Source: Corallococcus soli
GTDB taxonomy: Bacteria; Myxococcota; Myxococcia; Myxococcales; Myxococcaceae
Length of the DNA stretch: 64,000 nt
NCBI RefSeq assembly: GCF_014930455.1
Contig: NZ_JAAIYO010000017.1
Location: forward strand, 62,001-126,000
Direction of reading: 5' to 3'
Shown: in pieces, positions 1 to 64,000 of the stretch
How positions within the stretch are numbered: position 1 is the first letter of the stretch
Layout: each line of letters opens with the position of its first letter
Position numbers and translations under genes: made by a program
Notes under the pieces: model-generated
The model's input: only the letters and a program-made list of their open reading frames with translations
What the model was told of the DNA's origin: nothing
The model's database searches: none

Positions 1-2457
1 GGGGAAGAAGTCGGCGAGCGACGAGTTCAGGTAGGCCACGCTGTTGTGCGGGTTGCTCAACGTGATGGTGAGCAGGGAGGCCTTGCCCAGCCTGATGGAG
101 GATGGGTGGAAGTCCTTGGTGACGTTGGGAGAGACCTGCGTGCCCTGCTTGACGGTCAGGACCGCCGTGGCCGGTGCCTGGTTGCTGCCCTTGTCGGTCT
201 GCAGGGCGCCCTTCGGGATGACGTTGGAGTAGCTGCCCTCCTTCTTCGACGTCACACACACGGTCACCGTGCAGGAGCCGTTGGCCGGAATCGTGCCTCC
301 CGTCAGCGTCACCATGTACGGGGTGGTCGTGACGACTCCGCCGCACGTGTTGGTGGCCGGGCCGGGGAGGGTCGTCACACCGGCGGGCAACGTGTCGACG
401 AGCGGCGCCGTCAGGACCGCGGGCGTGTTGTTCGGGTTGGTCAGGATGATGGTCAGGGCGGAGGTGCCACCTGCTCCAATGGTGGAGGGGGTGAAGGACT
501 TGTGGACCTTGGGCGCGACGACGTCACCCTTCGACGTGACGACCAGGGTCGCGACGGCAGGGGCCGCGTTGTTGCCCTTGTTCGTCCGCAGGGCGCCCGC
601 GGGCAGCGTGTTGACGAAGCTGCCGGCGACATGCGCGGTCACGGGCACCGTCACCGTGCAGGAGCTGTTGGCCGGGATGTAGCCGCCCATCAGCGTCACC
701 GTGCTCGCGGTGGTCGAGACGATCCCGCCGAGGCACGTGGTGCTGCCCATGCCAACGGTCGCCACCCCCGCAGGCAGCGTGTCCACCAGCGGCGCCATCA
801 GGAGGGCGGGCGTCGCGTTGGCGTTGAACAAGGTGATGGTCACGTTTGAGACGCCGCCCGCCTTGATGGTGGAGGGGCTGAAGTCCTTGCAGACCGTGGG
901 CGGGACAACGACGCCCACCGGGATGACGACCAGGGTTGCGATGGCAGGCGCCGCGTTGTTGCCCCTGTTCGTCCGCAGGGCGCCCGCGGGCAGCGTGTTG
1001 ATGAAGGTGCCAGCGACAGGGGCGGTCACGGGCACCGTCACCGTGCAGGAGCCGTTGGCCGGGATGTAACCGCCGGTCAGCGTCACCGTGGTCAGGCTGT
1101 CCATGACGGATCCGCCGACGCACGTGGTGCTGCCCATGCCAGCGGGCGTCACACCGGGAGGCAGCGTGTCGACGAGCGGCGCCGTCAGGACCGCGGGCGC
1201 CGCGTTGGAGTTGGTCAGGGTGATGGTCAAGGTCGAGGCGCCGCCCGCCGTGATGCTGGAGGGGGTGAAGGCCTTGCCGAGCGTGACGGCGGAGGGCGTG
1301 GCGACGGTCAGGGTCGCGACGGCCGGAGCCTGGTTGCTCCCGTTGCTGGTCACCAGCGCGCCAGCGGCCAGCGAATTGAAGTAGCTGCCTCCGGCAGGCG
1401 CGGTGACCTGCACCGTCACGGTGCAGGAGCCGCTGGCCGGAATCGTGCCTCCCATCAGCGTCATCGTGGTCGGTCCGGCCATGACGACTCCGCCGACGCA
1501 CGTGGTGCTGCCCATGCCAACGGTCGTCACACCGGCAGGCAACGTGTCGGTGAGCGGCGCCGTCAGGGCGGCGACCGTGGGGTTCGGGTTGATCAGGGTG
1601 ATGGTGAGGATGGAGGTGCCCCCCGCGCTGATGGTGGCCGGGCTGAAGTCCTTGCTGAGGGTGGGAGGAAGGGGGGTGACAGGCCCGGCACACGCATTGA
1701 CGGTGACCGTGTTGGAGTCCAACGTGACCGCGCCATTCCGCGCCAGGGCTCTCCCGTTGAGCTCCACGCCGGTCGTCAGGGTGATGCTCGTGAGCGCGAG
1801 GATGTTTCCGACGAAGTCGGAGTTCGTGCCAAGGGTCGCGGAGCTCCCCACCTGCCAGAAGACGTTGCAGGGCTGACCGCCGTTGATCAGCAGCACGGAC
1901 GAACTGCTCGCAGTGATCAGGGTGCTCGCCGTCTTGAAGACCCAGACGGCGTCGGGGTTACCCCCCGCATTGAGCGTGAGCGTTCCGGTGAGCGAGGCCG
2001 ACGCGGATGAGAAGCAGTAGACGCCCGGCGCGAGCGTCAGCCCTCCAAGCTCCGCGGACGGAAGCGTGACGTCGCACGGCTGCCCTGCCAGGTTGTTGTA
2101 CGCCGCCGTGGTGTCGCTCTGGGCCTGGGCCGCCAGCGCGTCCGTCGCGTGGATCGTCCCGATGACGACCCCAGGAGGGAAGCCTGTGATGGAGGTGCCC
2201 GGGCTGAGACCCAGGTCCCCCGTGATGACGGTCGGGCCGGTGTTGGTCACCGTTGAAGCACCCAGCACGGCGAAGCTCTGGGCCACGCCCAGCGATGGCG
2301 CGACGGCGATGGCCGCCTTGGAGGCGCCAAACTCCTCCCCTTCACGCCCCGCTTGAGCACCGTCGCAGGCAGGAAGGAACGCCATGATCCCGATAAGGGA
2401 GATCAATGCTGTGGACATGCGTCCAACCGCCCGCATTTGAAGCTGGGGCTTTCTCAT
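1..2457 (-). CDS. Ice-binding-like (DUF3494) lipoprotein with tandem DUF11-like repeats, partial
   Basis: The 3' end lies beyond the window; 819 codons are visible. ATG at 2457 has GGAG about 10 nt upstream. A basic N-terminus, a hydrophobic stretch and the lipobox LPAC (Cys31) indicate a lipoprotein. Residues ~58-253 look like the DUF3494 ice-binding/adhesin fold: it opens with SFAVLGASTVTNTG, includes GDLGLSPGTS, and ends in short beta-solenoid-like segments. From residue ~268 at least five repeats of about 128 residues follow, each starting near K-x-F-x-P-x-T/S-I with G-G-x-S-x-L-T-I-T-L, and containing TLPAGV and ANGSCTVTV. These resemble DUF11/DUF7933 beta-sandwich stalk repeats. Inference: a surface adhesin or ice/ligand-binding head on a long stalk. 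The actual ligand cannot be read from sequence. Confidence 0.85.
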   Translation of the reverse strand, partial: MRKPQLQMRAVGRMSTALISLIGIMAFLPACDGAQAGREGEEFGASKAAIAVAPSLGVAQSFAVLGASTVTNTGPTVITGDLGLSPGTSITGFPPGVVIGTIHATDALAAQAQSDTTAAYNNLAGQPCDVTLPSAELGGLTLAPGVYCFSSASASLTGTLTLNAGGNPDAVWVFKTASTLITASSSSVLLINGGQPCNVFWQVGSSATLGTNSDFVGNILALTSITLTTGVELNGRALARNGAVTLDSNTVTVNACAGPVTPLPPTLSKDFSPATISAGGTSILTITLINPNPTVAALTAPLTDTLPAGVTTVGMGSTTCVGGVVMAGPTTMTLMGGTIPASGSCTVTVQVTAPAGGSYFNSLAAGALVTSNGSNQAPAVATLTVATPSAVTLGKAFTPSSITAGGASTLTITLTNSNAAPAVLTAPLVDTLPPGVTPAGMGSTTCVGGSVMDSLTTVTLTGGYIPANGSCTVTVPVTAPVAGTFINTLPAGALRTNRGNNAAPAIATLVVIPVGVVVPPTVCKDFSPSTIKAGGVSNVTITLFNANATPALLMAPLVDTLPAGVATVGMGSTTCLGGIVSTTASTVTLMGGYIPANSSCTVTVPVTAHVAGSFVNTLPAGALRTNKGNNAAPAVATLVVTSKGDVVAPKVHKSFTPSTIGAGGTSALTIILTNPNNTPAVLTAPLVDTLPAGVTTLPGPATNTCGGVVTTTPYMVTLTGGTIPANGSCTVTVCVTSKKEGSYSNVIPKGALQTDKGSNQAPATAVLTVKQGTQVSPNVTKDFHPSSIRLGKASLLTITLSNPHNSVAYLNSSLADFFP

Positions 2458-2762
2458 TCTTGCTTCTCCGTAGAGGTGATGACCGATTGGGCCGGCAGGT
2501 ATCTGGGGTGGAGAAGGTCAACCCACAATCGCCCGTCAGGGCCTGTCACTGTGGCGCCGCCACTAGGACAGGGGGCCGTGCAAGGGGGCTGCTCCTGGCA
2601 TGAGCAATGAACTCGCGGCGAGGATGGGCGTTCCTCCATCACAGCCCGTGTATGCGTCCTTCACGCGACGGGGACCCGGGTGACTTTGAGAGGGGTGGAT
2701 GTCGGACGAGGAGGTCTGGCTCGTTCCTCGCGGGAACGATTCCATCTGGCAGGGGGGACGGC
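2458..2762. other. Divergent intergenic region with inverted repeat
   Basis: This 305-nt stretch separates the lipoprotein gene on the minus strand from the acetyltransferase on the plus strand, so it should hold both promoters. No gene is visible. An interrupted inverted repeat lies at 2542-2572 (outer arms CCTGTC/GACAGG, inner arms GTGGC/GCCAC). No promoter could be assigned with confidence. Confidence 0.4.
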
Positions 2763-3302
2763 ATGGCATGCAGGCTGCGGCGCATGACCCAGGCCTTTGA
2801 GCTCATGACGACCGAGCGGCTGCGGCTCCGCGCCGTTCGCTCAAGCGACGTGGACGCGGTGTTCGCCCTTCATGGGGACCCGGAGACGAACCGGTACACG
2901 GTCTCCGGGGCCATGCGCTCGCTGGAGGCCGCGCGGACACAACTGGCCGTGTGGCTGGAGGACTGGTCGCGCACGGGGATCGGGTACTGGGTGGTGGAGC
3001 GGCGCGACGCCCCCGGCGCCGTCGTGGGCTTCGGCGGCTTGCGCTACAAGGTGCTCGAAGGTCAGCAGGTGCTGAACCTGGCCTACCGCCTCGCGCCCCA
3101 TGCGTGGGGGGCCGGGTATGCGACGGAGCTGGCCCGCGCAGCCCTGGCGCTGGCCCGCGAGCACCTGCCCGCGATACCCGTCGTGGCTGTCATCCACCCA
3201 GAGAACGCGCCCTCCCTCCGCGTCGCGACCCGACTTGGGATGCGGCTCGACCGGCGCATCGACTACGAGGGCGTCCCGAACTGCCTGTACGTGGCCGACT
3301 GA
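2763..3302 (+). CDS. GNAT family N-acetyltransferase (RimJ/RimL-like)
   Basis: A 179-residue protein with the typical opening of the RimJ/RimL-like branch (MTTERLRLRAV), then HGDPETNRY. The acetyl-CoA-binding region follows: VLNLAYRLAPHAWGAGYATE and then HPENAPSLRVATRLGMR, the usual N-x-x-S-x-x-V-x-x-x-L-G-M signature. It should transfer an acetyl group from acetyl-CoA to an amine; the substrate (protein N-terminus, antibiotic or metabolite) cannot be told. ATG 2763 is preceded by a G-rich SD-like run (AGGGGGG). ATG 2784 is an alternative with a weaker SD. It stands alone between a divergent lipoprotein gene and a gene remnant. Confidence 0.85.
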   Translation: MACRLRRMTQAFELMTTERLRLRAVRSSDVDAVFALHGDPETNRYTVSGAMRSLEAARTQLAVWLEDWSRTGIGYWVVERRDAPGAVVGFGGLRYKVLEGQQVLNLAYRLAPHAWGAGYATELARAALALAREHLPAIPVVAVIHPENAPSLRVATRLGMRLDRRIDYEGVPNCLYVAD

Positions 3303-3619
3303 GCCCCGCACCAGGGCCGGGGGGGCGAAGGACGTGAACCCCACGGTCAGCGTCCCCGCGATCGCGGGCGAGGGATGGCTGGTGGGCCTTCCCGGGGGCG
3401 CACCGCGCTGAGGCGCAGCCCTCGGGAGGGGCGCCGAGCCGCGCGACGGTGCCGGGCGCGACCTTCCGGTTCGAGCTGTTCGTGGCGTGGAGCGACTACG
3501 AGGGGAAGCCCGAGGACGGGGAGTACGAAGACAAGCCGGACCCCCATCCGAAGGAAGAAGCCCGGCGACCCGCGAGGGGCCACCGGGCTTCAGGTCCATC
3601 CCAGGGCGTGCGGCCCTGA
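3303..3619 (+). pseudogene. Frameshifted remnant of an unidentified gene
   Basis: No intact gene fits this gap. Two adjacent stretches in different plus-strand frames have the strong G/C third-position bias of coding DNA here. One, about 3328-3411, reads KDVNPTVSVPAIAGEGW and ends at a TGA. The other, about 3440-3619, includes TFRFELFVAWSDYEGKPEDG followed by acidic residues, and ends at TGA 3617-3619. This fits the C-terminal half of a gene broken by a frameshift and lacking its 5' part. The family was not recognised. The last part also contains the terminator of the opposing gene, so some peptide-like appearance could be chance. Confidence 0.35.
3557..3591 (-). terminator. Rho-independent terminator of the PQQ-dehydrogenase gene
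   Basis: Perfect 9-nt arms GAAGCCCGG (3557-3565) and CCGGGCTTC (3583-3591) with further pairing inside. On the minus strand they are followed by a pyrimidine-rich run (CTTCTTCCTTC). It lies about 30 nt past the stop codon of the minus-strand gene. Confidence 0.7.
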
Positions 3620-3620
3620 G

Positions 3621-6350
3621 CTACTGCGTGCGCGCCCGCTTGCGCCGGGCCGCCAGCGCCGCGAGCGCCAGCCATGCGAGCGGCGCCACCGGGGCCGCGC
3701 CGCAGCCGCAGCCGGAGTCGTCTTCCTGCTCCGGAGGCGGCGGGCTCGTGCCCCCGTCCGAGCCGCCCAGGCCCGCGTCCGGCTGCGCCGTGTCACACGG
3801 CGCGTCGCCGACGCACACCGTCACCTGGGCCTCGCCCTGCGCTCCGGCGGTGTCCACCACGACGAACCGCACGGTGTGCAGGCCCGGGGAGAGCCCGGTG
3901 GTGTCCCAGCGGTTGTGCTCGCCACCGAAGTGGAAGTGGGTGTCGTTGCGCACGTCCGAGTAGAGCACCGTGCCGTCCACGTAGAATTCGGCGCGCGTGC
4001 AGCCCACGTCGTCCACGCAGTCGCCAAAGAACTCCGCCGTGGCGCCGGACACGCGCTCGCCCTCGGTGGGGCGCGTGAGGACGGCGCGCGGGGCCTCATC
4101 CGCCTTCGTGGTGAGGAGGAAGGTCTGCTCCGCCTCCGGCGCCACGCCGTTGCTCGCGCGCACGGTCACCTCCACGCTGCCCACGGAGGCCGGCGTCCAG
4201 GTGATGAGGCCGGTGGCCGCGTCCAGGGTCATGCCTGCCGGCACCGTGCCCACCAGGGCGTAGGTCGGCGTCGGCCGGCCCGTGGACTCCACGTCATACC
4301 GGTAGGGGGCGCCCACCACGGCGGTGAGGCCCGGCGTGGACGTGATGGCGGGGGCGAGCGGTTCGTCATCCGCCTCCACGGCCTCCATGGCGCGCGCATC
4401 CAGGCCCGGCATGGCCAGGGTGATGGTGGCGACGCCATCCAGGCTGTCCGCGTCCGGCGCGGCCCGCAGCGTGACGGGCTTGGGCGTACTCCAGTTGGAG
4501 GGGGTGAAGGTCAGCGTGGCCCCCGTGTCCACGGTGATGTCCTCGTCGCCCTGGGTGCGCGCCACGGTGACGGTGACGTTCGACGTGGGGCGCAGGGAGA
4601 GCGACACGTCGAACGTCGCGGTGGCGTTCTCGGGGACCGTCAGCCGCGTGGTGGACAGCACCAGCCGGGGGGAATTGGCGTCGATGGTGGTGGCCACCAC
4701 GGACTCGTCCGCGAGGCCCTCCGTGCTCACCACGAAGGTGGCGGTGTCCGCGGTCGCGTCCTCGTCCTCCGCCGCCGCGAGCGTGACGACCTGGGGCACG
4801 GTCCAGTCCGTCGGGGAGAAGGTGAGGGTGGTGCTGCCCGCGATGCTCAGGTCCTCGGAGCCGCCCATGGCGCGCGCCACCTGCACCGTCACGGGGGCGG
4901 TGGGGGCCTGGGCGAGCCGCACGGTGAAGGCCGCGCGTCCGCCCTCCACGATGCGCAGGTTGAGGGAGGTCACCACCAGCTTCTGCCCGGCCGCCGCCGG
5001 GGTGACACGGCGCACGGTGCCGTTGGTGAACCCCAGGGCGTAGAGCGCTCCGTCCGGGCCCACCGCCATGTCCACGTTGGAGGAGAAGGCCGTCCCCCAC
5101 TCGTCCACCGTCGCCACCGAGTTGTCCCCGGCGAGCGTGGCGCGGGTCATCTGGCCGGTGTTGAAGTCTCCGAAGAAGTAGTTGCCGCGGTACTCCGGCG
5201 GGAAGAGGGTGGCGTCATAGAACGTGCCGCCCGTGATGGAGCCGCCCAGCGCCTGCGTCTGCGCGGTGCCCCCGCCGCTGCTCGCATCGGGCAGCCCCGG
5301 CTGGGCCACGGTGAAGGTGGTGGTGCCGGGGGCGGAGGCCGCGCTGGCGACGTAGAACTCGCCGTTGAAGCTCGCGTCGGCCACGCCTTCAAAGGTGATG
5401 CGCTCGCCCTTGCGGAAGCCATGTCCCCCCGTCGTGGTGAAGGTGGTGACGCCGCCCGCGCGCACGGCGCCCCCCGTGGCGAGGAGGTTGCGCGTGTCCG
5501 AGCCGTTGGTGCGGTACTTGATGACGGGCGGGATGTAGCCGTTGGTGGGCTGGTTGTTCTCGTAGTCGTTGTAGCCGGCGTGGTCGCCACGGCGCACGAC
5601 GAAGACCTGCTCGTAGCCCGTGCCCACGCCGTTGACCCACAGCAGGCCGGTGGTGGGCTGGAACGTGAAGGTGAACGGATTGCGGAAGCCGCGCGCCCAG
5701 ATGTATTCGTTGTTGGGGCCCACGCCGTCGTTGAACGGGTTGTCATTCGCGGGCGTGCCGTCCAGGTTGGCTCGGCCCACCTTGGACGCGAGCGACGTCA
5801 GGTCGGCGTCCACGCCCGTGCCGTTGCCCAGGTCGCCAATGGCCCAGTAGAGCTTGCCGTCCGGGCCAAAGCCGATGCCGCCGCCATCATGGTTGTTGCC
5901 CGTGGTGGGCAGGCTCCGTACGACCTCCGTGCGCGCGGTGCCGGTACCGTTGGCGTCCGTGTAGCGCACGATGCGCTGCTCGCTGGGGGAGACGGTGACG
6001 AAGACGTAGACGTAGCGGTTGACCACGTAGTTCGGGTCGAACGCGATGCCGATGAGGCCACACTCGCTGTTGGTGTGGACGGTGGGCTCGGTGGCGAACA
6101 CGCGCGTCACCAGCGTCTGGCTGTTGGGCTGCGTCTCCAGGACGCCGTTCTTCATCGCCACGGTGCGGATGGCGCCGTTCTTGAGGGTGACGAACAGGCG
6201 GCCAGAGCCATCCGGCGCCCACGCCATGCCGGTGGCGGGCGTCAGGGTGTTGGACGTGTAGGAGGTTTCAATGAAGCCAGCGGGCACCGTGGCCAGCGCT
6301 GGCGAACACAGCAGCAGGGAGAACAGGGATGCGACGAGGGGGGTGCGCAT
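3621..6350 (-). CDS. Secreted PQQ-type sugar dehydrogenase with Calx-beta/Ig modules and MYXO-CTERM tail
   Basis: A 909-residue protein. A signal peptide (MRTPLVASLFSLLLCSPALA) precedes a six-bladed propeller of the glucose/sorbosone dehydrogenase family (residues ~25-450) with NHDGGGIGFGPDGKLYWAIG. Residues ~285-358 interrupt the propeller with a separate beta module (TTTGGHGFRKGERITFEGV, ending in a GGG run). Two Calx-beta-like repeats (~460-665; TLTFSPTDW and TLTFTPSNW), a putative Ig domain (~670-755) and another Ig-like domain follow. The C-terminus is a MYXO-CTERM signal: SGCGCG, a hydrophobic helix and RRKR, which targets the protein to the myxosortase route. It probably oxidises a sugar or alcohol at the cell surface. 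No SD precedes the start; TAGCTT sits 7 nt upstream, so the transcript may be near-leaderless. Confidence 0.9.
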   Translation of the reverse strand: MRTPLVASLFSLLLCSPALATVPAGFIETSYTSNTLTPATGMAWAPDGSGRLFVTLKNGAIRTVAMKNGVLETQPNSQTLVTRVFATEPTVHTNSECGLIGIAFDPNYVVNRYVYVFVTVSPSEQRIVRYTDANGTGTARTEVVRSLPTTGNNHDGGGIGFGPDGKLYWAIGDLGNGTGVDADLTSLASKVGRANLDGTPANDNPFNDGVGPNNEYIWARGFRNPFTFTFQPTTGLLWVNGVGTGYEQVFVVRRGDHAGYNDYENNQPTNGYIPPVIKYRTNGSDTRNLLATGGAVRAGGVTTFTTTGGHGFRKGERITFEGVADASFNGEFYVASAASAPGTTTFTVAQPGLPDASSGGGTAQTQALGGSITGGTFYDATLFPPEYRGNYFFGDFNTGQMTRATLAGDNSVATVDEWGTAFSSNVDMAVGPDGALYALGFTNGTVRRVTPAAAGQKLVVTSLNLRIVEGGRAAFTVRLAQAPTAPVTVQVARAMGGSEDLSIAGSTTLTFSPTDWTVPQVVTLAAAEDEDATADTATFVVSTEGLADESVVATTIDANSPRLVLSTTRLTVPENATATFDVSLSLRPTSNVTVTVARTQGDEDITVDTGATLTFTPSNWSTPKPVTLRAAPDADSLDGVATITLAMPGLDARAMEAVEADDEPLAPAITSTPGLTAVVGAPYRYDVESTGRPTPTYALVGTVPAGMTLDAATGLITWTPASVGSVEVTVRASNGVAPEAEQTFLLTTKADEAPRAVLTRPTEGERVSGATAEFFGDCVDDVGCTRAEFYVDGTVLYSDVRNDTHFHFGGEHNRWDTTGLSPGLHTVRFVVVDTAGAQGEAQVTVCVGDAPCDTAQPDAGLGGSDGGTSPPPPEQEDDSGCGCGAAPVAPLAWLALAALAARRKRARTQ

Positions 6351-6417
6351 GGCCGCGAAGCTACCGCACGCGCAGGGGCATTCAGTCCCTCATCGCAGGC
6401 TTTTCCAACCCGGCTGC

Positions 6418-6441
6418 GGGCCCGCTCGGGCGAGCGGGCCC
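6418..6441 (-). terminator. Hairpin terminator after the small periplasmic protein gene
   Basis: Perfect 10-nt arms GGGCCCGCTC (6418-6427) and GAGCGGGCCC (6432-6441) with a 4-nt loop. It lies between the stop of the gene ending at 6496 and the start of the dehydrogenase at 6350, so the two minus-strand genes are probably separate transcripts. Confidence 0.6.
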
Positions 6442-6495
6442 ACGTCGCCGTGGGCGGCCTGCCGTGCGCGTTGGCGTACACACTCACCTCCGGCA

Positions 6496-7029
6496 CTACC
6501 GGGAGGCCATGACCTGCCCCAGCTTCTGGGTGCTCTTCGAGAAGGGACCCCGGGCGAGCTCCTGACCGGAGGTGTTCAGCACCTGGGCGAAGACCTGGCC
6601 GAAGCCCTTCTTCAAGCCCATGGACTGGTGGGGTTCACCCTTGGCGTCCGCGACCATGTAGAGCGACGACTCCAGCTCCGGCGGAGGCGCTTCGCCCTTC
6701 TTGCGGAACAGGTCGCGCATCTCCGCGAGCGATTCATCGTGGCCCTTGCGGATCTTCTTCTGGGCCATGCCCTTGAAGAGGCCGGGAACGTCGCGCAGGT
6801 CCACGCGGACGACGACGATGGGCTTCTCCGCGCGCATCTCGTAGATGAACTGGTAGGCGTGCTCACGGAGCTCTTCCTGGGTGCCCCGGTTGGTGTACAG
6901 CACCAGCGTGGGCCGGCCCTGCCCGATGGGGACCTCCTGACCGAAGACATCCTTCGATTCAGCGGCGCTGGCGGGGAGGGCAGCCAGCAATCCCAGGAGG
7001 CACGAGAGCAGGGCGGTCGTCTTCTTCAT
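6496..7029 (-). CDS. Periplasmic protein with possible thioredoxin-like fold
   Basis: A 177-residue exported protein with a clear Sec signal (MKKTTALLSCLLGLLAALPASA). The mature part contains GQGRPTLVLYTNRGTQEELR, where a strand is followed by T-N-R-G at the place of a thioredoxin active site but without Cys. It continues with VVVRVDLRDVPGLFKGMAQK and SSLYMVADAKGEPHQSMGL. This resembles YtfJ-like or thioredoxin-fold proteins that lack redox cysteines. No function can be assigned. A strong hairpin follows the gene. Confidence 0.75.
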   Translation of the reverse strand: MKKTTALLSCLLGLLAALPASAAESKDVFGQEVPIGQGRPTLVLYTNRGTQEELREHAYQFIYEMRAEKPIVVVRVDLRDVPGLFKGMAQKKIRKGHDESLAEMRDLFRKKGEAPPPELESSLYMVADAKGEPHQSMGLKKGFGQVFAQVLNTSGQELARGPFSKSTQKLGQVMASR

Positions 7030-7378
7030 TCAGGGGGTCCTTTGGGTGAGGGACGTCAATGGCTCCCATCAACCGCGACCCTCCCCCCACGAGTCCCGGC
7101 CCTTGTTCGCGACCCGCGCCGCACTCCCTCTAAGCGAGCCCTGAGGCGCGGCGCGTGCCCGCCCGCCCGCCCATGTCGCCGCTTGCACGTCCATCCATGC
7201 TTCGCCCCCCTTCCCTGGAGGACGGGTTGGAGCTGACCAGCAGGACCCCTCGTGGTGTCCCACCGCGTCTTCGCGCTCCTGGCCACCCGGCCCTGGAAGA
7301 ATGCACGGGAGCGGGTGACAGGAAACGACGCCTTCCGTGTTCAACCCTCCAGCACCCGATTGCTGGAGGTCGCAGACC
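7030..7378. other. Divergent intergenic region (349 nt)
   Basis: This separates the minus-strand periplasmic protein from the plus-strand hydrolase. It is GC-rich and no gene or convincing promoter was found. The only clear structure is the hairpin at 7346-7369 over the hydrolase ribosome binding site, described separately. Confidence 0.4.
7346..7369 (+). promoter_or_regulatory. Hairpin that sequesters the hydrolase ribosome binding site
   Basis: Perfect 9-nt arms CCTCCAGCA (7346-7354) and TGCTGGAGG (7361-7369) with a 6-nt loop. The downstream arm contains GGAGG (7365-7369), which is the SD of the gene starting at 7379. When the hairpin forms, the SD is fully paired. This suggests translational control, by temperature, a ligand or translation coupling, rather than termination, since no T-run follows. 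Confidence 0.6.
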
Positions 7379-8722
7379 ATGGGCAGTTCACTGGACCGTC
7401 GCACCCTCATCCAGGCCAGCCTGGGACTGACGGGGGGCCTCGCGCTGCTGCGAGGCACCCCCGCCCTCGCGGCGCGGCCTCCCGTCGTTCCCGCAGCCGC
7501 TCCCTCCGAGGAGGCACCGCGTCCCTGGTACGAGCTGGGGCTGATGGCCGACCCCATCATGGACAGCCAGCTGCTCCACTTCCTGGCCGCGACCTACAGC
7601 GCCCAGGCGGACATTGGCGAGGTGCTGGACACCGCGCACCGCATCGTCCCGGGGGATGACTGGAGCTGGCCCAACGAGTGGGTCCGCACCGCCGACCGCA
7701 TCCGCGCCATGGGCGACGCGAGCCTGTCCCGCCGCCATGCCATCAGCGCCGGCAATGCCTACCTGCGGGCCGCCAACTACTACCGCGCCGCGCTCATCCA
7801 CCACCCGGAGCCGGGCGACCCGAGCGTGCTCGCCACCGGGCGCAAGGCGGTGGCGGCGTACGACAAGGCGCTCACGCTGCTGAAGATTCCGGGCACCCCC
7901 GTGCGCATCCCCTACGAAGGCACGACGCTGCCCGGCTACTTCTTCCGTGCCCCGAACTCCCGGAGCATCGCGCCCCTGCTCATCTTCCAGCAGGGCCGCG
8001 ACGCCTGGCCGGAGGAGTCCAAGTATGTGATGGATGCCGCGCTGGCGCGGGGCTACCACTGCCTCATCGTGCATGCGCCCGGGCAGGGGATGGCCATCCG
8101 CGAGCAGGGGCTGCCGTTCCGGCCGGACTGGGAGCAGGTCATCCGGCCCGTGGTGGACTTCGCCCTGTGCATCGCGGGGGTGGACTCGCGGCGGATCGCG
8201 CTCCTGGGCTGGAGCATGGGCGGGGCGCTGGTGCCGCGCGCGGCCGCGTTCGAGCGGCGCATCAAGCTGCTCATCCCCAACCCCGGCGTCCTGAACTGGG
8301 GCCAGTCCTCCTTCGAGCAGTTCAACATGTACTTCCCGGAGCTGATGCCGCTGCTGGACAGCGACCCCCAGGCCTTCGATGCGGGCATGGCCCAGCTCAT
8401 GGCGCAGGTGTTCCTGTTCCGCTGGTACATGAAGGACTCCATGAACAAGCACGGGGCCAGCTCCCCGTCGGACCTGCTCTTCAAGCTGCGGGAGTTCAAC
8501 AACGAGCCCGTCGTCCACCGCATCCGCTGCCGCACGCTGGTGATGGACGGCACCGCGGAGGCCTTCTCCCAGGGGCAGGCGCGGCTGCTGTTCGACGCCT
8601 TGAGCTGCCCGAAGGACTACCTGCTCTTCACCCAGGAGGACACCGGCCTCTTGCACTGCCAGGAAGCAGCGCAGGCCGTGGCCAACCACCGGATGTTCGA
8701 CTGGCTGGACGAATACATCTGA
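7379..8722 (+). CDS. Tat-exported alpha/beta hydrolase (FrsA/acyl-peptidase-like)
   Basis: A 447-residue protein. The N-terminus DRRTLIQASLGLTGGLALL is a twin-arginine signal followed by an A-x-A cleavage region. The alpha/beta hydrolase fold shows the nucleophile elbow GWSMGG (Ser279), an acid in VMDGTAE (Asp390) and a base in LLHCQE (His426). A helical N-terminal domain of about 150 residues precedes the catalytic core, as in the FrsA/DUF1100 and 2,6-dihydropseudooxynicotine-hydrolase group. It probably hydrolyses an ester or C-C bond in the periplasm; the substrate is unknown. ATG 7379 has GGAGG 9 nt upstream inside a hairpin. The stop is 1 nt from the stop of the convergent gene, leaving no room for a terminator. 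Confidence 0.85.
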   Translation: MGSSLDRRTLIQASLGLTGGLALLRGTPALAARPPVVPAAAPSEEAPRPWYELGLMADPIMDSQLLHFLAATYSAQADIGEVLDTAHRIVPGDDWSWPNEWVRTADRIRAMGDASLSRRHAISAGNAYLRAANYYRAALIHHPEPGDPSVLATGRKAVAAYDKALTLLKIPGTPVRIPYEGTTLPGYFFRAPNSRSIAPLLIFQQGRDAWPEESKYVMDAALARGYHCLIVHAPGQGMAIREQGLPFRPDWEQVIRPVVDFALCIAGVDSRRIALLGWSMGGALVPRAAAFERRIKLLIPNPGVLNWGQSSFEQFNMYFPELMPLLDSDPQAFDAGMAQLMAQVFLFRWYMKDSMNKHGASSPSDLLFKLREFNNEPVVHRIRCRTLVMDGTAEAFSQGQARLLFDALSCPKDYLLFTQEDTGLLHCQEAAQAVANHRMFDWLDEYI

Positions 8723-8723
8723 A

Positions 8724-9080
8724 TCAGTCCAGCCACTTGCTGGGCCCACCGACCATCACGAAGTCCGCCTCCTCGTGCGTGGAGAACGCCCGGTCATGGC
8801 GCTTCAGATAGTGGGTCAGCCGCCTGTGCAGGTCGTCCTCCATGAGCACGTTCATGGCCCCGGTCACGATGCCGCCCGGGGTTCGCGCCCACGTTTGGAG
8901 GAGTCCGGAAACCAGCGCGTACTCATGCCCCTGCCGGGACTCCTGTTCCAGCCAGTGCTTCATCTCCGCCGCTTCATGCTGTTGGCGCTGGGTCGTCCGC
9001 GCGTGGCGCTTGCGCTCCGAGCGGCGCCGGGCCTGTTCACCGTGCTGGACTGCGGGAGGGCTCGGAGGCCGTAGTGCCAT
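8724..9080 (-). CDS. Hypothetical protein downstream of tyrA
   Basis: A 118-residue cytosolic protein. The first ~35 residues are basic and glutamine-rich. The rest (EYALVSGLLQTWARTPGGIV, then MEDDLHRRLTHYLKRHDRAF) is predicted helical. No family was recognised. It starts 13 nt after the tyrA stop on the same strand, so it is probably cotranscribed. ATG 8963 (MKHWLEQES) is an alternative start because no clear SD precedes 9080. Confidence 0.6.
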   Translation of the reverse strand: MALRPPSPPAVQHGEQARRRSERKRHARTTQRQQHEAAEMKHWLEQESRQGHEYALVSGLLQTWARTPGGIVTGAMNVLMEDDLHRRLTHYLKRHDRAFSTHEEADFVMVGGPSKWLD

Positions 9081-9093
9081 GGCGACGCGCAGG

Positions 9094-10122
9094 CTACCCG
9101 ACGCCCGGTGCCTCGATGATGACCCGGAAGAGGGCCTCCACCTCCTCGGGAGCCAATCCCAGCTCCGCGGCCCAGGCCCGGCGAGTCGCGAGCAGCGCCG
9201 CCGTTTCGGAGGGCTCGTCGGGCGCCTGGGCGCGGCTCTGCCGCCGGGCCAACTCGTTCCGGCGGGCCAGCAATTCCACCAGCTCGCGGTCCAGCTGCTC
9301 GATGTGTTCGCGCGTCTCCCGGGGCTCCGGCGGTCCGGACGCGAGCCCGGGCAGCGCCATGCCCTCTGTCTCCCGGGCGGTGGCCACGGCGGGCAGGGCC
9401 GCCAGGTCGTGGTGGATGGCCTGGAGCGCTTCGAGCAGGCGCTGCCGCGCCTCCGTCGCGAAGCGGTTCTCCTGCTGGATGGCGGTGAACAGGTGGCCCG
9501 CGTCCGAGCGGACCGTCTCGATGGTGCGCGAGAGCGCCTTGAAGCTGGCTGGCGCGAAGGGCACGTCCACCGCCGCCCCTGAGTCCACCATCCCCTTCGC
9601 CACGAAGAACGTGAGCGCGTGGGTCTCCGCCATCACCCGGTCGTGCCCCTCCGGCGTCTGTTCAATGACCTCACAGCCCAGCGCCTCATAGAAGCGCCGC
9701 GCGCGCGGGGCCGCGTCCGGGTGCAGCGGGTTGGGACAGAGCACGACGCGCATGGGGCGCTCCGCCATCGCCAGGCTCAACGGGCCGAACAGCGGATGCG
9801 TGCCCACCCAGGGCACCCGCGCCCCCAGCACCTCCTTCATCGCCTCCACCGGCTTCACCTTCACGCTGCCCACGTCCAACACCAGGTGCTCCGGCCGCAG
9901 GTGGGGTTTGAGCGCCAGCAGCACCTCCCGCATCTGGGGCACCGGCACCGCCACCACCACCAGCTCCGCCCCCGCCAGCAGCTCCGGCACCGAACGGGCC
10001 CGAAGCGCGTCCGGAAGCGCCGCCCCCGGGTCCAGCGCCTGGTAGTCCAGCGCCGCCGCCTCCAGCAGCGCCCCCAGCGCACGTCCAAACCGTCCGTATC
10101 CCACGAGGGCGATTTTCGGCAT
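9094..10122 (-). CDS. tyrA: Prephenate dehydrogenase with C-terminal chorismate-mutase-like domain
   Basis: A 342-residue protein of tyrosine biosynthesis. Residues 1-~250 are a TyrA dehydrogenase: Rossmann start KIALVGYGRFGRALG, LVVVAVPVPQMREVL, DVGSVKVKP, and the active-site stretch VGTHPLFGP. Residues ~265-342 (REHIEQLDRELVELLARRNE, then FRVIIEAPG) look like an AroQ chorismate mutase helix bundle. The order PDH-CM is the reverse of E. coli TyrA (CM-PDH). It would convert chorismate to prephenate and then to 4-hydroxyphenylpyruvate with NAD+. The CM part is short, so it may be regulatory only. No SD precedes ATG 10122; TGTAAACTTACA lies 4 nt upstream and may hold a -10 or an operator. Confidence 0.88.
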   Translation of the reverse strand: MPKIALVGYGRFGRALGALLEAAALDYQALDPGAALPDALRARSVPELLAGAELVVVAVPVPQMREVLLALKPHLRPEHLVLDVGSVKVKPVEAMKEVLGARVPWVGTHPLFGPLSLAMAERPMRVVLCPNPLHPDAAPRARRFYEALGCEVIEQTPEGHDRVMAETHALTFFVAKGMVDSGAAVDVPFAPASFKALSRTIETVRSDAGHLFTAIQQENRFATEARQRLLEALQAIHHDLAALPAVATARETEGMALPGLASGPPEPRETREHIEQLDRELVELLARRNELARRQSRAQAPDEPSETAALLATRRAWAAELGLAPEEVEALFRVIIEAPGVG

Positions 10123-10193
10123 TTTGTAAGTTTACACTGATGGCGGCAAATGGCGGTACTGCCTTGAGGTGTGGGCAGGCCGGAAAAGCAGGA

Positions 10194-10226
10194 CCGCCGG
10201 GCCCCTGTTCGAGAGGGGCCCGGCGG
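10194..10226 (-). terminator. Terminator of metalloprotease paralogue A
   Basis: Perfect 13-nt arms CCGCCGGGCCCCT (10194-10206) and AGGGGCCCGGCGG (10214-10226) with a 7-nt loop. It lies about 33 nt past the stop of the minus-strand protease. Its first arm shares CCGCCGGGCCC with the terminator of paralogue B at 14636. Confidence 0.75.
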
Positions 10227-10258
10227 CGGGTGCTGCGTTCGTAGGAGGGGAGGTGGGA

Positions 10259-11764
10259 CTACCGGCCGTCGCGCGCGCGGGCTTCGGTGATGCAGGCCTC
10301 GGTCTTCTCCGGGACGACGAAGAAGGCTTCCTGCCGGCTCAGGCCCTGGGTGTTGCCCAGCCAGCCGTCACCGATGGTGCCGGCGCCGTCGTACACCAGG
10401 GCCGTCCAGTCGTTCTGCGACGCGGCGAAGGTGTCCAGGGCGTCGCCGTCACCGTTGAGGCTCCCGGAGACGTACGCGTTCAGGATGACGCCGTTGTTGT
10501 TGAAGTCGAGGTTGGCGCTCGCGTTGCCGCTGACGAACACGTTGTTGATGCGCACGCCGTAGTGAGCCAGGTCCGCCTCGGTGGTCGGGCTCAGGGCGGA
10601 GAAGGCGTAGACCTCGTTGTGGGAGGACTCGTACACGGCGCCGATGCGCAGGCGCGAGTAGTCGAGCACGCCGTTGACGCCGTCCACGCGCAGGCCGCCC
10701 AGCTGGTAGCTGTAGCTCATCAAGCTCAGGTAGTTGGGCTTGTTGTTCGTGTTCTCGTTGCCGCCATGCATGAGGCCGATGTTGTGCCCCAGCTCGTGCA
10801 TGAGGGTGCCGGCCTGCTGCTGCTCCGTGCCGCCCGGCGTGCTCCAGTTGCCCAGCGTCATGATGAAGTCGTGCCCGGGGATGCCGCGCGAGATGCCGCT
10901 GGAGCCGCCCGCGTCGTAGTGGTCCGCCACCAGCAGGTAGTGGAAGAACGGCGCGCGGCGCGCGTTGAAGTACTTCGCCTTGATGACGTCGAAGTCCGGC
11001 CAGACGGGGTTCAGGTCCAGGTCCACGTCGGCCGCGGCGATCTGCTGATCCGCCACCAGGTGCAGCGCGATGCCGGTGGTGCCGTTCGGGTTCGTCACCG
11101 GCGCGGCGGCGAAGGCGGCCGTCACGCGGTCCAGCGCGCCCTGGGTGGGCTTGAGGCCGGGGTAGTAGTCCATCTCCACGAAGACGTCCTTCTTCTTCGG
11201 GTCCGCGCCGTAGTAGCGCAGGTCCACGCCGCCGTAGCCGAACAGCTCCGCGTTGTCGCTGATGCGGTCGCCGTCCGTGTCGGTGTTGTAGGGATTGGTG
11301 CCGTAGCGGGCCTCCGCGTCGTTGCAGATGCCGTCACCGTCGGAGTCCAGGGCGGTCGTCGTGCACAGGTACACGGGCTGGACGTTGGACACCTGGTAGG
11401 TGTTGCCGTCCTGCGTCACCTCTTCGTACTTGGGCTTGTGGTAGACGCTGACGGAGCGGTAGCCCGCGCGGCTGTAATAGAGCCGGAGCGCTTCCTGCCC
11501 GGACGCGACGCCGAGCAGCTGGACCTGATCATCGCCGTTCTTGTCGCCGTAGGCGTCGAAGACGTAGAGGCCCGACGACTCCGTCTGCCGGTAGGTGGGG
11601 TTGCTGCCGCAGCCCGTGCCGGAGCAGACGCCGGACAGCACCGTCACGGTCGCGTCCTGCATGGCGCTGCCAGTGGCGGCGTCGTAGACGTAACCGTAGA
11701 CACAACCGTTCAGACCGATGAGGGCCACGGAGGCCGTCAGCAGGTGCTTGTGAAACATGGACAT
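10259..11764 (-). CDS. Lipoprotein metzincin-type zinc protease (paralogue A)
   Basis: A 501-residue protein. The start ATG 11764 has a GAGGGGG SD. The N-terminus MSMFHKHLLTASVALIGLNG is followed by Cys21, a probable lipoprotein. A carboxypeptidase-regulatory-like beta module (GYVYDAATGSAMQDATV) comes first, then thrombospondin-3-like calcium repeats (DSDGDGICND and DTDGDRISDN). The protease domain has HELGHNIGLMHGG: HExxHxxGxxH with His323, Glu324, His327 and His333. A Met-turn candidate SLMSYSY follows. It is predicted to be a surface zinc endopeptidase. The close paralogue at 14704-15954 lies on the other side of the helicase gene. Confidence 0.88.
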   Translation of the reverse strand: MSMFHKHLLTASVALIGLNGCVYGYVYDAATGSAMQDATVTVLSGVCSGTGCGSNPTYRQTESSGLYVFDAYGDKNGDDQVQLLGVASGQEALRLYYSRAGYRSVSVYHKPKYEEVTQDGNTYQVSNVQPVYLCTTTALDSDGDGICNDAEARYGTNPYNTDTDGDRISDNAELFGYGGVDLRYYGADPKKKDVFVEMDYYPGLKPTQGALDRVTAAFAAAPVTNPNGTTGIALHLVADQQIAAADVDLDLNPVWPDFDVIKAKYFNARRAPFFHYLLVADHYDAGGSSGISRGIPGHDFIMTLGNWSTPGGTEQQQAGTLMHELGHNIGLMHGGNENTNNKPNYLSLMSYSYQLGGLRVDGVNGVLDYSRLRIGAVYESSHNEVYAFSALSPTTEADLAHYGVRINNVFVSGNASANLDFNNNGVILNAYVSGSLNGDGDALDTFAASQNDWTALVYDGAGTIGDGWLGNTQGLSRQEAFFVVPEKTEACITEARARDGR

Positions 11765-11789
11765 GGGGATCCCCCTCGAAGGAATCAGG

Positions 11790-11811
11790 GGCTGGGCGCT
11801 TCTCGCCAGCC
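11790..11811 (-). promoter_or_regulatory. 5' leader hairpin of metalloprotease A
   Basis: Inverted repeat GGCTGG-GCG / CGC-CAGCC (one bulge, 5-nt loop) about 26 nt upstream of the start codon. Paralogue B has a different hairpin at the matching position, so a leader stem seems to be kept while its sequence changes. Confidence 0.45.
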
Positions 11812-11911
11812 GGGACATGTACGAGGGCTGATTTGAATATTCCTCACCCACCGGGCGATTTTTCGCGGTGGTGCCCGGGCGGGCGGTGGATTCCAGCCCC
11901 GCGGGCGGGCG

Positions 11912-11955
11912 GCCGGCCTCCGGGCCCCCACACGGAGGTATCGCCGGAGGCCGGC
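11912..11955 (+). promoter_or_regulatory. Long inverted repeat in the helicase leader
   Basis: Perfect 12-nt arms GCCGGCCTCCGG (11912-11923) and CCGGAGGCCGGC (11944-11955) with a 20-nt loop that itself contains GGAGG. It ends 21 nt before the helicase start. No T-run follows. It is either a leader RNA structure acting on the helicase mRNA or a protein-binding inverted repeat. Confidence 0.5.
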
Positions 11956-11976
11956 AGTGCGTATCACGGGGGGTAA

Positions 11977-14616
11977 GTGAGAACGCCCACCGACCGATAC
12001 CTGCCGCCCCGGAGTCCCTCCCCTTCCGTGACCTCCTCGCGCGGGCGGGTGGTGGTCATCGCGCCCACGCGCGCCGCGTGCGAAACCATCGAGCTGGCGA
12101 CCGGCCTGCGCCTCAAGACATACCTGGAGGAGCACCACGGGGAGCGGCTGCGGGCGCTGGCCCGGAGCGGCCAGGGGTTCGGCATCGTGGCGGGGACGGG
12201 GACGGGCAAGACGCTGGCCATCCGCACCATCGCGGAGGAGATCCTCGGCCGGGGCAACCTGACGGTGGCCGTGGTCAACCGCGAGCGCGAGGCCACGGCG
12301 GAGACGTCCCTGTGCGACGTGCTCATCGTCACCACCGGCATCGCGCGCCGGTGGTTCCAGGACGGCGCCATCCGGCGCGACGACACGCTCATCGTCGATG
12401 AAATCCACCAGACGTCCGCCGAACTGGAGCTGTGCCTGGCCCTGGGAAAGCGCGTGGGCTGCCGCTTCGTGTGGCTGTCCGCCACGGTGGATCCGGCCTT
12501 CTACGCCAGCTACCTGGGCAGCGCGGACGTGCTGCGGGTGACGACGTTCGACCCCGCGAAGGCGGCCCGGGTCATCGTGGAGCACCGGCAGTCGCGCGCA
12601 TTCCTGGACGAGGCCTTCTTCCGGGACGTCCGCCGGGAGTCGCGCGGGGTGGGCGTCTTCCTGGCCACGCGCGCGGCGGTGGAGGAGACCGCCACCAGCG
12701 TGCGCGACCGCTACCCGGACCTGCACGCCGCCCACTACCACGGTGGTGAGCCGCTGCGCGCCATCCGCCCCTTCCTGGAGGGCACCACGCCCCGCCCGTT
12801 CCTGCTGGCGATGACGGCGGCCGGCCAGAGCGCCCTCAACGTGCCGGGGCTCGACACGGTGGTCATCGAGGACGTGCGCTTCACGACGCGCGTGGAGGGC
12901 GGGCGCAACGTGCTGGTGCGCGTGCACCTGGGCAACAACGAGCTGTTGCAGATGGCGGGGCGCGTGCACGGCCGCGTGGAGGGCGGACGCGTCTTCATCC
13001 TGAGCGACCGGCCCGTCCACTTCGCCTCGCTGCGGCCCACCGAACCGGAGTTCCAGCTTGCGGGAGAGCCGGAGCGGGTGGCGCTCACCGCCGCCGCGCT
13101 GGGGGTGTGGGCGGACGAGCTGGAGCTGCCGGTGCCCCTGGACCGCGTGGCCTACCGCCGCGCGCTGACGCGGTTGCAGGCGCGCCACATCGTGGACGGG
13201 CAGGGGCGGCTGACGGACTACGGCCGCGCCGTGGAGGCGCTGCCCGTGGACCGTCCGTGGGCGGAGCTCATCGTCAACGCGGACGACGCGTTGATCCCCT
13301 TCCTGGCCGTGTGCAGCAGCATTGATTCGCTGCACCGCATGACGCGCGAGGAGCGCAACCTGGAGGAGGTGCTCGTCCCCGGCAGCGACCACCTCACCGC
13401 CTACAACCTCTACGCGGAGGCCTTCCGCGCGGCGGGCGCGATGGGCGAGGCGCACGGGCTGCCGCGCCACGTCTTCAATGCGGAGCGGCTCACGGCCTGG
13501 GCGGACTCGCGCGGCGTCCTGGTGAAGGCGATTGAAGACGCGGCGCTCGCGCTCTCCAGCGTGTACCGCAGCGTGGGCCTGCCGCTGCCCGGGCAGATGC
13601 CCTTCGCGAACGCGCGCATCCACCAGCGCTTCTGCGACCTGCTCGCGCGCTACATGCCCTTCGACCTGGTCATCGACGAGCGCACCGCCTGGGGCGACTC
13701 CGCGCGGGTGTCCAAGTCCAGCGTGTGCGGCAACCTGGGCGCGGTGGCGGGCGTGCTGCGCTACTTCGCGGACCGCTCCGGCAACTCCCAGGCCGGCATC
13801 GACGGCACCCAGCTCCCCCTGACGCTCTTGCGCAAGTACGCCCAGCGCCGCGCGGCCACGCCCGTGTATGACCCGCGCGCCCGCGCGCTCGTGTTCGAGC
13901 AGCAGCTGGACTACTTCGGCTTCGAGCTGATGCACGAGGAGGAGGTGCTGCGCTCCTGGGGCCCGGAGCTGTCGGGGCTGGCCCGTCACGCGCTCGCGGA
14001 GGCCCTGGCCCGGGGGGAGGCCTCACACCCGGCGGTGGACAGCCACCGCGTGGCCATCGCCCAGGCCCGCGAGCTGTGGCGCCGCTCCGGGGGACGGACG
14101 CCGAGGCTGGGGCTGCCGGAGCTCACCGCGCACTACGAGGCCCAGCTGGACGGCGTGGATTCCATGGAGGACTTCCGCGACCGCATGCTGTTCTTCAACC
14201 TGGACCGGTTCGCCTCCCCTGAGACCCGCCAGGCGCTCCTGGCGCTGCCGGACTCGGTGTCCGTGCGCGAACAGGACGTCCCGCTGGAGTACGACGTGGA
14301 GACGGACGCGGACGGGGCACCGCGAGGCACGGTGTGGCTGCACCTGCCGGAGAAGCTCGCGCGCACGCTGGTGGAGGAGGAGCTGCCCGTGCTGGACCGT
14401 CCTGCCCGCTTCTGCGTGGCGCGGGGACGGCGCGGGATGGTCCGCGCGGAGTCGCTCCTGGAGATGCAGGAGATGTTGGACCGGCCGTGGATGCCGGACG
14501 AGCTGGCCGAAGAGGGCCGGGTGCGGCCCACGCCCGGACGGCGGGTCTGGCCGGAGGAGTCCGGGTCCGCGCACGGGAAGCGGAAGGGCCCCGGCAGGCG
14601 CAGGCGCCGGTACTGA
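11977..14616 (+). CDS. DEAH-box (HrpA/HrpB-like) ATP-dependent helicase
   Basis: An 879-residue protein. RecA domain 1 has Walker A GTGTGKT, the DEAH-type motif II as DEIH, and motif III LSATVD. RecA domain 2 contains LLAMTAAGQSALNVPGLDTV and motif VI QMAGRVHGR. A winged-helix/ratchet-like region follows (ALTRLQARHIVDGQGRLTDY), as in DEAH RNA helicases. The remaining ~400 residues match no family I recognise, and the C-terminus is very basic (KRKGPGRRRRRY), suggesting nucleic-acid binding. The start is GTG 11977 with a G-run close upstream; GTG 12028 is an alternative. It stands alone between two paralogous protease genes and behind a strong leader hairpin. Confidence 0.85.
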   Translation: MRTPTDRYLPPRSPSPSVTSSRGRVVVIAPTRAACETIELATGLRLKTYLEEHHGERLRALARSGQGFGIVAGTGTGKTLAIRTIAEEILGRGNLTVAVVNREREATAETSLCDVLIVTTGIARRWFQDGAIRRDDTLIVDEIHQTSAELELCLALGKRVGCRFVWLSATVDPAFYASYLGSADVLRVTTFDPAKAARVIVEHRQSRAFLDEAFFRDVRRESRGVGVFLATRAAVEETATSVRDRYPDLHAAHYHGGEPLRAIRPFLEGTTPRPFLLAMTAAGQSALNVPGLDTVVIEDVRFTTRVEGGRNVLVRVHLGNNELLQMAGRVHGRVEGGRVFILSDRPVHFASLRPTEPEFQLAGEPERVALTAAALGVWADELELPVPLDRVAYRRALTRLQARHIVDGQGRLTDYGRAVEALPVDRPWAELIVNADDALIPFLAVCSSIDSLHRMTREERNLEEVLVPGSDHLTAYNLYAEAFRAAGAMGEAHGLPRHVFNAERLTAWADSRGVLVKAIEDAALALSSVYRSVGLPLPGQMPFANARIHQRFCDLLARYMPFDLVIDERTAWGDSARVSKSSVCGNLGAVAGVLRYFADRSGNSQAGIDGTQLPLTLLRKYAQRRAATPVYDPRARALVFEQQLDYFGFELMHEEEVLRSWGPELSGLARHALAEALARGEASHPAVDSHRVAIAQARELWRRSGGRTPRLGLPELTAHYEAQLDGVDSMEDFRDRMLFFNLDRFASPETRQALLALPDSVSVREQDVPLEYDVETDADGAPRGTVWLHLPEKLARTLVEEELPVLDRPARFCVARGRRGMVRAESLLEMQEMLDRPWMPDELAEEGRVRPTPGRRVWPEESGSAHGKRKGPGRRRRRY

Positions 14617-14635
14617 GTCCTCGCTGGAGACACGA

Positions 14636-14669
14636 CCGCCGGGCCCACCCGTGAAGGTGGACCCGGCGG
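14636..14669. terminator. Bidirectional terminator between helicase and metalloprotease B
   Basis: Arms CCGCCGGGCCCACC (14636-14649) and GGTGGACCCGGCGG (14656-14669), one mismatch, 6-nt loop. It sits between two convergent stop codons (14616 and 14704) and can serve both genes. It shares CCGCCGGGCCC with the terminator of paralogue A. Confidence 0.7.
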
Positions 14670-14703
14670 CGGAGCGACGACGCTTCAGCAGGGGCCGCGG
14701 TGA

Positions 14704-15954
14704 CTACCGGGCGTCGCGCTCGGACACGGTGAGGCAGGGCTCCATCTTCTCCGGGGCGACGAGGAACAGCTCCTCGCGGCCCAGGTCCTGGGTGAAGCCC
14801 TGGCCGGCGAAGCCAATCTGGCCACCGCCGTCGTACGCGAGCGCCAGCCAGTCGTGCTGCGACGCGGGGAAGACGTTGTTGACGGTGCCGTTGCGGTTGA
14901 AGTCCCGGGCATAGGACGCGGCCTGGATGCTCCCGTTGGCATTAAAGTCCAGGTTCACGCTCGCGTTGCCAACGACCTGGACGTTGTTGAAGCGAAGCCC
15001 GCTGATGAGGGCGAGGTCCGCTTCGGTGGTCGGGGCGACGGGCGCGAAGGCGGAGACCTCGTTGACGGTCGCCTCGTTGAAGGAGGCCACCCGCACGCGC
15101 GAATAGTCGAGCACGTTGTTCAGGCCGCCAATGCCAAAGCCATGGAACTGGTACTCATAGTTCATGATGCTCAGGTAGTTGGGCTTGTAATTGCTGTCAT
15201 CGTTGCCGCCGTGCCGCAGGCCGATGTTGTGCCCCAGCTCGTGCATGAGGGTGCCGGCCTGTTGCAGCTCCGTGCCACCGCCGATGAAGCCCAGCGTCAC
15301 CACGAAGTCATGCGCGGGGATGCCGCGGGAGATGCCGCTGGAGTTGCCGCCGGCGTACCGGTTCGCGAACAGCATGTAGTGGAAGTAGGGCGCGCGGAGC
15401 GCGGCGAAGTACTTGCCCTTGATGACGTCGAAGTCCGTCCAGATGGGGCTCAGGTCCATGTCCGCGTCCGCCGCGGCGATCTGCTGGTCCACCACGATGT
15501 GCAGCGTGATGCCCGTGGAGCCATCCGGGTTCGACACCGGCGCGTTGGCGAAGGCCGTGATGACGCGGTTCAACATCGCCTGGGTCGGCTGGAGGCCCGG
15601 GTAGTAGTCCGCCTCGATGAAGATGTCCTTCCTGCGCGCGTTCGCGCCGAGCGCCGTCAGGTCCAGGCCGCCGCCGAAGCCGAACGACTCCGCGTAGTCG
15701 TTGAGCCGGTCCCCGTCCGTGTCGGGGTTGTTGGGGTTGGTGTTCAACAGCAGCTCCACCAGGTCGCAGACGGCGTCACCGTCCGTGTCCAGCGCGCCCA
15801 GGCAGGCGGGGATGGGGAGTGGGATGGCCGCCGCCACCTCCATGCCTTGCTGGGTGCTGGCCAGCTCCGTCTCCGGGAGCTCCGCGCCACCACACCCGTT
15901 CAACCCAAGGAGCGCGACGGAGGCGGTCAGCAGCGTTCTGTGCAGCTTGGACAT
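14704..15954 (-). CDS. Lipoprotein metzincin-type zinc protease (paralogue B)
   Basis: A 416-residue paralogue of the protease at 10259-11764. The N-termini match closely (MSKLHRTLLTASVALLGLNG then Cys21). The calcium-repeat segment (DTDGDAVCD, then DTDGDRLNDY) and the region from RRKDIFIEADYYPGLQPTQ to the protease motif are shared. HELGHNIGLRHGG gives zinc ligands His238, His242 and His248 with Glu239, and a Met-turn candidate SIMNYEY follows. Unlike paralogue A it lacks the N-terminal beta module, which accounts for most of the length difference. An AAAGGGA sequence upstream of ATG 15954 could act as the SD. Predicted role: surface protease in nutrient acquisition or predation. Confidence 0.87.
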   Translation of the reverse strand: MSKLHRTLLTASVALLGLNGCGGAELPETELASTQQGMEVAAAIPLPIPACLGALDTDGDAVCDLVELLLNTNPNNPDTDGDRLNDYAESFGFGGGLDLTALGANARRKDIFIEADYYPGLQPTQAMLNRVITAFANAPVSNPDGSTGITLHIVVDQQIAAADADMDLSPIWTDFDVIKGKYFAALRAPYFHYMLFANRYAGGNSSGISRGIPAHDFVVTLGFIGGGTELQQAGTLMHELGHNIGLRHGGNDDSNYKPNYLSIMNYEYQFHGFGIGGLNNVLDYSRVRVASFNEATVNEVSAFAPVAPTTEADLALISGLRFNNVQVVGNASVNLDFNANGSIQAASYARDFNRNGTVNNVFPASQHDWLALAYDGGGQIGFAGQGFTQDLGREELFLVAPEKMEPCLTVSERDAR

Positions 15955-16511
15955 GGGGTTCCCTTTGTGTGCAAAGGATTGGCTCCGCGCCAATCTCCCC
16001 CTTCCTTGTCGGCGTCAGGATTTATTGGCTATTCTATTTTTGCAGATTATGCGCGAATCAGGAGGGCTTTGCTCTTGGAGGGGTTCCCGTTCAATCCCAT
16101 GGCGGCCCGGGGTGGCTGGATTGACAAGGTGGGGTTCGACGGTTACCTAAGAAGCATCATGAGGCCCGTCACCATTCATGCCCTGCCGACCCAGAGCGCC
16201 TTCGCGCCGGCGGCGGACGTGCGCCTCGCCCCCCGTCACGAGGTTCTGCTCGATATTTGAGCAGGCGGACCGGTGTATTCCGGTGCGCGGGGTGGCTGGT
16301 CCCCGTGTGCCGTGAGTCCCGTCTCCGCCCGATGACTCCCGTGGTGCCTTCGTGTGTCCTCACGCGTTCCTGAGCGGGCCTGACGTGCCCCTCCGGAGTG
16401 TCACGCGTGCGTGCGCCTGAAGGACCGCGCCGCTTCATTCCTCTCATCCTACCAGCGCCTCAATCCATACACCCCGCGGGCCTCGCTGCCCGACGGGCTC
16501 AGGAGACCTCC
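15955..16511. other. 557-nt divergent region between metalloprotease B and elongation factor G
   Basis: No convincing gene. Near the protease start is a perfect hairpin GATTGGC-TCCGC-GCCAATC (15978-15996), in the protease leader 24 nt from its ATG. An AT-rich island at about 16018-16060, unusual for this DNA, is a good place for promoters. Around 16266-16305, short stems (ACCGG/CCGGT and GGGG/CCCC) lie in what may be the elongation factor leader. A 33-codon reading frame (16159-16260) has no clear SD and is not called. Confidence 0.45.
15978..15996 (-). promoter_or_regulatory. 5' leader hairpin of metalloprotease B
   Basis: Perfect 7-nt arms GATTGGC (15978-15984) and GCCAATC (15990-15996) with a 5-nt loop, 24 nt upstream of the protease start. 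The spacing matches the leader hairpin of paralogue A (26 nt). Confidence 0.5.
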
Positions 16512-18617
16512 ATGTCCCGCACCACGCGCATCGAGCGGTATCGCAACATCGGCATCATGGCCCACATCGACGCGGGCAAGACGACGCTCACCGAGCGCGT
16601 CCTCTTCTTCACCGGGCGCATCCACGCCATGGGCGAGGTGCACTCCGGCTCCACGGAGATGGACTGGATGCCGGAGGAGAAGAAGCGCGGCATCACCATC
16701 ACCTCCGCGGCCACCACGGCCTTCTGGGAGCCTCGACATGGGCGCGCCGCGGGCGCGCTCCACCGCATCAACATCATCGACACGCCGGGCCACGTGGACT
16801 TCACCATCGAGGTGGAGCGGTCGCTGCGCGTGCTCGACGGCGCGGTGGCGGTGCTCGACGCCAGCCAGGGCGTGGAGCCCCAGTCGGAGGCGGTGTGGCG
16901 GCAGGCGGACCGCTACGGCGTGCCGCGCATCGTGTTCATCAACAAGATGGACAAGGTGGGCGCGGACTTCGCCATGAGCGTGAAGTCCCTGGAGGAGAAG
17001 CTGGGCGCGAATCCAGTGGCCGTGCAGTGGCCCCTGGGCGACGGCGCGGACTTCCTCGGCCTCGTGGACCTGGTGCGCATGCGGGTCGTCCGCTTCGACG
17101 GCGAGGACGGTGGTTTCAGTGACGACGCTCCCGTGTCGGGGGCGCTCTTGGAAGAGGTGCTGCCGCTGCGCCTGAAGCTCATCGAGGCGTGCGCGGACGT
17201 GGACGCCACGGTGCTGGAGAAGTTCGTGGAAGGGCGGTTGGAGGACATCACCGTGGAGGACCTGGAGCGCGCGCTGCGCTCGGGCACCCTCGCGCGGACC
17301 CTGGTGCCGGTGCTGTGCGGGTCGGCCTTCAAGAAGAAGGGAGTGCAGATGCTGCTGGACGCCGTCGTCAACTACCTGCCCGCGCCGTCGGACCTCGCTT
17401 CCGTGGAGGGCTGTGTGCCGGGCACCGATGAGAAGGTGTCCCGTCCCGTGTCCGACGCGGCGCCCCCCGCCGCCCTGGCGTTCAAGCTGATGAGCGACAA
17501 GTCCGTGGGCGGCATCGTGTTCCTGCGCGTGTACTCCGGCACGCTGCGCGCGGGCACCGTGCTGCTCAACCCCGCGACCGGCCGCAAGGAGCGGGTGGGC
17601 CGCCTGATGTTCATGCACGCCAACCGCCGCGAGGAGGTGGCGGAGGTGCACGCGGGCGACCTCTGCGCGGCGCTCGGCCTCAAGGGCGTGCGCACGGGCG
17701 ATACGCTGTGCGACCCGGACGCGCCCGTGGTGCTGGAGTCGTTGGGGGTGATGGAGCCCGTGGTGCAGCTCGCCGTGGAGGCGCGCTCGCCCGGGGAGCT
17801 GCCGAAGCTGGAGGAGGGACTGCAGAGGCTGGCGGCGGAGGATCCGTCGCTGCGCGTGGGCGTGGATCCGGAGAGCGGCCAGGTGCTGCTGTCCGGCATG
17901 GGTGAGCTGCACCTGGAGGTCATCGTGGAGCGGTTGAGGACGGAGTTCGGCGTGGAGGCGCGCGTGGGACAGCCCAAGGTGGCCTACCGCGACACGCTCG
18001 GGCGCACGGTGCGTCAGGAGTACCGCCACGTCCGCCAGTCCGGCGGACCCGGACAGTACGCGCGCGTGGTGCTGGACGTGGGGCCGGCGCCGCGAGGGGC
18101 GGGGCTCGTCTTCGTGGACGCCACGAAGGGCGGCACCATCCCACGGGAGCTGATCCCCGCCATCGAGAAGGGCGTGGCCGGGGCCATGGCGCGAGGCCTG
18201 CGCGATGGCGTGCCCCTGGTGGACGTGGAGGTGCGGCTGGTGGACGGCGACACGCACGTGAAGGACTCCACGCCGCAGGCGTTCGCCGTCGCGGGCTCGA
18301 TGGCGCTCCAGGAGGCCGCGCGGCGGGCGGGGCTCGTGGGGTTGGAGCCGGTGATGGAGGTGGAGGTCACCACGCCCGAGGCGTTCCTGGGCGACGTGCT
18401 GGGGGACCTGTCCGCGCGGCGGGGCAGGGTGCTGGGCATGGAGGCGAAGGGCCCGGCGCGGAGCGTCTCCGCGCGCGTGCCCATGGCGCGCCTCTTCGGC
18501 TACGTGACGTCGCTGCGGGGCCGCACGCAGGGCCGCGCCCAGGCCAGCATGCGCCTGGGGGCGTACGAGCCGGTGCCCGAAGCGCTCCATGCGTCCGTGT
18601 CCGAAGCGCGGGCGTGA
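16512..18617 (+). CDS. fusA: Elongation factor G (probable additional paralogue)
   Basis: A 701-residue translation GTPase that drives ribosomal translocation or recycling. G1 [15 protein letters not shown]2 region RGITI, G3 DTPGHVDF and G4 NKMDK are intact, followed by domains II-V ([12 protein letters not shown] and [14 protein letters not shown] are typical of domains III-V). ATG 16512 has AGGAG 7 nt upstream. It is not next to rpsL, rpsG or tuf, unlike the usual str operon copy, so it may be a second or third EF-G of the genome. It is followed by a strong terminator and so is probably monocistronic. Confidence 0.92.
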
Positions 18618-18630
18618 GGTGAATGAGGCC

Positions 18631-18669
18631 AGCGGCCCCGGGATCCGATGTCAGGGTCCCGGGGCCGCT
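18631..18669 (+). terminator. Terminator after elongation factor G
   Basis: Perfect 13-nt arms AGCGGCCCCGGGA (18631-18643) and TCCCGGGGCCGCT (18657-18669), followed by TGCTTTCGTC. It begins 14 nt after the stop codon. Confidence 0.8.
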
Positions 18670-18821
18670 TGCTTTCGTCAGGCCTGGCGGAGGCCCGTCA
18701 AGCGCTGGAGCAGGGGCCGCGCGTGCGCGAGGGGCCCTGGGGACGGAGGACTTCGACGCGGGGCGGACGGAGCGGTCATCGCGGGCTTGCACCGGCGGAC
18801 AGAGGTGATTGAGTCCTCCGC

Positions 18822-20087
18822 GTGACGGCTTCCAACACACAGGCCGCGGTCCACGCGGTCTGGAGAATCGAGTCCGCCCGGCTCATCGCCGGTCTTGCAC
18901 GCATGGTGCGCGACGTGGGGCAGGCGGAGGAACTGGCGCAGGACGCGCTCGTCGCCGCCCTGGAGAAGTGGCCGGTGTCGGGCGTGCCGGACAACCCCGG
19001 CGCCTGGCTCATGGCCACCGCGAAGCGCCGCGCCATCGACGAGATGCGCCGGCACAAGCTCCTGGCGCGCAAGCACGAGGAGCTGGGACACGGCCTGGAG
19101 GAGGCGGAGGTCCCGGACCTGGACGCGGCGCTCGACGACGACGTGGGGGACGACCTCCTGCGCCTGGTCTTCACCTCCTGTCACCCGGTGCTGTCGCCGG
19201 AGGCGCGGGTGGCGCTCACGCTGCGGCTGCTGGGCGGACTGACGACGGAGGAGATCGCCCGCGCGTTCCTCGTCCCGGAGCCGACGGTGGCCCAGCGCAT
19301 CGTGCGAGCGAAGCGGACCCTGGCGGAGAAGCGCGTCCCCTTCGAGGTGCCCCGGGGCGAGGAGCTGGCCGCGCGGCTGTCCTCCGTGCTGGAGGTCGTC
19401 TACCTCGTTTTCAACGAGGGCTATTCGGCCACGGCCGGGGATGACTGGATGCGCCCGGAGCTGTGCGCGGACGCGCTGCGCCTGGGCCGCATCCTGGCGG
19501 AGCTGGTGCCGCGAGAGCCGGAGGTGCACGGGCTGGTGGCGCTGATGGAGATCCAGGCGTCCCGGTCCCGGGCGCGCGTGGGGCCCTCGGGCGAGCCCGT
19601 GCTGCTGCTGGAGCAGAACCGCGCGCTGTGGGATCAGCTCCTCATCCGCCGGGGCCTCACGGCGCTGGAGCGCGCGCAGAAGCTGGAGGGCATGCAGGGC
19701 CCGTACTGCGTGCAGGCGGCCATCGCCGCCTGTCATGCCCGGGCGCGCACGGCGGAGGAGACGGACTGGCGCCGCATCGCGGAGCTCTACGCCCTGCTCG
19801 CGCGGCTGGTGCCGTCGCCCGTGGTGGAGCTGAACCGCGCGGTCGCGCTGGGGATGGCGTTCGGTCCCGCCGCGGGGCTTGAACTCGTGGACCCGCTCAC
19901 CACCGAACCCTCGCTCAAGCACTACCACCTGCTGCCGAGCGTGCGCGGCGACCTGCTCCAGAAGCTGGGGCGCCTGGAGGAGGCCCGGGCGGAGTTCGAG
20001 CGCGCGGCCTCGCTCACGCGCAACGCCCGTGAACAGGCGCTGCTGCTGGCGCGCGCCGAGGCCTGCACCCGGCTCCTCCCGTCGTAG
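18822..20087 (+). CDS. ECF42-type RNA polymerase sigma factor with C-terminal extension
   Basis: A 421-residue protein. Sigma-2 region (residues ~15-80): RMVRDVGQAEELAQDALVAA, then PGAWLMATAKRRAIDEMRR. Sigma-4 region (~115-170): LRLLGGLTTEEIARAFLVPE, then TVAQRIVRAKRTL. The rest is the long DUF6596/TPR-like extension typical of the ECF42 group (VYLVFNEGYSA, LLEQNRALWD). These factors are usually encoded beside a DGPF (YCII-related) protein rather than an anti-sigma factor, but none is adjacent here. The start is GTG 18822 with a poor SD. The extension is thought to control activity in this family; the target promoters are unknown. Confidence 0.88.
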   Translation: MTASNTQAAVHAVWRIESARLIAGLARMVRDVGQAEELAQDALVAALEKWPVSGVPDNPGAWLMATAKRRAIDEMRRHKLLARKHEELGHGLEEAEVPDLDAALDDDVGDDLLRLVFTSCHPVLSPEARVALTLRLLGGLTTEEIARAFLVPEPTVAQRIVRAKRTLAEKRVPFEVPRGEELAARLSSVLEVVYLVFNEGYSATAGDDWMRPELCADALRLGRILAELVPREPEVHGLVALMEIQASRSRARVGPSGEPVLLLEQNRALWDQLLIRRGLTALERAQKLEGMQGPYCVQAAIAACHARARTAEETDWRRIAELYALLARLVPSPVVELNRAVALGMAFGPAAGLELVDPLTTEPSLKHYHLLPSVRGDLLQKLGRLEEARAEFERAASLTRNAREQALLLARAEACTRLLPS

Positions 20088-20108
20088 CCCCGGGGGCCGG
20101 CCCCAGCG

Positions 20109-21557
20109 CTACCGGTGGTGGCACATGAAGATCATGGGCTGATCGAAGCCCTTCACCTGGTAGTTGAAGTTGTGGCCGTCCTTCGGCGCCCAGGCGTGGG
20201 ACACCTCGGGCTGCTGCTGGATCCACTCCACCGTGGCGGCGACGTTGGCGCAGGGGTCCGGGCGCTCCTTCTGGATCCGGGCGGTGAAGGCCCGCAGCTT
20301 CTCGTTGCCCTCTACCCAGTCCCGCTCCTCCTTCGCCTTCTGCTCTGCGGTGAGGATGTCCACGGACTCCACGGGGGTGAGCCGCGTGCTGCCGTCGGCG
20401 AACTTCAGCTCGGCGGCCAGCCGCACGGTGCGCGCGGTCTTCGTGTCGAGCGCCACCTCCGTCTTCACCTCCTTCGCTTCCTTCGCCTTCCCGGTCACCG
20501 GCGCCGTGGCGAAGCGGCGGGTTACCTTCCCCTTGTCATCCACCTCCACCACCGTGACGAAGGTGGCCTGGGGAATGAGCGAGGCCAGCCGCGCCTCCAG
20601 CGGCACCACGGCCTGTGCGCCCACCAGGAAGTCGTTCTCACCCATGTTGAGCAGCAGCCTCGACACGCGCCACCCCGCGATCGGCTGATCGCACGTCAGC
20701 GCCAGCTTCAGCGGCAGCGTCTTGCGCAGGACGGGGTCGTTCACGCAGGACACCTCCGCGACCACGGACGCCGTGAGCTCCGTGAGTCCCTTCGCGCAGC
20801 CCTGGGTGACGTCCCGGACGGGCCACAGCGGCAGGTCCAGGGTGAACTGCTGGGCGGCGCGGCGTGAGCCGGGGTCGGGCCGCAGCGTCTGGGGACGGCC
20901 GGCGCCTCCGCGCACCACGAGCTTCTCCAGGCGCTCGGGACAGTTGGACTTGAGGACGAACCGGGGATGGACCCACTGCCCCGTGAAGCCGCCTTCGTCC
21001 ACGACCTGGAGCTGGCCCTGCGTCACCCAGGCGGTGTTGTCCTGCTGGATGTCGAGGGTGGGCGCCTGCACGGGGCCGGGCTCCCCGCGCTCGACCCGCG
21101 ACAGCAGCGTCGTGTAGAGCAACTGCTGATGCACGGTGAGCAGCCGCACCTGCTCCGGGGGCAGGGGGATGACGGGGAACTCCACCCGGGGCGGCTTGTC
21201 GGTGCGCTGGAGGGTGAACATGGCGTTCTTCTGGAGCGTGCCCACGATGATGATGAGCGGCTCCTCCCAGGTGGGTGTGAGCGAGGTCCGCAGGTCCGCC
21301 TCGTCCATGTTCGTGAGGGGCCCGTGGCTGCCGGGGCGCAGCGGGCTGACGAGGTTCTGGATCTGCATCCCGGCCTTCAGGCCCTCGCGAGCAGCCGGGC
21401 CTCCCGGCACGACCTGGGTGATGACCACCTCCTCGCCGTTGGAGCGGACGGAGAACCCGACGGGCTCCACGGCGACGGTGAAGGGCGCGGCGGCCAGCAG
21501 CCACGTCGTGGTGAACAGCGAGGTGGCGGCGCTCAGCAGGAGGAGGGCGGCGGGCAT
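20109..21557 (-). CDS. Exported PDZ-domain protein of unknown function
   Basis: A 482-residue protein. A hydrophobic N-terminus (PAALLLLSAATSLFTTTWLL) acts as signal or anchor. Residues ~28-105 look like a PDZ domain: VGFSVRSNGEEVVITQVVPG, then AREGLKAGMQIQNL. The remainder (~110-482) has no recognised domain. It has beta-rich stretches with a few cysteines (SNCPERLEKLVV and DVTQGCAKGL) and ends in FMCHHR. There is no protease catalytic motif, so it is more likely a scaffold or sensor than an HtrA enzyme. It follows the DUF4082 lipoprotein gene by 35 nt on the same strand and may be cotranscribed. Confidence 0.75.
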   Translation of the reverse strand: MPAALLLLSAATSLFTTTWLLAAAPFTVAVEPVGFSVRSNGEEVVITQVVPGGPAAREGLKAGMQIQNLVSPLRPGSHGPLTNMDEADLRTSLTPTWEEPLIIIVGTLQKNAMFTLQRTDKPPRVEFPVIPLPPEQVRLLTVHQQLLYTTLLSRVERGEPGPVQAPTLDIQQDNTAWVTQGQLQVVDEGGFTGQWVHPRFVLKSNCPERLEKLVVRGGAGRPQTLRPDPGSRRAAQQFTLDLPLWPVRDVTQGCAKGLTELTASVVAEVSCVNDPVLRKTLPLKLALTCDQPIAGWRVSRLLLNMGENDFLVGAQAVVPLEARLASLIPQATFVTVVEVDDKGKVTRRFATAPVTGKAKEAKEVKTEVALDTKTARTVRLAAELKFADGSTRLTPVESVDILTAEQKAKEERDWVEGNEKLRAFTARIQKERPDPCANVAATVEWIQQQPEVSHAWAPKDGHNFNYQVKGFDQPMIFMCHHR

Positions 21558-21592
21558 CCTCCCAGCATACCCGCCGCCGTGCCGTCACGCGC

Positions 21593-23797
21593 TCAGGGGC
21601 GCGGCGACAACTGGATGTTGTCCAGGTTGGTGTCCCAGCCGTTGGATGTGGAGATGGTGAAGACCGTGCAGGGCTGCTGCCAGTTCGTCACCACGTGGGT
21701 CACCTGTCCCGCCGTCAGGGGGAAGGTGAGGGTGGGCAGGTCCAGACAGGTGAGGGTGAGCGTCGCGCCCGTGTCCCAGGTGAAGGCGTCCATGCCGAGC
21801 ACGCGCCGCTGGCCGAACACGGACAGCCGTCCCTGCATGAGGCCGCCGCCGTTGAAGGAGACGCTCTTCGTGCCGAACCCGCCCCAGGGCGAGGCGATGT
21901 ACCAGTCGCTCTGGCTGAAGTGCATGGGGCCGTGCAGGCCGGTGAGGACCTCATCCTGCCCGGGGAACGTGTCGAAGGTGATGAGGTTGGTGGACGGGCC
22001 CACGGGGATGCCCAGGCTGTGGGCGTTGTTGCCGGGGACGGAGTCCGGCTGCGCCGCCGTGACGGTGGCCACGCTCTGGAACGTGCCGGAGGCCGTGGGG
22101 AAGGCCGTCACCGGGAACGTGGCGCTCGCGCCCGGCGCCAGGCTGGTCAACGTGCACCGCAGGTCGCTGAAGAACGAGCAGCCGCCGTTGCCTGCCGGCG
22201 TCGCGCTGTAGAAGAAGTAGTTGAGGCCGGCGGGGATGGGGACGTCCAGCGTGAGGTCGGTGGCCGTCGTCGTGCCGTGGTTCGTCACGGTGATGTCGTA
22301 GAACAGCATGTCGCCGTTGGCGCCCGCGCCCGCCGGGAAGGACTGCTGCACGGACAGGTCCACGGACGTCTGCGGCGGGGACTGGGCGGGGATGAAGGTG
22401 ACGTCCACCCAGTAGTTGGTGTCGCGCCACACCTCCGTGGGGAAGGCGCTGCCGTTGAGGTGGCGCACGCCGTTGCCGCCGGACGTGAGGGTGGACGGCG
22501 CGTGCAGGGGCGGCATGTCCACGCCCGCCGTGGTGAAGTAGTAGGGCGTGATGAGGTAGTTGCCCGCGGTCGCGAAGTACGACACGACATAGGGCGTGTT
22601 CGCCGCCAGGCTCACCGGCGTGGTGAACGTCAGCTCGCGCCAGCCGAAGCCGCTCTCCGCGGGCGCCTGCTCGGTGGTGGCCAGCAGCGTGCCGGTGGCG
22701 CTCCACAGGTGGCCCACGTGCGGCCCGTTGTCGATGCTGCTCTTGTAGTAGCGCACCTTCGTCACCGTGCCCGCCACGTCCGACTGGAACTTCACGCCCA
22801 CCTCGGTGGGGGTGGTGTCGGCGTTGATGGCCCAGGGGGTGCCCGTCGTGGCGTTCCACAGGCTGCACGGGTTGCAGGCGCTGTTCGCCAGCGTGGTGGC
22901 GGTGACGGTGGCGGACGCGGGGCCCACGTTGCCGGCGGCGTCACGGCCGCGCACGGTGTACGAATACGCGGTGGCGGGCGTCAGGCCGACGTCGCGGTAG
23001 CGCAGGGTGGTGCCGGGCAGCTCCGCGATGAGCTGGCTGCCCCGGTACACCAGGTGCGCGCGCGCGTTGCCCTGCATCTCGCCATTGCCGTCCACGGAGG
23101 CGTACCACGTCAGGTCGATGGCGGTGGGCGAGTTGGGCGCCGCCGTGGCGTTGGTGGGCGCGCGCGGGGGCGTGGTGTCGTTGGGCTGGAAGGCCACGTC
23201 CACCCAGTAGTTGCTGGCCTGGTAGCTGTCGGTCGGAAAGCCGCTGGCGCCGTAGCGATAGAGGCCGTTGCGCGCGCCCGCCACGTCCGCCGCCGCGTGC
23301 AGGGGCGGCGCGGTCAGCGCGGTCGCGAAGCCGCTGCTCGTCACCGCGTAGTGCCCCGCGGGCGCGTGGTACGAGACGACATAGTTCGTGTCCGCGGCGA
23401 TGGTGACCGGCGTGGCGAAGCGCGCCTCCTGCCAGCCGGAGGCCGTCTCACCCTGGAACGTCGCGGTGGCCAGCAGCGTCCCGGACGCGGACCACAGGCT
23501 GCCGGTGTGCGTGCCCGTGTTGCCCGCGCCCTTGTAGAAGCGCACGCCCATGATGCGCCCGGCCGCGTCGCTGCGGAAGCGCATGCCCAGCTCCACCGCG
23601 GCGCTGTCGTTCGCGGCGGACTCGGCCGGCAGCGCGGAGGCGCCGAACAGCGTGCGCTCTCCGGCCAGCAGCGGCTGCGCGCCCTGCGTGGCCTCCGGTG
23701 TCGTCGGCGGCGCGGGCTCCGAGGGACCACAGCCCGCGAGCGCCCAGGTGATGCCCACCGCGAAGGTCGCGGCCCAGCGTGATGCACGTCGAAACAT
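21593..23797 (-). CDS. Lipoprotein with two DUF4082 domains, fibronectin III and DUF11 domains
   Basis: A 734-residue surface lipoprotein. The start ATG 23797 has GGAG 7 nt upstream. The signal ends in the lipobox LAGC (Cys23). A first DUF4082 domain (~40-195) has GVRFYKGAGNTGTHTGSLWS and ends near SNYWVDVAF. A fibronectin type III module (~210-295) follows, then a second DUF4082 copy (~305-460; VRYYKSSIDNGPHVGHLWS, TNYWVDVTF) and a DUF11-like domain (~475-585). The last ~145 residues form an unassigned beta-rich domain. DUF4082 often occurs in secreted proteins with carbohydrate-related modules, so a binding or adhesion role is plausible. No catalytic motif is seen. Confidence 0.85.
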   Translation of the reverse strand: MFRRASRWAATFAVGITWALAGCGPSEPAPPTTPEATQGAQPLLAGERTLFGASALPAESAANDSAAVELGMRFRSDAAGRIMGVRFYKGAGNTGTHTGSLWSASGTLLATATFQGETASGWQEARFATPVTIAADTNYVVSYHAPAGHYAVTSSGFATALTAPPLHAAADVAGARNGLYRYGASGFPTDSYQASNYWVDVAFQPNDTTPPRAPTNATAAPNSPTAIDLTWYASVDGNGEMQGNARAHLVYRGSQLIAELPGTTLRYRDVGLTPATAYSYTVRGRDAAGNVGPASATVTATTLANSACNPCSLWNATTGTPWAINADTTPTEVGVKFQSDVAGTVTKVRYYKSSIDNGPHVGHLWSATGTLLATTEQAPAESGFGWRELTFTTPVSLAANTPYVVSYFATAGNYLITPYYFTTAGVDMPPLHAPSTLTSGGNGVRHLNGSAFPTEVWRDTNYWVDVTFIPAQSPPQTSVDLSVQQSFPAGAGANGDMLFYDITVTNHGTTTATDLTLDVPIPAGLNYFFYSATPAGNGGCSFFSDLRCTLTSLAPGASATFPVTAFPTASGTFQSVATVTAAQPDSVPGNNAHSLGIPVGPSTNLITFDTFPGQDEVLTGLHGPMHFSQSDWYIASPWGGFGTKSVSFNGGGLMQGRLSVFGQRRVLGMDAFTWDTGATLTLTCLDLPTLTFPLTAGQVTHVVTNWQQPCTVFTISTSNGWDTNLDNIQLSPRP

Positions 23798-24090
23798 TGT
23801 TGGACTCCGTTGAGGTGAAGCTCGAGGTGAAGACAGACGGTGGTTCGCACACTGTCTGTTCCGGAGTCGAGCCTCGCACTCGAGGGCGACGCGTTCGTGT
23901 TTCACGCCCCCGGAGGATTGTGGTGGCGCGGCATGGGCATCCGCTGCGGGCGTACTTCGTCCGCTGGGGGCGGCATCCCCGGGCGCGGGCCGGGCCCCGG
24001 GCGGGAGCTTCCACTGCCTGACACCCGCCCGGGGGCCAGTGGACTCCAGGGGTTGTGGGACAGGGGCCCGTGCCTAGCTTGCCGGCGTCC
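23798..24090. other. Divergent region with inverted repeat
   Basis: About 290 nt between the DUF4082 lipoprotein gene and the glycosyltransferase pair, with no gene. An inverted repeat ACAGAC (23833-23838)/GTCTGT (23854-23859), with GGTG/CAC pairing inside, lies in the lipoprotein leader. Near the glycosyltransferase start, TTGTGG and TAGCTT are separated by 16 nt, a plausible promoter. Confidence 0.4.
24052..24081 (+). promoter_or_regulatory. Putative promoter of the glycosyltransferase operon
   Basis: A -35-like TTGTGG and a -10-like TAGCTT with a 16-nt spacer. The -10 ends about 10 nt before ATG 24091, and no SD is visible, so the transcript would be leaderless or nearly so. The same TAGCTT element lies 7 nt upstream of the SD-less dehydrogenase start at 6350. 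Confidence 0.35.
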
Positions 24091-25233
24091 ATGACGAACG
24101 AAATGCACCCCGCGGCGGCGCGTCCCACGCGCGTGGCACACGTGATGTACGGCCTGGAGATGGGGGGCCTGGAGCAATTGGTCGTCCGCCTGTCCGAGCA
24201 CGGCCGCTCCCGGGGCATCGAGTCCGTGGTGCTGGCCCTGGGGCCGGACGGTCCGGTGCGCGAGCTGCTCCAGCGCGCCAACATCCCCACCGTGTGGCTG
24301 GGCGGCCTGGCGGGCATGACGCCCACGGCCATCCGCCGGCTGGCGCAGGAAGTGGACGCCTTTGGCGCGGACGTGGTGCACGGCCATGACGTGGGCCCCT
24401 GGCTCAACGCGGTCGCCACCCGGACGTTGCGTCCGCGCACGCCCGTGCTGGGCACCTTCCATCAGACGGTGGAGCCGCAGGGCAAGCTGCGCCCCGCGGC
24501 GATGGCCGCCGCCGTCTTCACCCAGTCGCTGGTGGCGTGCGGCAGTGAGGTGCGCGCCAGCCTGGAGCGCTGGAGCCCGAAGCTGCTCTCGCGCGTGGTC
24601 ACCATCGAGAACGGCGTGCCGCTCACCGTGGCCACGGGCGGGGAGGCCCGCAGGGACGCGCGCGAGCGCCTGGGGCTTCCGCAGGAGGCCACCGTGGTGG
24701 GCTACCTGGGGCGCCTCTCCGAGGAGAAGGGCCCGGACCTGCTGGTGGACGCCTTCCTGCGCCACTTCGCGAAGGAGGAGGACACGCACCTGGTGATGAT
24801 TGGCCCCGGCCCGATGGAGGCCTCGCTGCGCGCCAGGGCCGCCGCGTCGCCGCTCGCCGGACGGGTGCACTTCACGGGCGCCCTGCTGGAGGCGAGCAAG
24901 CTGCTCCCCGCCTTCGACGTCTACGTGCAGCCTTCCCGCCGGGAGGGCCGCTCGCTGTCGCTGCTGGAGGCGATGGCGGTGGGGCTCCCCACGGTGTCGC
25001 ACACCATTCCGGCCATCCGCGAGGTGCACCGCGATGGCCAGACGGCGCTCCTGGTTCCTTCCGGTGACGTGGACGCGCTCGCGGGCGCGGTGAAGCGGCT
25101 GGCCCACGACGCGCAGCTGCGTGCGCGCCTGGGCGAGGCCGCGAAGGTGGAGGCCCAGCGCTACTCGCTCTCCACCATGGTGGATGCGTACGCGAAGCTC
25201 TACCGGGGGGCCGCCGCGCACGCCCAGGCGTGA
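24091..25233 (+). CDS. Glycosyltransferase family 4
   Basis: A 380-residue GT-B glycosyltransferase. The N-terminal acceptor domain begins RVAHVMYGLEMGGLEQLVVR, whose GG-x-E signature is typical of GT4. The donor domain has VVGYLGRLSEEKGPDLLVDA and VYVQPSRREGRSLSLLEAMA, where the E-x7-E type motif binds the nucleotide sugar. It should transfer a sugar from a nucleotide donor during exopolysaccharide, O-antigen or glycolipid synthesis; donor and acceptor are unknown. ATG 24091 is chosen over an upstream GTG because a promoter-like element lies immediately before it. Its stop overlaps the start of the next glycosyltransferase by 4 nt (GTGA), indicating an operon. Confidence 0.87.
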   Translation: MTNEMHPAAARPTRVAHVMYGLEMGGLEQLVVRLSEHGRSRGIESVVLALGPDGPVRELLQRANIPTVWLGGLAGMTPTAIRRLAQEVDAFGADVVHGHDVGPWLNAVATRTLRPRTPVLGTFHQTVEPQGKLRPAAMAAAVFTQSLVACGSEVRASLERWSPKLLSRVVTIENGVPLTVATGGEARRDARERLGLPQEATVVGYLGRLSEEKGPDLLVDAFLRHFAKEEDTHLVMIGPGPMEASLRARAAASPLAGRVHFTGALLEASKLLPAFDVYVQPSRREGRSLSLLEAMAVGLPTVSHTIPAIREVHRDGQTALLVPSGDVDALAGAVKRLAHDAQLRARLGEAAKVEAQRYSLSTMVDAYAKLYRGAAAHAQA

Positions 25234-26384
25234 GCGCGGTGGGTGCTCCGGTGCCGCACGCCACCATCCTCCATGTGCGCAGCACGTGCGGCCTGTATGG
25301 CGCGGAGCGCGCATTGCTGTCGCTCGCGGGGGCGACGCTGGCGCCCTGGCGGGCGCAGGTGTGCAGCCTGGTGTCACCGGGACGGGCGGATGTCCTCTCG
25401 GGCGCCGCGCGTGAGCAGGGATTGGACGCGCTGACGCTGGAGGTCCCGGGCCGCTTCAGCGCGATGGCCGTGGCCACGCTCGCCTCGGAGGTCCGCCGTC
25501 GCGGCGTGGGCGTGCTGCACGCGCATGACTACAAGTCGCTGACCCTGGCCGCCGCGGCGAGCGCGCTCGCGGGCGTGCCGCTGGTGGCCACGTATCATGG
25601 GGATACGGGCGCCACGCCCGCGCTGGTCGCCTACGAGGGGCTGGCGCGCGTGCTGGGCAACTGCACCCGCGCGGTGGCGGCGGTGTCGCGGGAATTGGCC
25701 ACGCGCCTGCGCCGGTACGTGCACCGCTCGCCGGTGGTCTACATCCCCAACGCACTGCCGCTCGCGAAGGCCTGCACGCCCCAGGAGCGACTCCGCGCGC
25801 GCGAGGCGCTGGGCCTGGCGCCCGACGTCTCCGTGATTGCCCTGGTGGGGCGCCTGTCGGTGGAGAAGGGGCCCCAGGTGCTCTTCGAGGCCCTGCGGAC
25901 GCTGGCGCGGACCCCGGGCGCCACGGTGCCCACGCTGCTGCTCGTGGGAGACGGCCCGTTGAGGGAGTCGCTGGAGGCCCAGGCGCGGGGGCTGCCGGTG
26001 CACTTCCTGGGGTTCCGTTCGGACGTGCGGGACGTGTACGCGGCGGCGGACGCGGTGGTGATGCCGTCGCTGCGCGAGGGCATGCCGCTGGTCGCGCTGG
26101 AGGCGATGGCGGCGGGACGGCCGCTGATCGCCTCCGGTGTCGGGGAGCTGCCCCACGTCCTGGGCACGGGGCGCGGTCTGGTGGTGCCTCCCGGTGACGC
26201 GGGCACGCTGGCGTCCGCGCTCGCGGGGCTGCTGGCGGCGCCCGGCTGGCGCGAGCGGATGGCGGAGGCCGCGCGCGAGTACGTGGTGGCCCACCATGCG
26301 CCGGAGCGGATGGCGGAGCGCTACGTCGAAGCGCTCTACCTCCCGGCGCTGGAGTCACCCGCGTCACACGCGGCGGTCGGGTAG
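25230..26384 (+). CDS. Glycosyltransferase family 4
   Basis: A 384-residue GT-B enzyme starting at GTG 25230 inside the stop of the upstream glycosyltransferase. N-terminal domain: TILHVRSTCGLYGAERALLS. Donor domain: SVIALVGRLSVEKGPQVLFE, HFLGFRSDVRDVYAAADAVV, then PSLREGMPLVALEAMAAGRP with the E-x7-E nucleotide-sugar motif. The two enzymes probably act one after the other on the same glycan. No other cell-surface polysaccharide gene (Wzx, Wzy, chain-length regulator) is in the immediate neighbourhood. Confidence 0.87.
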   Translation: MSAVGAPVPHATILHVRSTCGLYGAERALLSLAGATLAPWRAQVCSLVSPGRADVLSGAAREQGLDALTLEVPGRFSAMAVATLASEVRRRGVGVLHAHDYKSLTLAAAASALAGVPLVATYHGDTGATPALVAYEGLARVLGNCTRAVAAVSRELATRLRRYVHRSPVVYIPNALPLAKACTPQERLRAREALGLAPDVSVIALVGRLSVEKGPQVLFEALRTLARTPGATVPTLLLVGDGPLRESLEAQARGLPVHFLGFRSDVRDVYAAADAVVMPSLREGMPLVALEAMAAGRPLIASGVGELPHVLGTGRGLVVPPGDAGTLASALAGLLAAPGWRERMAEAAREYVVAHHAPERMAERYVEALYLPALESPASHAAVG

Positions 26385-26413
26385 GTCCGCTCGCGGGTTC
26401 GCCGCGGAGACCC

Positions 26414-27520
26414 CTAAGCCTCCGAGTCGGTGGCTGCCGGGAGCGTGAAGGCGAAGGTGCTCCCCCTTCCTGGCTCGCTCTCCGCCCAGAGCTTTCCCCC
26501 GTGGGCTTCCACGATGCCCCGGGAGATGTAGAGCCCGAGCCCCAGGCCCCGTCTGTCTTCGGTGCGGGCCTGCCAGAACCGCTCGAAGACGTGCTCCAGC
26601 TGCGGGCTCGCGATCCCTGCGCCGGAGTCCGTCACGGAGAAGCGGACGTCCTGGGCCACCGGCTCCACCCGAAGCGAGATCCTCCCCCCCGCCTCGGTGA
26701 ACTTGATGGCGTTGGACAGCAGGTTCGCGAGCACCTGGAGGACCCGCTCATGGTCGAACTTCGCCATCAGCGTGTTGCCGCGAATCTCCGCTTCGAGCAG
26801 GAGGCCCTGGGCGGAGGCCAGGGGCTGGAACGCTTCGAGTGAGTCGCGCACGAGCGCGGTCGCGTCCTGCAACGCGGGCGTCAGTCGGATCCGGCCCGCC
26901 TCGATGCTGGCCACGTCCACCAGGTCTCCAATCAACCGGTTCATCCGCGCGGTGAAGCGCTGGAGCTTCTCGGCGGCCTGGGCCGTCCTGCGGCCCACGT
27001 CGTCGTCGGCGGCATGGCGCTTGAGCAGGGCGGACTGCAGGGCGATGCCCCCGAGGAGCGTGCGCAGGTCGTGGCTGACCATGCCCATGAACTCGTCCCG
27101 CGTCGCCAGCCCTTCATCGGCGTGCGCCCGCTCCACCAGCAGCCGCGTGTCGGTCTCCGCCCGCTCCAGGTGGAGCAGGGCGGAGAGGGCGCGCATCCGA
27201 TCCTCGCGTTCGTCGCGCAGCTCCGCGTCCGCGGTCGCGCGTTCTCCCTGGAGGGCTGCGTCCTCGTGGGCCCGCTCCTGGAGCACGGCCCCCTGTTCCT
27301 TCGGGGTGCCACGCCCCGCCAGCCGCGCATCCGCGTTGTCGCGGGCCGTGCGGAGGGACTCATCCGCCAGTTCCCGCGCCTTGTCGATGGCGGCATCCGA
27401 CCCCTCTTCAATGGCGGCCTGCCGACGGGCGTATTCGCTGTCTGACTTCTCCCGCTCCACGCGGAGACCTTCATCCGTGTGGTCACGCTGGGGGTGTTCC
27501 TTGAGATCCTTGTTCGCCAT
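26414..27520 (-). CDS. Soluble sensor histidine kinase with charged coiled-coil N-terminus
   Basis: A 368-residue protein. ATG 27520 has a perfect AGGAGG 7 nt upstream. Residues 1-~140 are highly charged and probably coiled coil, with a recurring D-x-x-L-x-x-E-R-like pattern (TDEGLRVER, ADESLRTAR, TDTRLLVER, ADEGLATRD) and no PAS, GAF or membrane segment. A HisKA domain follows, with H-box FMGMVSHDLRTLLGGI (phospho-acceptor His150). The ATPase domain has the N-box (LANLLSNAIKF), G1 (VTDSGAGI) and G2 (RRGLGLGLYISRGIV). No response regulator is adjacent, so it is an orphan kinase. The input signal is unknown. Confidence 0.88.
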   Translation of the reverse strand: MANKDLKEHPQRDHTDEGLRVEREKSDSEYARRQAAIEEGSDAAIDKARELADESLRTARDNADARLAGRGTPKEQGAVLQERAHEDAALQGERATADAELRDEREDRMRALSALLHLERAETDTRLLVERAHADEGLATRDEFMGMVSHDLRTLLGGIALQSALLKRHAADDDVGRRTAQAAEKLQRFTARMNRLIGDLVDVASIEAGRIRLTPALQDATALVRDSLEAFQPLASAQGLLLEAEIRGNTLMAKFDHERVLQVLANLLSNAIKFTEAGGRISLRVEPVAQDVRFSVTDSGAGIASPQLEHVFERFWQARTEDRRGLGLGLYISRGIVEAHGGKLWAESEPGRGSTFAFTLPAATDSEA

Positions 27521-27659
27521 GGGGCAGCCTCCTCTGAAAGGCCTCCCCCAAGGAAGGACGGCCCTCTGGAAACGGCCTGCTTGGAGGTTCCCCGACATTT
27601 CGCGGAGCCCCGCGCCCGGGCCCTTCCGCGTCTCCCCAAGAGGCCTGCCCGGGCCGGCC

Positions 27660-28094
27660 TCAGCTTCGCGGTCGTCGCGGGGCTTTCTTCCGCGCTCCCA
27701 TCGCGCCAGACGCGGCGGCTCGCAGGAGGCGGCGGAAGGTGGGGCACTCCATGTGGCTCGGCGCGCGACAGGCTGCGGCGTGCCGCAGGCCATCGCGCAT
27801 GGCGCGAAGCTCGCGGAGCGTCCGGTCCAGCTCCTCCGCCTTGGCCGCGAGCAACCGCCGGTCGATGCGCGGCTGTCCGTCCGGCCCGAACATGCTCGCC
27901 AGCTCATCGAGCGAAAAGCCGGCGGCTTGCCCCATCGCGATCAAGGCCAGCCGCTCCAGCACGCCAGGCTCGAACAGCCGGCGCAGGCCCCGCCTGCCAA
28001 TGGAGGAGATCAGCCCCTTCTCTTCATAGAACCGCAGCGTCGAGGCAGGAACGCCCGCGCGCCGCGCCACCTCGGTGATGTCCAGGTCTTCCAC
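27660..28094 (-). CDS. MerR family transcriptional regulator with C-x7-C motif
   Basis: A 144-residue regulator starting at GTG 28094 with GAGG about 8 nt upstream. The N-terminal winged helix is typical: DITEVARRAGVPASTLRFYE, then EKGLISSIGRRGLRRLF. The dimerisation helix follows (KAEELDRTLRELRAMRDGL). The C-terminal loop has Cys109-RAPSHME-Cys117, a C-x7-C spacing like the metal loop of CueR and ZntR, within CPTFRRLL. It is divergent from a methyltransferase gene across a SoxR-like operator (28099-28129) and presumably activates that gene and its own transcription on binding its inducer. The inducer (metal ion, thiol-reactive or redox compound) is not known. Confidence 0.85.
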   Translation of the reverse strand: MEDLDITEVARRAGVPASTLRFYEEKGLISSIGRRGLRRLFEPGVLERLALIAMGQAAGFSLDELASMFGPDGQPRIDRRLLAAKAEELDRTLRELRAMRDGLRHAAACRAPSHMECPTFRRLLRAAASGAMGARKKAPRRPRS

Positions 28095-28098
28095 CGTC

Positions 28099-28129
28099 TT
28101 GACCTCAAGTCGACTTGAACTGGCACAGT
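28099..28129 (+). promoter_or_regulatory. MerR/SoxR-type operator and 19-bp-spaced promoter
   Basis: A -35 TTGACC (28099-28104), a 19-nt spacer and a -10-like CACAGT (28124-28129). The spacer holds the perfect palindrome TCAAGTCGACTTGA (28105-28118), which matches the SoxR box core CCTCAAGT..ACTTGAGG. A 19-bp spacer is the hallmark of promoters activated by MerR-type DNA distortion. The methyltransferase start lies 44 nt downstream and the MerR start 4 nt upstream on the other strand. Confidence 0.75.
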
Positions 28130-28173
28130 GCGGTTTCCACGGCATGAAGGCAAGCCAGTCAGGGGAGACGCAC

Positions 28174-29025
28174 ATGGATGTCACGAACCCGCCCGAGGAC
28201 GCGCAGACGAAGCTCTGGAATGGCACCGCGGGACGCGCATGGGTCGACGTGCAGGAGGTGCTCGACGCGATGTTCAAGCCGTTCGAGGACCTGCTCGTCG
28301 AAGCAGCCTCCGCCGGAGCGGGCGGTCGGGTGCTCGACGTCGGCTGTGGCACGGGCAACACCCTGCTCGCCGTCGCGCGGCGGCTCGGGGCAAAGGGCCG
28401 CTGCGTCGGCATCGACATCTCCGAGCCGATGCTCGTCGCCGCCCGGGCCCAGGCCGAGCGGGAGGGCACGCCGGCAAGCTTCATCCGCGCCAACGCGCAG
28501 CTCCACGCGTTCGAGCCCGCGAGCTTCGACCTGATCATCTCGCGCTTCGGCGTGATGTTCTTCGAAGACCCCGTCCAGGCCTTCGCGAACCTGCGGCGTG
28601 CCGCGAGGCCCGACGGCAGGCTCCAGTTCATCGCCTGGCGGAGCGCCGCGGAGAATCCGTTCATGACGACCGCCGAGCGCGCCGCGGCCCCGCTCCTGCC
28701 TGACCTGCCCGTCCGCCGGCCGGATGGGCCGGGGCAGTTCGCCTTCGCGGACCGGGGCCGGGTCTGCTCCATCCTGGAGGACAGCGGCTGGACGGCCGTC
28801 GACCTCCGGCCACTCGACGTCACCTGCATCCTGCCGGAGAAGGAGCTGGTCCGTTACGTGACCCGGCTGGGTCCCGTGGGCCTGCTCCTTCAAGAGGCGG
28901 ATGAGCGGACCCGCGCGCAGGTCCTCGAAACGGTCCGCGCCGCCTTTGAGCCCTACGTGCACGGCGCCGAGGTCCGCTTTGCCGCCGCCTGCTGGACGGT
29001 CAGCGCCCGGGCGCCAGCGGAGTGA
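28174..29025 (+). CDS. Class I SAM-dependent methyltransferase
   Basis: A 283-residue protein. ATG 28174 has AGGGGAG 6 nt upstream. SAM-binding motif I is RVLDVGCGTGNTLLAVA; the acidic ribose-binding residue lies in CVGIDISEPMLVAA; motif IV is SFDLIISRFGVMFFEDP. The N-terminus LWNGTAGRAWVDVQEVLD and the C-terminal half match the small-molecule methyltransferase group that starts with W-x-G-x-x-G-x-x-W. The substrate is unknown. Its promoter carries a SoxR-like box next to a divergent merR gene, so methylation is probably induced by a toxic or redox-active compound. Confidence 0.87.
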   Translation: MDVTNPPEDAQTKLWNGTAGRAWVDVQEVLDAMFKPFEDLLVEAASAGAGGRVLDVGCGTGNTLLAVARRLGAKGRCVGIDISEPMLVAARAQAEREGTPASFIRANAQLHAFEPASFDLIISRFGVMFFEDPVQAFANLRRAARPDGRLQFIAWRSAAENPFMTTAERAAAPLLPDLPVRRPDGPGQFAFADRGRVCSILEDSGWTAVDLRPLDVTCILPEKELVRYVTRLGPVGLLLQEADERTRAQVLETVRAAFEPYVHGAEVRFAAACWTVSARAPAE

Positions 29026-29060
29026 CCGCGGGCGTCACCCCGGTCGATTGTCGTGAAGAA

Positions 29061-29082
29061 ATAGGTCGGATGACCTATAAAT
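29061..29082 (+). promoter_or_regulatory. TetR-type operator overlapping a -10 element
   Basis: A perfect palindrome with 7-nt arms ATAGGTC (29061-29067) and GACCTAT (29072-29078) and a 4-nt spacer GGAT. TATAAA (29076-29081), a good -10, overlaps the right arm, so a bound dimer would block RNA polymerase. The operon behind it (29130-30892) ends with a TetR regulator, the obvious binding protein. Confidence 0.75.
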
Positions 29083-29129
29083 ACTCCCGTGGGTCACGGA
29101 AGAAGCCGTGGCCGAACGTGGGAGTCGTC

Positions 29130-30221
29130 ATGACGTCCGAGGGGCATGTCGTGCTGGTGGGAGGCTATGGGGTGGTGGGGGCCCAGTTGGCCTGGCTGCT
29201 CCGGGAGCGTCATCCGGAGCTGCCGCTGCTCATCGCCGGGCGCAGGGAGGAGCCGGCCCGGGAGCTGGCCGCGCGACTGGGGAACGCGGAGGGCGTCGCG
29301 CTGGACGTCCGTTCCCCCGGTGCGTTGGCGGCGCTGGGCGGGAAGCCCCGGGCGGTGTTGTCGCTGGTCAACGACCCGGACGACGCCCTGCTGATGGCGG
29401 CGTCGCGCGACGGGGTGCCCGTGCTGGACATCACGCGGTGGACGTCGCGGATGATGGCCACGGTGCTGCGGCTGTCGGGTGCGCCGCCGCGTGCGCCGGT
29501 GCTGCTCGGCTCCGCGTGGATGGCGGGGCTGGTGCCGCGCCTCGTGGCCCTGGCCGCGCGCAGGGTGGGGCGCCTGGAGCGCGTGGAGGTGGCCATCCGC
29601 TTCGCGCTCGCGGACCAGGCCGGTCCGGACTCCCTGGAGTACATGGACCGGCTGGGTCTGTCCTTCGAGGTGACGGAGGACGGTCGCGAGCGTCAGGTGC
29701 TGCCGCTGACGGACAGCCGGCGGGTGACGTTCTCCGACGGCCGGGCCACCCGGGTCTTCCGGCTGGACACGCCCGAACAGGCGACGCTGCCCCGGGTGCT
29801 GGGGGCGCGCACGGTGGCGACGCGGCTGGGGTTCGACTCGGGCTCCGCGACCTGGACGCTCGCGGTGCTCCAGCGGCTCGGCGTCCTGCGGCTGCTCCAG
29901 CACCCCCGCTGGACGGGGCTGCGCCGGACGCTGCTCACCGGGAGCAACACGGGCGGCGAGGCCGCCTGGGTGGCGGACGTGGAGGGCGAGCGGGGCCAGG
30001 TCCGCATCGAGGTGGTGGATCCCAAGGGACAGGCCCACCTGACCGCCGTGGGGGCCCTGCTGGGCGCCGAGCGGCTCCTGGGGCTGGATGGCGCGCCGCC
30101 GCCGCCCGCGGGCGTGTGGTTCCCGGAGCACGAGCCCCGCCCCGAGCAGACGCTGGCCGCGCTGCGTGCCTGCGGCGTCGAGGTCCGCATCGACGAGTCC
30201 CTGGCGCGCGAGGTGGCGTGA
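29130..30221 (+). CDS. NAD(P)-binding saccharopine dehydrogenase-like reductase
   Basis: A 363-residue protein. ATG 29130 has GGAG close upstream. A Rossmann start HVVLVGGYGVVGAQLAWLL is followed by LLIAGRREEPARELAARLGN and a conserved SLVNDPDDALLMAASRDGVP stretch, as in saccharopine-dehydrogenase/trans-acting enoyl reductase-type proteins. The rest forms the substrate domain, unassigned (LLTGSNTGGEAAWVADVEGE). It is the first gene of a two-gene operon with a TetR regulator (stop/start overlap TGATG) behind a TetR-type operator. It probably reduces or oxidises a small lipophilic compound that is also sensed by the regulator. Confidence 0.78.
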   Translation: MTSEGHVVLVGGYGVVGAQLAWLLRERHPELPLLIAGRREEPARELAARLGNAEGVALDVRSPGALAALGGKPRAVLSLVNDPDDALLMAASRDGVPVLDITRWTSRMMATVLRLSGAPPRAPVLLGSAWMAGLVPRLVALAARRVGRLERVEVAIRFALADQAGPDSLEYMDRLGLSFEVTEDGRERQVLPLTDSRRVTFSDGRATRVFRLDTPEQATLPRVLGARTVATRLGFDSGSATWTLAVLQRLGVLRLLQHPRWTGLRRTLLTGSNTGGEAAWVADVEGERGQVRIEVVDPKGQAHLTAVGALLGAERLLGLDGAPPPPAGVWFPEHEPRPEQTLAALRACGVEVRIDESLAREVA

Positions 30222-30892
30222 TGCCCCGCCGCGCGAGCAAGAAGGTCGCCGGGAGCCTGCCTTCGGCGAATCCCCGGGAGGGGACGGCGGTGCATGCGAA
30301 GGGCACCGAGCGCGTGGGGAGCATCCTCGACGCCGCCATGGACGTCCTGGTCCAGGACGGCGCCGCGGGGCTCAGCCTGCGGGGCGTGGCCCAGCGCGCG
30401 GGCGTGAGCCTGGGCAACCTCCAGTACTACTTCCCCACGAAGCAGGACGTGGTGCGCGCGCTGCTGGCGCGCTACCTGGAGCAGGCCCTGCAGCGGGTCC
30501 ACGCGAGGGTGGAGGGGGGCGGCAGCGAACCGGCGCAGCGGCTGCGGCATGCCGTGGACGCCGTCCTGGAGGATCAGGACTCCCCCCACGCCTGCCAGTT
30601 CTTAGCGGAGCTGTGGGCGCTGGCCGCGAGGGACGCGATGGTGGCGGACGCGCTGGCGGTCTTCTACGCCGGCTACCGGGCCGCGGTCGTGGAGCTGCTG
30701 CGGGAGCTGCTCCCCGACCTCACGCCAGCGCGCAGGGAGCGGCGCGCGGCGCTGCTGGTCGCGTTCTTTGAAGGGCTGTCCCTCTTCCGAGGCGGCGGCA
30801 GTCTGCGCGCCGCCTCGGTGCCGGGACTGGAGCAGGAAGTGCGCGACCTGCTGGCGCAGGTGCTGCTTCCCGCCGTGGACGCTAGAGCCTGA
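30221..30892 (+). CDS. TetR family transcriptional regulator
   Basis: A 223-residue regulator. After a basic lead (MPRRASKKVAG), the DNA-binding region reads GSILDAAMDVLVQDGAAGLS, then LRGVAQRAGVSLGNLQYYFP, the standard TetR helix-turn-helix ending in Y-Y-F. The C-terminal ligand domain (~95-223) is helical, with the PF13977-like stretch FLAELWALAARD. The start overlaps the upstream reductase stop by one base. It probably autorepresses the operon through the palindrome at 29061-29078. Its last 11 bases overlap the end of the convergent lipoprotein gene. Confidence 0.88.
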   Translation: MPRRASKKVAGSLPSANPREGTAVHAKGTERVGSILDAAMDVLVQDGAAGLSLRGVAQRAGVSLGNLQYYFPTKQDVVRALLARYLEQALQRVHARVEGGGSEPAQRLRHAVDAVLEDQDSPHACQFLAELWALAARDAMVADALAVFYAGYRAAVVELLRELLPDLTPARRERRAALLVAFFEGLSLFRGGGSLRAASVPGLEQEVRDLLAQVLLPAVDARA

Positions 30893-31169
30893 CGGTGTTG
30901 CAGTACGGCTGGCCGTTCGGCTGCGTGAAGCAGGTCTGGCCGGACTCACAGGTCCGAGTGGGGCTGCACTTGGGGCGACAGAGCCCTTCACTCGGATTGC
31001 TGGTGAGCCAGGCGCAGGTGTTCGTGGTGCCGCGGCAATAGCCCGTGTCGACTTCGCAGGCGAGCCCCTGCTGCGTGCTCCCGAAGGACTCATCCGCTTC
31101 GACGGCATCCGGCCCGCAAGCCGTGAGCCCAACGGTGCACAGGACCATGAAACACAGAGAACGCAACAT
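30882..31169 (-). CDS. Small cysteine-rich lipoprotein
   Basis: A 95-residue protein with signal MLRSLCFMVLCTVGLTA and lipobox Cys18. The mature part has nine further cysteines in a spaced pattern (CEVDTGYC, CAWLTSNPSEGLCRPKC, CESGQTC, YC), probably disulphide-linked knots. It resembles the small Cys-rich lipoproteins of myxobacteria, such as the one at 47535-47861. Function unknown. It is convergent with, and overlaps by 11 nt, the tetR gene. Confidence 0.75.
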   Translation of the reverse strand: MLRSLCFMVLCTVGLTACGPDAVEADESFGSTQQGLACEVDTGYCRGTTNTCAWLTSNPSEGLCRPKCSPTRTCESGQTCFTQPNGQPYCNTVRL

Positions 31170-31213
31170 GCGGACCTCCAGGGGGTGGTGAGGAGTCCTG
31201 GAGATTACCGATT

Positions 31214-31711
31214 TCAGCGCAGCGACGCGACGAGCTCGTCGAGCTGATCCATGGTCTCCCGCAGGCCGTGCTCCATGCCAGAGGCGAGGGCTCCCTCGAG
31301 TGCCTCCTTCGACGGATACACCTCATGCGACACGAGGTGCGTCTTGCCGTCGCGCTCCTCGAAGGTGATCGTCACCAGGACCGCCGCGTCGGGGAACATG
31401 TCGAAGATCTGCGTGTAGGCGAGCCGCGTGTGCGGGGTGACTTCGGAGTAGGTGCCGTAGAAGGTGGTGTCCCTGCCGTCGTGCCGCGTCTGGTAGCGGT
31501 AGGCCCCACCCACGCGGACGTCCGCCTGGATGTCCACGACCTCCACACAGGATTTGGGCGCCCACCAGCGCCTCACGAACTCCGGCCGGGTCCACGCGTC
31601 GAATACGATGCGCGGCGGTGCCCGGAACGTGCGGGAGATGAGGATCTCCCGGTCGGACTTCACCTCCAGGACGGTGGCGCTCCGGGGCGACTCACTTCTT
31701 GCTTCGGCCAT
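31214..31711 (-). CDS. SRPBCC/AHSA1-family protein
   Basis: A 165-residue protein. ATG 31711 has AGGAG upstream. It has the START-like fold of the AHSA1 group: ILISRTFRAPPRIVFDAWTR, PEFVRRWWAPKSC, the V-x-V-G-G-x-Y-R-Y strand, and a long C-terminal helix GLRETMDQLDELVASL. Such proteins bind hydrophobic ligands or act as Hsp90-ATPase activator homologues. It overlaps the upstream ArsR gene by 20 nt. The ArsR-SRPBCC pairing is very common in bacteria and suggests joint transcription and shared function. Confidence 0.88.
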   Translation of the reverse strand: MAEARSESPRSATVLEVKSDREILISRTFRAPPRIVFDAWTRPEFVRRWWAPKSCVEVVDIQADVRVGGAYRYQTRHDGRDTTFYGTYSEVTPHTRLAYTQIFDMFPDAAVLVTITFEERDGKTHLVSHEVYPSKEALEGALASGMEHGLRETMDQLDELVASLR

Positions 31712-32030
31712 GGGACTTCTCCTCTTGCTGGAGCTCCTCGATGAGCTCGTCCATTGCCTCGAAGCGCTCATCCCAGAGCTGGTGATAGCGCTCGAGCCAT
31801 TCGTGAAGTTGACGCAGGGGTTGGGCGCGCAGCTCATAGAGGCGCTGCTGGGCCCGGGGCTGCACGTCGACGAGCCCCGCCTCCTTCAAGACGCGCAGGT
31901 GCTTGGACACCTGCGGCTGGTTGAGGCTCAGCCGCTCGCCAATGTCATTCACCGCGCGCGGGCCAGCCCGCAACAGCTCCACGATGCGGAAACGGTGGGG
32001 GTCCGCGAGCGCGGCGAACGTCTCGATCAT
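31692..32030 (-). CDS. ArsR family winged-helix repressor
   Basis: A 112-residue regulator: MIETFAALADPHRFRIVELL, then AVNDIGERLSLNQPQVSKHL and RVLKEAGLVDVQPRAQQRLY, a textbook ArsR winged helix. No metal-binding CxC motif is present, so it belongs to the non-metal ArsR group that pairs with SRPBCC proteins. ATG 32030 matches the usual start of this group; a TTG 36 nt upstream is possible but coincides with a -35-like sequence. It probably autorepresses through the palindrome at 32050-32061. Confidence 0.85.
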   Translation of the reverse strand: MIETFAALADPHRFRIVELLRAGPRAVNDIGERLSLNQPQVSKHLRVLKEAGLVDVQPRAQQRLYELRAQPLRQLHEWLERYHQLWDERFEAMDELIEELQQEEKSHGRSKK

Positions 32031-32077
32031 GTTCCATACATTCCATGCGGGGAATATTCCCGTCAAGGAATATATGA
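32028..32077 (-). promoter_or_regulatory. Promoter/operator region of the arsR operon
   Basis: Read on the minus strand, it has the perfect 12-nt palindrome GGGAATATTCCC and a further half-site ATATTCC just upstream, giving repeated ATTCC/GGAAT elements. TTGACG, a good -35, lies between them. No SD precedes ATG 32030. Inference: ArsR binds these GGAAT sites to block its own promoter. Confidence 0.5.
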
Positions 32078-32152
32078 ATCCGGCGCACGAGTCCCCGGGC
32101 GCTGAGCGCTGTCATCCGCGCGGGGTCTGGCTTTGCGCGTCCGCGCCGGGGC

Positions 32153-33871
32153 CTACGCTGGCTGGAGGAAGCGGCCGTCCACCAGGTGGTCGATGACCTC
32201 GCGAGCCGAGTGCGGATCCAGCTTCGCCCTGGTGCCCAGTTGGGCCACCCCGGTGGCGACGGTCGTGGGGCGCTCGAAGGCGGCCAGGGCCGCCAGGAGG
32301 ATGGCGCCGTCCTGGCCTTGCGCGAGCGTGGGATCCGAGAACTTGCGGGGGCTGACGGACGGGGCGCAGCTCAGGGTGATGCCATCCACCGAGCGCAGGA
32401 CGGTGACGGGCTCCTGCGCCACCTTGGCGGGAGCCCGGTGGGCTCCCAGCCAGTCCCCGAGCGTGAACTGCTTCTTCGACGGGGCGGTGTTGACGAGCCG
32501 GGTGCGGCCCTGGATGTCGAGCCGCTTCCGGGCGTCCCGGTGTTCCCACGCCAGGGCGTCCACGCGGTCGGAGGTGCGCTGCACCGCCGCTTCGAGCGCG
32601 GCGTCCTTGAAGCGGATCATCGGCACGGACACGTCGCCGGGCTCGCGTTGCTCGAAGTAGTCGACGAACTCCGTGAACGTGCGCGCTTCGCTCACCATGT
32701 CGAACCGCGCGGGGTGTTCCGTGACGAGGGCCCCGGGCTGGGCCTCCAGTCGCTGGTAGCCCACCACGCAGTCCAGGCTGATGACCTTCTGAACGAGGCG
32801 CAGCTCTTCGGCGAGGGTGGCCTCGCTCGCGAAGGGCAGGCCTCCGATGCCGGAGATTTCAACCTCCAGGTTCGGGTGTCGGCGGGAGGCCTCGATGACG
32901 TCGAGCAGCTCGCGGTCCTTCGCGCACGGCTTGAGCAGCCCGCGCCCCATCTGCTCCAGGCGCTGCTGTTCGGAGAAGCAGCCGATGTCGAGCACCATGT
33001 AGATGCGCTTGAAGGTCCGGGCCAGCGCCTCCACGAGTTCGATCCGGGGCACGCCCCACAGGAAGTACGTGCAGCAGTGGCGGGAGAGGTCCACGCCCGC
33101 CCAGGTGCTGTCCAGGAACTCCGCGGAGCTGCCGGCGAAGTCGTAGCGCATCTGCCAGGTCCGGCCGGCGATCTCCTGGTGGTCCCGGCGCACGCTCTCC
33201 TCGGAGCGCAGGAACGGCTTCGCGCGTCCGAAGGCCGCCTTCTGGTTGCCGCGGGCGCCGCCGCAGTAGAGGCAGTTCTCGCCGCACCCCTTGCCGGGCG
33301 CGACCCAGCCCGAGAAGGAGTTCAAGTCCATCTGGCTGAGGAAGAGCTCGTTGAAGTGCGAGTAGTAGACGTCCTCGGTGTTGGTGGCGCCCTGCACGTA
33401 GGCCAGCGGAAGCCGGCGGGGGCTGCCGTCGGCGTTGCGGGTGACGCAGTTGGGTGGGGTGGGGTCGCCCTGGCAGATGGCCAGCAGGGGCTTCTCGCCG
33501 TCGCCCAGCACGATGTGGTCGAAGCAGTCGAAGGCGTTCAGCTCCCGCCACCAGTAGGAGGCGGAGTTGCCCCCCACGACGATGCGGATCGCCGGGTCGA
33601 TGGCCCGCAGGGTCCGCGCGATGAGCAGGGCGCGGTCCACGTGGTGGAACCACTTGAGGCTGATGCCGACCAGCTTGGGGCGCACGCGGGTGACGAGCGC
33701 TTCAAAGGAGCGGACGACCTCGGCTTCGGTCTCATCGCCGTCGTACAGCCGCACGAAGGCTTCGATGCCGCCGCGTCGCAGGTAGCTCGCCAGGTAGAGG
33801 ATGCCGCACGTGGCTTCGCCCGTTCCGGCACCGACGAGGAGCACTGGCGAGAGGTCACGACCACCACGCAT
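32153..33871 (-). CDS. B12-binding domain radical SAM protein
   Basis: A 572-residue protein. Residues ~5-135 form a cobalamin-binding-like domain (SPVLLVGAGTGEATCGILYL, then LVGISLKWFHHVDRALLIAR, IRIVVGGNSA). The radical SAM core carries Cys196-GEN-Cys200-LY-Cys203, the C-x3-C-x2-C cluster motif. A C-terminal region of ~200 residues (RTRLVNTAPSKKQFTLGDWL) is unassigned. Members of this class methylate unactivated carbons or carry out ring rearrangements in natural-product pathways. It stands alone; no peptide precursor or biosynthetic cluster is next to it. ATG 33871 is chosen because the cobalamin domain starts right after it; its SD is weak. Confidence 0.82.
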   Translation of the reverse strand: MRGGRDLSPVLLVGAGTGEATCGILYLASYLRRGGIEAFVRLYDGDETEAEVVRSFEALVTRVRPKLVGISLKWFHHVDRALLIARTLRAIDPAIRIVVGGNSASYWWRELNAFDCFDHIVLGDGEKPLLAICQGDPTPPNCVTRNADGSPRRLPLAYVQGATNTEDVYYSHFNELFLSQMDLNSFSGWVAPGKGCGENCLYCGGARGNQKAAFGRAKPFLRSEESVRRDHQEIAGRTWQMRYDFAGSSAEFLDSTWAGVDLSRHCCTYFLWGVPRIELVEALARTFKRIYMVLDIGCFSEQQRLEQMGRGLLKPCAKDRELLDVIEASRRHPNLEVEISGIGGLPFASEATLAEELRLVQKVISLDCVVGYQRLEAQPGALVTEHPARFDMVSEARTFTEFVDYFEQREPGDVSVPMIRFKDAALEAAVQRTSDRVDALAWEHRDARKRLDIQGRTRLVNTAPSKKQFTLGDWLGAHRAPAKVAQEPVTVLRSVDGITLSCAPSVSPRKFSDPTLAQGQDGAILLAALAAFERPTTVATGVAQLGTRAKLDPHSAREVIDHLVDGRFLQPA

Positions 33872-34136
33872 GAGACGAGCACCGACCTTTCCGAGTCTTG
33901 AGTCAGCGTAGACGATCCAAGGGGGCTGGCGTGGAATGGTTGGCGCCCGGCGCGTAGGCCCCCAGGCGGCCAGAAGGCCGCCCGGCACACCTTCAGACGC
34001 CTGACTGAATGCGAGAGCGCGAGGGCATCAGGGGCCCTGGACCAACGTGTGACGTGCGTTCCAGCCCGGCCTGTCGGGGGCACGAGTTCCCGGGTATTCT
34101 CGGGCCCCTTCGCCGTCCCCACCTGGGAGCGCTTCG

Positions 34137-34940
34137 ATGAACCACGGTAGCCGCGCCGTTGTCCTGTCATTGGGCCTGTTCCTCGCGCTGGCGGCCCCGG
34201 TGGCCCGGGCGGATGGCCTCTCCGTCATTCCCTACGGCGACAACTGCTGGGGCACCGGCACGGACGCGGATCGGGATGGGCTCAATGATGACTGCGAATA
34301 CCAGCTCGCGAAGTGGTTCATGCCGCTGTTCTGGTTCGACAGCGGTGAGAGCGGCGCCGCGCGCCGGCCGTACTTCGCCGTCAAGAGCGAGTCCTTCGCC
34401 TCCCGCACCGTGCGCATCTTCTACATGAACACCTTCTACGAGGACACCGGCGTCACCACCGGCCACGACGGCGACCCCGAGTTCCAGATCTTCGAGGTGC
34501 ACGCCTCCGGGGGACGCTGGTACCTCGACTGGGCCTACCTGTCCGCGCACCGCAAGAGCGTGTGCGACTCGTCGGCCTGGTACGCGTTCGACCAGCTCGA
34601 GTACGACCTGGGCGACGCACGCAATGGCTACCGCGGATGGCCCGTCCTCTACATGGCCGAGGACAAGCACGCGGCCTACAACAACCTGTCCACATGCGAC
34701 AGCGGGTGCTTCTCCCAGGACTTCTGCAGCCGCACCACGTCCCAGTACCTCGACACCACGGCGAACAAGCTCGCCTCGCGCAACGTGGGCTCCACGGTGG
34801 TGCAGCTCATCAATCAGGTCGTCCTCAACGGGAAGACGGAGCGCCTGCTCGATGACGTGGACTTCAAGGGCTGGGATGACCAGTGGTACCGGCCCAACTC
34901 CCAGGGCTACCGCCGCCACCTCAACGACTTCGGCTTCTGA
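34137..34940 (+). CDS. Secreted protein of unknown function
   Basis: A 267-residue exported protein with a clear Sec signal ([25 protein letters not shown]). The mature protein has a calcium-binding-like [13 protein letters not shown] near its start, then [20 protein letters not shown] and [20 protein letters not shown]. Several cysteines ([11 protein letters not shown]) suggest disulphides. The A-E-D-K-H-A-A-Y stretch recalls Vps62-like/DUF946 proteins, but the match is weak. An SD (GGGAG) lies 7 nt before ATG 34137. The following PKD-like gene starts 5 nt after its stop, so the two are probably cotranscribed. Confidence 0.7.
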
Positions 34941-34945
34941 CCCCC

Positions 34946-36208
34946 GTGCCGCCAGGAGCGCATGGTCGCCGCGACCGGGGCCTCGGCGTGCGCGTGCTGC
35001 TGACTGGTGGCGCCCTGCTGGGCGTCGGCCTGGCGTGGGTGCTGCTCCAGGACGGTGAGCCGCCGCTCCCGCCCGTCCACCCCGTCGCCGTCGTGGCCGC
35101 GCCCGCGCGCATCGCGGAGGTGACTCCGCGCCCCGTCGTGCGAGCGCAGCCCCTGGCCCCCCCGCCCGTTCCGCCCGCCGCGACGGCAGCCGCCCTCTCC
35201 GCCGCGCTGAGCGAGGAGCGGGTGGTGCTGTCATCGAGCGCCATCATCGAGGGCGTGGACGCGGACCAGCCGTGGGTGTGCACGGGCGAGCTGTTGACGC
35301 TGTCCGCTCGCACGGGAGGGAAGGCCGAACCGGGCATGGTCCCGCGCTGGGTGTGGCCGGGCTCGGAGACGGGCGCGGAGCTGCACCCCGGTGCGCGGCT
35401 CCCGTGGCGCGCACCGGCCACCGCGGGCCGGTACTTCGTGCACTTCCAGCTCTGCAAGGACCTGGGGGGCCGCCGGGTCGGCGTGCTGGCCGAGCAGGTC
35501 GTCGGCATCGACGTGCGTGCGTGTGGCGCGGGAGAGGGACAGGCCGACACGCTCCGCATCGAGGTCGCGCAGCGGGGCAACGAAGACTTCTCCTTCCGCG
35601 CGGTGTCGCTAGAGCCCGCTGCCGTCTACACCTGGAGCTTCGGTGATGGGACCTCCACCGTGACGACGGAGCCCGGGGCCACGCATGTCTATGCGAAGCA
35701 GGCCCCTGGCGCGCCGGACGTCCGTGGCTTCACCGTGTCGCTGTCCGCCCGTGGCAGGGAAGGGGAGCGGACCGCGACGCGGTTCGTGTGGGTCCGGGGG
35801 CAGCCTCCTTCCGATGCGCCTCCCGGAGCGAACCTGAAGGTCGAGCGGGTGCCCGGCCGCGCCGGGGAAGAGGGCTGGCGGAGCCACGTCCAGGTCGACA
35901 TCCCCGAGGGCGGCGACGTCGCGTGGGAGCGGGTGGAGCGGCTCACCGTGAGCTGGGATGATCAGGTGGACGTCCGCACGAGCGGGTGGCGCGAGCTCAT
36001 CACCGTGGAGGAGGACCTGGGACGTGGCGGCTTCCGGGGCCACGTCACCGTGCCTTCCTCCAGCGTGCGGCCGGAGGTGAAGCAGGTCATCGACATCCTC
36101 CACGGGCGCGATGCGACGGGCCGGGAGCTGTCCCTTTCCTGGGCCTCCTTCAAGGCCGCGCCCCCGCGCCCGTCCGCACCCCCTTCGGAGCGGCCTCCGC
36201 CGAAGTAG
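34946..36208 (+). CDS. Membrane-anchored protein with PKD-like domain
   Basis: A 420-residue protein from GTG 34946. A short basic N-terminus leads into one membrane segment (VRVLLTGGALLGVGLAWVLL), followed by a Pro/Ala-rich linker. The periplasmic part has a PKD-like domain at ~220-300 (AAVYTWSFGDGTSTVTTEPG, where W-x-F-G-D-G-T is the PKD signature). A last domain of ~110 residues (RVERLTVSWDDQVDVRTSG) is unassigned. Likely role: envelope scaffold or binding protein paired with the secreted protein upstream. No SD precedes GTG 34946; GTG 34988 is an alternative. Confidence 0.7.
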   Translation: MPPGAHGRRDRGLGVRVLLTGGALLGVGLAWVLLQDGEPPLPPVHPVAVVAAPARIAEVTPRPVVRAQPLAPPPVPPAATAAALSAALSEERVVLSSSAIIEGVDADQPWVCTGELLTLSARTGGKAEPGMVPRWVWPGSETGAELHPGARLPWRAPATAGRYFVHFQLCKDLGGRRVGVLAEQVVGIDVRACGAGEGQADTLRIEVAQRGNEDFSFRAVSLEPAAVYTWSFGDGTSTVTTEPGATHVYAKQAPGAPDVRGFTVSLSARGREGERTATRFVWVRGQPPSDAPPGANLKVERVPGRAGEEGWRSHVQVDIPEGGDVAWERVERLTVSWDDQVDVRTSGWRELITVEEDLGRGGFRGHVTVPSSSVRPEVKQVIDILHGRDATGRELSLSWASFKAAPPRPSAPPSERPPPK

Positions 36209-36291
36209 CGCGACCGGGACGTGCCCGGTTCCCGTTCGTCGCCGCGCGCTTCAGGGCGGACGCGGTGGGCACCGTCGGGCCCACAGACCGC

Positions 36292-37308
36292 TCAGCGCGC
36301 GTACCGCTCGCGGCGCAGCGGGCGCCAGCGGTAGGCGCACTCGGTGAGGTGCAGCACCGAGTCGAGCCTCGCGCCCGAAGCGAGCGGGCCCTCCTGGAGG
36401 TACTCGCAATACAACTGCACCGGGCTGGCGAAGCGTGCGTTCCAGGGCTCGCGGTCGATGGTCAGCACGTAGACGAACCCGTCGGCGACACCGAGCGCGT
36501 CGTAGCACTCGACCAGGGGCTCATGCAGCGAGTCCAGGTCCGACCACACGCTGCCCTCGGGCGGCTGCGTCCGGGGCTCGGTGTCGAAGACGCCCACCAG
36601 CTTCCCTCCGGGGAAGGCGGGCTCCGGGTCCACGCCCACCGTGAGCAGGTCACCCTCGCGCGCCATCACCATCCGGGCCTCGCCGAACTCGTGGAACTTG
36701 AACTCCTTGAGCGCGTTTCCCACGCCGCGCATCACCGGATCGCTGGTCTCGCTGCGCACGAAGTAGCCCCCGCGCCGCCAGGCGCCCCGCGCGTTGCGGT
36801 AGCGCACCGCGGCCCGGTAGCTCACCTGGTAGAAGCAGACGCCCAGCAGCGAGGACAGCCCCTTCGGCCGCATGTCGCGCAGCGAGGACATCAACACCTG
36901 CACCCAGGCGGTGCCGTGGAAGACCTCCGGCTCCAGCGGCGCGGGCAGCAGGCGCGCGAGGAGGGCCGGGTCCACCGCGTAGTTGAGCGACAGGGCCTCC
37001 ACCCAGTGCGTCTGCACCTGCGTGAGCCACGGGACGGAAGGACACGCCTCCATGCCTTCGGAGCTCGGGCTGGGGTCCTGGGCCTGGGTGAGCGCGGCGT
37101 GCGCCTCCCTGAGCGCCTCGTGCCCCGACGGCGTCAGCACCCACACCCCTCGCGAGGACTGCACCAGCCCCGTCGCGACGAGCCGCCGCAGCACCGCGCC
37201 GGGCTCCACGACGCCGGCTTCCTTCAGTCGCGCGGTCAGCGCCCGCTCGGTGAGTCCGAGCGGTTCCATGGCCAGCGCCACCAGGGCCGCGAGCGCCTCC
37301 GGGCTCAT
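36292..37308 (-). CDS. DUF2071 (YqjF-like) protein with N-terminal winged-helix-like domain
   Basis: A 338-residue protein. Residues ~1-75 look like a winged helix: AMEPLGLTERALTARLKEAG, then LVATGLVQSSRGVWVLTPSG. From ~100 the DUF2071 acetoacetate-decarboxylase-like fold begins: WVEALSLNYAVDPALLARLL, then FHGTAWVQVLMSSL and VCFYQVSYRAAVRYRNARGA. The catalytic lysine of true acetoacetate decarboxylases could not be confirmed. ATG 37308 overlaps the stop of the upstream membrane-protein gene (ATGA), so the two are one operon. A fused DNA-binding-like domain is unusual for DUF2071 and suggests ligand-dependent regulation. Confidence 0.75.
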   Translation of the reverse strand: MSPEALAALVALAMEPLGLTERALTARLKEAGVVEPGAVLRRLVATGLVQSSRGVWVLTPSGHEALREAHAALTQAQDPSPSSEGMEACPSVPWLTQVQTHWVEALSLNYAVDPALLARLLPAPLEPEVFHGTAWVQVLMSSLRDMRPKGLSSLLGVCFYQVSYRAAVRYRNARGAWRRGGYFVRSETSDPVMRGVGNALKEFKFHEFGEARMVMAREGDLLTVGVDPEPAFPGGKLVGVFDTEPRTQPPEGSVWSDLDSLHEPLVECYDALGVADGFVYVLTIDREPWNARFASPVQLYCEYLQEGPLASGARLDSVLHLTECAYRWRPLRRERYAR

Positions 37309-37919
37309 ACCAGCCGGGGCCCCGCGTCCCCGGCGGCGAGCCGCCGGCTCCGGGCGCGGTGGAGCGCGAGGCCGGAGCCGAACTGGACGAGGAACCAGAG
37401 TCCGCCCAGCACGCCGAACGCGTGGGACTCCAGGCGGGTCATCCCCAGGGCGACCAGCGCGAACAGCAGGGCCATCCCGTACCAGACGCGGCCCATCAGC
37501 GCGCCCATGGACGCGAAGGACATGGCGAACAGGACGCACGCCACCCCGGGCACGAAGAGCCGGTCCAGCCCTAGCAGCAGGTTGAGCACCGCCACCAGCA
37601 CCAGCCCCCCGATGAAGGTGGTCCAGATGGACCAGATCTGCCGTTCGATGAACGAGCGCACCCCGGCGGACTGGCCGCGCTTCATCACGAAGATGCTGGT
37701 CAGGTTGAAGGAGAGCAGCACGGTCCAGAGCAGCACGAAGGGTCCCGGGCCGCGATGGCCCGCTTCCCAGAGCCCGTCCGTGGCCAGGAAGCCCCCGCCG
37801 TTGATGAAGGCGTGGAGCATCCAGATGGCGCCCCAGTTCTGGAGCGCGGTGTCGTCACGGGCCTGCGCGACGACCCGGCGCATGAGTTCAAGGGCCTGGG
37901 TGGCTTCGGTGCGATTCAT
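37305..37919 (-). CDS. Integral membrane protein of unknown function
   Basis: A 204-residue protein with about four or five membrane helices (FVLLWTVLLSFNLTSIFVM, TFIGGLVLVAVLNLLLGL, FVPGVACVLFAMSFASMGAL, WYGMALLFALVALGM, and a last one near FGVLGGLWFLVQFGSGLAL). The N-terminal 45 residues are cytosolic (NRTEATQALELMRRVVAQAR). It is first in an operon with the DUF2071 protein (4-nt overlap). No transporter or enzyme family was recognised. Confidence 0.72.
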   Translation of the reverse strand: MNRTEATQALELMRRVVAQARDDTALQNWGAIWMLHAFINGGGFLATDGLWEAGHRGPGPFVLLWTVLLSFNLTSIFVMKRGQSAGVRSFIERQIWSIWTTFIGGLVLVAVLNLLLGLDRLFVPGVACVLFAMSFASMGALMGRVWYGMALLFALVALGMTRLESHAFGVLGGLWFLVQFGSGLALHRARSRRLAAGDAGPRLV

Positions 37920-38004
37920 CACCCGCGACGTTACTGCTTTTGCTGGACGCGCACGCGGTCCAACCCCGCGAGCGGCCACCGGGCGCCGTCGCTCCTGGCG
38001 CGCG

Positions 38005-40014
38005 TCAGGCGCCCGCTTCGCTCGCGATGTCGGTGAGGGCCACGACGAGGGTGTCCAGCTCCCAGTCGATGGCGAACGTGGCGGCCTGCACCCGCGCGGG
38101 AGGCTTCGAGGCGCTGGCGAGCAGTCCCCGGGCGCGCCGGAGGGCGGCTGCGAGCCCCTTCGCTTCGAGGAAGAGGAGCGTCCCCGTGAGCCCCTGGCAC
38201 AGGTGCTCGTAGTCGTCGCGCGCGCCCTCCGTGAGCGACGCCATGAGCGCGGGGCGCGCCTGCTCCAGATCCTGGAGGGCGAGCCGGGCCAGCGCCGCGC
38301 GCGCCTGGGAGTCTCCCGCCGCCCGCTGCCCGAGCTTCGCGAAGCTGAAGTCCTGCGCCAGGGCCAGCGGATTGTCGGCGGAGGCGGTGGGCTCGGGGGC
38401 ACGGAGGACCGGCGCCGGCGTGTGTTCGGGCCGGTCCGGAAGTTCGCGCGACGTGCACCGCGCCATCTTGTGGAAGAGGACGTCCGCGTCGAAGGGCTTG
38501 CCGATGAAGTCCGTGAAGCCAGAGGCCAGGATGCGGCCCTCCTGCCAGGCCCGCGCGGAGGCGGAGATGGCGATGACGGGCAGCTTGCGCAGCCGCTCGT
38601 CCGGGAGCTGCCGGATGACCTTCAGGGCATCGAAGCCACCCAGCTCCGGCATGTGCAGGTCCATCAGCACAAGCTCGTAGGTGCCTTCGCGCAGCCGCTC
38701 CACCGCCTGCTGCCCGTTCTTGACGGCGTCGAATACGACGCCCCAGTGCTCGAACCAGCGGGCGAGCACGTAGGTGTTGACCTCGCTGTCCTCGACCACG
38801 AGCACCCGCAGGCCCTGGAGCCCCCGCGTGGGCGATGCGCGGTCGGGCGCCGTGTCGGGGATGCCCGCGCGTGCCTTCATGCGCAGATCGAAGCAGAAGC
38901 GGGTCCCCTTTCCCAGCTCACTGCTCACGGCCATCTTGCTTCCATGCAGCTCCAGCAGCTTGCGGCTGATGGAGAGCCCCAGGCCCGTGCCGCCGTACTT
39001 CATCCCGATGTCGTAGTTCGCCTGGGCGTACTCCTCGAAGATGGCGGCGATGCGGTCCGCGGAGATCCCAATCCCCGTGTCGCTCACCTGGACGGTGAGG
39101 TCGCACACGTCGCCGTCCCGGGACCGGACGACGACGGAGAGCGTGACGTGACCCTTCTCCGTGAACTTCAGGGCGTTGCTCACGAGGTTCGTGAGGATCT
39201 GCCCGAGCTTGAGCGGATCTCCCAGGAGGCAGTGGGGGAGCTGCGCGTCCAGCTCCACCCGGAGCTGGAGCTTCTTCTCCTCGGCCCGGGCGGCCTGGCC
39301 ATTCACGATGCCGCTGATCAGCTCCCGGGGATCGAACTCACGCTGCTCCAGCGCGAGCTGGCCCGCCTCGATCTTGCTCCAATCAAGGATGTCGTTGACC
39401 ATCGCGAGCAGGGTGCCGGAGGACGCGCCGAGGACGCGCAGGTACTTCGCCTGCTTGTCCGTCAGGGACGTCATCCCCATGAGCCGGGTGGCGGCGGTGA
39501 TGGCGTTGACGGGGTTGCGCACCTCATGGCTGAGGGTCGCCAGGAGGCCCGCCTTGGACTGGGCGAGCTGTTCCGCCTTCCGGCGCGCCAGCAGCAGCTC
39601 GCGCTCGTAGCGCTTGCGGTCCGTCATGTTGAAGACGGTGAGCCGGACGCAGAGGGGTCTGCCCAGCGCATCCCGCATCTGCACGGCGTTGATCAGCGCC
39701 GGCAGCGGAGGGCTGCCGGGGCAGGTCAGCTCCAGGGAGAGTTCGCGGACGAAGCCCTGCATCTGGAGGAGCGGCGCGAGGTGCGTCTCGTGGAAGATGC
39801 GGCCCGGGACCGTGAGCAGCTCGGAGAACCGCTTGCGTCCGACCAGGGCTTCTCGTGAATGGCCGGTCCAGGTCAGGAAGGTCTGGTTGACCTTGACGAT
39901 GAGCCCCTCGGGGGTCGTGGAGAGGTAGCCGCACGGCGCGTTCTCATAGAGATCCTCCGCCGACTCCTCGAATGGTGCCCCCCTGGAGCTTGTGTCCTCC
40001 GCGTCATCCCGCAT
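38005..40014 (-). CDS. Hybrid sensor histidine kinase with RsbP-like PAS, receiver and Hpt-like domains
   Basis: A 669-residue soluble protein. PAS domain (~23-135) beginning YENAPCGYLSTTPEGLIVKV, with LTVPGRIFHETHLAPLLQMQ and PALINAVQMR; its layout closely follows the PAS domain of RsbP. HisKA: LATLSHEVRNPVNAITAAT (His163). ATPase: N-box TNLVSNALKF, G1 SDTGIGIS, G2 GGTGLGLSIS. Receiver: VLVVEDSEVNTYVL with Asp452 in LVLMDLHMPELGG and Lys506 in GKPFD. The C-terminal helical segment has His604 in EHLCQGLTG, matching the H-x3-G Hpt motif with the usual Lys replaced by Gln. It starts 5 nt after the stop of an RsbQ-like hydrolase gene. It is probably a phosphorelay that reads a signal delivered by the hydrolase. 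Confidence 0.9.
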   Translation of the reverse strand: MRDDAEDTSSRGAPFEESAEDLYENAPCGYLSTTPEGLIVKVNQTFLTWTGHSREALVGRKRFSELLTVPGRIFHETHLAPLLQMQGFVRELSLELTCPGSPPLPALINAVQMRDALGRPLCVRLTVFNMTDRKRYERELLLARRKAEQLAQSKAGLLATLSHEVRNPVNAITAATRLMGMTSLTDKQAKYLRVLGASSGTLLAMVNDILDWSKIEAGQLALEQREFDPRELISGIVNGQAARAEEKKLQLRVELDAQLPHCLLGDPLKLGQILTNLVSNALKFTEKGHVTLSVVVRSRDGDVCDLTVQVSDTGIGISADRIAAIFEEYAQANYDIGMKYGGTGLGLSISRKLLELHGSKMAVSSELGKGTRFCFDLRMKARAGIPDTAPDRASPTRGLQGLRVLVVEDSEVNTYVLARWFEHWGVVFDAVKNGQQAVERLREGTYELVLMDLHMPELGGFDALKVIRQLPDERLRKLPVIAISASARAWQEGRILASGFTDFIGKPFDADVLFHKMARCTSRELPDRPEHTPAPVLRAPEPTASADNPLALAQDFSFAKLGQRAAGDSQARAALARLALQDLEQARPALMASLTEGARDDYEHLCQGLTGTLLFLEAKGLAAALRRARGLLASASKPPARVQAATFAIDWELDTLVVALTDIASEAGA

Positions 40015-40021
40015 CGTCGGC

Positions 40022-40816
40022 TCAGGTGCCCAGGTAGGCTTTCATGGCGGCGACGGTCTCCGCGGGAGCGCTCAGGTTCGGGCAATGCCCGGTCGCCTTC
40101 ATGAGCACCAGCTCGGCGGTGGGCAGGTTCCGGAACACGTACTCGCCCACGGCCTCCGACGCGATGACGTCATGGGAGCACTGGAGGACCAGGGACGGCG
40201 TCTTGACCCTGGGCAGTTCGGCCCGGTGGTCCGACAGGAAGGTGACGCGCGCGAAGTGCTTCGCGATCTCCGGATCCGTCCGACAGAAGCTGTTGGTGAG
40301 CTCCTCGCCGAGTTCGGCCCGGTCCGGGTTGCCCATGATGACGGGCGCCATCGTGCTGGACCAGCCCAGGTAGTTGTCGTCGAGCGACTCCAGCAATTGT
40401 TCGATGTCCTCACGCGAGAAGCCGCCGACATACCCCTCGTCGTTGATGTAACAGGGCGACGGGCCCACGAGCACGAGCCTGTCGAAGCGCTCCGGCTCCC
40501 GGATGGCCGCCAGCACCCCGACCATCGCGCTCACCGAGTGTCCGACGAAGACCCCCTGCTGGAGGTCCAGCGCGTGGCAGACCTCCAGGACGTCATCCGC
40601 GTAGCCGTCCAGCGTCGAGTACTTCGCGCGGTCATAGGCGGCGATCTCCGAGCCACCGGCCCCCACGTGGTCGAAGAGCACGGTGCGGTAGTCCCGCTCG
40701 AACTCGGGCGCGACGAACCGCCACATGTTCTGGTCGCAGCCGAAGCCATGGGAGAAGAGCATGGGCCGGGCGCCCTGACCCTTCACCTTGACGTTGTTCC
40801 GAGCCAGCACCCCCAT
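40022..40816 (-). CDS. rsbQ: RsbQ-like alpha/beta hydrolase
   Basis: A 264-residue protein resembling RsbQ along its whole length. It starts GVLARNNVKVKGQGARPMLF, then SHGFGCDQNMW and LFDHVGAGGS. Ser94 lies in VFVGHSVSAM, Asp216 in LQCSHDVIA and His244 in ATGHCPNLS, the full RsbQ triad at nearly the same spacing. VLVGPSPCYINDEGYVGGF is also typical. RsbQ and the related KAI2/D14 receptors bind or hydrolyse a small hydrophobic ligand; in Bacillus, RsbQ is needed for RsbP to sense energy stress through its PAS domain. Here the partner gene 5 nt downstream encodes a PAS-containing hybrid kinase. ATG 40816 is chosen because it aligns with the family start. Confidence 0.92.
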   Translation of the reverse strand: MGVLARNNVKVKGQGARPMLFSHGFGCDQNMWRFVAPEFERDYRTVLFDHVGAGGSEIAAYDRAKYSTLDGYADDVLEVCHALDLQQGVFVGHSVSAMVGVLAAIREPERFDRLVLVGPSPCYINDEGYVGGFSREDIEQLLESLDDNYLGWSSTMAPVIMGNPDRAELGEELTNSFCRTDPEIAKHFARVTFLSDHRAELPRVKTPSLVLQCSHDVIASEAVGEYVFRNLPTAELVLMKATGHCPNLSAPAETVAAMKAYLGT

Positions 40817-41077
40817 ATGCGCCTCCCGTGATGAAGGGGAAAGACCGACGTTCACTCCCAGGCCAGGCGCGCGGCATCCGGCCGTCGCTCCCGTATCCAA
40901 ACGGCGGGAGCATGGGCCTTACTTCATTGTTCCTTCGCTGAGTTTATGGATCACGCCCGGAATCCGTGAAGTGTCCGTGTCGGCTTGGCGTGAGTCTGGA
41001 ATTCGCCAGGGCTGGCGGTTCGGACATGGCTTCCAGGCTCGTTCGGACACCTGCCCCGTCGTCGAGCGCTCACTCGC
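40817..41077. other. Intergenic region upstream of rsbQ-like gene
   Basis: About 260 nt between the rsbQ-like gene and the end of the EamA transporter gene, both on the minus strand. It should hold the promoter of the rsbQ-kinase operon. The least GC-rich part is about 40918-40960. No clear -35/-10 pair or gene could be assigned. Confidence 0.35.
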
Positions 41078-42004
41078 TCAGGTGGGGGCAGTCCCCAGCC
41101 GTCGGCGCAGCCAGGCCTCGCCGCTCACCAGGCCGATGCCCGCGAGCACCAGGGCCGCGCCTGCGACGAAGCTCGTCGTGAGCGGCTCGTTGAGGATGAG
41201 CACGCCCATCGACACGCCGAACAGCGGCGTCATGAAGGAGAACACGGCCAGGTTGGACGCCAGGTAGCGGCGCAGCAGCCAGAACCAGGCGAGGTAGCTG
41301 GCGAAGGAGATGCCGATGCCCTGGAACAGCACGCTGCCCACCGCGATGGGCGTCAGGGTGACGTGCTCCGTCTGCCCGGTGGCCAACGCGACGCCCATCA
41401 ACAGGACGAAGCAGAGGGCCAGTTGGTAGAACAGCGTCAGGCTCGGCGGCGCCTCGGAGAGGCGCGAGCCGCGGACCACCACGGTGGTGAGGCCCCATGC
41501 GAGGCCCGCGCCCACCGCGAGCGCGTCCCCCAGCAGCGTCCGCGCGTCCAGCTGCGTGTGCGACGCCCCGCCGATGAACGCCAGGGCGATGCCGCCAAAG
41601 CACACGGCGATGCCCAGCCACTGCAACGGCCGCAGCCTTTCACCGGGGAGCAGCAGGTGCAGCCCGAGCGCGGAGAAGACGGGCGCGGTGTAGAGGAACA
41701 CCGCGACGTGGCCCGCGCTCGTGTACGTGAGGGCCAGCGCGATGAGCAGGAACTCCGCGCTGAAGAGCACGCCGGCGAGCAGCCCGCCTCGCAGCGTCCC
41801 CTGCCGCAGGCCCTCCCACCCCCCGCGCCACGTCATGAGGAGCCCCACGAGCAGCGCCGCCACGCCCGAGCGCAGCGCGGCCTGGAGGATGGGCGCGACG
41901 TCGTGCGCGGCCAGCTTGATGGCCACCTGCTGCATGCCCCACAGGGCGCACAGCCCCAGCATCACCTGGAAGCTGAAGGCGTCCGTGCCGCGACGCGTGC
42001 TCAC
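41078..42004 (-). CDS. EamA/DMT superfamily transporter
   Basis: A 308-residue inner-membrane protein with about ten helices in two EamA halves. The first half starts FQVMLGLCALWGMQQVAIKL; the second spans LLGDALAVGAGLAWGLTTVV to GAALVLAGIGLVSGEAWL. Such proteins usually export amino acids or other small metabolites. GTG 42004 has GGAGG 7 nt upstream. It is divergent from the adenosine deaminase gene. Its substrate is unknown. Confidence 0.88.
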   Translation of the reverse strand: MSTRRGTDAFSFQVMLGLCALWGMQQVAIKLAAHDVAPILQAALRSGVAALLVGLLMTWRGGWEGLRQGTLRGGLLAGVLFSAEFLLIALALTYTSAGHVAVFLYTAPVFSALGLHLLLPGERLRPLQWLGIAVCFGGIALAFIGGASHTQLDARTLLGDALAVGAGLAWGLTTVVVRGSRLSEAPPSLTLFYQLALCFVLLMGVALATGQTEHVTLTPIAVGSVLFQGIGISFASYLAWFWLLRRYLASNLAVFSFMTPLFGVSMGVLILNEPLTTSFVAGAALVLAGIGLVSGEAWLRRRLGTAPT

Positions 42005-42391
42005 GGGCGCACCTCCACCGGGCGGAGCGACGGAGCGGAGGCGACAGGAGGGCGGGGGGACGCGGTGCGTGACATGGCGGGGTGTGTCCGGGGCGGGCCT
42101 GCCCCTGATTAACCGTTACCGCCCTGCTGGGACAGCGCCCCCGGGGGGGAAGCGCTTCTACCGCTTGTAAGGGCAGGGGAGCCTCCGACGCGAGGCGTCC
42201 TGACGTGTCAGGCCAGGGGGCGAACGGGTCCGTCGGCCTGGCTGACGTGTCATCCCCGCGCCGCGGCGTCAGGGCGCGCTGGCGCTTCGTGGAGCACTTC
42301 GCGGGACCTGGGCAGGCCCCTCGCTTGCTAAGGGGCGGGCGAGGCTCTCCACGATGGGAGCCCGCGCTCCTTCATTCTTCCGAGGACACCC
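42005..42391. other. 387-nt divergent region with paired palindromic 10-mers
   Basis: This separates the EamA transporter gene from the adenosine deaminase gene. No gene is visible. It contains two identical TGACGTGTCA sites (described separately), an AT-richer spot near 42110, and a GC-rich segment with short inverted repeats such as GCCCTGC/GCAGGG around 42120-42178. Confidence 0.45.
42200..42252. promoter_or_regulatory. Two identical palindromic sites 42 bp apart
   Basis: CTGACGTGTCA occurs at 42200-42210 and again at 42242-42252. The first is extended to CTGAC-GT-GTCAG with perfect 5-nt arms. A centre-to-centre distance of 42 bp is four helical turns, so both sites face the same side of the DNA, as expected for cooperative binding of a regulator. 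The adenosine deaminase start is about 140 nt downstream. Confidence 0.5.
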
Positions 42392-43843
42392 ATGCGAGAC
42401 ACCCTGACGGGCTTGATGCTCACCCTGGCGGCTGCCGGCGTCGCCACGCCCACCGCCCAGGCCGCCAGCCACGAAGCCGTCACCCAGCGCCACTTCGCGT
42501 CCCTGTTGTCCGGGGCCGAGCCGAAGCTCGCGGAGCTGACCCTGTTCATGAACATGATGCCCAAGGGGGGCGACCTGCATCACCACTACTCGGGCGCCAT
42601 CTATGCCGAGCAGTACCTGGAGTGGGTGGACAAGCAGGGCTACTGCGTGAACAAGGCCACCTCGAAGATCCAGCTCCAGCGCCCCACGACCCCGGAGTGC
42701 GTCAGCGGCAAGGACCTGGCGGCGGACGACACCGCCTACCGCGACCTGTTGCAGCGCTGGTCCAGCAAGGACTTCAACAACCACGGCGGGGCGAAGCCTC
42801 CCCCGGACCTCCAGTTCTTCAACACCTTCCTGTACTTCGACGACGTCGCCTCCACCAACAACCGCGAAGGCCTGCGGACGCTCAAGCAGCGCGCGCTCGC
42901 GGAGAACGTCGGCTACATCGAGACCATCTTCGAGCTGACCACGGGGATTCCGGACGCCGACTTCGACCGCGACGTCGCGGCGGCGGGCCTGGACGACGCG
43001 AAGCTCCAGGCCCGGTTGACGGCGCAGCTGGCGAAGCTGGAGGCCGACGCCACCTTCCAGCAGGGCGTCCAGAAGTACGTCGCCCGGGTGAAGGACAGCA
43101 GCCAGGGCATCGACGATGAGAACTTCACGATGCGCTACCAGGCCTACGTGCTGCGTGCGCTCTCACCGTCGTTGGTGTTCTCGCAGGTCGCCGCCGCGTT
43201 CAACATCGCGAACCAGGAGAAGCAGGTGGTGGCGGTGAACCTGGTGGGCGCCGAGAACGGGAACGTCTCGATGCGCGACTACCGCCTGCACATGCGGATG
43301 TTCCGGCTGCTGAAGGCCCGGTATCCGGACGTCAAGCTGGCGCTGCACGCCGGTGAGCTGGCGCTGGGCATGGTGCCGCCGGAGGGCCTCAAGTTCCACA
43401 TCGCGGAGGCCGTCGGGGTGGCGGGGGCCGACCGCATCGGCCATGGCATCGACATCGCGCAGGAGAGCAACGCGCTGCAGACCCTGAAGACCCTGCGCGA
43501 GCGTGACATCCCCATCGAGGTGAACCTGACCAGCAACGAGTTCATCCTGGGCGTCAAGGGCGATGCCCATCCCGTCGAGCTGTACCGCAAGTACGGCGTC
43601 CCGTTCGTCATCTGCACCGACGACTCCGGCGTCACCCGCCACACGCTGTCGAACGAATACGTGCTGTTCGCCAGCCGCTACAAGCCCACCTACGCGGAGG
43701 TGAAGAAGCTCTCCTACGACAGCCTGCGCTACGCCTTCCTGCCCGAGTCGGACAAGAAGCGGCTGACGAAGCAGCTGGACACGCGGTTCGCGAAGTTCGA
43801 GGCCGACGTCGCCGCCATGCAGACGCGCGCCGTCCGCAAGTAG
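42392..43843 (+). CDS. Secreted adenosine deaminase
   Basis: A 483-residue protein with a Sec signal (MRDTLTGLMLTLAAAGVATPTAQA). The adenosine/AMP deaminase zinc sites are present: MPKGGDLHHHYSG (H-x-H), LALHAGE, DRIGHGIDI and VICTDDSGV. It is longer than cytosolic Add (~330 residues), with an N-terminal extension and a ~110-residue insertion before the barrel core, like the ADGF-type extracellular deaminases. It deaminates adenosine to inosine in the periplasm or outside, which fits scavenging of prey nucleosides. SD GAGG lies 6 nt upstream. The promoter region carries the paired TGACGTGTCA sites. Confidence 0.9.
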   Translation: MRDTLTGLMLTLAAAGVATPTAQAASHEAVTQRHFASLLSGAEPKLAELTLFMNMMPKGGDLHHHYSGAIYAEQYLEWVDKQGYCVNKATSKIQLQRPTTPECVSGKDLAADDTAYRDLLQRWSSKDFNNHGGAKPPPDLQFFNTFLYFDDVASTNNREGLRTLKQRALAENVGYIETIFELTTGIPDADFDRDVAAAGLDDAKLQARLTAQLAKLEADATFQQGVQKYVARVKDSSQGIDDENFTMRYQAYVLRALSPSLVFSQVAAAFNIANQEKQVVAVNLVGAENGNVSMRDYRLHMRMFRLLKARYPDVKLALHAGELALGMVPPEGLKFHIAEAVGVAGADRIGHGIDIAQESNALQTLKTLRERDIPIEVNLTSNEFILGVKGDAHPVELYRKYGVPFVICTDDSGVTRHTLSNEYVLFASRYKPTYAEVKKLSYDSLRYAFLPESDKKRLTKQLDTRFAKFEADVAAMQTRAVRK

Positions 43844-43895
43844 GCCACCGCTGCCGCGTCGGGATGCCCGGCCGTCGGGCTCCTGGCGCGGACGC

Positions 43896-43913
43896 GGGCC
43901 CCGTGGGGGCCCC
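43896..43913. terminator. Hairpin between convergent deaminase and glycosyltransferase genes
   Basis: GGGCCCC and GGGGCCC arms with a short loop, in the 69-nt gap between two convergent stop codons. It could terminate either gene, but the T-run is poor. Confidence 0.4.
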
Positions 43914-45151
43914 TATCGGGCGTGCTCTTCGCCGGAGGGCTTCCGGTCCGTGACGGAGGCGCTCTGGTAGATGTCGCCCAGGCCCGCGCCAATGCCCTCC
44001 CACGCGAAGGACTCCGCCAGCCGGCGGGCGTTCATCGCGAGCTTCTTGCACAGGTCCGGATCATTGCGCAGCCGGCGCAGGGCGTCGGCGAACTCCTGGG
44101 GGGACTCGGCGAGCAGGACGTCCTGGCCCTCCACCACGGGCAGGCCCTCCACCGCCAGCCGCGTGGCCACCACGGGCACGCCGGCCGCCGCCGCCTCCAG
44201 CACCTTGAGGCGCGTGCCGCTGCCCGCGCGCAGGGGGATGGCCGTCGCCAGCGCGCGCGCCAGGTGCGGCGCCACGGAGGGCACCGAGCCCGTCACCACC
44301 AGCCGCTCGTTCTCCAGGGCCCGCACGGACGCGGACGGGCTGCGGCCCACCACCATGAGCCTGCCCGGCGCCAGCTCCGACGACACCAGCGGCCACACCT
44401 CCCTGGCCAGCCGCAGCACCGCGTCCTCGTTGGGCCACCAGTCCATGGAGCCCACGAAGACCAGGTCGTTGCCCGCCTTCTCCGCGGGCACGAAGTCCGG
44501 CAGCTTCACGCCGTTGGGCACCACGTGCACCTGCTTCGCCCCCAGGGCGCGCAGCTGCGCGGCGTCCACCTCCGAGCACGCGAGCACGGAGTCCGCCTGG
44601 CTCACGCACTCGCGCTCCAGCCGCTCCACGCGGTCGAACTGCCAGCGCAGGAAGGGACGCAGCGGCGCCGCGCTCAGGGGAGCCATGCGCGCCAGCAGCT
44701 GGCTCTCCACGTTGTGCTCGTCGATGACCAGGTGCGCGGAAGGGCTCAGCTCCCGCGCCAGGGGCAGCAGCTGCGCCATGTGCAGGTGGTCGAAGTGGAT
44801 GATGTCGAAGGGGCCCTGCTGGGCCAGCACGCGGCGGAAGGCCTCCTGGAGGCGCTGGCGCGTGTAGCGCACGTAGGTGAGCGGCGTGCCCCGCAGGAAG
44901 GCCCGGGCGCTGCTCAGCGCTTCGGAGGGGGCCACCCGGGGCATGTCCACCAGGTGGAGGCGCGAGGCGGGGACGCCCAGCTCGCCCAGCCAGCGCGTGA
45001 AGCCCCCCGCGTCGTTGCCCGGCCGGTGGAGCGCGAGCACGTCCAGCGAGAAGCGCGATGCCAGGGCGCGCACCAGCTCCAGCGTGCGCAGGGTGCCGCC
45101 CGTATCCGAGGGCAGCGGGACGTAGGGAAGGACGGCGAGGACGCGACGCAC
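43913..45151 (-). CDS. Glycosyltransferase family 4
   Basis: A 412-residue GT-B enzyme. It starts RRVLAVLPYVPLPSDTGGTL, with the glycine loop at the usual place. The acceptor domain has FDIIHFDHLHMAQLLPLA and LVIDEHNVESQLLARM; the donor domain has LVFVGSMDWWPNEDAVLRLA, PLRAGSGTRLKVLEAAAAG, then VVATRLAVEGLPVV. This matches the GT4 group around the stp2 subfamily. GTG 45151 is taken as the start because the fold begins there; an in-frame TTG at 45274 would add 41 residues of low-complexity sequence. No partner glycan gene is adjacent. Confidence 0.85.
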   Translation of the reverse strand: MRRVLAVLPYVPLPSDTGGTLRTLELVRALASRFSLDVLALHRPGNDAGGFTRWLGELGVPASRLHLVDMPRVAPSEALSSARAFLRGTPLTYVRYTRQRLQEAFRRVLAQQGPFDIIHFDHLHMAQLLPLARELSPSAHLVIDEHNVESQLLARMAPLSAAPLRPFLRWQFDRVERLERECVSQADSVLACSEVDAAQLRALGAKQVHVVPNGVKLPDFVPAEKAGNDLVFVGSMDWWPNEDAVLRLAREVWPLVSSELAPGRLMVVGRSPSASVRALENERLVVTGSVPSVAPHLARALATAIPLRAGSGTRLKVLEAAAAGVPVVATRLAVEGLPVVEGQDVLLAESPQEFADALRRLRNDPDLCKKLAMNARRLAESFAWEGIGAGLGDIYQSASVTDRKPSGEEHAR

Positions 45152-45495
45152 GGTAGGGGCCAGATCCGGTTCAAGGAGACAGGTGGACGTGGCCTCGGGC
45201 TCCTCGCCGAGGCCACCGGCTTGGTAAGCACCCGTGCGCAAGGGGCCCAGGGCCAGGAGACGTTTTTCCGTCAATGGCCAACAGATGCCCCTCCCGGAAC
45301 GCCCCGCGCTACCGCACCGCGTCGTCCCACCGACGCCGTCACGCCTCGCGGTCCCGGCCAGGGCGCGGTGCGGAGGGCGCCCATCCGCTCCTCCACGTTC
45401 AGGGGAGGTGCGGGCGCCGCGGGTCGCCGGAGTCCTCGAAAAGACGCCCCGTTTCCGGCATGAGGGGGGCGCGGATGGAACGGACGGAGGAAGCC
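45152..45495. other. 344-nt divergent region with nested stem-loop
   Basis: This lies between the glycosyltransferase and the aminopeptidase. No gene is visible. A nested stem-loop lies in the aminopeptidase leader: outer arms GGCGCCC (45377-45383)/GGGCGCC (45413-45419) and inner arms CCTCC (45391-45395)/GGAGG (45405-45409). No clear promoter was found. Confidence 0.4.
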
Positions 45496-47316
45496 ATGAG
45501 CCTTCAAGAGAGCCAGGGTGCCGCGGCGCGCGAGCGCATCGCGCGGCTGCGACAGGTGATGCGGACCCGCGACGTGGCGGCGGTGTGGGTGCCGTCCAGT
45601 GATCCGCACCTGTCCGAATACCAGCCCGGCCGCTGGAAGGGGCGCGAGTGGATGTCTGGCTTCACCGGCTCCATGGGGACGCTGGTGGTGACCGCGGACT
45701 TCGCCGGCCTCTGGGTGGACAACCGCTACTGGGAGCAGGCGGACGCGCAGCTTTCGGGCACGGGCATCGCGACGGTGCGCACGACGAACGCGCCCGGGCT
45801 GCCGTTCATCGACTGGCTCGCCGCGAACGTGGCCCCGGGGCAGGCGGTGGCGGTGGATGGCGCGGTGCTGGGCCTGGGGCAGGCGAGGGCGGCGTCCAGC
45901 CTGCTCACGGCGAAGGGCGTGACGCTGCGCACGGACCTGGACGTGGTGGGGGAGGCCTGGCCAAACCGTCCGGAGATGCCCGCGGCGCCCGTATACGCGC
46001 ATGACCTGGCGCCCATGTCGCGCGCCGACAAGCTCCAGGCGCTGCGCGAGGAGCTGGGCCGGCTGGGCGTGACGCACCACTTCATCTCCACGCTGGACGA
46101 CATCGCGTGGCTGACGAACCTGCGCGGCGCGGACGTGGACTACAACCCGGTGTTCCTCGCGCACCTGCTGGTGGAGCCCGGCGCCGTCCGCCTGTTCATC
46201 GCCGACGGCAAGATACCGGACGCCCTGCGGCGGGCCCTGGAGGAGGATGGCGTCACGCTCGCCCCCTATGCGCAGGCGGCCCCGGCGCTGGGCGCGCTGC
46301 CGCAGGGCGCGAAGCTGCTGCTCGACCCCCGGCGCGTCACGTACGGCCTGCGGCAGGCGGTGGCGTCGGGCGTGTCGGTGGTGGAGGCGCTCAACCCGTC
46401 GACGGTGGCCAAGTCCCGCAAGACGCCCGAGGAGCTCGCGCACATCCGCTCCGCCATGGAGCAGGACGGCGCGGCGCTGTGCGAGTTCTTCGCCTGGTTC
46501 GAGTCGGCGCTTGGCCGCGAGTCCATCACGGAGCTGACCATTGACGCGCGGCTGTCCGCGGCGCGTGCCCGCCGCCCGGGCTTCGTGTCGCTGAGCTTCG
46601 CCACCATCGCCGCGTTCAACGCGAACGGCGCGATGCCGCACTACCGCGCGCTGGAGGAATCGCACGCGACGGTGTGCACGCCGGGGAGTCCCACCCAGGG
46701 GCTGCTGCTGATTGATTCTGGCGGGCAGTACACGACGGGCACCACGGACATCACCCGCGTCGTCCCGGTGGGCGAGCCCACGGCGGAGCAGCGGCGCGAC
46801 TTCACGCTGGTGCTGCGCGGGATGATCAACCTGTCGCTCGCGCGCTTCCCCCGGGGCACGCGCTCCCCGGCCCTGGACGTGCTGGCGCGCGCGCCGCTGT
46901 GGGCGGAGGGGATGGACTACGGCCACGGCACGGGCCACGGCGTGGGCTACTTCCTCAACGTCCACGAGGGGCCGCACGGCATCTCCCAGACGCTGCCCAA
47001 CGAGGCGCAGACGGCGCTGGAGCCGGGCGTGGTCACCTCCAACGAGCCGGGCCTCTACCGCCCGGGCCGCTGGGGCATCCGCATCGAGAACCTCATCGCC
47101 ACGGTCCCCGCGGAGACGACGGCCTTTGGCGAGTTCCTCCGCTTCGAGACGCTGACCCTGTGCCCCATCGACACGCGGCTCGTGGACCCGGGCCTGCTGT
47201 CCAGCGCCGAAGCGGACTGGCTCAATGCCTACCACGCCACGGTGCGGGAGCGGCTGCTGCCCCTCGTGGAGGGCGCGGCGCGCGACTGGCTGCTGAAGCG
47301 GACCGAAGCGCTCTGA
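45496..47316 (+). CDS. Xaa-Pro aminopeptidase (M24B, XPNPEP1-like)
   Basis: A 606-residue cytosolic metalloaminopeptidase that removes N-terminal residues preceding proline. ATG 45496 has GGAGG 5 nt upstream. It has the three-domain layout of eukaryote-type aminopeptidase P: two creatinase-N-like domains (VAAVWVPSSDPHLSEYQPGR, GLWVDNRYWEQADAQL) and a C-terminal pita-bread domain. Metal ligands include Asp407 (LLIDSGGQY) and Asp418 (TTDITRVV), the His of GHGTGHGVGYF, and glutamates in SNEPGLY and IRIENL. The length agrees with the long form of the family. It is followed by a strong terminator. Confidence 0.92.
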   Translation: MSLQESQGAAARERIARLRQVMRTRDVAAVWVPSSDPHLSEYQPGRWKGREWMSGFTGSMGTLVVTADFAGLWVDNRYWEQADAQLSGTGIATVRTTNAPGLPFIDWLAANVAPGQAVAVDGAVLGLGQARAASSLLTAKGVTLRTDLDVVGEAWPNRPEMPAAPVYAHDLAPMSRADKLQALREELGRLGVTHHFISTLDDIAWLTNLRGADVDYNPVFLAHLLVEPGAVRLFIADGKIPDALRRALEEDGVTLAPYAQAAPALGALPQGAKLLLDPRRVTYGLRQAVASGVSVVEALNPSTVAKSRKTPEELAHIRSAMEQDGAALCEFFAWFESALGRESITELTIDARLSAARARRPGFVSLSFATIAAFNANGAMPHYRALEESHATVCTPGSPTQGLLLIDSGGQYTTGTTDITRVVPVGEPTAEQRRDFTLVLRGMINLSLARFPRGTRSPALDVLARAPLWAEGMDYGHGTGHGVGYFLNVHEGPHGISQTLPNEAQTALEPGVVTSNEPGLYRPGRWGIRIENLIATVPAETTAFGEFLRFETLTLCPIDTRLVDPGLLSSAEADWLNAYHATVRERLLPLVEGAARDWLLKRTEAL

Positions 47317-47330
47317 GGCCGCCGCGCCTC

Positions 47331-47355
47331 GCGGGACAGGAGGGCCCTGTCCCGC
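47331..47355 (+). terminator. Terminator after Xaa-Pro aminopeptidase
   Basis: Perfect 10-nt arms GCGGGACAGG (47331-47340) and CCTGTCCCGC (47346-47355) with a 5-nt loop. An outer GCCGCCGCG/GCGGCGGC pair extends the stem. It begins 14 nt after the stop codon. Confidence 0.65.
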
Positions 47356-47534
47356 GGCGGCGTGGAGACACGCCCATACGGAGCGGGGCCCGGAACCTGG
47401 CTCGATTTCCCCCGAAGGCCGGCGGATGCCTCTCACCGCGCAACCACAAAGGCCAGTGGCTGGACGGCTGTCTTCAGGCTGTTCATGCTGGGCGTCGCGG
47501 GAATTGTCCCTGCCTGTCATTGGAGTGGATGCGA

Positions 47535-47861
47535 ATGCGCGCTGTCTGGATGTTGGTGTTGGGTCTGGCGGTCCTTCCCCTCATGGCCTGCGGCAGCAGC
47601 GGCGCCGCTGGTGAGTCCTGCAGCAAGGACGGCTGCGACGTCGGATTGGAGTGCCGCCAGGACTTCCCCGGCGGCTTCTGTGCCCAGGAGTGCACCCAGG
47701 AAGGGGCGCAGGCCGGCTGCCCCGCCGACATGCTGTGCGCGCGTCAGTCGGAGTCGCTGATGTGCTCGCCCGTCTGTTCTTCCCAGGACGACTGCCGTGA
47801 CAGCTACGCCTGCAACGGCGTGAGCGGCACGGAACAGAAGGCGTGTCTCATCAAGCTGTAG
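47535..47861 (+). CDS. Cysteine-rich lipoprotein
   Basis: A 108-residue protein with signal MRAVWMLVLGLAVLPLMA and lipobox Cys19. The mature part contains many spaced cysteines (CSKDGCDVGLEC, FCAQEC, CSPVCSSQDDC), like small disulphide-rich domains found in myxobacterial lipoproteins. ATG 47535 has GGAG 9 nt upstream and is preferred to ATG 47529, where the spacing is too short. Function unknown. Confidence 0.75.
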   Translation: MRAVWMLVLGLAVLPLMACGSSGAAGESCSKDGCDVGLECRQDFPGGFCAQECTQEGAQAGCPADMLCARQSESLMCSPVCSSQDDCRDSYACNGVSGTEQKACLIKL

Positions 47862-47946
47862 GTTTGGCGGACCTGCCGTCAACTTCGTCCAGTTTTGCCG
47901 CTCTGGCGCTTGATGCGCGGAATCCTGTGACGGCAGGCTCACGGGC

Positions 47947-49128
47947 ATGAACCCAGCCCCCTGGTCGTCCTGCCCGCGTCTTGCCCGACGCCTGATGATG
48001 TTCGCGCTGCTTACGGCTTCGCTCGGGGCCTGCGCTCCGGAAGAGGACGCGCGGGCTCCGGAGCCCGTGGCCCGCGTGGAGTCCGAGCTGCCGGCGGGAG
48101 GGTGGCGGGTGCTGATGCCGTCCGGCGGCGCTCCCATCCGGGGCATCACCCGCCGCGCGGACGGGCGGCTCATCGGTGGTTCCAGTTGGGGCCACGGCAT
48201 CAACGTGTGGATCAGCTCCAACGGGGGCGCGAGCTGGACCCTGCACGGCTCCGTCGCGAACAACCCGAACGTGGAGTTCGGCGACGTGACGATGCTCGCC
48301 ATCCCGGGCACGCGCACCGTCTTCTGCGCCTTCCGCGAGTACGCCAACGGCCAGTTCCGCGTCACCATCACCCGCAGCGACAACGACGGTGACGGCTGGG
48401 TCTACGACAGCACCGTCGCCGGACCGACGACGCGCTTCGTGGGCGCCCCCTTCCTCTTCCGGCGCGGCAACGGCGACCTGCAGGTCTATTACGATTCGGA
48501 GCTGCTGGCCGCGCAGGGCGGCTTCCCCGGCCACCAGTGGATCGCCATGCAGGGCCGCCGGGGCCTCACCGGCGCGTGGACCGCGTACGGCACCGTCACC
48601 GTGTCGCGCGACAAGCGGGCGGGCGCGCTCAGCCGCGAGGGCATGCCCACGGTGGTGCAGCTGTCCGGGGACCGCATCATGGCCGTCGTGGAGGGCGTGG
48701 AGGGCTTTCCCACCGGAGGCGCCCGGGCCAACGTCATCAACGCCGTGCAATCCTGGGACGGGGGCCGCACCTGGGACGACTCGCTGCGCCGCACCGTGTA
48801 CAGCTCGCGCATCGACCCGGGCTCCGGCCGCCGCTACAACGCCTACGTCCCCTACGCCATCCGCGTGGGCGGGGGCCCGGTGGGCGTCGCGTTCTGCACC
48901 GACGAGGACAAGGCCGGCCCGCCCGACCTGTCCAGCGCGCCGGTGGACCAGCGCAGCTGCCACGTCGGCTTCGTCAGCACCACGGTCAACTTCGAGACCT
49001 GGTCCGCCCCCAGCCCCGTCTGGACGGGCACGTCGCGCAACTACACCCCCGGCCTCTTCGAGCGCGCCCCCAACGACGTCATCGCCGTCATCGACGGGCT
49101 GGGCACGAACCGCGTCCTCCTCCGCTAG
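47947..49128 (+). CDS. Sialidase-like (BNR-repeat) lipoprotein
   Basis: A 393-residue lipoprotein; signal with lipobox SLGAC (Cys29). The mature part looks like a six-bladed beta-propeller of the sialidase/neuraminidase superfamily: NVWISSNGGASWTLHGSV and NAVQSWDGGRTWDDSLR are Asp-box-like S-x-D/N-G-G-x-x-W motifs. Other blades are RIMAVVEGVEGFPTGG and NDVIAVIDGLGTNRV. Whether it cleaves sialic acid or another glycan is unknown; the catalytic Arg triad could not be confirmed by eye. Confidence 0.8.
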   Translation: MNPAPWSSCPRLARRLMMFALLTASLGACAPEEDARAPEPVARVESELPAGGWRVLMPSGGAPIRGITRRADGRLIGGSSWGHGINVWISSNGGASWTLHGSVANNPNVEFGDVTMLAIPGTRTVFCAFREYANGQFRVTITRSDNDGDGWVYDSTVAGPTTRFVGAPFLFRRGNGDLQVYYDSELLAAQGGFPGHQWIAMQGRRGLTGAWTAYGTVTVSRDKRAGALSREGMPTVVQLSGDRIMAVVEGVEGFPTGGARANVINAVQSWDGGRTWDDSLRRTVYSSRIDPGSGRRYNAYVPYAIRVGGGPVGVAFCTDEDKAGPPDLSSAPVDQRSCHVGFVSTTVNFETWSAPSPVWTGTSRNYTPGLFERAPNDVIAVIDGLGTNRVLLR

Positions 49129-49397
49129 CCAGCAGGAGGCCGAGAGGCTCTGGGCGGGGCTCCCTTATCGCGCCGCGTCGCGAGGCGCCCTCCGCCAGGG
49201 GCTCCCATTTCGTCCGGTATGTCTTCGCGCGTCATGCGGAAAAAATCCGGAGGTTGAAACCATTCCAGCGGTGACGACGTACCGCCGCTGTCCGAGGGGG
49301 CCTTGGTGCAATGGGGGGCCTGCCAGCAACATTCGTCCCGAAATGTAGAGAACTCCGGGAGCCGTTCTCGGTTTCCCCAAAGGTAGGAGAATTCCTC

Positions 49398-52300
49398 ATG
49401 TCCCGCCCTGTTGATGGAGGCGCCGCCGCTGCTGCCGCCGCCGCCGCTGCCGCCGCCGCCGCTGCTGCCGCCCGCGCCGCCGCCGAAGCCGCTGCCCGTG
49501 CCGCCGCCGCGAAGGCCGCCGCTGACGCCGCCGCGAAGGCCGCCGCCGAGAACGCCGCGAAGCAGCAGCCGAAGCAGCCCCAGGTGCAGCTCTTCAAGAA
49601 GGACGACTTCTCCACGGGCAACGTCAACAGCCGTGGCGCGAACCGGCTGACGGGCGAGTCCGCGCCGCCGTTCGCTCCGCCGGGTCCGGGCGGCGCGGGC
49701 GCCACGCCGGTCGCCGCCAACGCGGCGGATCCGCGCAACGCGCAGGTCAACGCAGAGGCTCCGCAGGGGACGCCGCCCCGCGCGGACGCGCTGCCCGCCA
49801 CGCCGGAGGAGTTGCCCAAGCTGTTCCCGGAGCTGAAGGAGAAGGGCAAGGAGGACCTCAAGAAGGCCTACGACGCGCTCAACACGCTGGGCACCGGCAC
49901 GTTCTCCGAGCGCGCCACGGCCCTGGGCGAGCTGGCCTCGCAGTTCCCGGAGACGGTCCCCAACGCGCTGGAGCGCCTGGGCGTCAAGGACGACAAGCTG
50001 GCGAAGCTCGCCACCAACGCGGAGGCGCTGAGCTCCCTGGGGACGCTGAGCGACCCGAAGAAGACCCCGGTGGAGAAGGCCCAGGCCGCCCTCACCCTGG
50101 CGAAGTCCGCCGGGGACATCCTCAAGCCGGAGGACCTGAAGGGCGTGCTGGACACCGCGCTCAAGGGCCTGCCCGCCTCGGAGAAGCTCGTCGGCGCCAT
50201 TGGCAAGTGGACGGACCCCAACGCGTCCGCCACGGACAAGGCCCGGGCCACGCTGGAGCTGGGCAAGGCGCTCAAGGACTTCGCCGGGGAGAAGTTCCCG
50301 GACCTGGCCAATGACCTGCGCAAGCTGGACGGCTCGCTGCGCGCCGCGGGCGCCGCCATCACGCTGGCGGACCCCAACGCGCCCCTCCAGGACAAGGCGC
50401 TGGCCGCCGCCCAGCTGCTCGCGGAGGTGCCCGACCTCAAGAAGGACCTCAAGGCCTTCACCGACCTGCTGAGGAACGCGGGCGTGAAGAACGCGTCGGA
50501 GGTGGCCCAGCAGGGCACGCGGCTGGCGGAGGTGGCGGTGAAGGGGTTGGACCCCGCGCTGGCGTCGAAGCTCACGCCCCAGCAACTGGAGAAGCTCAAC
50601 GCCGCCGCCACGAAGCTGGGCGGTCCGGGGTCGCTGGAGTCCGCCCTCAAGGGCATCACCGACCCCAAGGCCCTGGACAACCTGGTGGGCCAGCTGGGCA
50701 CGCTGGACGCCGCCGCGGGCAAGCGGCTGGTGAGCGCCCTGGGCGGCATGGAGCACAAGGTCCTCAACGAGGTCCTCTCCGATCCGAAGCTGACCGAGCA
50801 GTTCGCGAAGCTCGCGGGCAAGCTGGACGACGACGCGGGCAAGGTCCTGGCCAGGGCCGTGACGGAGATGGACTCCGGCGCGCTCAAGGCGCTGCTCAAG
50901 TTCACCGACGGCGCGGGCGCGGACGCGCTCAACACCACCATCAAGGGCCTGGGCCCGCTGCTGGACACGGCGGGCAGCAAGCTCGTGGGCCAGGGCCTCA
51001 AGGTGATGGAGAAGGTGCTGGGCAAGGTCGGCGTGGAGATCACCGGCGAAGTGGCCGAGAAGGTCTTCAAGAACCTGGCGAAGGTCGTCCCGGTGGCGGG
51101 CGCGCTGCCCAACGCCATCGACGCGGCGAAGTTCGAGAAGGAGTCGCTGGAGCTGCACGGCAAGAACAACGACCTGGGCTACTTCGCGCACACCATCGCG
51201 GCGTTGAACGTCGCGGACGCGGGCCTGGGCATCGCGTTGGACCTCACCGGCGTGGGCGTGGCCGCGGACGTGGGCGCCAGCGTGCTGCTGGGCGCGGCGG
51301 AGCTGGCGATGGACATCGGCTTCCACCAGGAGAAGGCGAAGTACGAGGCCGACCCGGAGGGCTACGAGGCCCCGGGCTGGATGAAGGCCGTGAACATCGC
51401 GGGCGCCGCGGCCCAGGGTCCGGCGGGCCTGGCGCACATGGCCGCGTACTACGGGCCGGAGGGCGCCGCGCAGCTCCTGCAGTGGGGCGTGGAGACGGCC
51501 GCCAAGGGCGCGGTGAAGCTCGCCGAGTTCGTGGGCGTGTCGCAGGCGGAGGCGGCGGGGGATGGCCTGAAGACGGGCGCGGCCGTCATCCACAAGCTGG
51601 CGGACGTGGTGCGCAACCCGTCCAAGTACGGCGAGGCCGTGGTCAAGCAGGCCACCGAGGCCTTCAACACCGCCATCGAGAAGGGCGGCGAGCTGGCGAA
51701 GGAGGCCCAGAAGGTCCTGGGCAGCGTCGTCGACGAGGCGAAGAAGCTGGGAGAGAAGGGCCTGGAGACGCTCAAGTACATCGCGCAGAACCCCGGCGCG
51801 GCCGCGAAGAAGGCGCTCGAGGGCATCAAGAGCATCGTTGACTCGGGCGTGGACCTGGCCACCCAGGCCGGCAAGGACCTCTACAAGAAGGCCGTCTCCA
51901 CGCTGAACGACCTGAAGGCCGGCTACGACAAGCTGACCGGCGCCGCGAAGGAGAAGGCGAAGGAGCTCATCGACGGGGCGACGGCGCTCGTCTCCAGCAC
52001 GGTGAACAAGGCGAAGCAGCTGGGGGAGAAGGGCCTGGAGCTGCTGGCCTGGACGGCCAACAACCCCGGCGAGGCCGCCACCAAGGCCAAGGAGGCCCTC
52101 ACCGACGTCCTGGCCAAGGGCGGCGAGCTGGCGAAGAAGGCCTGGAACACCGTGAAGGACCTGGGGGCCCAGGGCGCCCAGCTGGCGGAGAACCTGGTGA
52201 AGGGCCTGGCCAACGCCGGCGAGAAGGCCGTGGAGACGCTCAAGTACATCGCGGAGAACCCGGGCGCGGCCCTGACGAAGGCGGGCGAGTGGGTCGGCAG

Positions 52301-52757
52301 CACGCTGTCGAGCATGGCCCGCAAGGGCGGCGAGGCGGCCAAGGCCGCGGCCGGCGCCATCAAGGACTTCGTCGACAACCGCGTGGAGTGGGCCAAGGAC
52401 TTCGCCAAGGACCTGCTCAAGGACGGCGTGGAGTCCTTCATGAACGTCGCCAAGGCCTGGAAGGACAACCTCACCGAAGGCGGCAAGGCGCTGCTCGTCG
52501 CCGTCGCGGACCTGCAGGACGCGGGCGTGGACGCGCTCAAGGACCTGGCGGGCGCGGGCGGGCAGCTCGCGGAGGCCGCCGTGGGCCACCTGGACGACCT
52601 GGCGCGCAAGGGCATTGAAACGGCCAAGGACGCGCTGGAGGGGCTCGCGAGCCTTCCCGGCGAAGTCGGCAAGCTCGCGGGCGACGCCTTCAACTCCGTG
52701 AAGGACTTCCTGGACGACCTCATCCCGGACGACATCCCCGGCGTCCCCTTCATCTAG
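49398..52757 (+). CDS. Large alanine-rich helical-repeat protein with central hydrophobic segment
   Basis: A 1119-residue protein of unknown function. ATG 49398 has AGGAG 8 nt upstream. There is no signal peptide: the N-terminus MSRPVDGG runs into 17 alanines and an Ala/Lys/Glu stretch, then LFKKDDFSTG. Residues ~150-360 hold three repeats like SDPKKTPVEKAQAALTLAKS, TDPNASATDKARATLELGKA and ADPNAPLQDKALAAAQLLAE. A hydrophobic segment (~592-641; NVADAGLGIALDLTGVGVAA, then ADVGASVLLGAAELAMDIG) could span a membrane. The C-terminal ~400 residues carry three ~120-residue helical repeats marked EKGLETLKYIAQNPGAAAKK, EKGLELLAWTANNPGEAATK and EKAVETLKYIAENPGAALTK. The protein ends in an acidic tail, IPDDIPGVPFI. 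The architecture resembles large bacterial effectors or carriers, but no toxin domain is recognised. Confidence 0.85.
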   Translation: MSRPVDGGAAAAAAAAAAAAAAAAARAAAEAAARAAAAKAAADAAAKAAAENAAKQQPKQPQVQLFKKDDFSTGNVNSRGANRLTGESAPPFAPPGPGGAGATPVAANAADPRNAQVNAEAPQGTPPRADALPATPEELPKLFPELKEKGKEDLKKAYDALNTLGTGTFSERATALGELASQFPETVPNALERLGVKDDKLAKLATNAEALSSLGTLSDPKKTPVEKAQAALTLAKSAGDILKPEDLKGVLDTALKGLPASEKLVGAIGKWTDPNASATDKARATLELGKALKDFAGEKFPDLANDLRKLDGSLRAAGAAITLADPNAPLQDKALAAAQLLAEVPDLKKDLKAFTDLLRNAGVKNASEVAQQGTRLAEVAVKGLDPALASKLTPQQLEKLNAAATKLGGPGSLESALKGITDPKALDNLVGQLGTLDAAAGKRLVSALGGMEHKVLNEVLSDPKLTEQFAKLAGKLDDDAGKVLARAVTEMDSGALKALLKFTDGAGADALNTTIKGLGPLLDTAGSKLVGQGLKVMEKVLGKVGVEITGEVAEKVFKNLAKVVPVAGALPNAIDAAKFEKESLELHGKNNDLGYFAHTIAALNVADAGLGIALDLTGVGVAADVGASVLLGAAELAMDIGFHQEKAKYEADPEGYEAPGWMKAVNIAGAAAQGPAGLAHMAAYYGPEGAAQLLQWGVETAAKGAVKLAEFVGVSQAEAAGDGLKTGAAVIHKLADVVRNPSKYGEAVVKQATEAFNTAIEKGGELAKEAQKVLGSVVDEAKKLGEKGLETLKYIAQNPGAAAKKALEGIKSIVDSGVDLATQAGKDLYKKAVSTLNDLKAGYDKLTGAAKEKAKELIDGATALVSSTVNKAKQLGEKGLELLAWTANNPGEAATKAKEALTDVLAKGGELAKKAWNTVKDLGAQGAQLAENLVKGLANAGEKAVETLKYIAENPGAALTKAGEWVGSTLSSMARKGGEAAKAAAGAIKDFVDNRVEWAKDFAKDLLKDGVESFMNVAKAWKDNLTEGGKALLVAVADLQDAGVDALKDLAGAGGQLAEAAVGHLDDLARKGIETAKDALEGLASLPGEVGKLAGDAFNSVKDFLDDLIPDDIPGVPFI

Positions 52758-52782
52758 TCAGATTGTAGCTTTCCGCCATGAC

Positions 52783-52813
52783 GGGGCCTGCCTCCAACGC
52801 GGAGGCAGGCCCC
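52783..52813 (+). terminator. Terminator after the helical-repeat protein
   Basis: Perfect 13-nt arms GGGGCCTGCCTCC (52783-52795) and GGAGGCAGGCCCC (52801-52813), 5-nt loop, followed by GTCTGCTTTTC. It separates this gene from the muramidase gene. Confidence 0.85.
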
Positions 52814-52964
52814 GTCTGCTTTTCTGGCCTCGGTGGACTTTTCCGTTAATCGCGGTGCGTCATGGGTGTGAATCCAGACGGACCCACGGTGTCCGTGTCA
52901 CCCAGCCGTGACAAAGCGCTCAAGGCAGACATGTTTGAGCGGAAAATTTCATTCTGGTTAAACT

Positions 52965-52990
52965 GTGAGATCTTAAATTTCGGATCTCAC
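52965..52990. promoter_or_regulatory. Inverted repeat upstream of the muramidase gene
   Basis: Perfect 8-nt arms GTGAGATC (52965-52972) and GATCTCAC (52983-52990) with a 10-nt AT-rich spacer, inside an AT-rich island that probably holds the promoter. The repeat is 67 nt upstream of ATG 53057. It could be an operator or a leader hairpin. Confidence 0.5.
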
Positions 52991-53056
52991 GCAACTCACT
53001 GGGAGTGATCTGGATAATCGGGACAGGAAACACAGCCGCTACCGAGGAATTCACGC

Positions 53057-54664
53057 ATGAGCCTGTCCGCGACCACGTCCCAGCGCACGAACTCAGTTGC
53101 TTCGACTCGTTCTCAGGGAGTGACGGCGACGTCGGCGCGCAATGACGCCGCGAACCCGAACGCCATCCTCTCGCAGTACACGCCGACGGGCGCGTCCGCG
53201 CGCACGGCACGCCAGGACGGACACCAGGCGGGAGTGGACGCGTCGAAGAAGATGGCGCAGGCGGACCTGCCCCGCATCCTGCCGTACAAGGCGGCCATCG
53301 AGGCGGCGGCGCAGAAGCACGGCGTGCCCCCGGCGCTGCTGGCGGCCATCGCGAGCCGCGAGTCGCGCGGTGGCGCGGCCCTGGACCGGACGGGCCACGG
53401 TGACGCGGGCAACGGCTTTGGCCTGATGCAGGTGGATCACCGCTACCACTCGACGAAGGGCGGGCCCACCAGCGCCGCGCACATCGACCAGGCGGCGGGC
53501 ATCCTCAAGGGCTACCTGAACGACGTGAAGAAGGCGCACCCGGACTGGCCGGAGGCGCAGCAGCTGCGCGGCGCGGTGGCGGCCTACAACTTCGGCCCCA
53601 AGAACGTGAAGACCCAGGGTGGGATGGACCAGGGCACCACGGGCAACGACTACTCCAACGACGTCTGGGCGCGCGCGCAGGCGCTGGCGCCGAGCTTCGG
53701 TGGCGCGCCCGTGGGCGGCAACACCACGACCCAGCCTTCCTCCACCGGCACGAACACCCGCCCGACGCAGACGGCGGACTCCTTCGACCAGGGCGGCCCC
53801 AAGCGCTGGACCACCGCGCCGTCGCTGGCGCAGGTGCAGGCGGGCGGCGTGAAGCTGAGCGAGGGCATGCAGGGCCCCGCGGTGAAGCAGATCCAGGAGA
53901 TGCTGGGCATCCCGGCGGACGGCAAGTACGGCCCCGTCACCCGCAAGGCCGTGGCGGAGTTCCAGAAGGCCCATGACCTGCGCCCGGGCACGGCGGAGGG
54001 CCACGTGGGGCCCACCACGCTGCGGACGCTGCAGGGCAACCGCGGCACGAACACCGGCAACACCACCGGTGGCACGAACACGGGCAACACGACGAACGGG
54101 ACGAACACCGGCAACAGCACCACCGCGACGAACAACAACGGCGCGGTGCTGGGCAATGGCGTGCGCATCAACACGAACGACCCCACGCTGAAGAAGCTGG
54201 CCACCTCGCACCTGAACAACGGCGCGACGGGCTACTGCGTGCGCACGACGCTGGACAACATGACCCGCCTGGGCATCCCGAACACCCCCGCGGCCACGGG
54301 CAACGACCCGAACAACCCGCGCGGCGGCATGGCGCAGATGCTGCGCAAGGGCTGGGACTCCATCCCGTTCCCCGGCTCGCGTCAGCAGACCATCAAGAGC
54401 CCGTACGGCAACGCCACCGCGAACGTGGTGACCGCGGACCAGTACAAGAAGCTCGTCGCGGAGGGCAAGGTCCCGGACGGCGCCATCATCTTCCAGTCGC
54501 GCCACGGCTGGGACTACAGCGGCGGCTCCAAGGGCAACGACATGGGCGTCGTGCGCAACGGCGGCAAGACGACGCACAACTACAAGGACATGCCGTCCAT
54601 CATCTACTCGGACTGCAAGGAAGTCGTGATCCTCGTCCCGAAGGGCGCCATCCAGCGCGACTGA
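53057..54664 (+). CDS. Muramidase/lytic transglycosylase-like protein with PG-binding and CHAP-like domains
   Basis: A 535-residue protein without signal peptide; residues 1-65 are Ser/Thr/Ala-rich. Residues ~75-215 match the goose-type lysozyme/SLT fold: GVPPALLAAIASRESRGG (catalytic Glu102), NGFGLMQVDHRYHS, LRGAVAAYNFGPKNV. A Thr-rich linker with DSFD (241-244) follows. A peptidoglycan-binding domain (~265-328) has GMQGPAVKQIQEMLGI and GKYGPVTRKAVAEFQKAH. After an Asn/Gly/Thr linker, the last ~170 residues look like a CHAP/NlpC-type amidase (Cys394 in TGYCVRTTLDNM; His in QSRHGWDYSGG). It should cut peptidoglycan at two kinds of bond. How it leaves the cell is unknown. SD AGGA lies 8 nt upstream. 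Confidence 0.85.
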   Translation: MSLSATTSQRTNSVASTRSQGVTATSARNDAANPNAILSQYTPTGASARTARQDGHQAGVDASKKMAQADLPRILPYKAAIEAAAQKHGVPPALLAAIASRESRGGAALDRTGHGDAGNGFGLMQVDHRYHSTKGGPTSAAHIDQAAGILKGYLNDVKKAHPDWPEAQQLRGAVAAYNFGPKNVKTQGGMDQGTTGNDYSNDVWARAQALAPSFGGAPVGGNTTTQPSSTGTNTRPTQTADSFDQGGPKRWTTAPSLAQVQAGGVKLSEGMQGPAVKQIQEMLGIPADGKYGPVTRKAVAEFQKAHDLRPGTAEGHVGPTTLRTLQGNRGTNTGNTTGGTNTGNTTNGTNTGNSTTATNNNGAVLGNGVRINTNDPTLKKLATSHLNNGATGYCVRTTLDNMTRLGIPNTPAATGNDPNNPRGGMAQMLRKGWDSIPFPGSRQQTIKSPYGNATANVVTADQYKKLVAEGKVPDGAIIFQSRHGWDYSGGSKGNDMGVVRNGGKTTHNYKDMPSIIYSDCKEVVILVPKGAIQRD

Positions 54665-54691
54665 TGAGGGCCCGGTAGGCCTTGTCCCAGG

Positions 54692-54721
54692 AAGCCCGGT
54701 CCGGTGACGGATCGGGCTTTC
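54692..54721. terminator. Terminator between muramidase and tetR genes
   Basis: AAGCCCGgTCCG and CGGAtCGGGCTTT arms (one mismatch, 4-nt loop), followed by TCTTCATT on the plus strand. It lies in the gap between convergent stop codons and can serve both genes. Confidence 0.7.
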
Positions 54722-54749
54722 TTCATTGCGGGCAGGGGAGCCCCGGGGC

Positions 54750-55334
54750 TCACGCGGCCGGCTTCGCGAGCAGCTCCGACCCCCACCTCTTCGCCGCCTC
54801 CAGCAGCTCATCCGACAGCTTCGTGCCCCGGACGGCGCGCGACAGTGACAGGGCGCCGTACATGAGCGCGATGGCCACCAGGGCCTTCTCGCGGTGGCGC
54901 GCCCCGGGGCCCAGCAGCTCCGCGAAGGACTGGGTGAACCCCTGCAGCTCCGCCTCCAGCGCGCCCCGGTACGGCTCTCCGGTGCGCGACACGTCCGCGA
55001 CGATGCTGGGCAGCGGGCAGGTGGGGGCGGCGGCGTCGCGGTGCTTGCGCGACAGGTAGCCCTCCAGCACCCGCGCTGCGGGGGCCTGGGGCGCGTCCTC
55101 CTTCGCCTTGCGCACCAGCTTGTTCCACACCGTGCGCGTGGTGCCCCGGAGCGTCTCCGTGAACAGGTGCTCCTTGGACTCGAAGTGCCCGTAGAAGCCG
55201 CCCACCGTGAGTCCCGCACCCTTCATCACGTCCATGATGGAGCTGGCCTGGATGCCCCGCTCCAGCAGCAACGCGGCGGCGGACGCGAGGATGGCGTCAT
55301 GCGACTTCTGCTTCTGCTCCGTCTTCTGGGTCAT
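54750..55334 (-). CDS. TetR/AcrR family transcriptional regulator
   Basis: A 194-residue regulator: SHDAILASAAALLLERGIQA, then SSIMDVMKGAGLTVGGFYGH and FESKEHLFTETLRG. The G-G-F-Y-G-H-F pattern at the recognition helix is typical of the AcrR/LmrA-like group. The C-terminal domain matches the TetR_C type with GCPLPSIV-like sequence (here CPLPSIVADVSR). ATG 55334 is preferred; an ATG 33 nt upstream overlaps TTGACG, a probable -35. The regulated target is not evident; no divergent gene lies upstream. Confidence 0.87.
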   Translation of the reverse strand: MTQKTEQKQKSHDAILASAAALLLERGIQASSIMDVMKGAGLTVGGFYGHFESKEHLFTETLRGTTRTVWNKLVRKAKEDAPQAPAARVLEGYLSRKHRDAAAPTCPLPSIVADVSRTGEPYRGALEAELQGFTQSFAELLGPGARHREKALVAIALMYGALSLSRAVRGTKLSDELLEAAKRWGSELLAKPAA

Positions 55335-55399
55335 GGCGGGTGACAGTAGTGATATTTCGACCATCATCCGTCAAGCCACCATGAGGCGGGCGGGCAGGC

Positions 55400-56593
55400 T
55401 CAGGGCCTCTTCTTGCGCGAGCCGTCCTCGTAGAACGCGTCGTCCTCTACCAGTCCGCCGTCCGGGTTCCAGCGCTTGCGCGCGGTGACGCGGTCCTTCG
55501 CCCACTGCGAGTCCTCCACGAGGACGCCGTTGTCGGCCCAGACCTGGCGCTGGCCCTCGGACCTGCCCTGGACGAAGTGCTCGCGCGACTGCGCGCCCCC
55601 GTCGGGGAAGAAGGACTCCGTCACGCCGTGGGGCTCGAAGCGGTGCTTGCCTTCGTCCAGGGCCAGGGCCTGCCGCTGGCGCAGCGAGCCGTCGTCCTCG
55701 AACTGGGACTCCACCGCGCGTTCACCGGTGACGACGAACTCGCTCTTGCGCTCGCCGTTCTGGAAGTACTCCACGCGCTTGAGCTTCTTGCGGTCCTTCC
55801 AGGTGGTGACGAGCTTCCTGGCGCCGTCCTTGAAGTACTCCGTCTCTTCGCCCTCCATCTGCCCCTTGGCGTACGTCGTCGAGCGGCGAGGGATCGCGCC
55901 GGAGTACACGGTGCTCAGCCCGTCGCGCAGGCCGGCGGCGTAGGAGCTGGCGCTGGTGCGCTGGCCCTGGTCGTCGAAGGACTCCGTCACGCCTTCGCGC
56001 AGGCCGTTCTTCAGGGGGATGACGGACTTCTTCTGGCCGTTCGCGTGGAAGAACACGAGCGGGGAGGGGCCCTTCCAGACGCAGTCCTTGATGCCCGCCT
56101 CGCGCGAGGACTGGAGGCCGCAGCCGGCCTCCTTCAGCCGCCCGGTGTCGTCGTAGTCCGCGTAGGTGCTCTTCGTGTCCTCGGGCTGCCGGTCCACGCG
56201 GTGGGACACCTTGCCATTGGGGTGGTAGCGCACGCCTTCGCCGCGCTCGTTGTCGTCGGCGTAGGTGGACGTCTCCAGCAGCCGGCCGTCTTCGTAGCGC
56301 TTGAAGCCACCGTGTCGCTTGTTGGCTTTGTACTCCTGCTCCACGGCCCGGCCGTCGGACCAGCGGCGCACCTCCCAGCCGTCCTTCTTGCCGTCGCGGT
56401 AGGCGACGGTGTGTGACTCCTTCTTCGTGTCCCGGTCCACGCAGCGCACGGTGCCGGTGATGCCCGCGGTCGAGTTGCCGTTGTCCAGGTTGATGGGTTT
56501 GCCCTTGAACTGGCAGTCCTCCACGGCCCAGGAGGGGAGGGCCAACAGGGAGGCGGAGAGCACGACGAGGCGGATCACGGGAGGCGCGCGCAT
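55400..56593 (-). CDS. Exported MORN-variant (YwqK-like) repeat protein
   Basis: A 397-residue exported protein (signal MRAPPVIRLVVLSASLLALPSWA). The mature part is built of about 12 MORN-like units, each with a Y/F-x-D/N-G-x-x-x-x-x pattern: AYRDGKKDGWEVRRWSDGRA, RYEDGRLLETSTYADDNERG, RYHPNGKVSHRV, YFKDGARKLVTTWKD, RWNPDGGLVEDDAFYEDGSR. This is the toxin-antitoxin YwqK-type repeat of Bacteroidetes and myxobacteria. It may be an envelope immunity or scaffold protein; no toxin gene is adjacent. Confidence 0.8.
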   Translation of the reverse strand: MRAPPVIRLVVLSASLLALPSWAVEDCQFKGKPINLDNGNSTAGITGTVRCVDRDTKKESHTVAYRDGKKDGWEVRRWSDGRAVEQEYKANKRHGGFKRYEDGRLLETSTYADDNERGEGVRYHPNGKVSHRVDRQPEDTKSTYADYDDTGRLKEAGCGLQSSREAGIKDCVWKGPSPLVFFHANGQKKSVIPLKNGLREGVTESFDDQGQRTSASSYAAGLRDGLSTVYSGAIPRRSTTYAKGQMEGEETEYFKDGARKLVTTWKDRKKLKRVEYFQNGERKSEFVVTGERAVESQFEDDGSLRQRQALALDEGKHRFEPHGVTESFFPDGGAQSREHFVQGRSEGQRQVWADNGVLVEDSQWAKDRVTARKRWNPDGGLVEDDAFYEDGSRKKRP

Positions 56594-56719
56594 GGGGTTT
56601 CCAAGAGGAGACGGAGAGGTGCTCGCGCCACCCTAGCCCCACGGACCGGAGCCAGGAACCGTGTGGGGCCGGGAGCCGTGGTTTATGGTCTGGGCACGCG
56701 CAGGCACCGGGAGCCTTCC

Positions 56720-57562
56720 ATGGGCAGACAACAGTCATTCGTGGAGCGCCGGAGGCGAGAGCGCGCCCTGTCGCTCATGGCGCTGGTGCTGGGCGGCGCC
56801 ATGCTCGCCCCGCGGCAGGTCCAGGCCCAGGAGTCCGAGGGCGTGCGGACCCACCTGCGCTCCGCGCACCAGCTCTACGATGCCCTGGAGTACGAGCGCG
56901 CGCTGGAGCGGCTCGCGGACGCCCGGCGCTTCGCCGCCAACGACGCGGACGACGTGCTCCTGTCGCTCTACGAGGGCGTCATCCTGGCGGACCTGGGCAA
57001 GAACGAGGCGTCCACCGCGGCGTTCAAGTCAGCCCTCCAGCTTCAGCCCCGGGCGGTGCTGCCGCTGAAGGTCTCGCCCAAGGTGGAGCGCAGGTTCGAG
57101 GACGTGCGGCGGCAGGTGCGGCGCGAGCGGGAGGCGCAGCTCGCGCTGGCCCCCCCGTTGGGGGATTCGTCCGCACCGGGCGCGCCCACGTCCCCGACGA
57201 CGGCGGGGTCCCAGTCCCTGGAGGGGGCCTCCGGGCGCGGCGGTGCGCGAGCGAAGGCGTGGATCCCCGCGACGGTGGGCGGGGTGCTGCTGGTGGGCGG
57301 TGGGGTCTCCTACCTCCAGGCCCGGAGCGAGCGGTCGCGGCTGCGCAACGACGACCCGAGCCTGACCTCCTCCTCGGACGTGGACCGGAGCGTGTCGCGA
57401 GGAAAGACCTTCCAGACGGTGGGCTGGGTCCTCGCGGGGGCGGGCGTGGCGGGGCTGGGGCTCTCCGCGGGCATGTACCTGCTGGGCGCGCCCCAGGGGC
57501 CGGGGACGCTGGCGCTGGGTACGGACGGGACGTCCGCCTTCGTCTCCGGGAGGTGGCCGTGA
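56720..57562 (+). CDS. Exported protein with TPR-like domain and C-terminal membrane segments
   Basis: A 280-residue protein. ATG 56720 has GGGAG 6 nt upstream. A signal-like N-terminus is followed by a TPR-like helical region (~45-140; RSAHQLYDALEYERALERLA, YEGVILADLGKNEASTAAFK, SALQLQPRAVLPLKVSPKVE), as in myxobacterial gliding- or secretion-associated TPR proteins. Two hydrophobic C-terminal segments (IPATVGGVLLVGGGVSYL and VGWVLAGAGVAGLGLSAGMY) could anchor it. Its stop overlaps the start of the Kelch lipoprotein by 4 nt (GTGA), so both are one operon. Confidence 0.8.
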   Translation: MGRQQSFVERRRRERALSLMALVLGGAMLAPRQVQAQESEGVRTHLRSAHQLYDALEYERALERLADARRFAANDADDVLLSLYEGVILADLGKNEASTAAFKSALQLQPRAVLPLKVSPKVERRFEDVRRQVRREREAQLALAPPLGDSSAPGAPTSPTTAGSQSLEGASGRGGARAKAWIPATVGGVLLVGGGVSYLQARSERSRLRNDDPSLTSSSDVDRSVSRGKTFQTVGWVLAGAGVAGLGLSAGMYLLGAPQGPGTLALGTDGTSAFVSGRWP

Positions 57563-59112
57563 GCGGGTTCGCGAGGTGGGCGGTGCTGGTGGGAGGCCTG
57601 CTGCTGCTCACGGGGTGCATCGACTTCGACCAGGAGGGGCGTGAGTTCTGCCTGCGCAACCCGGAGCGGTGCGGCGTCCTGGGGCCTGATGCTGGGGGCG
57701 AGGAGGACGGCGGGGACGCGGAGGATGGCGGGGACCCGGAGGATGGCGGGGGCGTGGACGGCGGGGAGGGCTTCGATGGAGGGGCTCCGGACGCGGGGCC
57801 GTTCCTTCCCCCGCTCCTCATCGAGCGACCCCCGGCCTCCTTCGAGGTGAAGCCGCGCGACCGGGTGACGCTCCGGGCCGTCGCGGAGGATCCCCAGGGC
57901 AGCGCCCTGCGCTTCGCCTGGGTCGCGACCGTGGGCTCGCTGGACGCCGCGCAGGACACCGGCACCACGAGCCAGGTCGTCTGGACGGCGCCCCCGTGCC
58001 TGGACCCTGGCGTCACGGCGTCCTTCACCCTTACGGTGAGCAACGCCCTGGACCTGGCGGTCATCGCCCGGTTCTCCGCCACCGGGTTCCCCGCCTGCCC
58101 GACGTGGACGCGCATCAGCGGCATGGGCCGAGCACGTTCGGGTGCCTCGGCCACGCTGCTGACGTCCGGCAAGGTGCTGGTGGCGGGCGGCCGGGACGGC
58201 GCGAGCGGCACCGTGTCCCTGGCCACTGCGGAGCTGTATGACCCGGCGAAGGGCACCTGGGCCCTGACGGGGGGCATGGCCGCGGGCCGCACCCTGCACA
58301 CGGCGACGCTGCTGCCCTCTGGCAAGGTGCTCGTCGTGGGCGGCGCGAACGGCGCCGCGGTCCTGGCGTCGGCGGAGCTGTACGACCCGGTGGCGGGAAC
58401 CTGGGCCCCCGCCGGGAGCCTGGCCGTGGCCCGCGCCCATGCCACGGCGACGTTGCTGACGTCCGGCAAGGTGCTGGTGGCGGGCGGCAGCGACGTGGAC
58501 GCCAGCGCGACCCTCGCGACCGCGCAGCTCTACGATCCGGCGACGAACACCTGGACCGCCACGGGCAGCCTGCTCAGGGGCCGCACCGTGCACGCGGCGG
58601 TGCGGCTGGCCTCGGGCCGGGTGCTGGTGGTGGGGGGCATTGGAAACAGCGGGGTCCTGTTCCCCACGGAGCTCTACGATCCGGCGACGGGTGCCTGGAC
58701 CGCCACGGGCGCCCTGTCCTCCTACCGCGTCGCCGTGGAGGCCACGCTCCTGCCCACGGGCCGGGTGCTGGTGACCAGCGACAACAGCGCCCAGGCGGAG
58801 CTGTATGACGCGGGGACGGGCACCTGGACCCGCACGAGCCGCATGGTCACGGGCAGCCAGTTCCACAGGGCCACGTTGCTGCCCTCGGGGCAGGTGCTGG
58901 TGACAGGGGGGCAGGAGGTGAACGGCGATGCGTTCCTCGCCCGCGCGGAAATCTATGATCCGCCGACCGGCACCTGGGCCGCCACGACCCCGCTCTTCCG
59001 GGGACGCGTCTTCCACACGGCCACGTTGCTGCCGTCGGGTCAGGTGCTGGTGACGGGGGGCGATGGCGGCGGCTCCCCCCTCAGCACCGCGGAGCTCTTC
59101 TCCATGCCCTGA
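57559..59112 (+). CDS. Kelch-repeat lipoprotein
   Basis: A 517-residue lipoprotein starting at GTG 57559, overlapping the upstream TPR-like gene. Signal with lipobox LTGC (Cys20), then a Gly/Asp/Glu-rich linker (~45-75). An Ig-like domain (~85-175) precedes a Kelch-type propeller with six units of ~50 residues, each with a GKVLVAGG-type strand followed by A-x-A-E-L-Y-D-P and T-G-x-W. This matches the galactose-oxidase/Kelch fold without obvious copper ligands. Role: probably surface binding or adhesion together with its TPR partner. Confidence 0.85.
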   Translation: MSGFARWAVLVGGLLLLTGCIDFDQEGREFCLRNPERCGVLGPDAGGEEDGGDAEDGGDPEDGGGVDGGEGFDGGAPDAGPFLPPLLIERPPASFEVKPRDRVTLRAVAEDPQGSALRFAWVATVGSLDAAQDTGTTSQVVWTAPPCLDPGVTASFTLTVSNALDLAVIARFSATGFPACPTWTRISGMGRARSGASATLLTSGKVLVAGGRDGASGTVSLATAELYDPAKGTWALTGGMAAGRTLHTATLLPSGKVLVVGGANGAAVLASAELYDPVAGTWAPAGSLAVARAHATATLLTSGKVLVAGGSDVDASATLATAQLYDPATNTWTATGSLLRGRTVHAAVRLASGRVLVVGGIGNSGVLFPTELYDPATGAWTATGALSSYRVAVEATLLPTGRVLVTSDNSAQAELYDAGTGTWTRTSRMVTGSQFHRATLLPSGQVLVTGGQEVNGDAFLARAEIYDPPTGTWAATTPLFRGRVFHTATLLPSGQVLVTGGDGGGSPLSTAELFSMP

Positions 59113-59140
59113 CGCGGGGGGCCTGTCGTCGAAAGACAAC

Positions 59141-59171
59141 GGGCCGGGCACGCTCGAAGCGCACCCGGCCC
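59141..59171. terminator. Terminator between Kelch and subtilisin genes
   Basis: GGGCCGGG (59141-59148) and CCCGGCCC (59164-59171) arms with inner GCGC-type pairing. It lies between convergent stop codons. Confidence 0.65.
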
Positions 59172-59197
59172 GGAACTCAGGGTGTGTCTGTCGCGGA

Positions 59198-60430
59198 CTA
59201 GCGCGTGGCGACGGCGGGCTGCTCGGGCTTCGCGACCACGGTGTCCTTGGCGGCCTGGATGGCGGCTTCGATGTCCAGCTTGCCGCCGGTGATGACCTTG
59301 CCCTTGAGGTCCGCGTCCTGCTCCACCGTCTTGATGAGGAGGTCGCGCACCTGCACGGCCGTCAGGTCCGGGTTCTCCGCGAACATGCGCGCGGCGGTGG
59401 CGGCCACCGTCGGCGTCGCCATGGAGGTGCCGCTCATCTCCTCCCACTTGTTGCCCGGCACGGTGCTGAGCACGTCCTCGCCCACCGCGGCCAGGTCCAC
59501 CACCTTGTCGCCGTGCGACGAGAAGCGCGCCAGCTTGTCGTTGTTCTTGTCCATCGACGCGATGGTGATGACGTTGGGCAGGTCGATGTTGGCGGGCATG
59601 TCCGCCACGTTGTTCATGTTGCTGCCGTTGCCGTTCGCCGTGGCCGCGACCAGCAGGATGTCCGCGTCCGCCAGCTTCTGCACCGCCGCGGTCCAGCGCT
59701 CCTGGTCCGCGGGGGAGCGGTACGTGTTGCCGAAGCTCGCGTTGGCGGCGCGGATGTTCACGCCCTGCTCCGTCTTCAGGTTGACCAAGTAGTCCACCGA
59801 GCGCTCGAAGTTGGTGAGCAGGTCCGCGCCGTCGTACAGGCCGCCCACGCTCAGGATCTTCGCCTTGCCGGCCGCGATGCCGGTGTTGCCCTCGCCGTTG
59901 TCCTCGGCCGCGATGATGCCCGCCACGTGCGTGCCGTGGTCCGTGCCGTCGCCCTTGAACGGGTCGCCTCCGCCGGTGCCCACGTTGAAGCCGTGGATGT
60001 CGTCCTTGACGCCGTTGCCGTCGTTGTCGATGCCGTCGCCCGCGACCTCACCGGGGTTCGTCCACATCGCGTCGTCCAGGTCGGTGTGCTTGAAGTCCAC
60101 GCCACCGTCGATGACCGCGATGACCGGATCACCCGACGGCTTGGGCTTCGGCTGCGACGGGTCCACCTTCTTCGCGTCGACGACCTTGTTCGCGTCCGGC
60201 TTCACCGCGACGTTGGACGAACCGAAGGCGAAGGCCGACGCCGGCACGCTGCCCGCCGGGGCCGCGGGACGGCCCGTGGGGCGGTCCACGAAGTTGTTGG
60301 GACGCGCACCCCGTGTCTCGAAGCCGTCACGCACCGTGAGGGGCTTCTGCTTCGGCGCTTCCGCGCGGGAGGTCTCACCCGTACGGGTCGTGGGGGCGAC
60401 GGAAGCGGGCGACTTGCGGTTGATTTCCAT
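59198..60430 (-). CDS. Subtilisin-like S8 serine protease without signal peptide
   Basis: A 410-residue protein. ATG 60430 has GGAGG 6 nt upstream. The first ~100 residues are Pro/Thr/Ala/Arg-rich with no hydrophobic signal, and contain RDGFETRG (Asp35-Gly-Phe37). The S8 domain has the full triad: Asp108 (VIAVIDGGVDF), His165 (DGTDHGTHVAG) and Ser336 (MSGTSMATP), plus oxyanion Asn230 (AANASFG). Calcium-like GDGIDNDGNG occurs between Asp and His, as in lantibiotic-leader and kexin-like subtilisins. It lacks a large prodomain. Its target is unknown; the leader resembles those of the proteins at 49398 and 53057. Confidence 0.87.
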   Translation of the reverse strand: MEINRKSPASVAPTTRTGETSRAEAPKQKPLTVRDGFETRGARPNNFVDRPTGRPAAPAGSVPASAFAFGSSNVAVKPDANKVVDAKKVDPSQPKPKPSGDPVIAVIDGGVDFKHTDLDDAMWTNPGEVAGDGIDNDGNGVKDDIHGFNVGTGGGDPFKGDGTDHGTHVAGIIAAEDNGEGNTGIAAGKAKILSVGGLYDGADLLTNFERSVDYLVNLKTEQGVNIRAANASFGNTYRSPADQERWTAAVQKLADADILLVAATANGNGSNMNNVADMPANIDLPNVITIASMDKNNDKLARFSSHGDKVVDLAAVGEDVLSTVPGNKWEEMSGTSMATPTVAATAARMFAENPDLTAVQVRDLLIKTVEQDADLKGKVITGGKLDIEAAIQAAKDTVVAKPEQPAVATR

Positions 60431-60595
60431 GGTGTTCCTCCGTGGGGGGATGCGGAGCGGCCACTGACTCCCACATTGTCGCCAGCCCCCATTTAAAGTT
60501 TCGTTGCATTTGTTTTCGGGGTGCAAACAGGCGGAATCCCGCCCCCCGGTGCACCGGACGCGCCCCGTTCGCGCGCGTCCGGCGCGGTGGGGCGA

Positions 60596-62755
60596 CTACC
60601 AGACCTTCACGCGCTGCTCGGGCGTGAGGTAGAGGCCCTGGCCGGGCTTCACGTCGAACGCCTGGTACCACGCGTCCAGGTTGCGCACGGTGGCAGTGCG
60701 GTACGGGCCGGGCGAGTGCCCGTCCGTCATCAGCAGGCGGCGCAGCAGCGGTTCGCGGAACTTGTTGCGCCACACCTGGGCGAAGCCGAGGAAGAAGCGC
60801 TGCTCGCCGCTGAAGCCGTCCTTCACGGCCGCGGGCTGGCCGCCCAGCGACATCATGTAGGCGTCATGGGAGATGGAGACGCCGGCCACGTCGGCGATGT
60901 TCTCCCCCAGCGTCAGCTCCCCGTTCACCGTCATGTCGGGCAGCGGGCGGTAGGTGTCGTACTGGGCGGCGAGCGCCTTGCCGGCGGCCTTGAAGCGCTC
61001 CAGGTCCTTGGCCGTCCACCAGTTGGCGAGCTTCCCCTTCGCGTCGAACTGCGCGCCCACGTCGTCGAAGCTGTGGATGATTTCATGGCCGATGACGGAC
61101 CCGATGCCGCCGTAGTTCACGGCCGGGTCGGCGTTCGGATCAAAGAAGGGGGCCTGGAGGATGGCGGCCGGGAAGATGATGGAGTTCTGCTGCGGCGAGT
61201 TGAGCGCGTTGACCTCCTGCGGCGTCATGAACCACTCCTTGCGGTCCACGGGCTTGCCCAGCTTGGCCAGGTTGCGCTGGTAGTCGAAGCGCTCCGCGCG
61301 CTCGGCGTTGCCGAAGGCGTCCCCCTTGACGACCTCCAGCGCCGCGTAGTCGCGCCAGGTGTCCGGGTGCCCGATGCCCACCTGCACCGTGCCCAGCTTC
61401 TCCTTGGCGCGGGCCTTGGTCTCCGGCGACATCCACTCCAGCGCGTCGATGTGGCGGCCCAGCGCGGCCAGGATGTTGCGCACCATGACGTCCGCCTCGG
61501 CCTTGGCCTGGGGCGGGAAGTGCTTCTCCACGTAGCGCTTGCCGACGGCTTCACCCATCGCGTGGTTGGTCAGGTCCACGCCGCGCTTCCAGCGCTCGCG
61601 CAGTTGCTGCGCGCCGGAGAGCGTCTTGCCGCTGAACTCGAAGCCCGCGTCGACGAACGCCTTGGGCAGGACGGGGGTGCCGCGCACGATGGCGTGGAAG
61701 GCCAGGTAGTCCTTCCACGTCTGGAGGGGCTCACTGCCCACGAGGCGGGAGATGCCCGTCAGCGCGCTCGGTTGCCAGACGATGAACTCCCCCTGCTGGG
61801 CGAGCCCCGCGGCCGCGAACCACGCGGCCCAGTCCAGCCCGGGTGCCTTCTTCGCGAAGTCCGCCTGCTTCCAGGGGTTGTTCACCTTGGCCACGTCCTG
61901 CGTGTCCTGGGCGGACCAGTGGGCCTGGGCGATCTTCTTCTCCAGCGCCAGGATGGCGCGGGCCTTCGTGTCCGCGTCGGCGATGCCCGCGTTCTTCAAC
62001 TGCACGGCGATGTGCCGCTGGTACTTCTCCCGCACCTCTTTGAAGCGCGGCGTGTCCTTCAGGTAGAAGTCGCGGTCCGGCAGCAGCAGGCCGCCCTGGA
62101 GGAGGTACGCGGCATAGCGGCTGGGGTCGTTCAGGTCCTCCGCCACCCACAGGCCGAAGAGGCGCTCGGTGGTGGTCTGCCCGGTGTTGAGCGCGTCCAC
62201 GTCCGCGCGCAGGGTGGTGCCCAGCAGCGTGGACAGCTCCTTGCGGTTGGCGATGGCGGAGATGCGCTGGAGCTCCGGCTGGAGCGGGGTGATGCCCTTG
62301 GCCTCGATGCCCGCCTCGTCCATGAAGCTGGCGAAGAAGTCACCCAGCTTGCGCTCCTCGCTGCCCGGGGCCGCGTCCGACTTCGCGGCGGCCTCCAGCA
62401 GGTCGCGCGTCTGCTGCGCGGCCCCGTCCGCCAGCCGCGAGAACATGCCGTACGCGGGGCGGTCCGCGGGGATCTCCGTCGTGTCCTGCCACTTGCCGTT
62501 GACGTAGCGGTAGAAGTCGTCCCCCGGCGCCACGGCGGTGTCCATGCCCGGCGTGTCGATGCCGAAGCTGCCGTACACCGGCTTGGGGGCGGCGGCCGGG
62601 GCGGGCGGCGGTGTCGGGGCGGCGGCCTGCGCGGGCGGCGTCGCCGGGGCCTTCTCTGCGGGGGCGGTGGACGCGCACGCGGTGATGAGCGCGGACGCAC
62701 AGACGCCGAGCGTCATGCGCGCGGCGCCAAAGGGCGGTCTGGAACGGGACGTCAT
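60596..62755 (-). CDS. M13 (neprilysin-like) zinc metallopeptidase lipoprotein
   Basis: A 719-residue lipoprotein; ATG 62755 has AGGAG 5 nt upstream. Signal with lipobox ITAC (Cys27), then an Ala/Pro-rich linker. The mature enzyme has the M13 N-terminal domain (PGDDFYRYVNGKWQDTTEIP) and the catalytic domain with HEIIH (His557, Glu558, His561) and GENIADVAG (Glu618, third zinc ligand). The C-terminal NKFREPLL and CxxW-like ending (PEQRVKVW) are family hallmarks. It cleaves oligopeptides at the cell surface, fitting a protein-degrading lifestyle. It starts 142 nt before the DUF2243 pair on the same strand. Confidence 0.92.
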   Translation of the reverse strand: MTSRSRPPFGAARMTLGVCASALITACASTAPAEKAPATPPAQAAAPTPPPAPAAAPKPVYGSFGIDTPGMDTAVAPGDDFYRYVNGKWQDTTEIPADRPAYGMFSRLADGAAQQTRDLLEAAAKSDAAPGSEERKLGDFFASFMDEAGIEAKGITPLQPELQRISAIANRKELSTLLGTTLRADVDALNTGQTTTERLFGLWVAEDLNDPSRYAAYLLQGGLLLPDRDFYLKDTPRFKEVREKYQRHIAVQLKNAGIADADTKARAILALEKKIAQAHWSAQDTQDVAKVNNPWKQADFAKKAPGLDWAAWFAAAGLAQQGEFIVWQPSALTGISRLVGSEPLQTWKDYLAFHAIVRGTPVLPKAFVDAGFEFSGKTLSGAQQLRERWKRGVDLTNHAMGEAVGKRYVEKHFPPQAKAEADVMVRNILAALGRHIDALEWMSPETKARAKEKLGTVQVGIGHPDTWRDYAALEVVKGDAFGNAERAERFDYQRNLAKLGKPVDRKEWFMTPQEVNALNSPQQNSIIFPAAILQAPFFDPNADPAVNYGGIGSVIGHEIIHSFDDVGAQFDAKGKLANWWTAKDLERFKAAGKALAAQYDTYRPLPDMTVNGELTLGENIADVAGVSISHDAYMMSLGGQPAAVKDGFSGEQRFFLGFAQVWRNKFREPLLRRLLMTDGHSPGPYRTATVRNLDAWYQAFDVKPGQGLYLTPEQRVKVW

Positions 62756-62902
62756 GGAAGCTCCTGGATGGGCCCAACGGGCTGGCGCACTCTGGCGCAC
62801 CGGGGCGCGCCGCCAACATTCCAAACAGGGATTTCATCCCAGACTTCGTGGCGACCCGCGTCGAAGCGCAGGCGCGTCCCGGCGACCGGCCCGGCTCCGG
62901 CG

Positions 62903-63397
62903 TCAACGGGCGACGGGCGCTCCCCGGGGCGTGACGTCATGCCGGCCCGCGCGCACCAGCGCGCCTCCGGCCGCCAGCAAGCCCAGGCCGAAGGCGAGGA
63001 AGCCCAGGTCCCACGCCAGCTCCGAAGGGCCGGAGCGGACGTGGTGCACGCCCAGGAGCTGGTGGTCGATGAGCCCCTCCACGACGTTGAACAGGCCCCA
63101 GCCGCCCAGCAGGCACCCGGCGAAGGTGCGCGTGGACCAGGGCACGTCCGTGCGCTGCCCGGCGCGCCACAGCAACACCAGCCCGGCGAAGGTCATCAGC
63201 CAGGTGAAGGCGTGGAAGAGCCCGTCCCAGAACATGTTCACCTTGGCGTTCACCAGGGTGTCCGGGGGCAGGTGGCTGGAGAGCATGTTGTGCCATTGCA
63301 GGAGCTGGTGCAGGAGGATGCCGTCGACGAAGCCCCCCAGCCCCACGCCCAGCAGCACGCCCGCGGAGAGCAGGGGCCCCCGGTGCATCCGGCTCAT
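62903..63397 (-). CDS. DUF2243 membrane protein
   Basis: A 164-residue membrane protein with four helices (LLSAGVLLGVGLGGFVDGIL, LFHAFTWLMTFAGLVLLW, FAGCLLGGWGLFNVVEGLID, and a last one near FLAFGLGLLAAGGAL). DUF2243 signatures GFVDGILLHQLLQWHNMLSS and NVVEGLIDHQLLGVHHVR, both rich in histidines, are clear. The histidines could bind a metal or heme. ATG 63397 overlaps the stop of the upstream small membrane protein (ATGA), so the two are coupled. Confidence 0.85.
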   Translation of the reverse strand: MSRMHRGPLLSAGVLLGVGLGGFVDGILLHQLLQWHNMLSSHLPPDTLVNAKVNMFWDGLFHAFTWLMTFAGLVLLWRAGQRTDVPWSTRTFAGCLLGGWGLFNVVEGLIDHQLLGVHHVRSGPSELAWDLGFLAFGLGLLAAGGALVRAGRHDVTPRGAPVAR

Positions 63398-63603
63398 GGC
63401 TCGCCCTCCGCGCGCGCCGTGAAGTGCAGCCGGGCCACGACGCAGAGGATGACCGCGAAGGGCAGCACGGTGATGGCCAGCCGGCCCCAGAAGTGCTCGT
63501 TGAAGATGCCGGCCTCCACCGCGGGCCGGCAGGTCTCGCACGCGAGGGCCGCGCCGCTTGAGAGCAGCGCGCCCAGGAACGTGAGTGCCTCTGTGCTTCG
63601 CAT
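63394..63603 (-). CDS. Small membrane protein paired with DUF2243 protein
   Basis: A 69-residue protein with a signal or first helix (LTFLGALLSSGAALA), a C-E-T-C motif right after it, and one more helix (RLAITVLPFAVILCVVARLHF). GGAGG lies 7 nt before ATG 63603. It overlaps the DUF2243 gene by 4 nt. The pair of cysteines facing the periplasm next to a His-rich membrane partner suggests metal or redox function, but this is inference. Confidence 0.7.
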   Translation of the reverse strand: MRSTEALTFLGALLSSGAALACETCRPAVEAGIFNEHFWGRLAITVLPFAVILCVVARLHFTARAEGEP

Positions 63604-63748
63604 GCGCGTCCCTCCCGGACCCCTTTGAACGGGAGGACGCTAGCCGTGCCGCGAAGGTCGCCAAAGCCAGACGCCGGCCGACGTCCGCTTTCGGGCAACG
63701 GACCTGTCCGGGAGATCTACGAGGAGGAAGGCGGCGGGACGGGCGCGC

Positions 63749-64000
63749 CTACTTGCCGACGGTGGCGTAGTCGCCCTTGAGCGCGACGCCCGCGACCATG
63801 GTGCCCGCGTGGCACTCGATCTCCGTGGCGCTCTTGAACTCCACCTTCTTGTAATAGCTGGTGACGTTGATCACCGCGTTGGCGCCGTTCTTCTTCGCGC
63901 CGTCCTGCAGGGCGATGAGCGCGGAGAGCGCGACCCACTTGCAGGCGTACTCGTCCGACTTGCCCACGGCGTTGGTCTTCTTGTTCGTCACGTCGCTGCC
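63749..64000 (-). CDS. YbjQ-like/heavy-metal-binding-type protein, 5' end beyond window
   Basis: Only the C-terminal ~84 residues are visible. They read TNKKTNAVGKSDEYACKWVA, LSALIALQDGAKKNGANAVI, then NVTSYYKK and CHAGTMVAGVALKGDYATV. This matches small exported proteins often labelled excinuclease ATPase subunit or DUF74/YbjQ-like, with a G-A-N-A-V-I-N-V strand and one central cysteine. No ATPase motif is present. Gene start and localisation cannot be judged. Confidence 0.6.
   Translation of the reverse strand, partial: GSDVTNKKTNAVGKSDEYACKWVALSALIALQDGAKKNGANAVINVTSYYKKVEFKSATEIECHAGTMVAGVALKGDYATVGK

Follow-up and report, generated by a model that had tools for sequence, protein, structure and literature searches.

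How might a small hydrolase come to control a signalling kinase? The question is raised by two adjoining genes on the reverse strand of the 64,000-nucleotide stretch of Corallococcus soli DNA analysed here (hereafter the window), one encoding an RsbQ-type alpha/beta hydrolase and the other a PAS hybrid histidine kinase. Judged from its sequence, the small hydrolase very probably does control the signalling kinase, and the best overall explanation, to which we assign a probability of about 0.85, is an RsbQ-PAS sensing module in two parts whose output is a hybrid histidine kinase. The gene pair, the catalytic triad, the PAS class, the intact HisKA and receiver domains, the missing Hpt histidine and the insertion are all read from the DNA and its translations, in the following features.

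37951 to 41077, no strand assigned: insertion of about 3.1 kb holding the pair, read as such because the site is empty in two congeners
40022 to 40816, reverse strand: RsbQ-type alpha/beta hydrolase, 264 aa (match to 1wom; triad Ser94/Asp216/His244)
40015 to 40021, reverse strand: gap of 7 nt between the hydrolase and kinase genes
38005 to 40014, reverse strand: PAS hybrid histidine kinase, 669 aa (Pfam)
39619 to 39951, reverse strand: RsbP-type PAS domain, residues about 22-132 (Pfam PAS_9, class residues, tree)
39361 to 39555, reverse strand: HisKA domain, residues 154-218, with phospho-acceptor His163 at codon 39526-39528 (Pfam, alignment)
38878 to 39222, reverse strand: HATPase_c domain, residues 265-379 (Pfam)
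38467 to 38805, reverse strand: receiver domain, residues 404-516, with phospho-acceptor Asp452 at codon 38659-38661 (Pfam, alignment)
38014 to 38343, reverse strand: predicted Hpt-fold domain without phospho-histidine, residues about 558-667, with Gln607 in the histidine column (alignment, fold search)

A two-gene unit in changing surroundings

In a PDB search, the window hydrolase finds Bacillus subtilis RsbQ (1wom) as its top match (E 8e-98, 330 bits), followed by 3qvm (261 bits), 7ukb (210 bits) and then many plant KAI2/D14 chains with scores of about 200 bits or lower, the first chain from outside the hydrolase family being 3om8 at 67 bits. The catalytic triad proposed in a sequence-only reading of the locus occupies the expected positions of the 264-aa product and is intact in all 150 aligned family members, the window counted in, so that the protein has what membership of the RsbQ-PAS module asks of a hydrolase, namely homology to RsbQ and a Ser-Asp-His triad. 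It is encoded by the single RsbQ-family gene of a 9.4 Mb genome (602 bits, against 54.6 at the next hydrolase place), and the closest named record with the pair among the matches listed, Corallococcus praedator, has a hydrolase of 89% identity. The kinase gene lies directly downstream, as the sequence-only reading had stated, although the gap is 7 nt and not the 5 nt that it gave, and the two genes are likely to be read as a single transcript.

Among the best 80 of at least 586 confirmed hydrolase loci, to which a few genomes contribute two each, a PAS protein is encoded directly downstream on the same strand in 77. Two of the misses (L062 and L088) stop at a contig end; the third, L070, is a real exception, in which a 140-aa protein takes the place of the PAS protein, and its hydrolase (63% identity), kept without such a partner, counts against the best explanation. 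A search of genomes for rsbQ beside PAS-histidine kinases, which had been proposed as a check, does find such pairs: in classes that depend on seeds picked by the analyst, the outputs of the 77 partners comprise histidine kinase with receiver (27), histidine kinase (24), PPM phosphatase (20) and HWE kinase (1), with five unclassified.

Closer to the window, at least one RsbQ-family gene (E 1e-50 or better) occurs in 41 of 96 Myxococcaceae genomes, with a maximum of five per genome. When the neighbours of all 68 Myxococcaceae loci other than the window's own were counted, a PAS protein adjoined the hydrolase at 40/40 loci scoring 300 bits or more, one of which (L136) has a GGDEF output domain, and an RsbP-type PAS protein adjoined it at none of the 28 scoring 271 bits or less. 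The sets of 80 and 40 loci overlap by a few Myxococcaceae loci; within the genus, the pair is carried by 10 of 16 genomes, that of the window counted. A pair left unconserved in relatives had been named as grounds for giving up the reading, and these counts describe the opposite. That the two genes are unrelated and adjacent by chance can practically be dismissed, since 77 of the best 80 of at least 586 loci share the adjacency, as do all 40 of the Myxococcaceae set, and the pair stays joined in different surroundings.

Some 3.1 kb of DNA holding the pair is extra in the window, because the same site is empty in two congeners, G026 and G023: there, 45 bp separate the EamA-type gene from its neighbour, against 3158 bp (stop to ATG) in the window, with flanks of 89-91% DNA identity on both sides. 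No RsbQ was found in G026, and G023 carries the pair elsewhere in its genome. Two genomes do not decide between insertion in the window and loss in relatives, but the different surroundings in which the pair occurs favour movement. At least four such surroundings are seen among the ten pair-bearing genomes of the genus, as far as the fetched flanks extend: that of the window, that of L165, that of L166 and L167 (with a common upstream flank) and that of L168-L173 (with at least one common flank). A search of 45 homologous loci, five of which are places fetched twice, for nine neighbour proteins of the window found none of the nine at E 1e-20. When matches are limited to those in register with the pair, the DNA that the 13 closest fetched copies have in common with the window extends at most from -42 to +2819 relative to the hydrolase start; the kinase stop lies at +2811, and the L166 match ends at +2369. 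Since this collinear DNA covers the pair and ends with it, the hydrolase and kinase genes have been kept together.

The kinase from PAS domain to C-terminus

The PAS domain lies directly downstream of the hydrolase gene and is the most N-terminal domain of the kinase, the placing that the module calls for. Two strings had been quoted as evidence that this region follows the RsbP PAS domain closely; both are present, and class-typical residues occupy all ten positions named in PMC3183031 (C28, L31, L67, R72, F74, H75, H78, P81, E91 and P105), the ten being nine class-distinguishing positions plus P62, and typical meaning the commonest or second commonest residue among 117 linked PAS domains. 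In these 117 domains, the equivalent of Y59 is His or Tyr in 117, that of P62 is Pro in 117 and that of E72 is Glu in 115; the window PAS keeps the equivalents of L48, F55, Y59 and E72. Alanine changes at those four residues gave null phenotypes in B. subtilis, and F55A disrupts the interaction of RsbP with RsbQ, a contact seen in two-hybrid and pull-down tests (PMC3183031). Overall identity to the RsbP PAS is modest, at 36 of 123 columns, counted against an RsbP sequence whose numbering agrees with PMC3183031. The DIT motif at the end of the PAS domain is absent from the window, which has NMT instead; as DIT is found in 6 of the 118 PAS rows counted, its absence is not an absolute trait.

A tree built from 113 PAS domains places 104 RsbQ-linked domains, among them that of the window, PPM-coupled domains and RsbP, on one side of a branch and nine others on the other, with an SH-aLRT of 92, under the 95 mark, in an alignment thinned of close myxobacterial copies and with few columns for so many rows. 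The window PAS is thus grouped with RsbQ-linked domains, and a position outside the RsbP group, which had been held to be fatal to the reading, is not what the tree gives. Within the window genome, the PAS profile scores 191 bits at the pair against 52.5 at the next place; in the PDB, a search for relatives of the domain gave nothing past weak Adagio matches (best E 0.086). The PAS tree and the conservation of the pair together support the central claim of the sequence-only reading, an RsbQ-PAS unit whose output is a histidine kinase and not a phosphatase.

PAS_9, HisKA, HATPase_c and Response_reg all score over cut-off in Pfam, which bears out the four domains of this kinase as they had been described. 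His163 is invariant in 39/39 aligned kinases and Asp452 in 28/28 aligned hybrids, and the HisKA histidine, ATPase and receiver aspartate expected of a hybrid kinase are all intact. The Pfam scan showed no SpoIIE domain, and so no PPM (SpoIIE-type) phosphatase output, in the window kinase. A helix predicted to be unbroken over residues 130-180 (pLDDT about 70) leads from the end of the PAS domain into HisKA, in the stretch where the module would be expected to have a coiled coil. A fold search with the whole kinase, its rows filled by kinase and receiver matches, was uninformative on the PAS and C-terminal domains.

Modelling indicates that the C-terminal domain has an Hpt fold. Pfam gives no Hpt match in the window kinase at E 0.1, and sub-threshold Hpt scores appear in five of ten partner proteins scanned, three of which are without the domain. 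Residues 548-669, modelled alone, form a helical bundle (mean pLDDT 91.5), for which VIA ranks 1-5 are Hpt proteins (Z 12.1-10.8; 7c1i at Z 12.1, 2.9 A over 115 residues, and 3myf at Z 11.8); non-Hpt helical bundles come next (Z 10.8-10.4), and helical bundles with Z below 13 need care. Foldseek rows 1-11 are Hpt or plant/fungal phosphotransfer proteins, with a best E of 0.024 and none below 0.001. The phospho-histidine column was counted in the window and in the 27 of 40 partner loci with proteins longer than 640 aa, a set that leaves out 11 shorter forms without the domain, L166 without it and L193, which is cut by a contig end: His occupies the column in 14 of these 28 proteins and Gln607 in the window. 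The window's clade, which forms one side of a 100/100 branch, has no His in any of its 13 rows, the 12 other than the window carrying Gln, Glu or Arg; L178 (Tyr) is a separate case. Hpt domains generally carry a phospho-accepting histidine, and it is for this reason that we call the histidine lost, the root of the Hpt-domain tree not being fixed. Of the Hpt-like domain in the sequence-only reading, then, the predicted fold stands and the phospho-accepting histidine does not, and the phosphorelay that it implied is not supported through a domain with Gln607 in the histidine column.

A working Hpt, which would make the kinase a complete His-Asp-His phosphorelay, could still appeal to the fold matches (7c1i and the leading Foldseek rows) and to His604, three residues before the column. 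This residue, however, is replaced by Arg in the nearest relative, L165, and within the clade only L174 and L177 retain it; the kinase of L166, a congener, lacks the Hpt-fold domain altogether; and with no histidine in the column in 13/13 clade rows, we regard a working Hpt as highly improbable. Since the C-terminal domain is without a phospho-accepting histidine, a built-in His-Asp-His relay is unsupported, and it was rejected for the window kinase.

Contact, ligand, direction of control, phosphotransfer and the target of the pair are what we infer for an RsbQ-PAS module with a kinase output. In its Ser-His-Asp pocket the hydrolase would bind, and perhaps cleave, a small hydrophobic ligand, probably resembling a butenolide, and it would contact the PAS domain at the N-terminus of the dimeric kinase; the resulting change would travel along helix 130-180 into HisKA, and phosphate would pass from His163 to Asp452 within the kinase. 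Because the Hpt-fold domain has no histidine, phosphate from Asp452 would go, if anywhere, to a partner in trans, either a response regulator or an Hpt protein.

No such target is in sight, as the window holds no second match to the kinase receiver domain among its other open frames (E 1e-3), and no paired response regulator lies inside the two-gene stretch shared with the 13 closest copies. Together with the missing Hpt histidine, this lends some weight to an improbable alternative in which the kinase is a phosphate sink or antagonist, its receiver and Hpt-fold domain only tuning other two-component pathways. Orphan kinases are common in myxobacteria, however, so that an unlinked target is normal. 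The plant relatives of RsbQ act as receptors, which speaks against a further alternative, possible but doubtful, in which the hydrolase is an enzyme and not a receptor, the PAS domain senses its product and contact serves delivery. This is model 1 of Nadezhdin et al., one of the two sensing models proposed and left open in PMC3183031; it gains from a triad intact in every aligned family member, and the contact data of 2011 are compatible with both models.

A second class of hydrolases in Myxococcaceae

Outside the window genome, Myxococcaceae also hold a second class of RsbQ/KAI2-family hydrolases, some of them coupled to GAF-PAS kinases or to a class III cyclase. In Myxococcaceae, the 28 hydrolases that lack an RsbP-type PAS partner retain an intact triad and are split from the RsbQ class by a branch with an SH-aLRT of 100, in a tree built from 90 of the 150 rows; its RsbQ group of 61 rows takes in three loci at which a PAS was not observed, L062, L070 and L088. 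For ten of the 28 (L139, L152, L153 and L158-L164), the next gene on the same strand encodes a GAF-PAS protein, and its first ATG/GTG overlaps the hydrolase stop in 10/10 loci. Nine of these partners are kinases, all nine matched by kinase and receiver searches, and the four that were scanned (L152, L153, L158 and L161) have HisKA, HATPase, receiver and Hpt domains over the Pfam cut-off; L139 has as its partner a class III cyclase (E 9e-66), whose sensor part matches that of the kinases (E 3e-20). The GAF and PAS labels of this sensor are tentative, coming from weak Pfam scores (L153, L158) and the analyst's reading, and the RsbP-PAS profile finds no match in it at E 10.

A GAF-PAS profile has matches in at least 11 of 195 genomes of the phylum, weaker relatives possibly being missed, and ten of these are by their coordinates the same ten loci, an agreement that is partly built in because those loci were found through their hydrolase. 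Not built in is that, among the matches listed, none occurs without the hydrolase; the eleventh genome, G122, matched in the PAS part only, fits too, since its sensor kinase frame is immediately preceded by a hydrolase of the RsbQ family (228 bits). The catalytic Ser is followed by Val in 121/121 RsbQ-class hydrolases and by Met or Leu in 11/11 of those paired with the GAF-PAS sensor, which makes a different ligand possible for the latter; in the other 18 hydrolases of the second class, the following residue is Val in nine, Phe in six and Leu in three. The GAF-PAS-linked hydrolases are scattered over three places of the hydrolase tree, so that hydrolase and sensor have not merely been inherited as a pair, and a same-strand histidine kinase adjoins 8 of the other 18. 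Beyond the phylum, the sensor was found in 0 of 22 RsbQ-bearing genomes of other groups, a result that shows little because the set held no genome known to match. A literature search of titles and abstracts found no report of an RsbQ-family hydrolase paired with a GAF-PAS sensor or an adenylate cyclase.

We lean towards seeing RsbQ/KAI2-family hydrolases as a general, detachable receptor subunit of bacteria with at least two partner classes. One would be the RsbP-type PAS module, here a two-gene cassette that changes place; the other, seen in myxobacterial relatives, would pair a diverged hydrolase with a GAF-PAS sensor whose output is either a His-Asp-His kinase or a class III adenylate/guanylate cyclase. 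If this is true, butenolide-like signals would reach two-component and cyclic-nucleotide pathways through the receptor fold used by plants; and if the second module is real, these hydrolases would be swappable receptors for several unlike sensors, which bears on the question of the bacterial ligand.

Relation to known systems

The coupling of an RsbQ-PAS unit to a kinase, although put forward by the sequence-only reading, is not new, having been in print since 2011: Nadezhdin, Brody and Price describe 45 RsbQ/RsbP-PAS pairs, whose outputs are phosphatases, histidine kinases (three of which also carry a response regulator domain) and diguanylate cyclases (PMC3183031). RsbQ-PAS coupling is restated, with an AlphaFold2 2:2 model of RsbP/RsbQ, in PMC12143880. 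The title of Melville et al. 2024, as cited in PMC13192556, names the perception of butenolides through RsbQ in B. subtilis, and PMC9828678 and PMC10504578 cite a bacterial RsbQ as the source of plant KAI2. Neither "Myxococc" nor "Hpt" occurs in the main text of PMC3183031, and a literature search found no paper on RsbQ in Myxococc-. What the window adds is a myxobacterial member with a histidine-less Hpt-fold domain and an insertion history. The RsbQ-PAS kinase module is thereby placed in a family, the Myxococcaceae, in which 41 of 96 genomes have an RsbQ-family gene, and as a self-contained two-gene unit it lends itself to a clean study of what RsbQ senses.

The window pair resembles the RsbQ-PAS kinase module of PMC3183031 in its upstream hydrolase gene, N-terminal RsbP-type PAS domain, kinase output, class residues and lack of DIT, and differs from the kinases described in the main text of that paper by the addition of a histidine-less Hpt-fold domain behind the receiver. 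With RsbQ-RsbP of Bacillus subtilis it shares hydrolase family, PAS class and gene order, whereas its output is a hybrid kinase and not a PPM phosphatase. The plant KAI2/D14 butenolide/strigolactone receptors, which have a catalytic triad and an F-box protein as partner, belong to the same hydrolase family (about 200 bits and below), but the window hydrolase is closer to RsbQ (330 bits) and its partner is a PAS kinase.

Insertion site and a second kinase frame in the window

The hydrolase–kinase pair lies in an insertion that has an EamA-type transporter gene on one side and the gene of a small membrane protein on the other; in two congeners (G026 and G023) only 45 bp separate these two flanking genes. 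The sole other match in the window to the PAS hybrid kinase of the pair is a histidine kinase open frame.

37951–41077: insertion of ~3.1 kb, flanked by the EamA-type transporter and small membrane-protein genes
26417–27940 (−): histidine kinase open frame, E 2e-19 against the PAS hybrid kinase

Two RsbQ loci in other genomes

Two loci from other genomes differ from the window's hydrolase–kinase pair, one in its neighbour and one in its output.

L070, Rufibacter genome, 6001–7272: RsbQ (63% identity to the window hydrolase) and its downstream neighbour
L136, myxobacterial, 3325–5079 (−): RsbQ-linked PAS protein

At L070 the PAS protein is absent after RsbQ, its place being taken by a 140-aa protein with no PAS match. 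The L136 protein combines three PAS stretches with a GGDEF output.

Hydrolases paired with GAF-PAS sensors and other kinases

In other myxobacterial genomes, a second class of RsbQ/KAI2-family hydrolases is paired with a GAF-PAS sensor.

Hydrolase/GAF-PAS loci: L139, L152, L153, L158–L164, L253

A hydrolase adjoins the GAF-PAS gene in all 11 profile matches from the 195 genomes searched, and the two genes overlap start to stop at each of the 10 Myxococcaceae loci. The partners are hybrid kinases, with Hpt present in all four scanned, except at L139, where the sensor is carried on a class III adenylate/guanylate cyclase. Among the 18 class II loci (Myxococcaceae hydrolases lacking an RsbP-type PAS neighbour) that are without GAF-PAS, eight have an adjoining same-strand histidine kinase; HAMP scores at cut-off at L145, and CHASE8 falls below it at L146.

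Diverged RsbQ-family hydrolases beside same-strand histidine kinases: L137, L138, L145, L146, L148–L151
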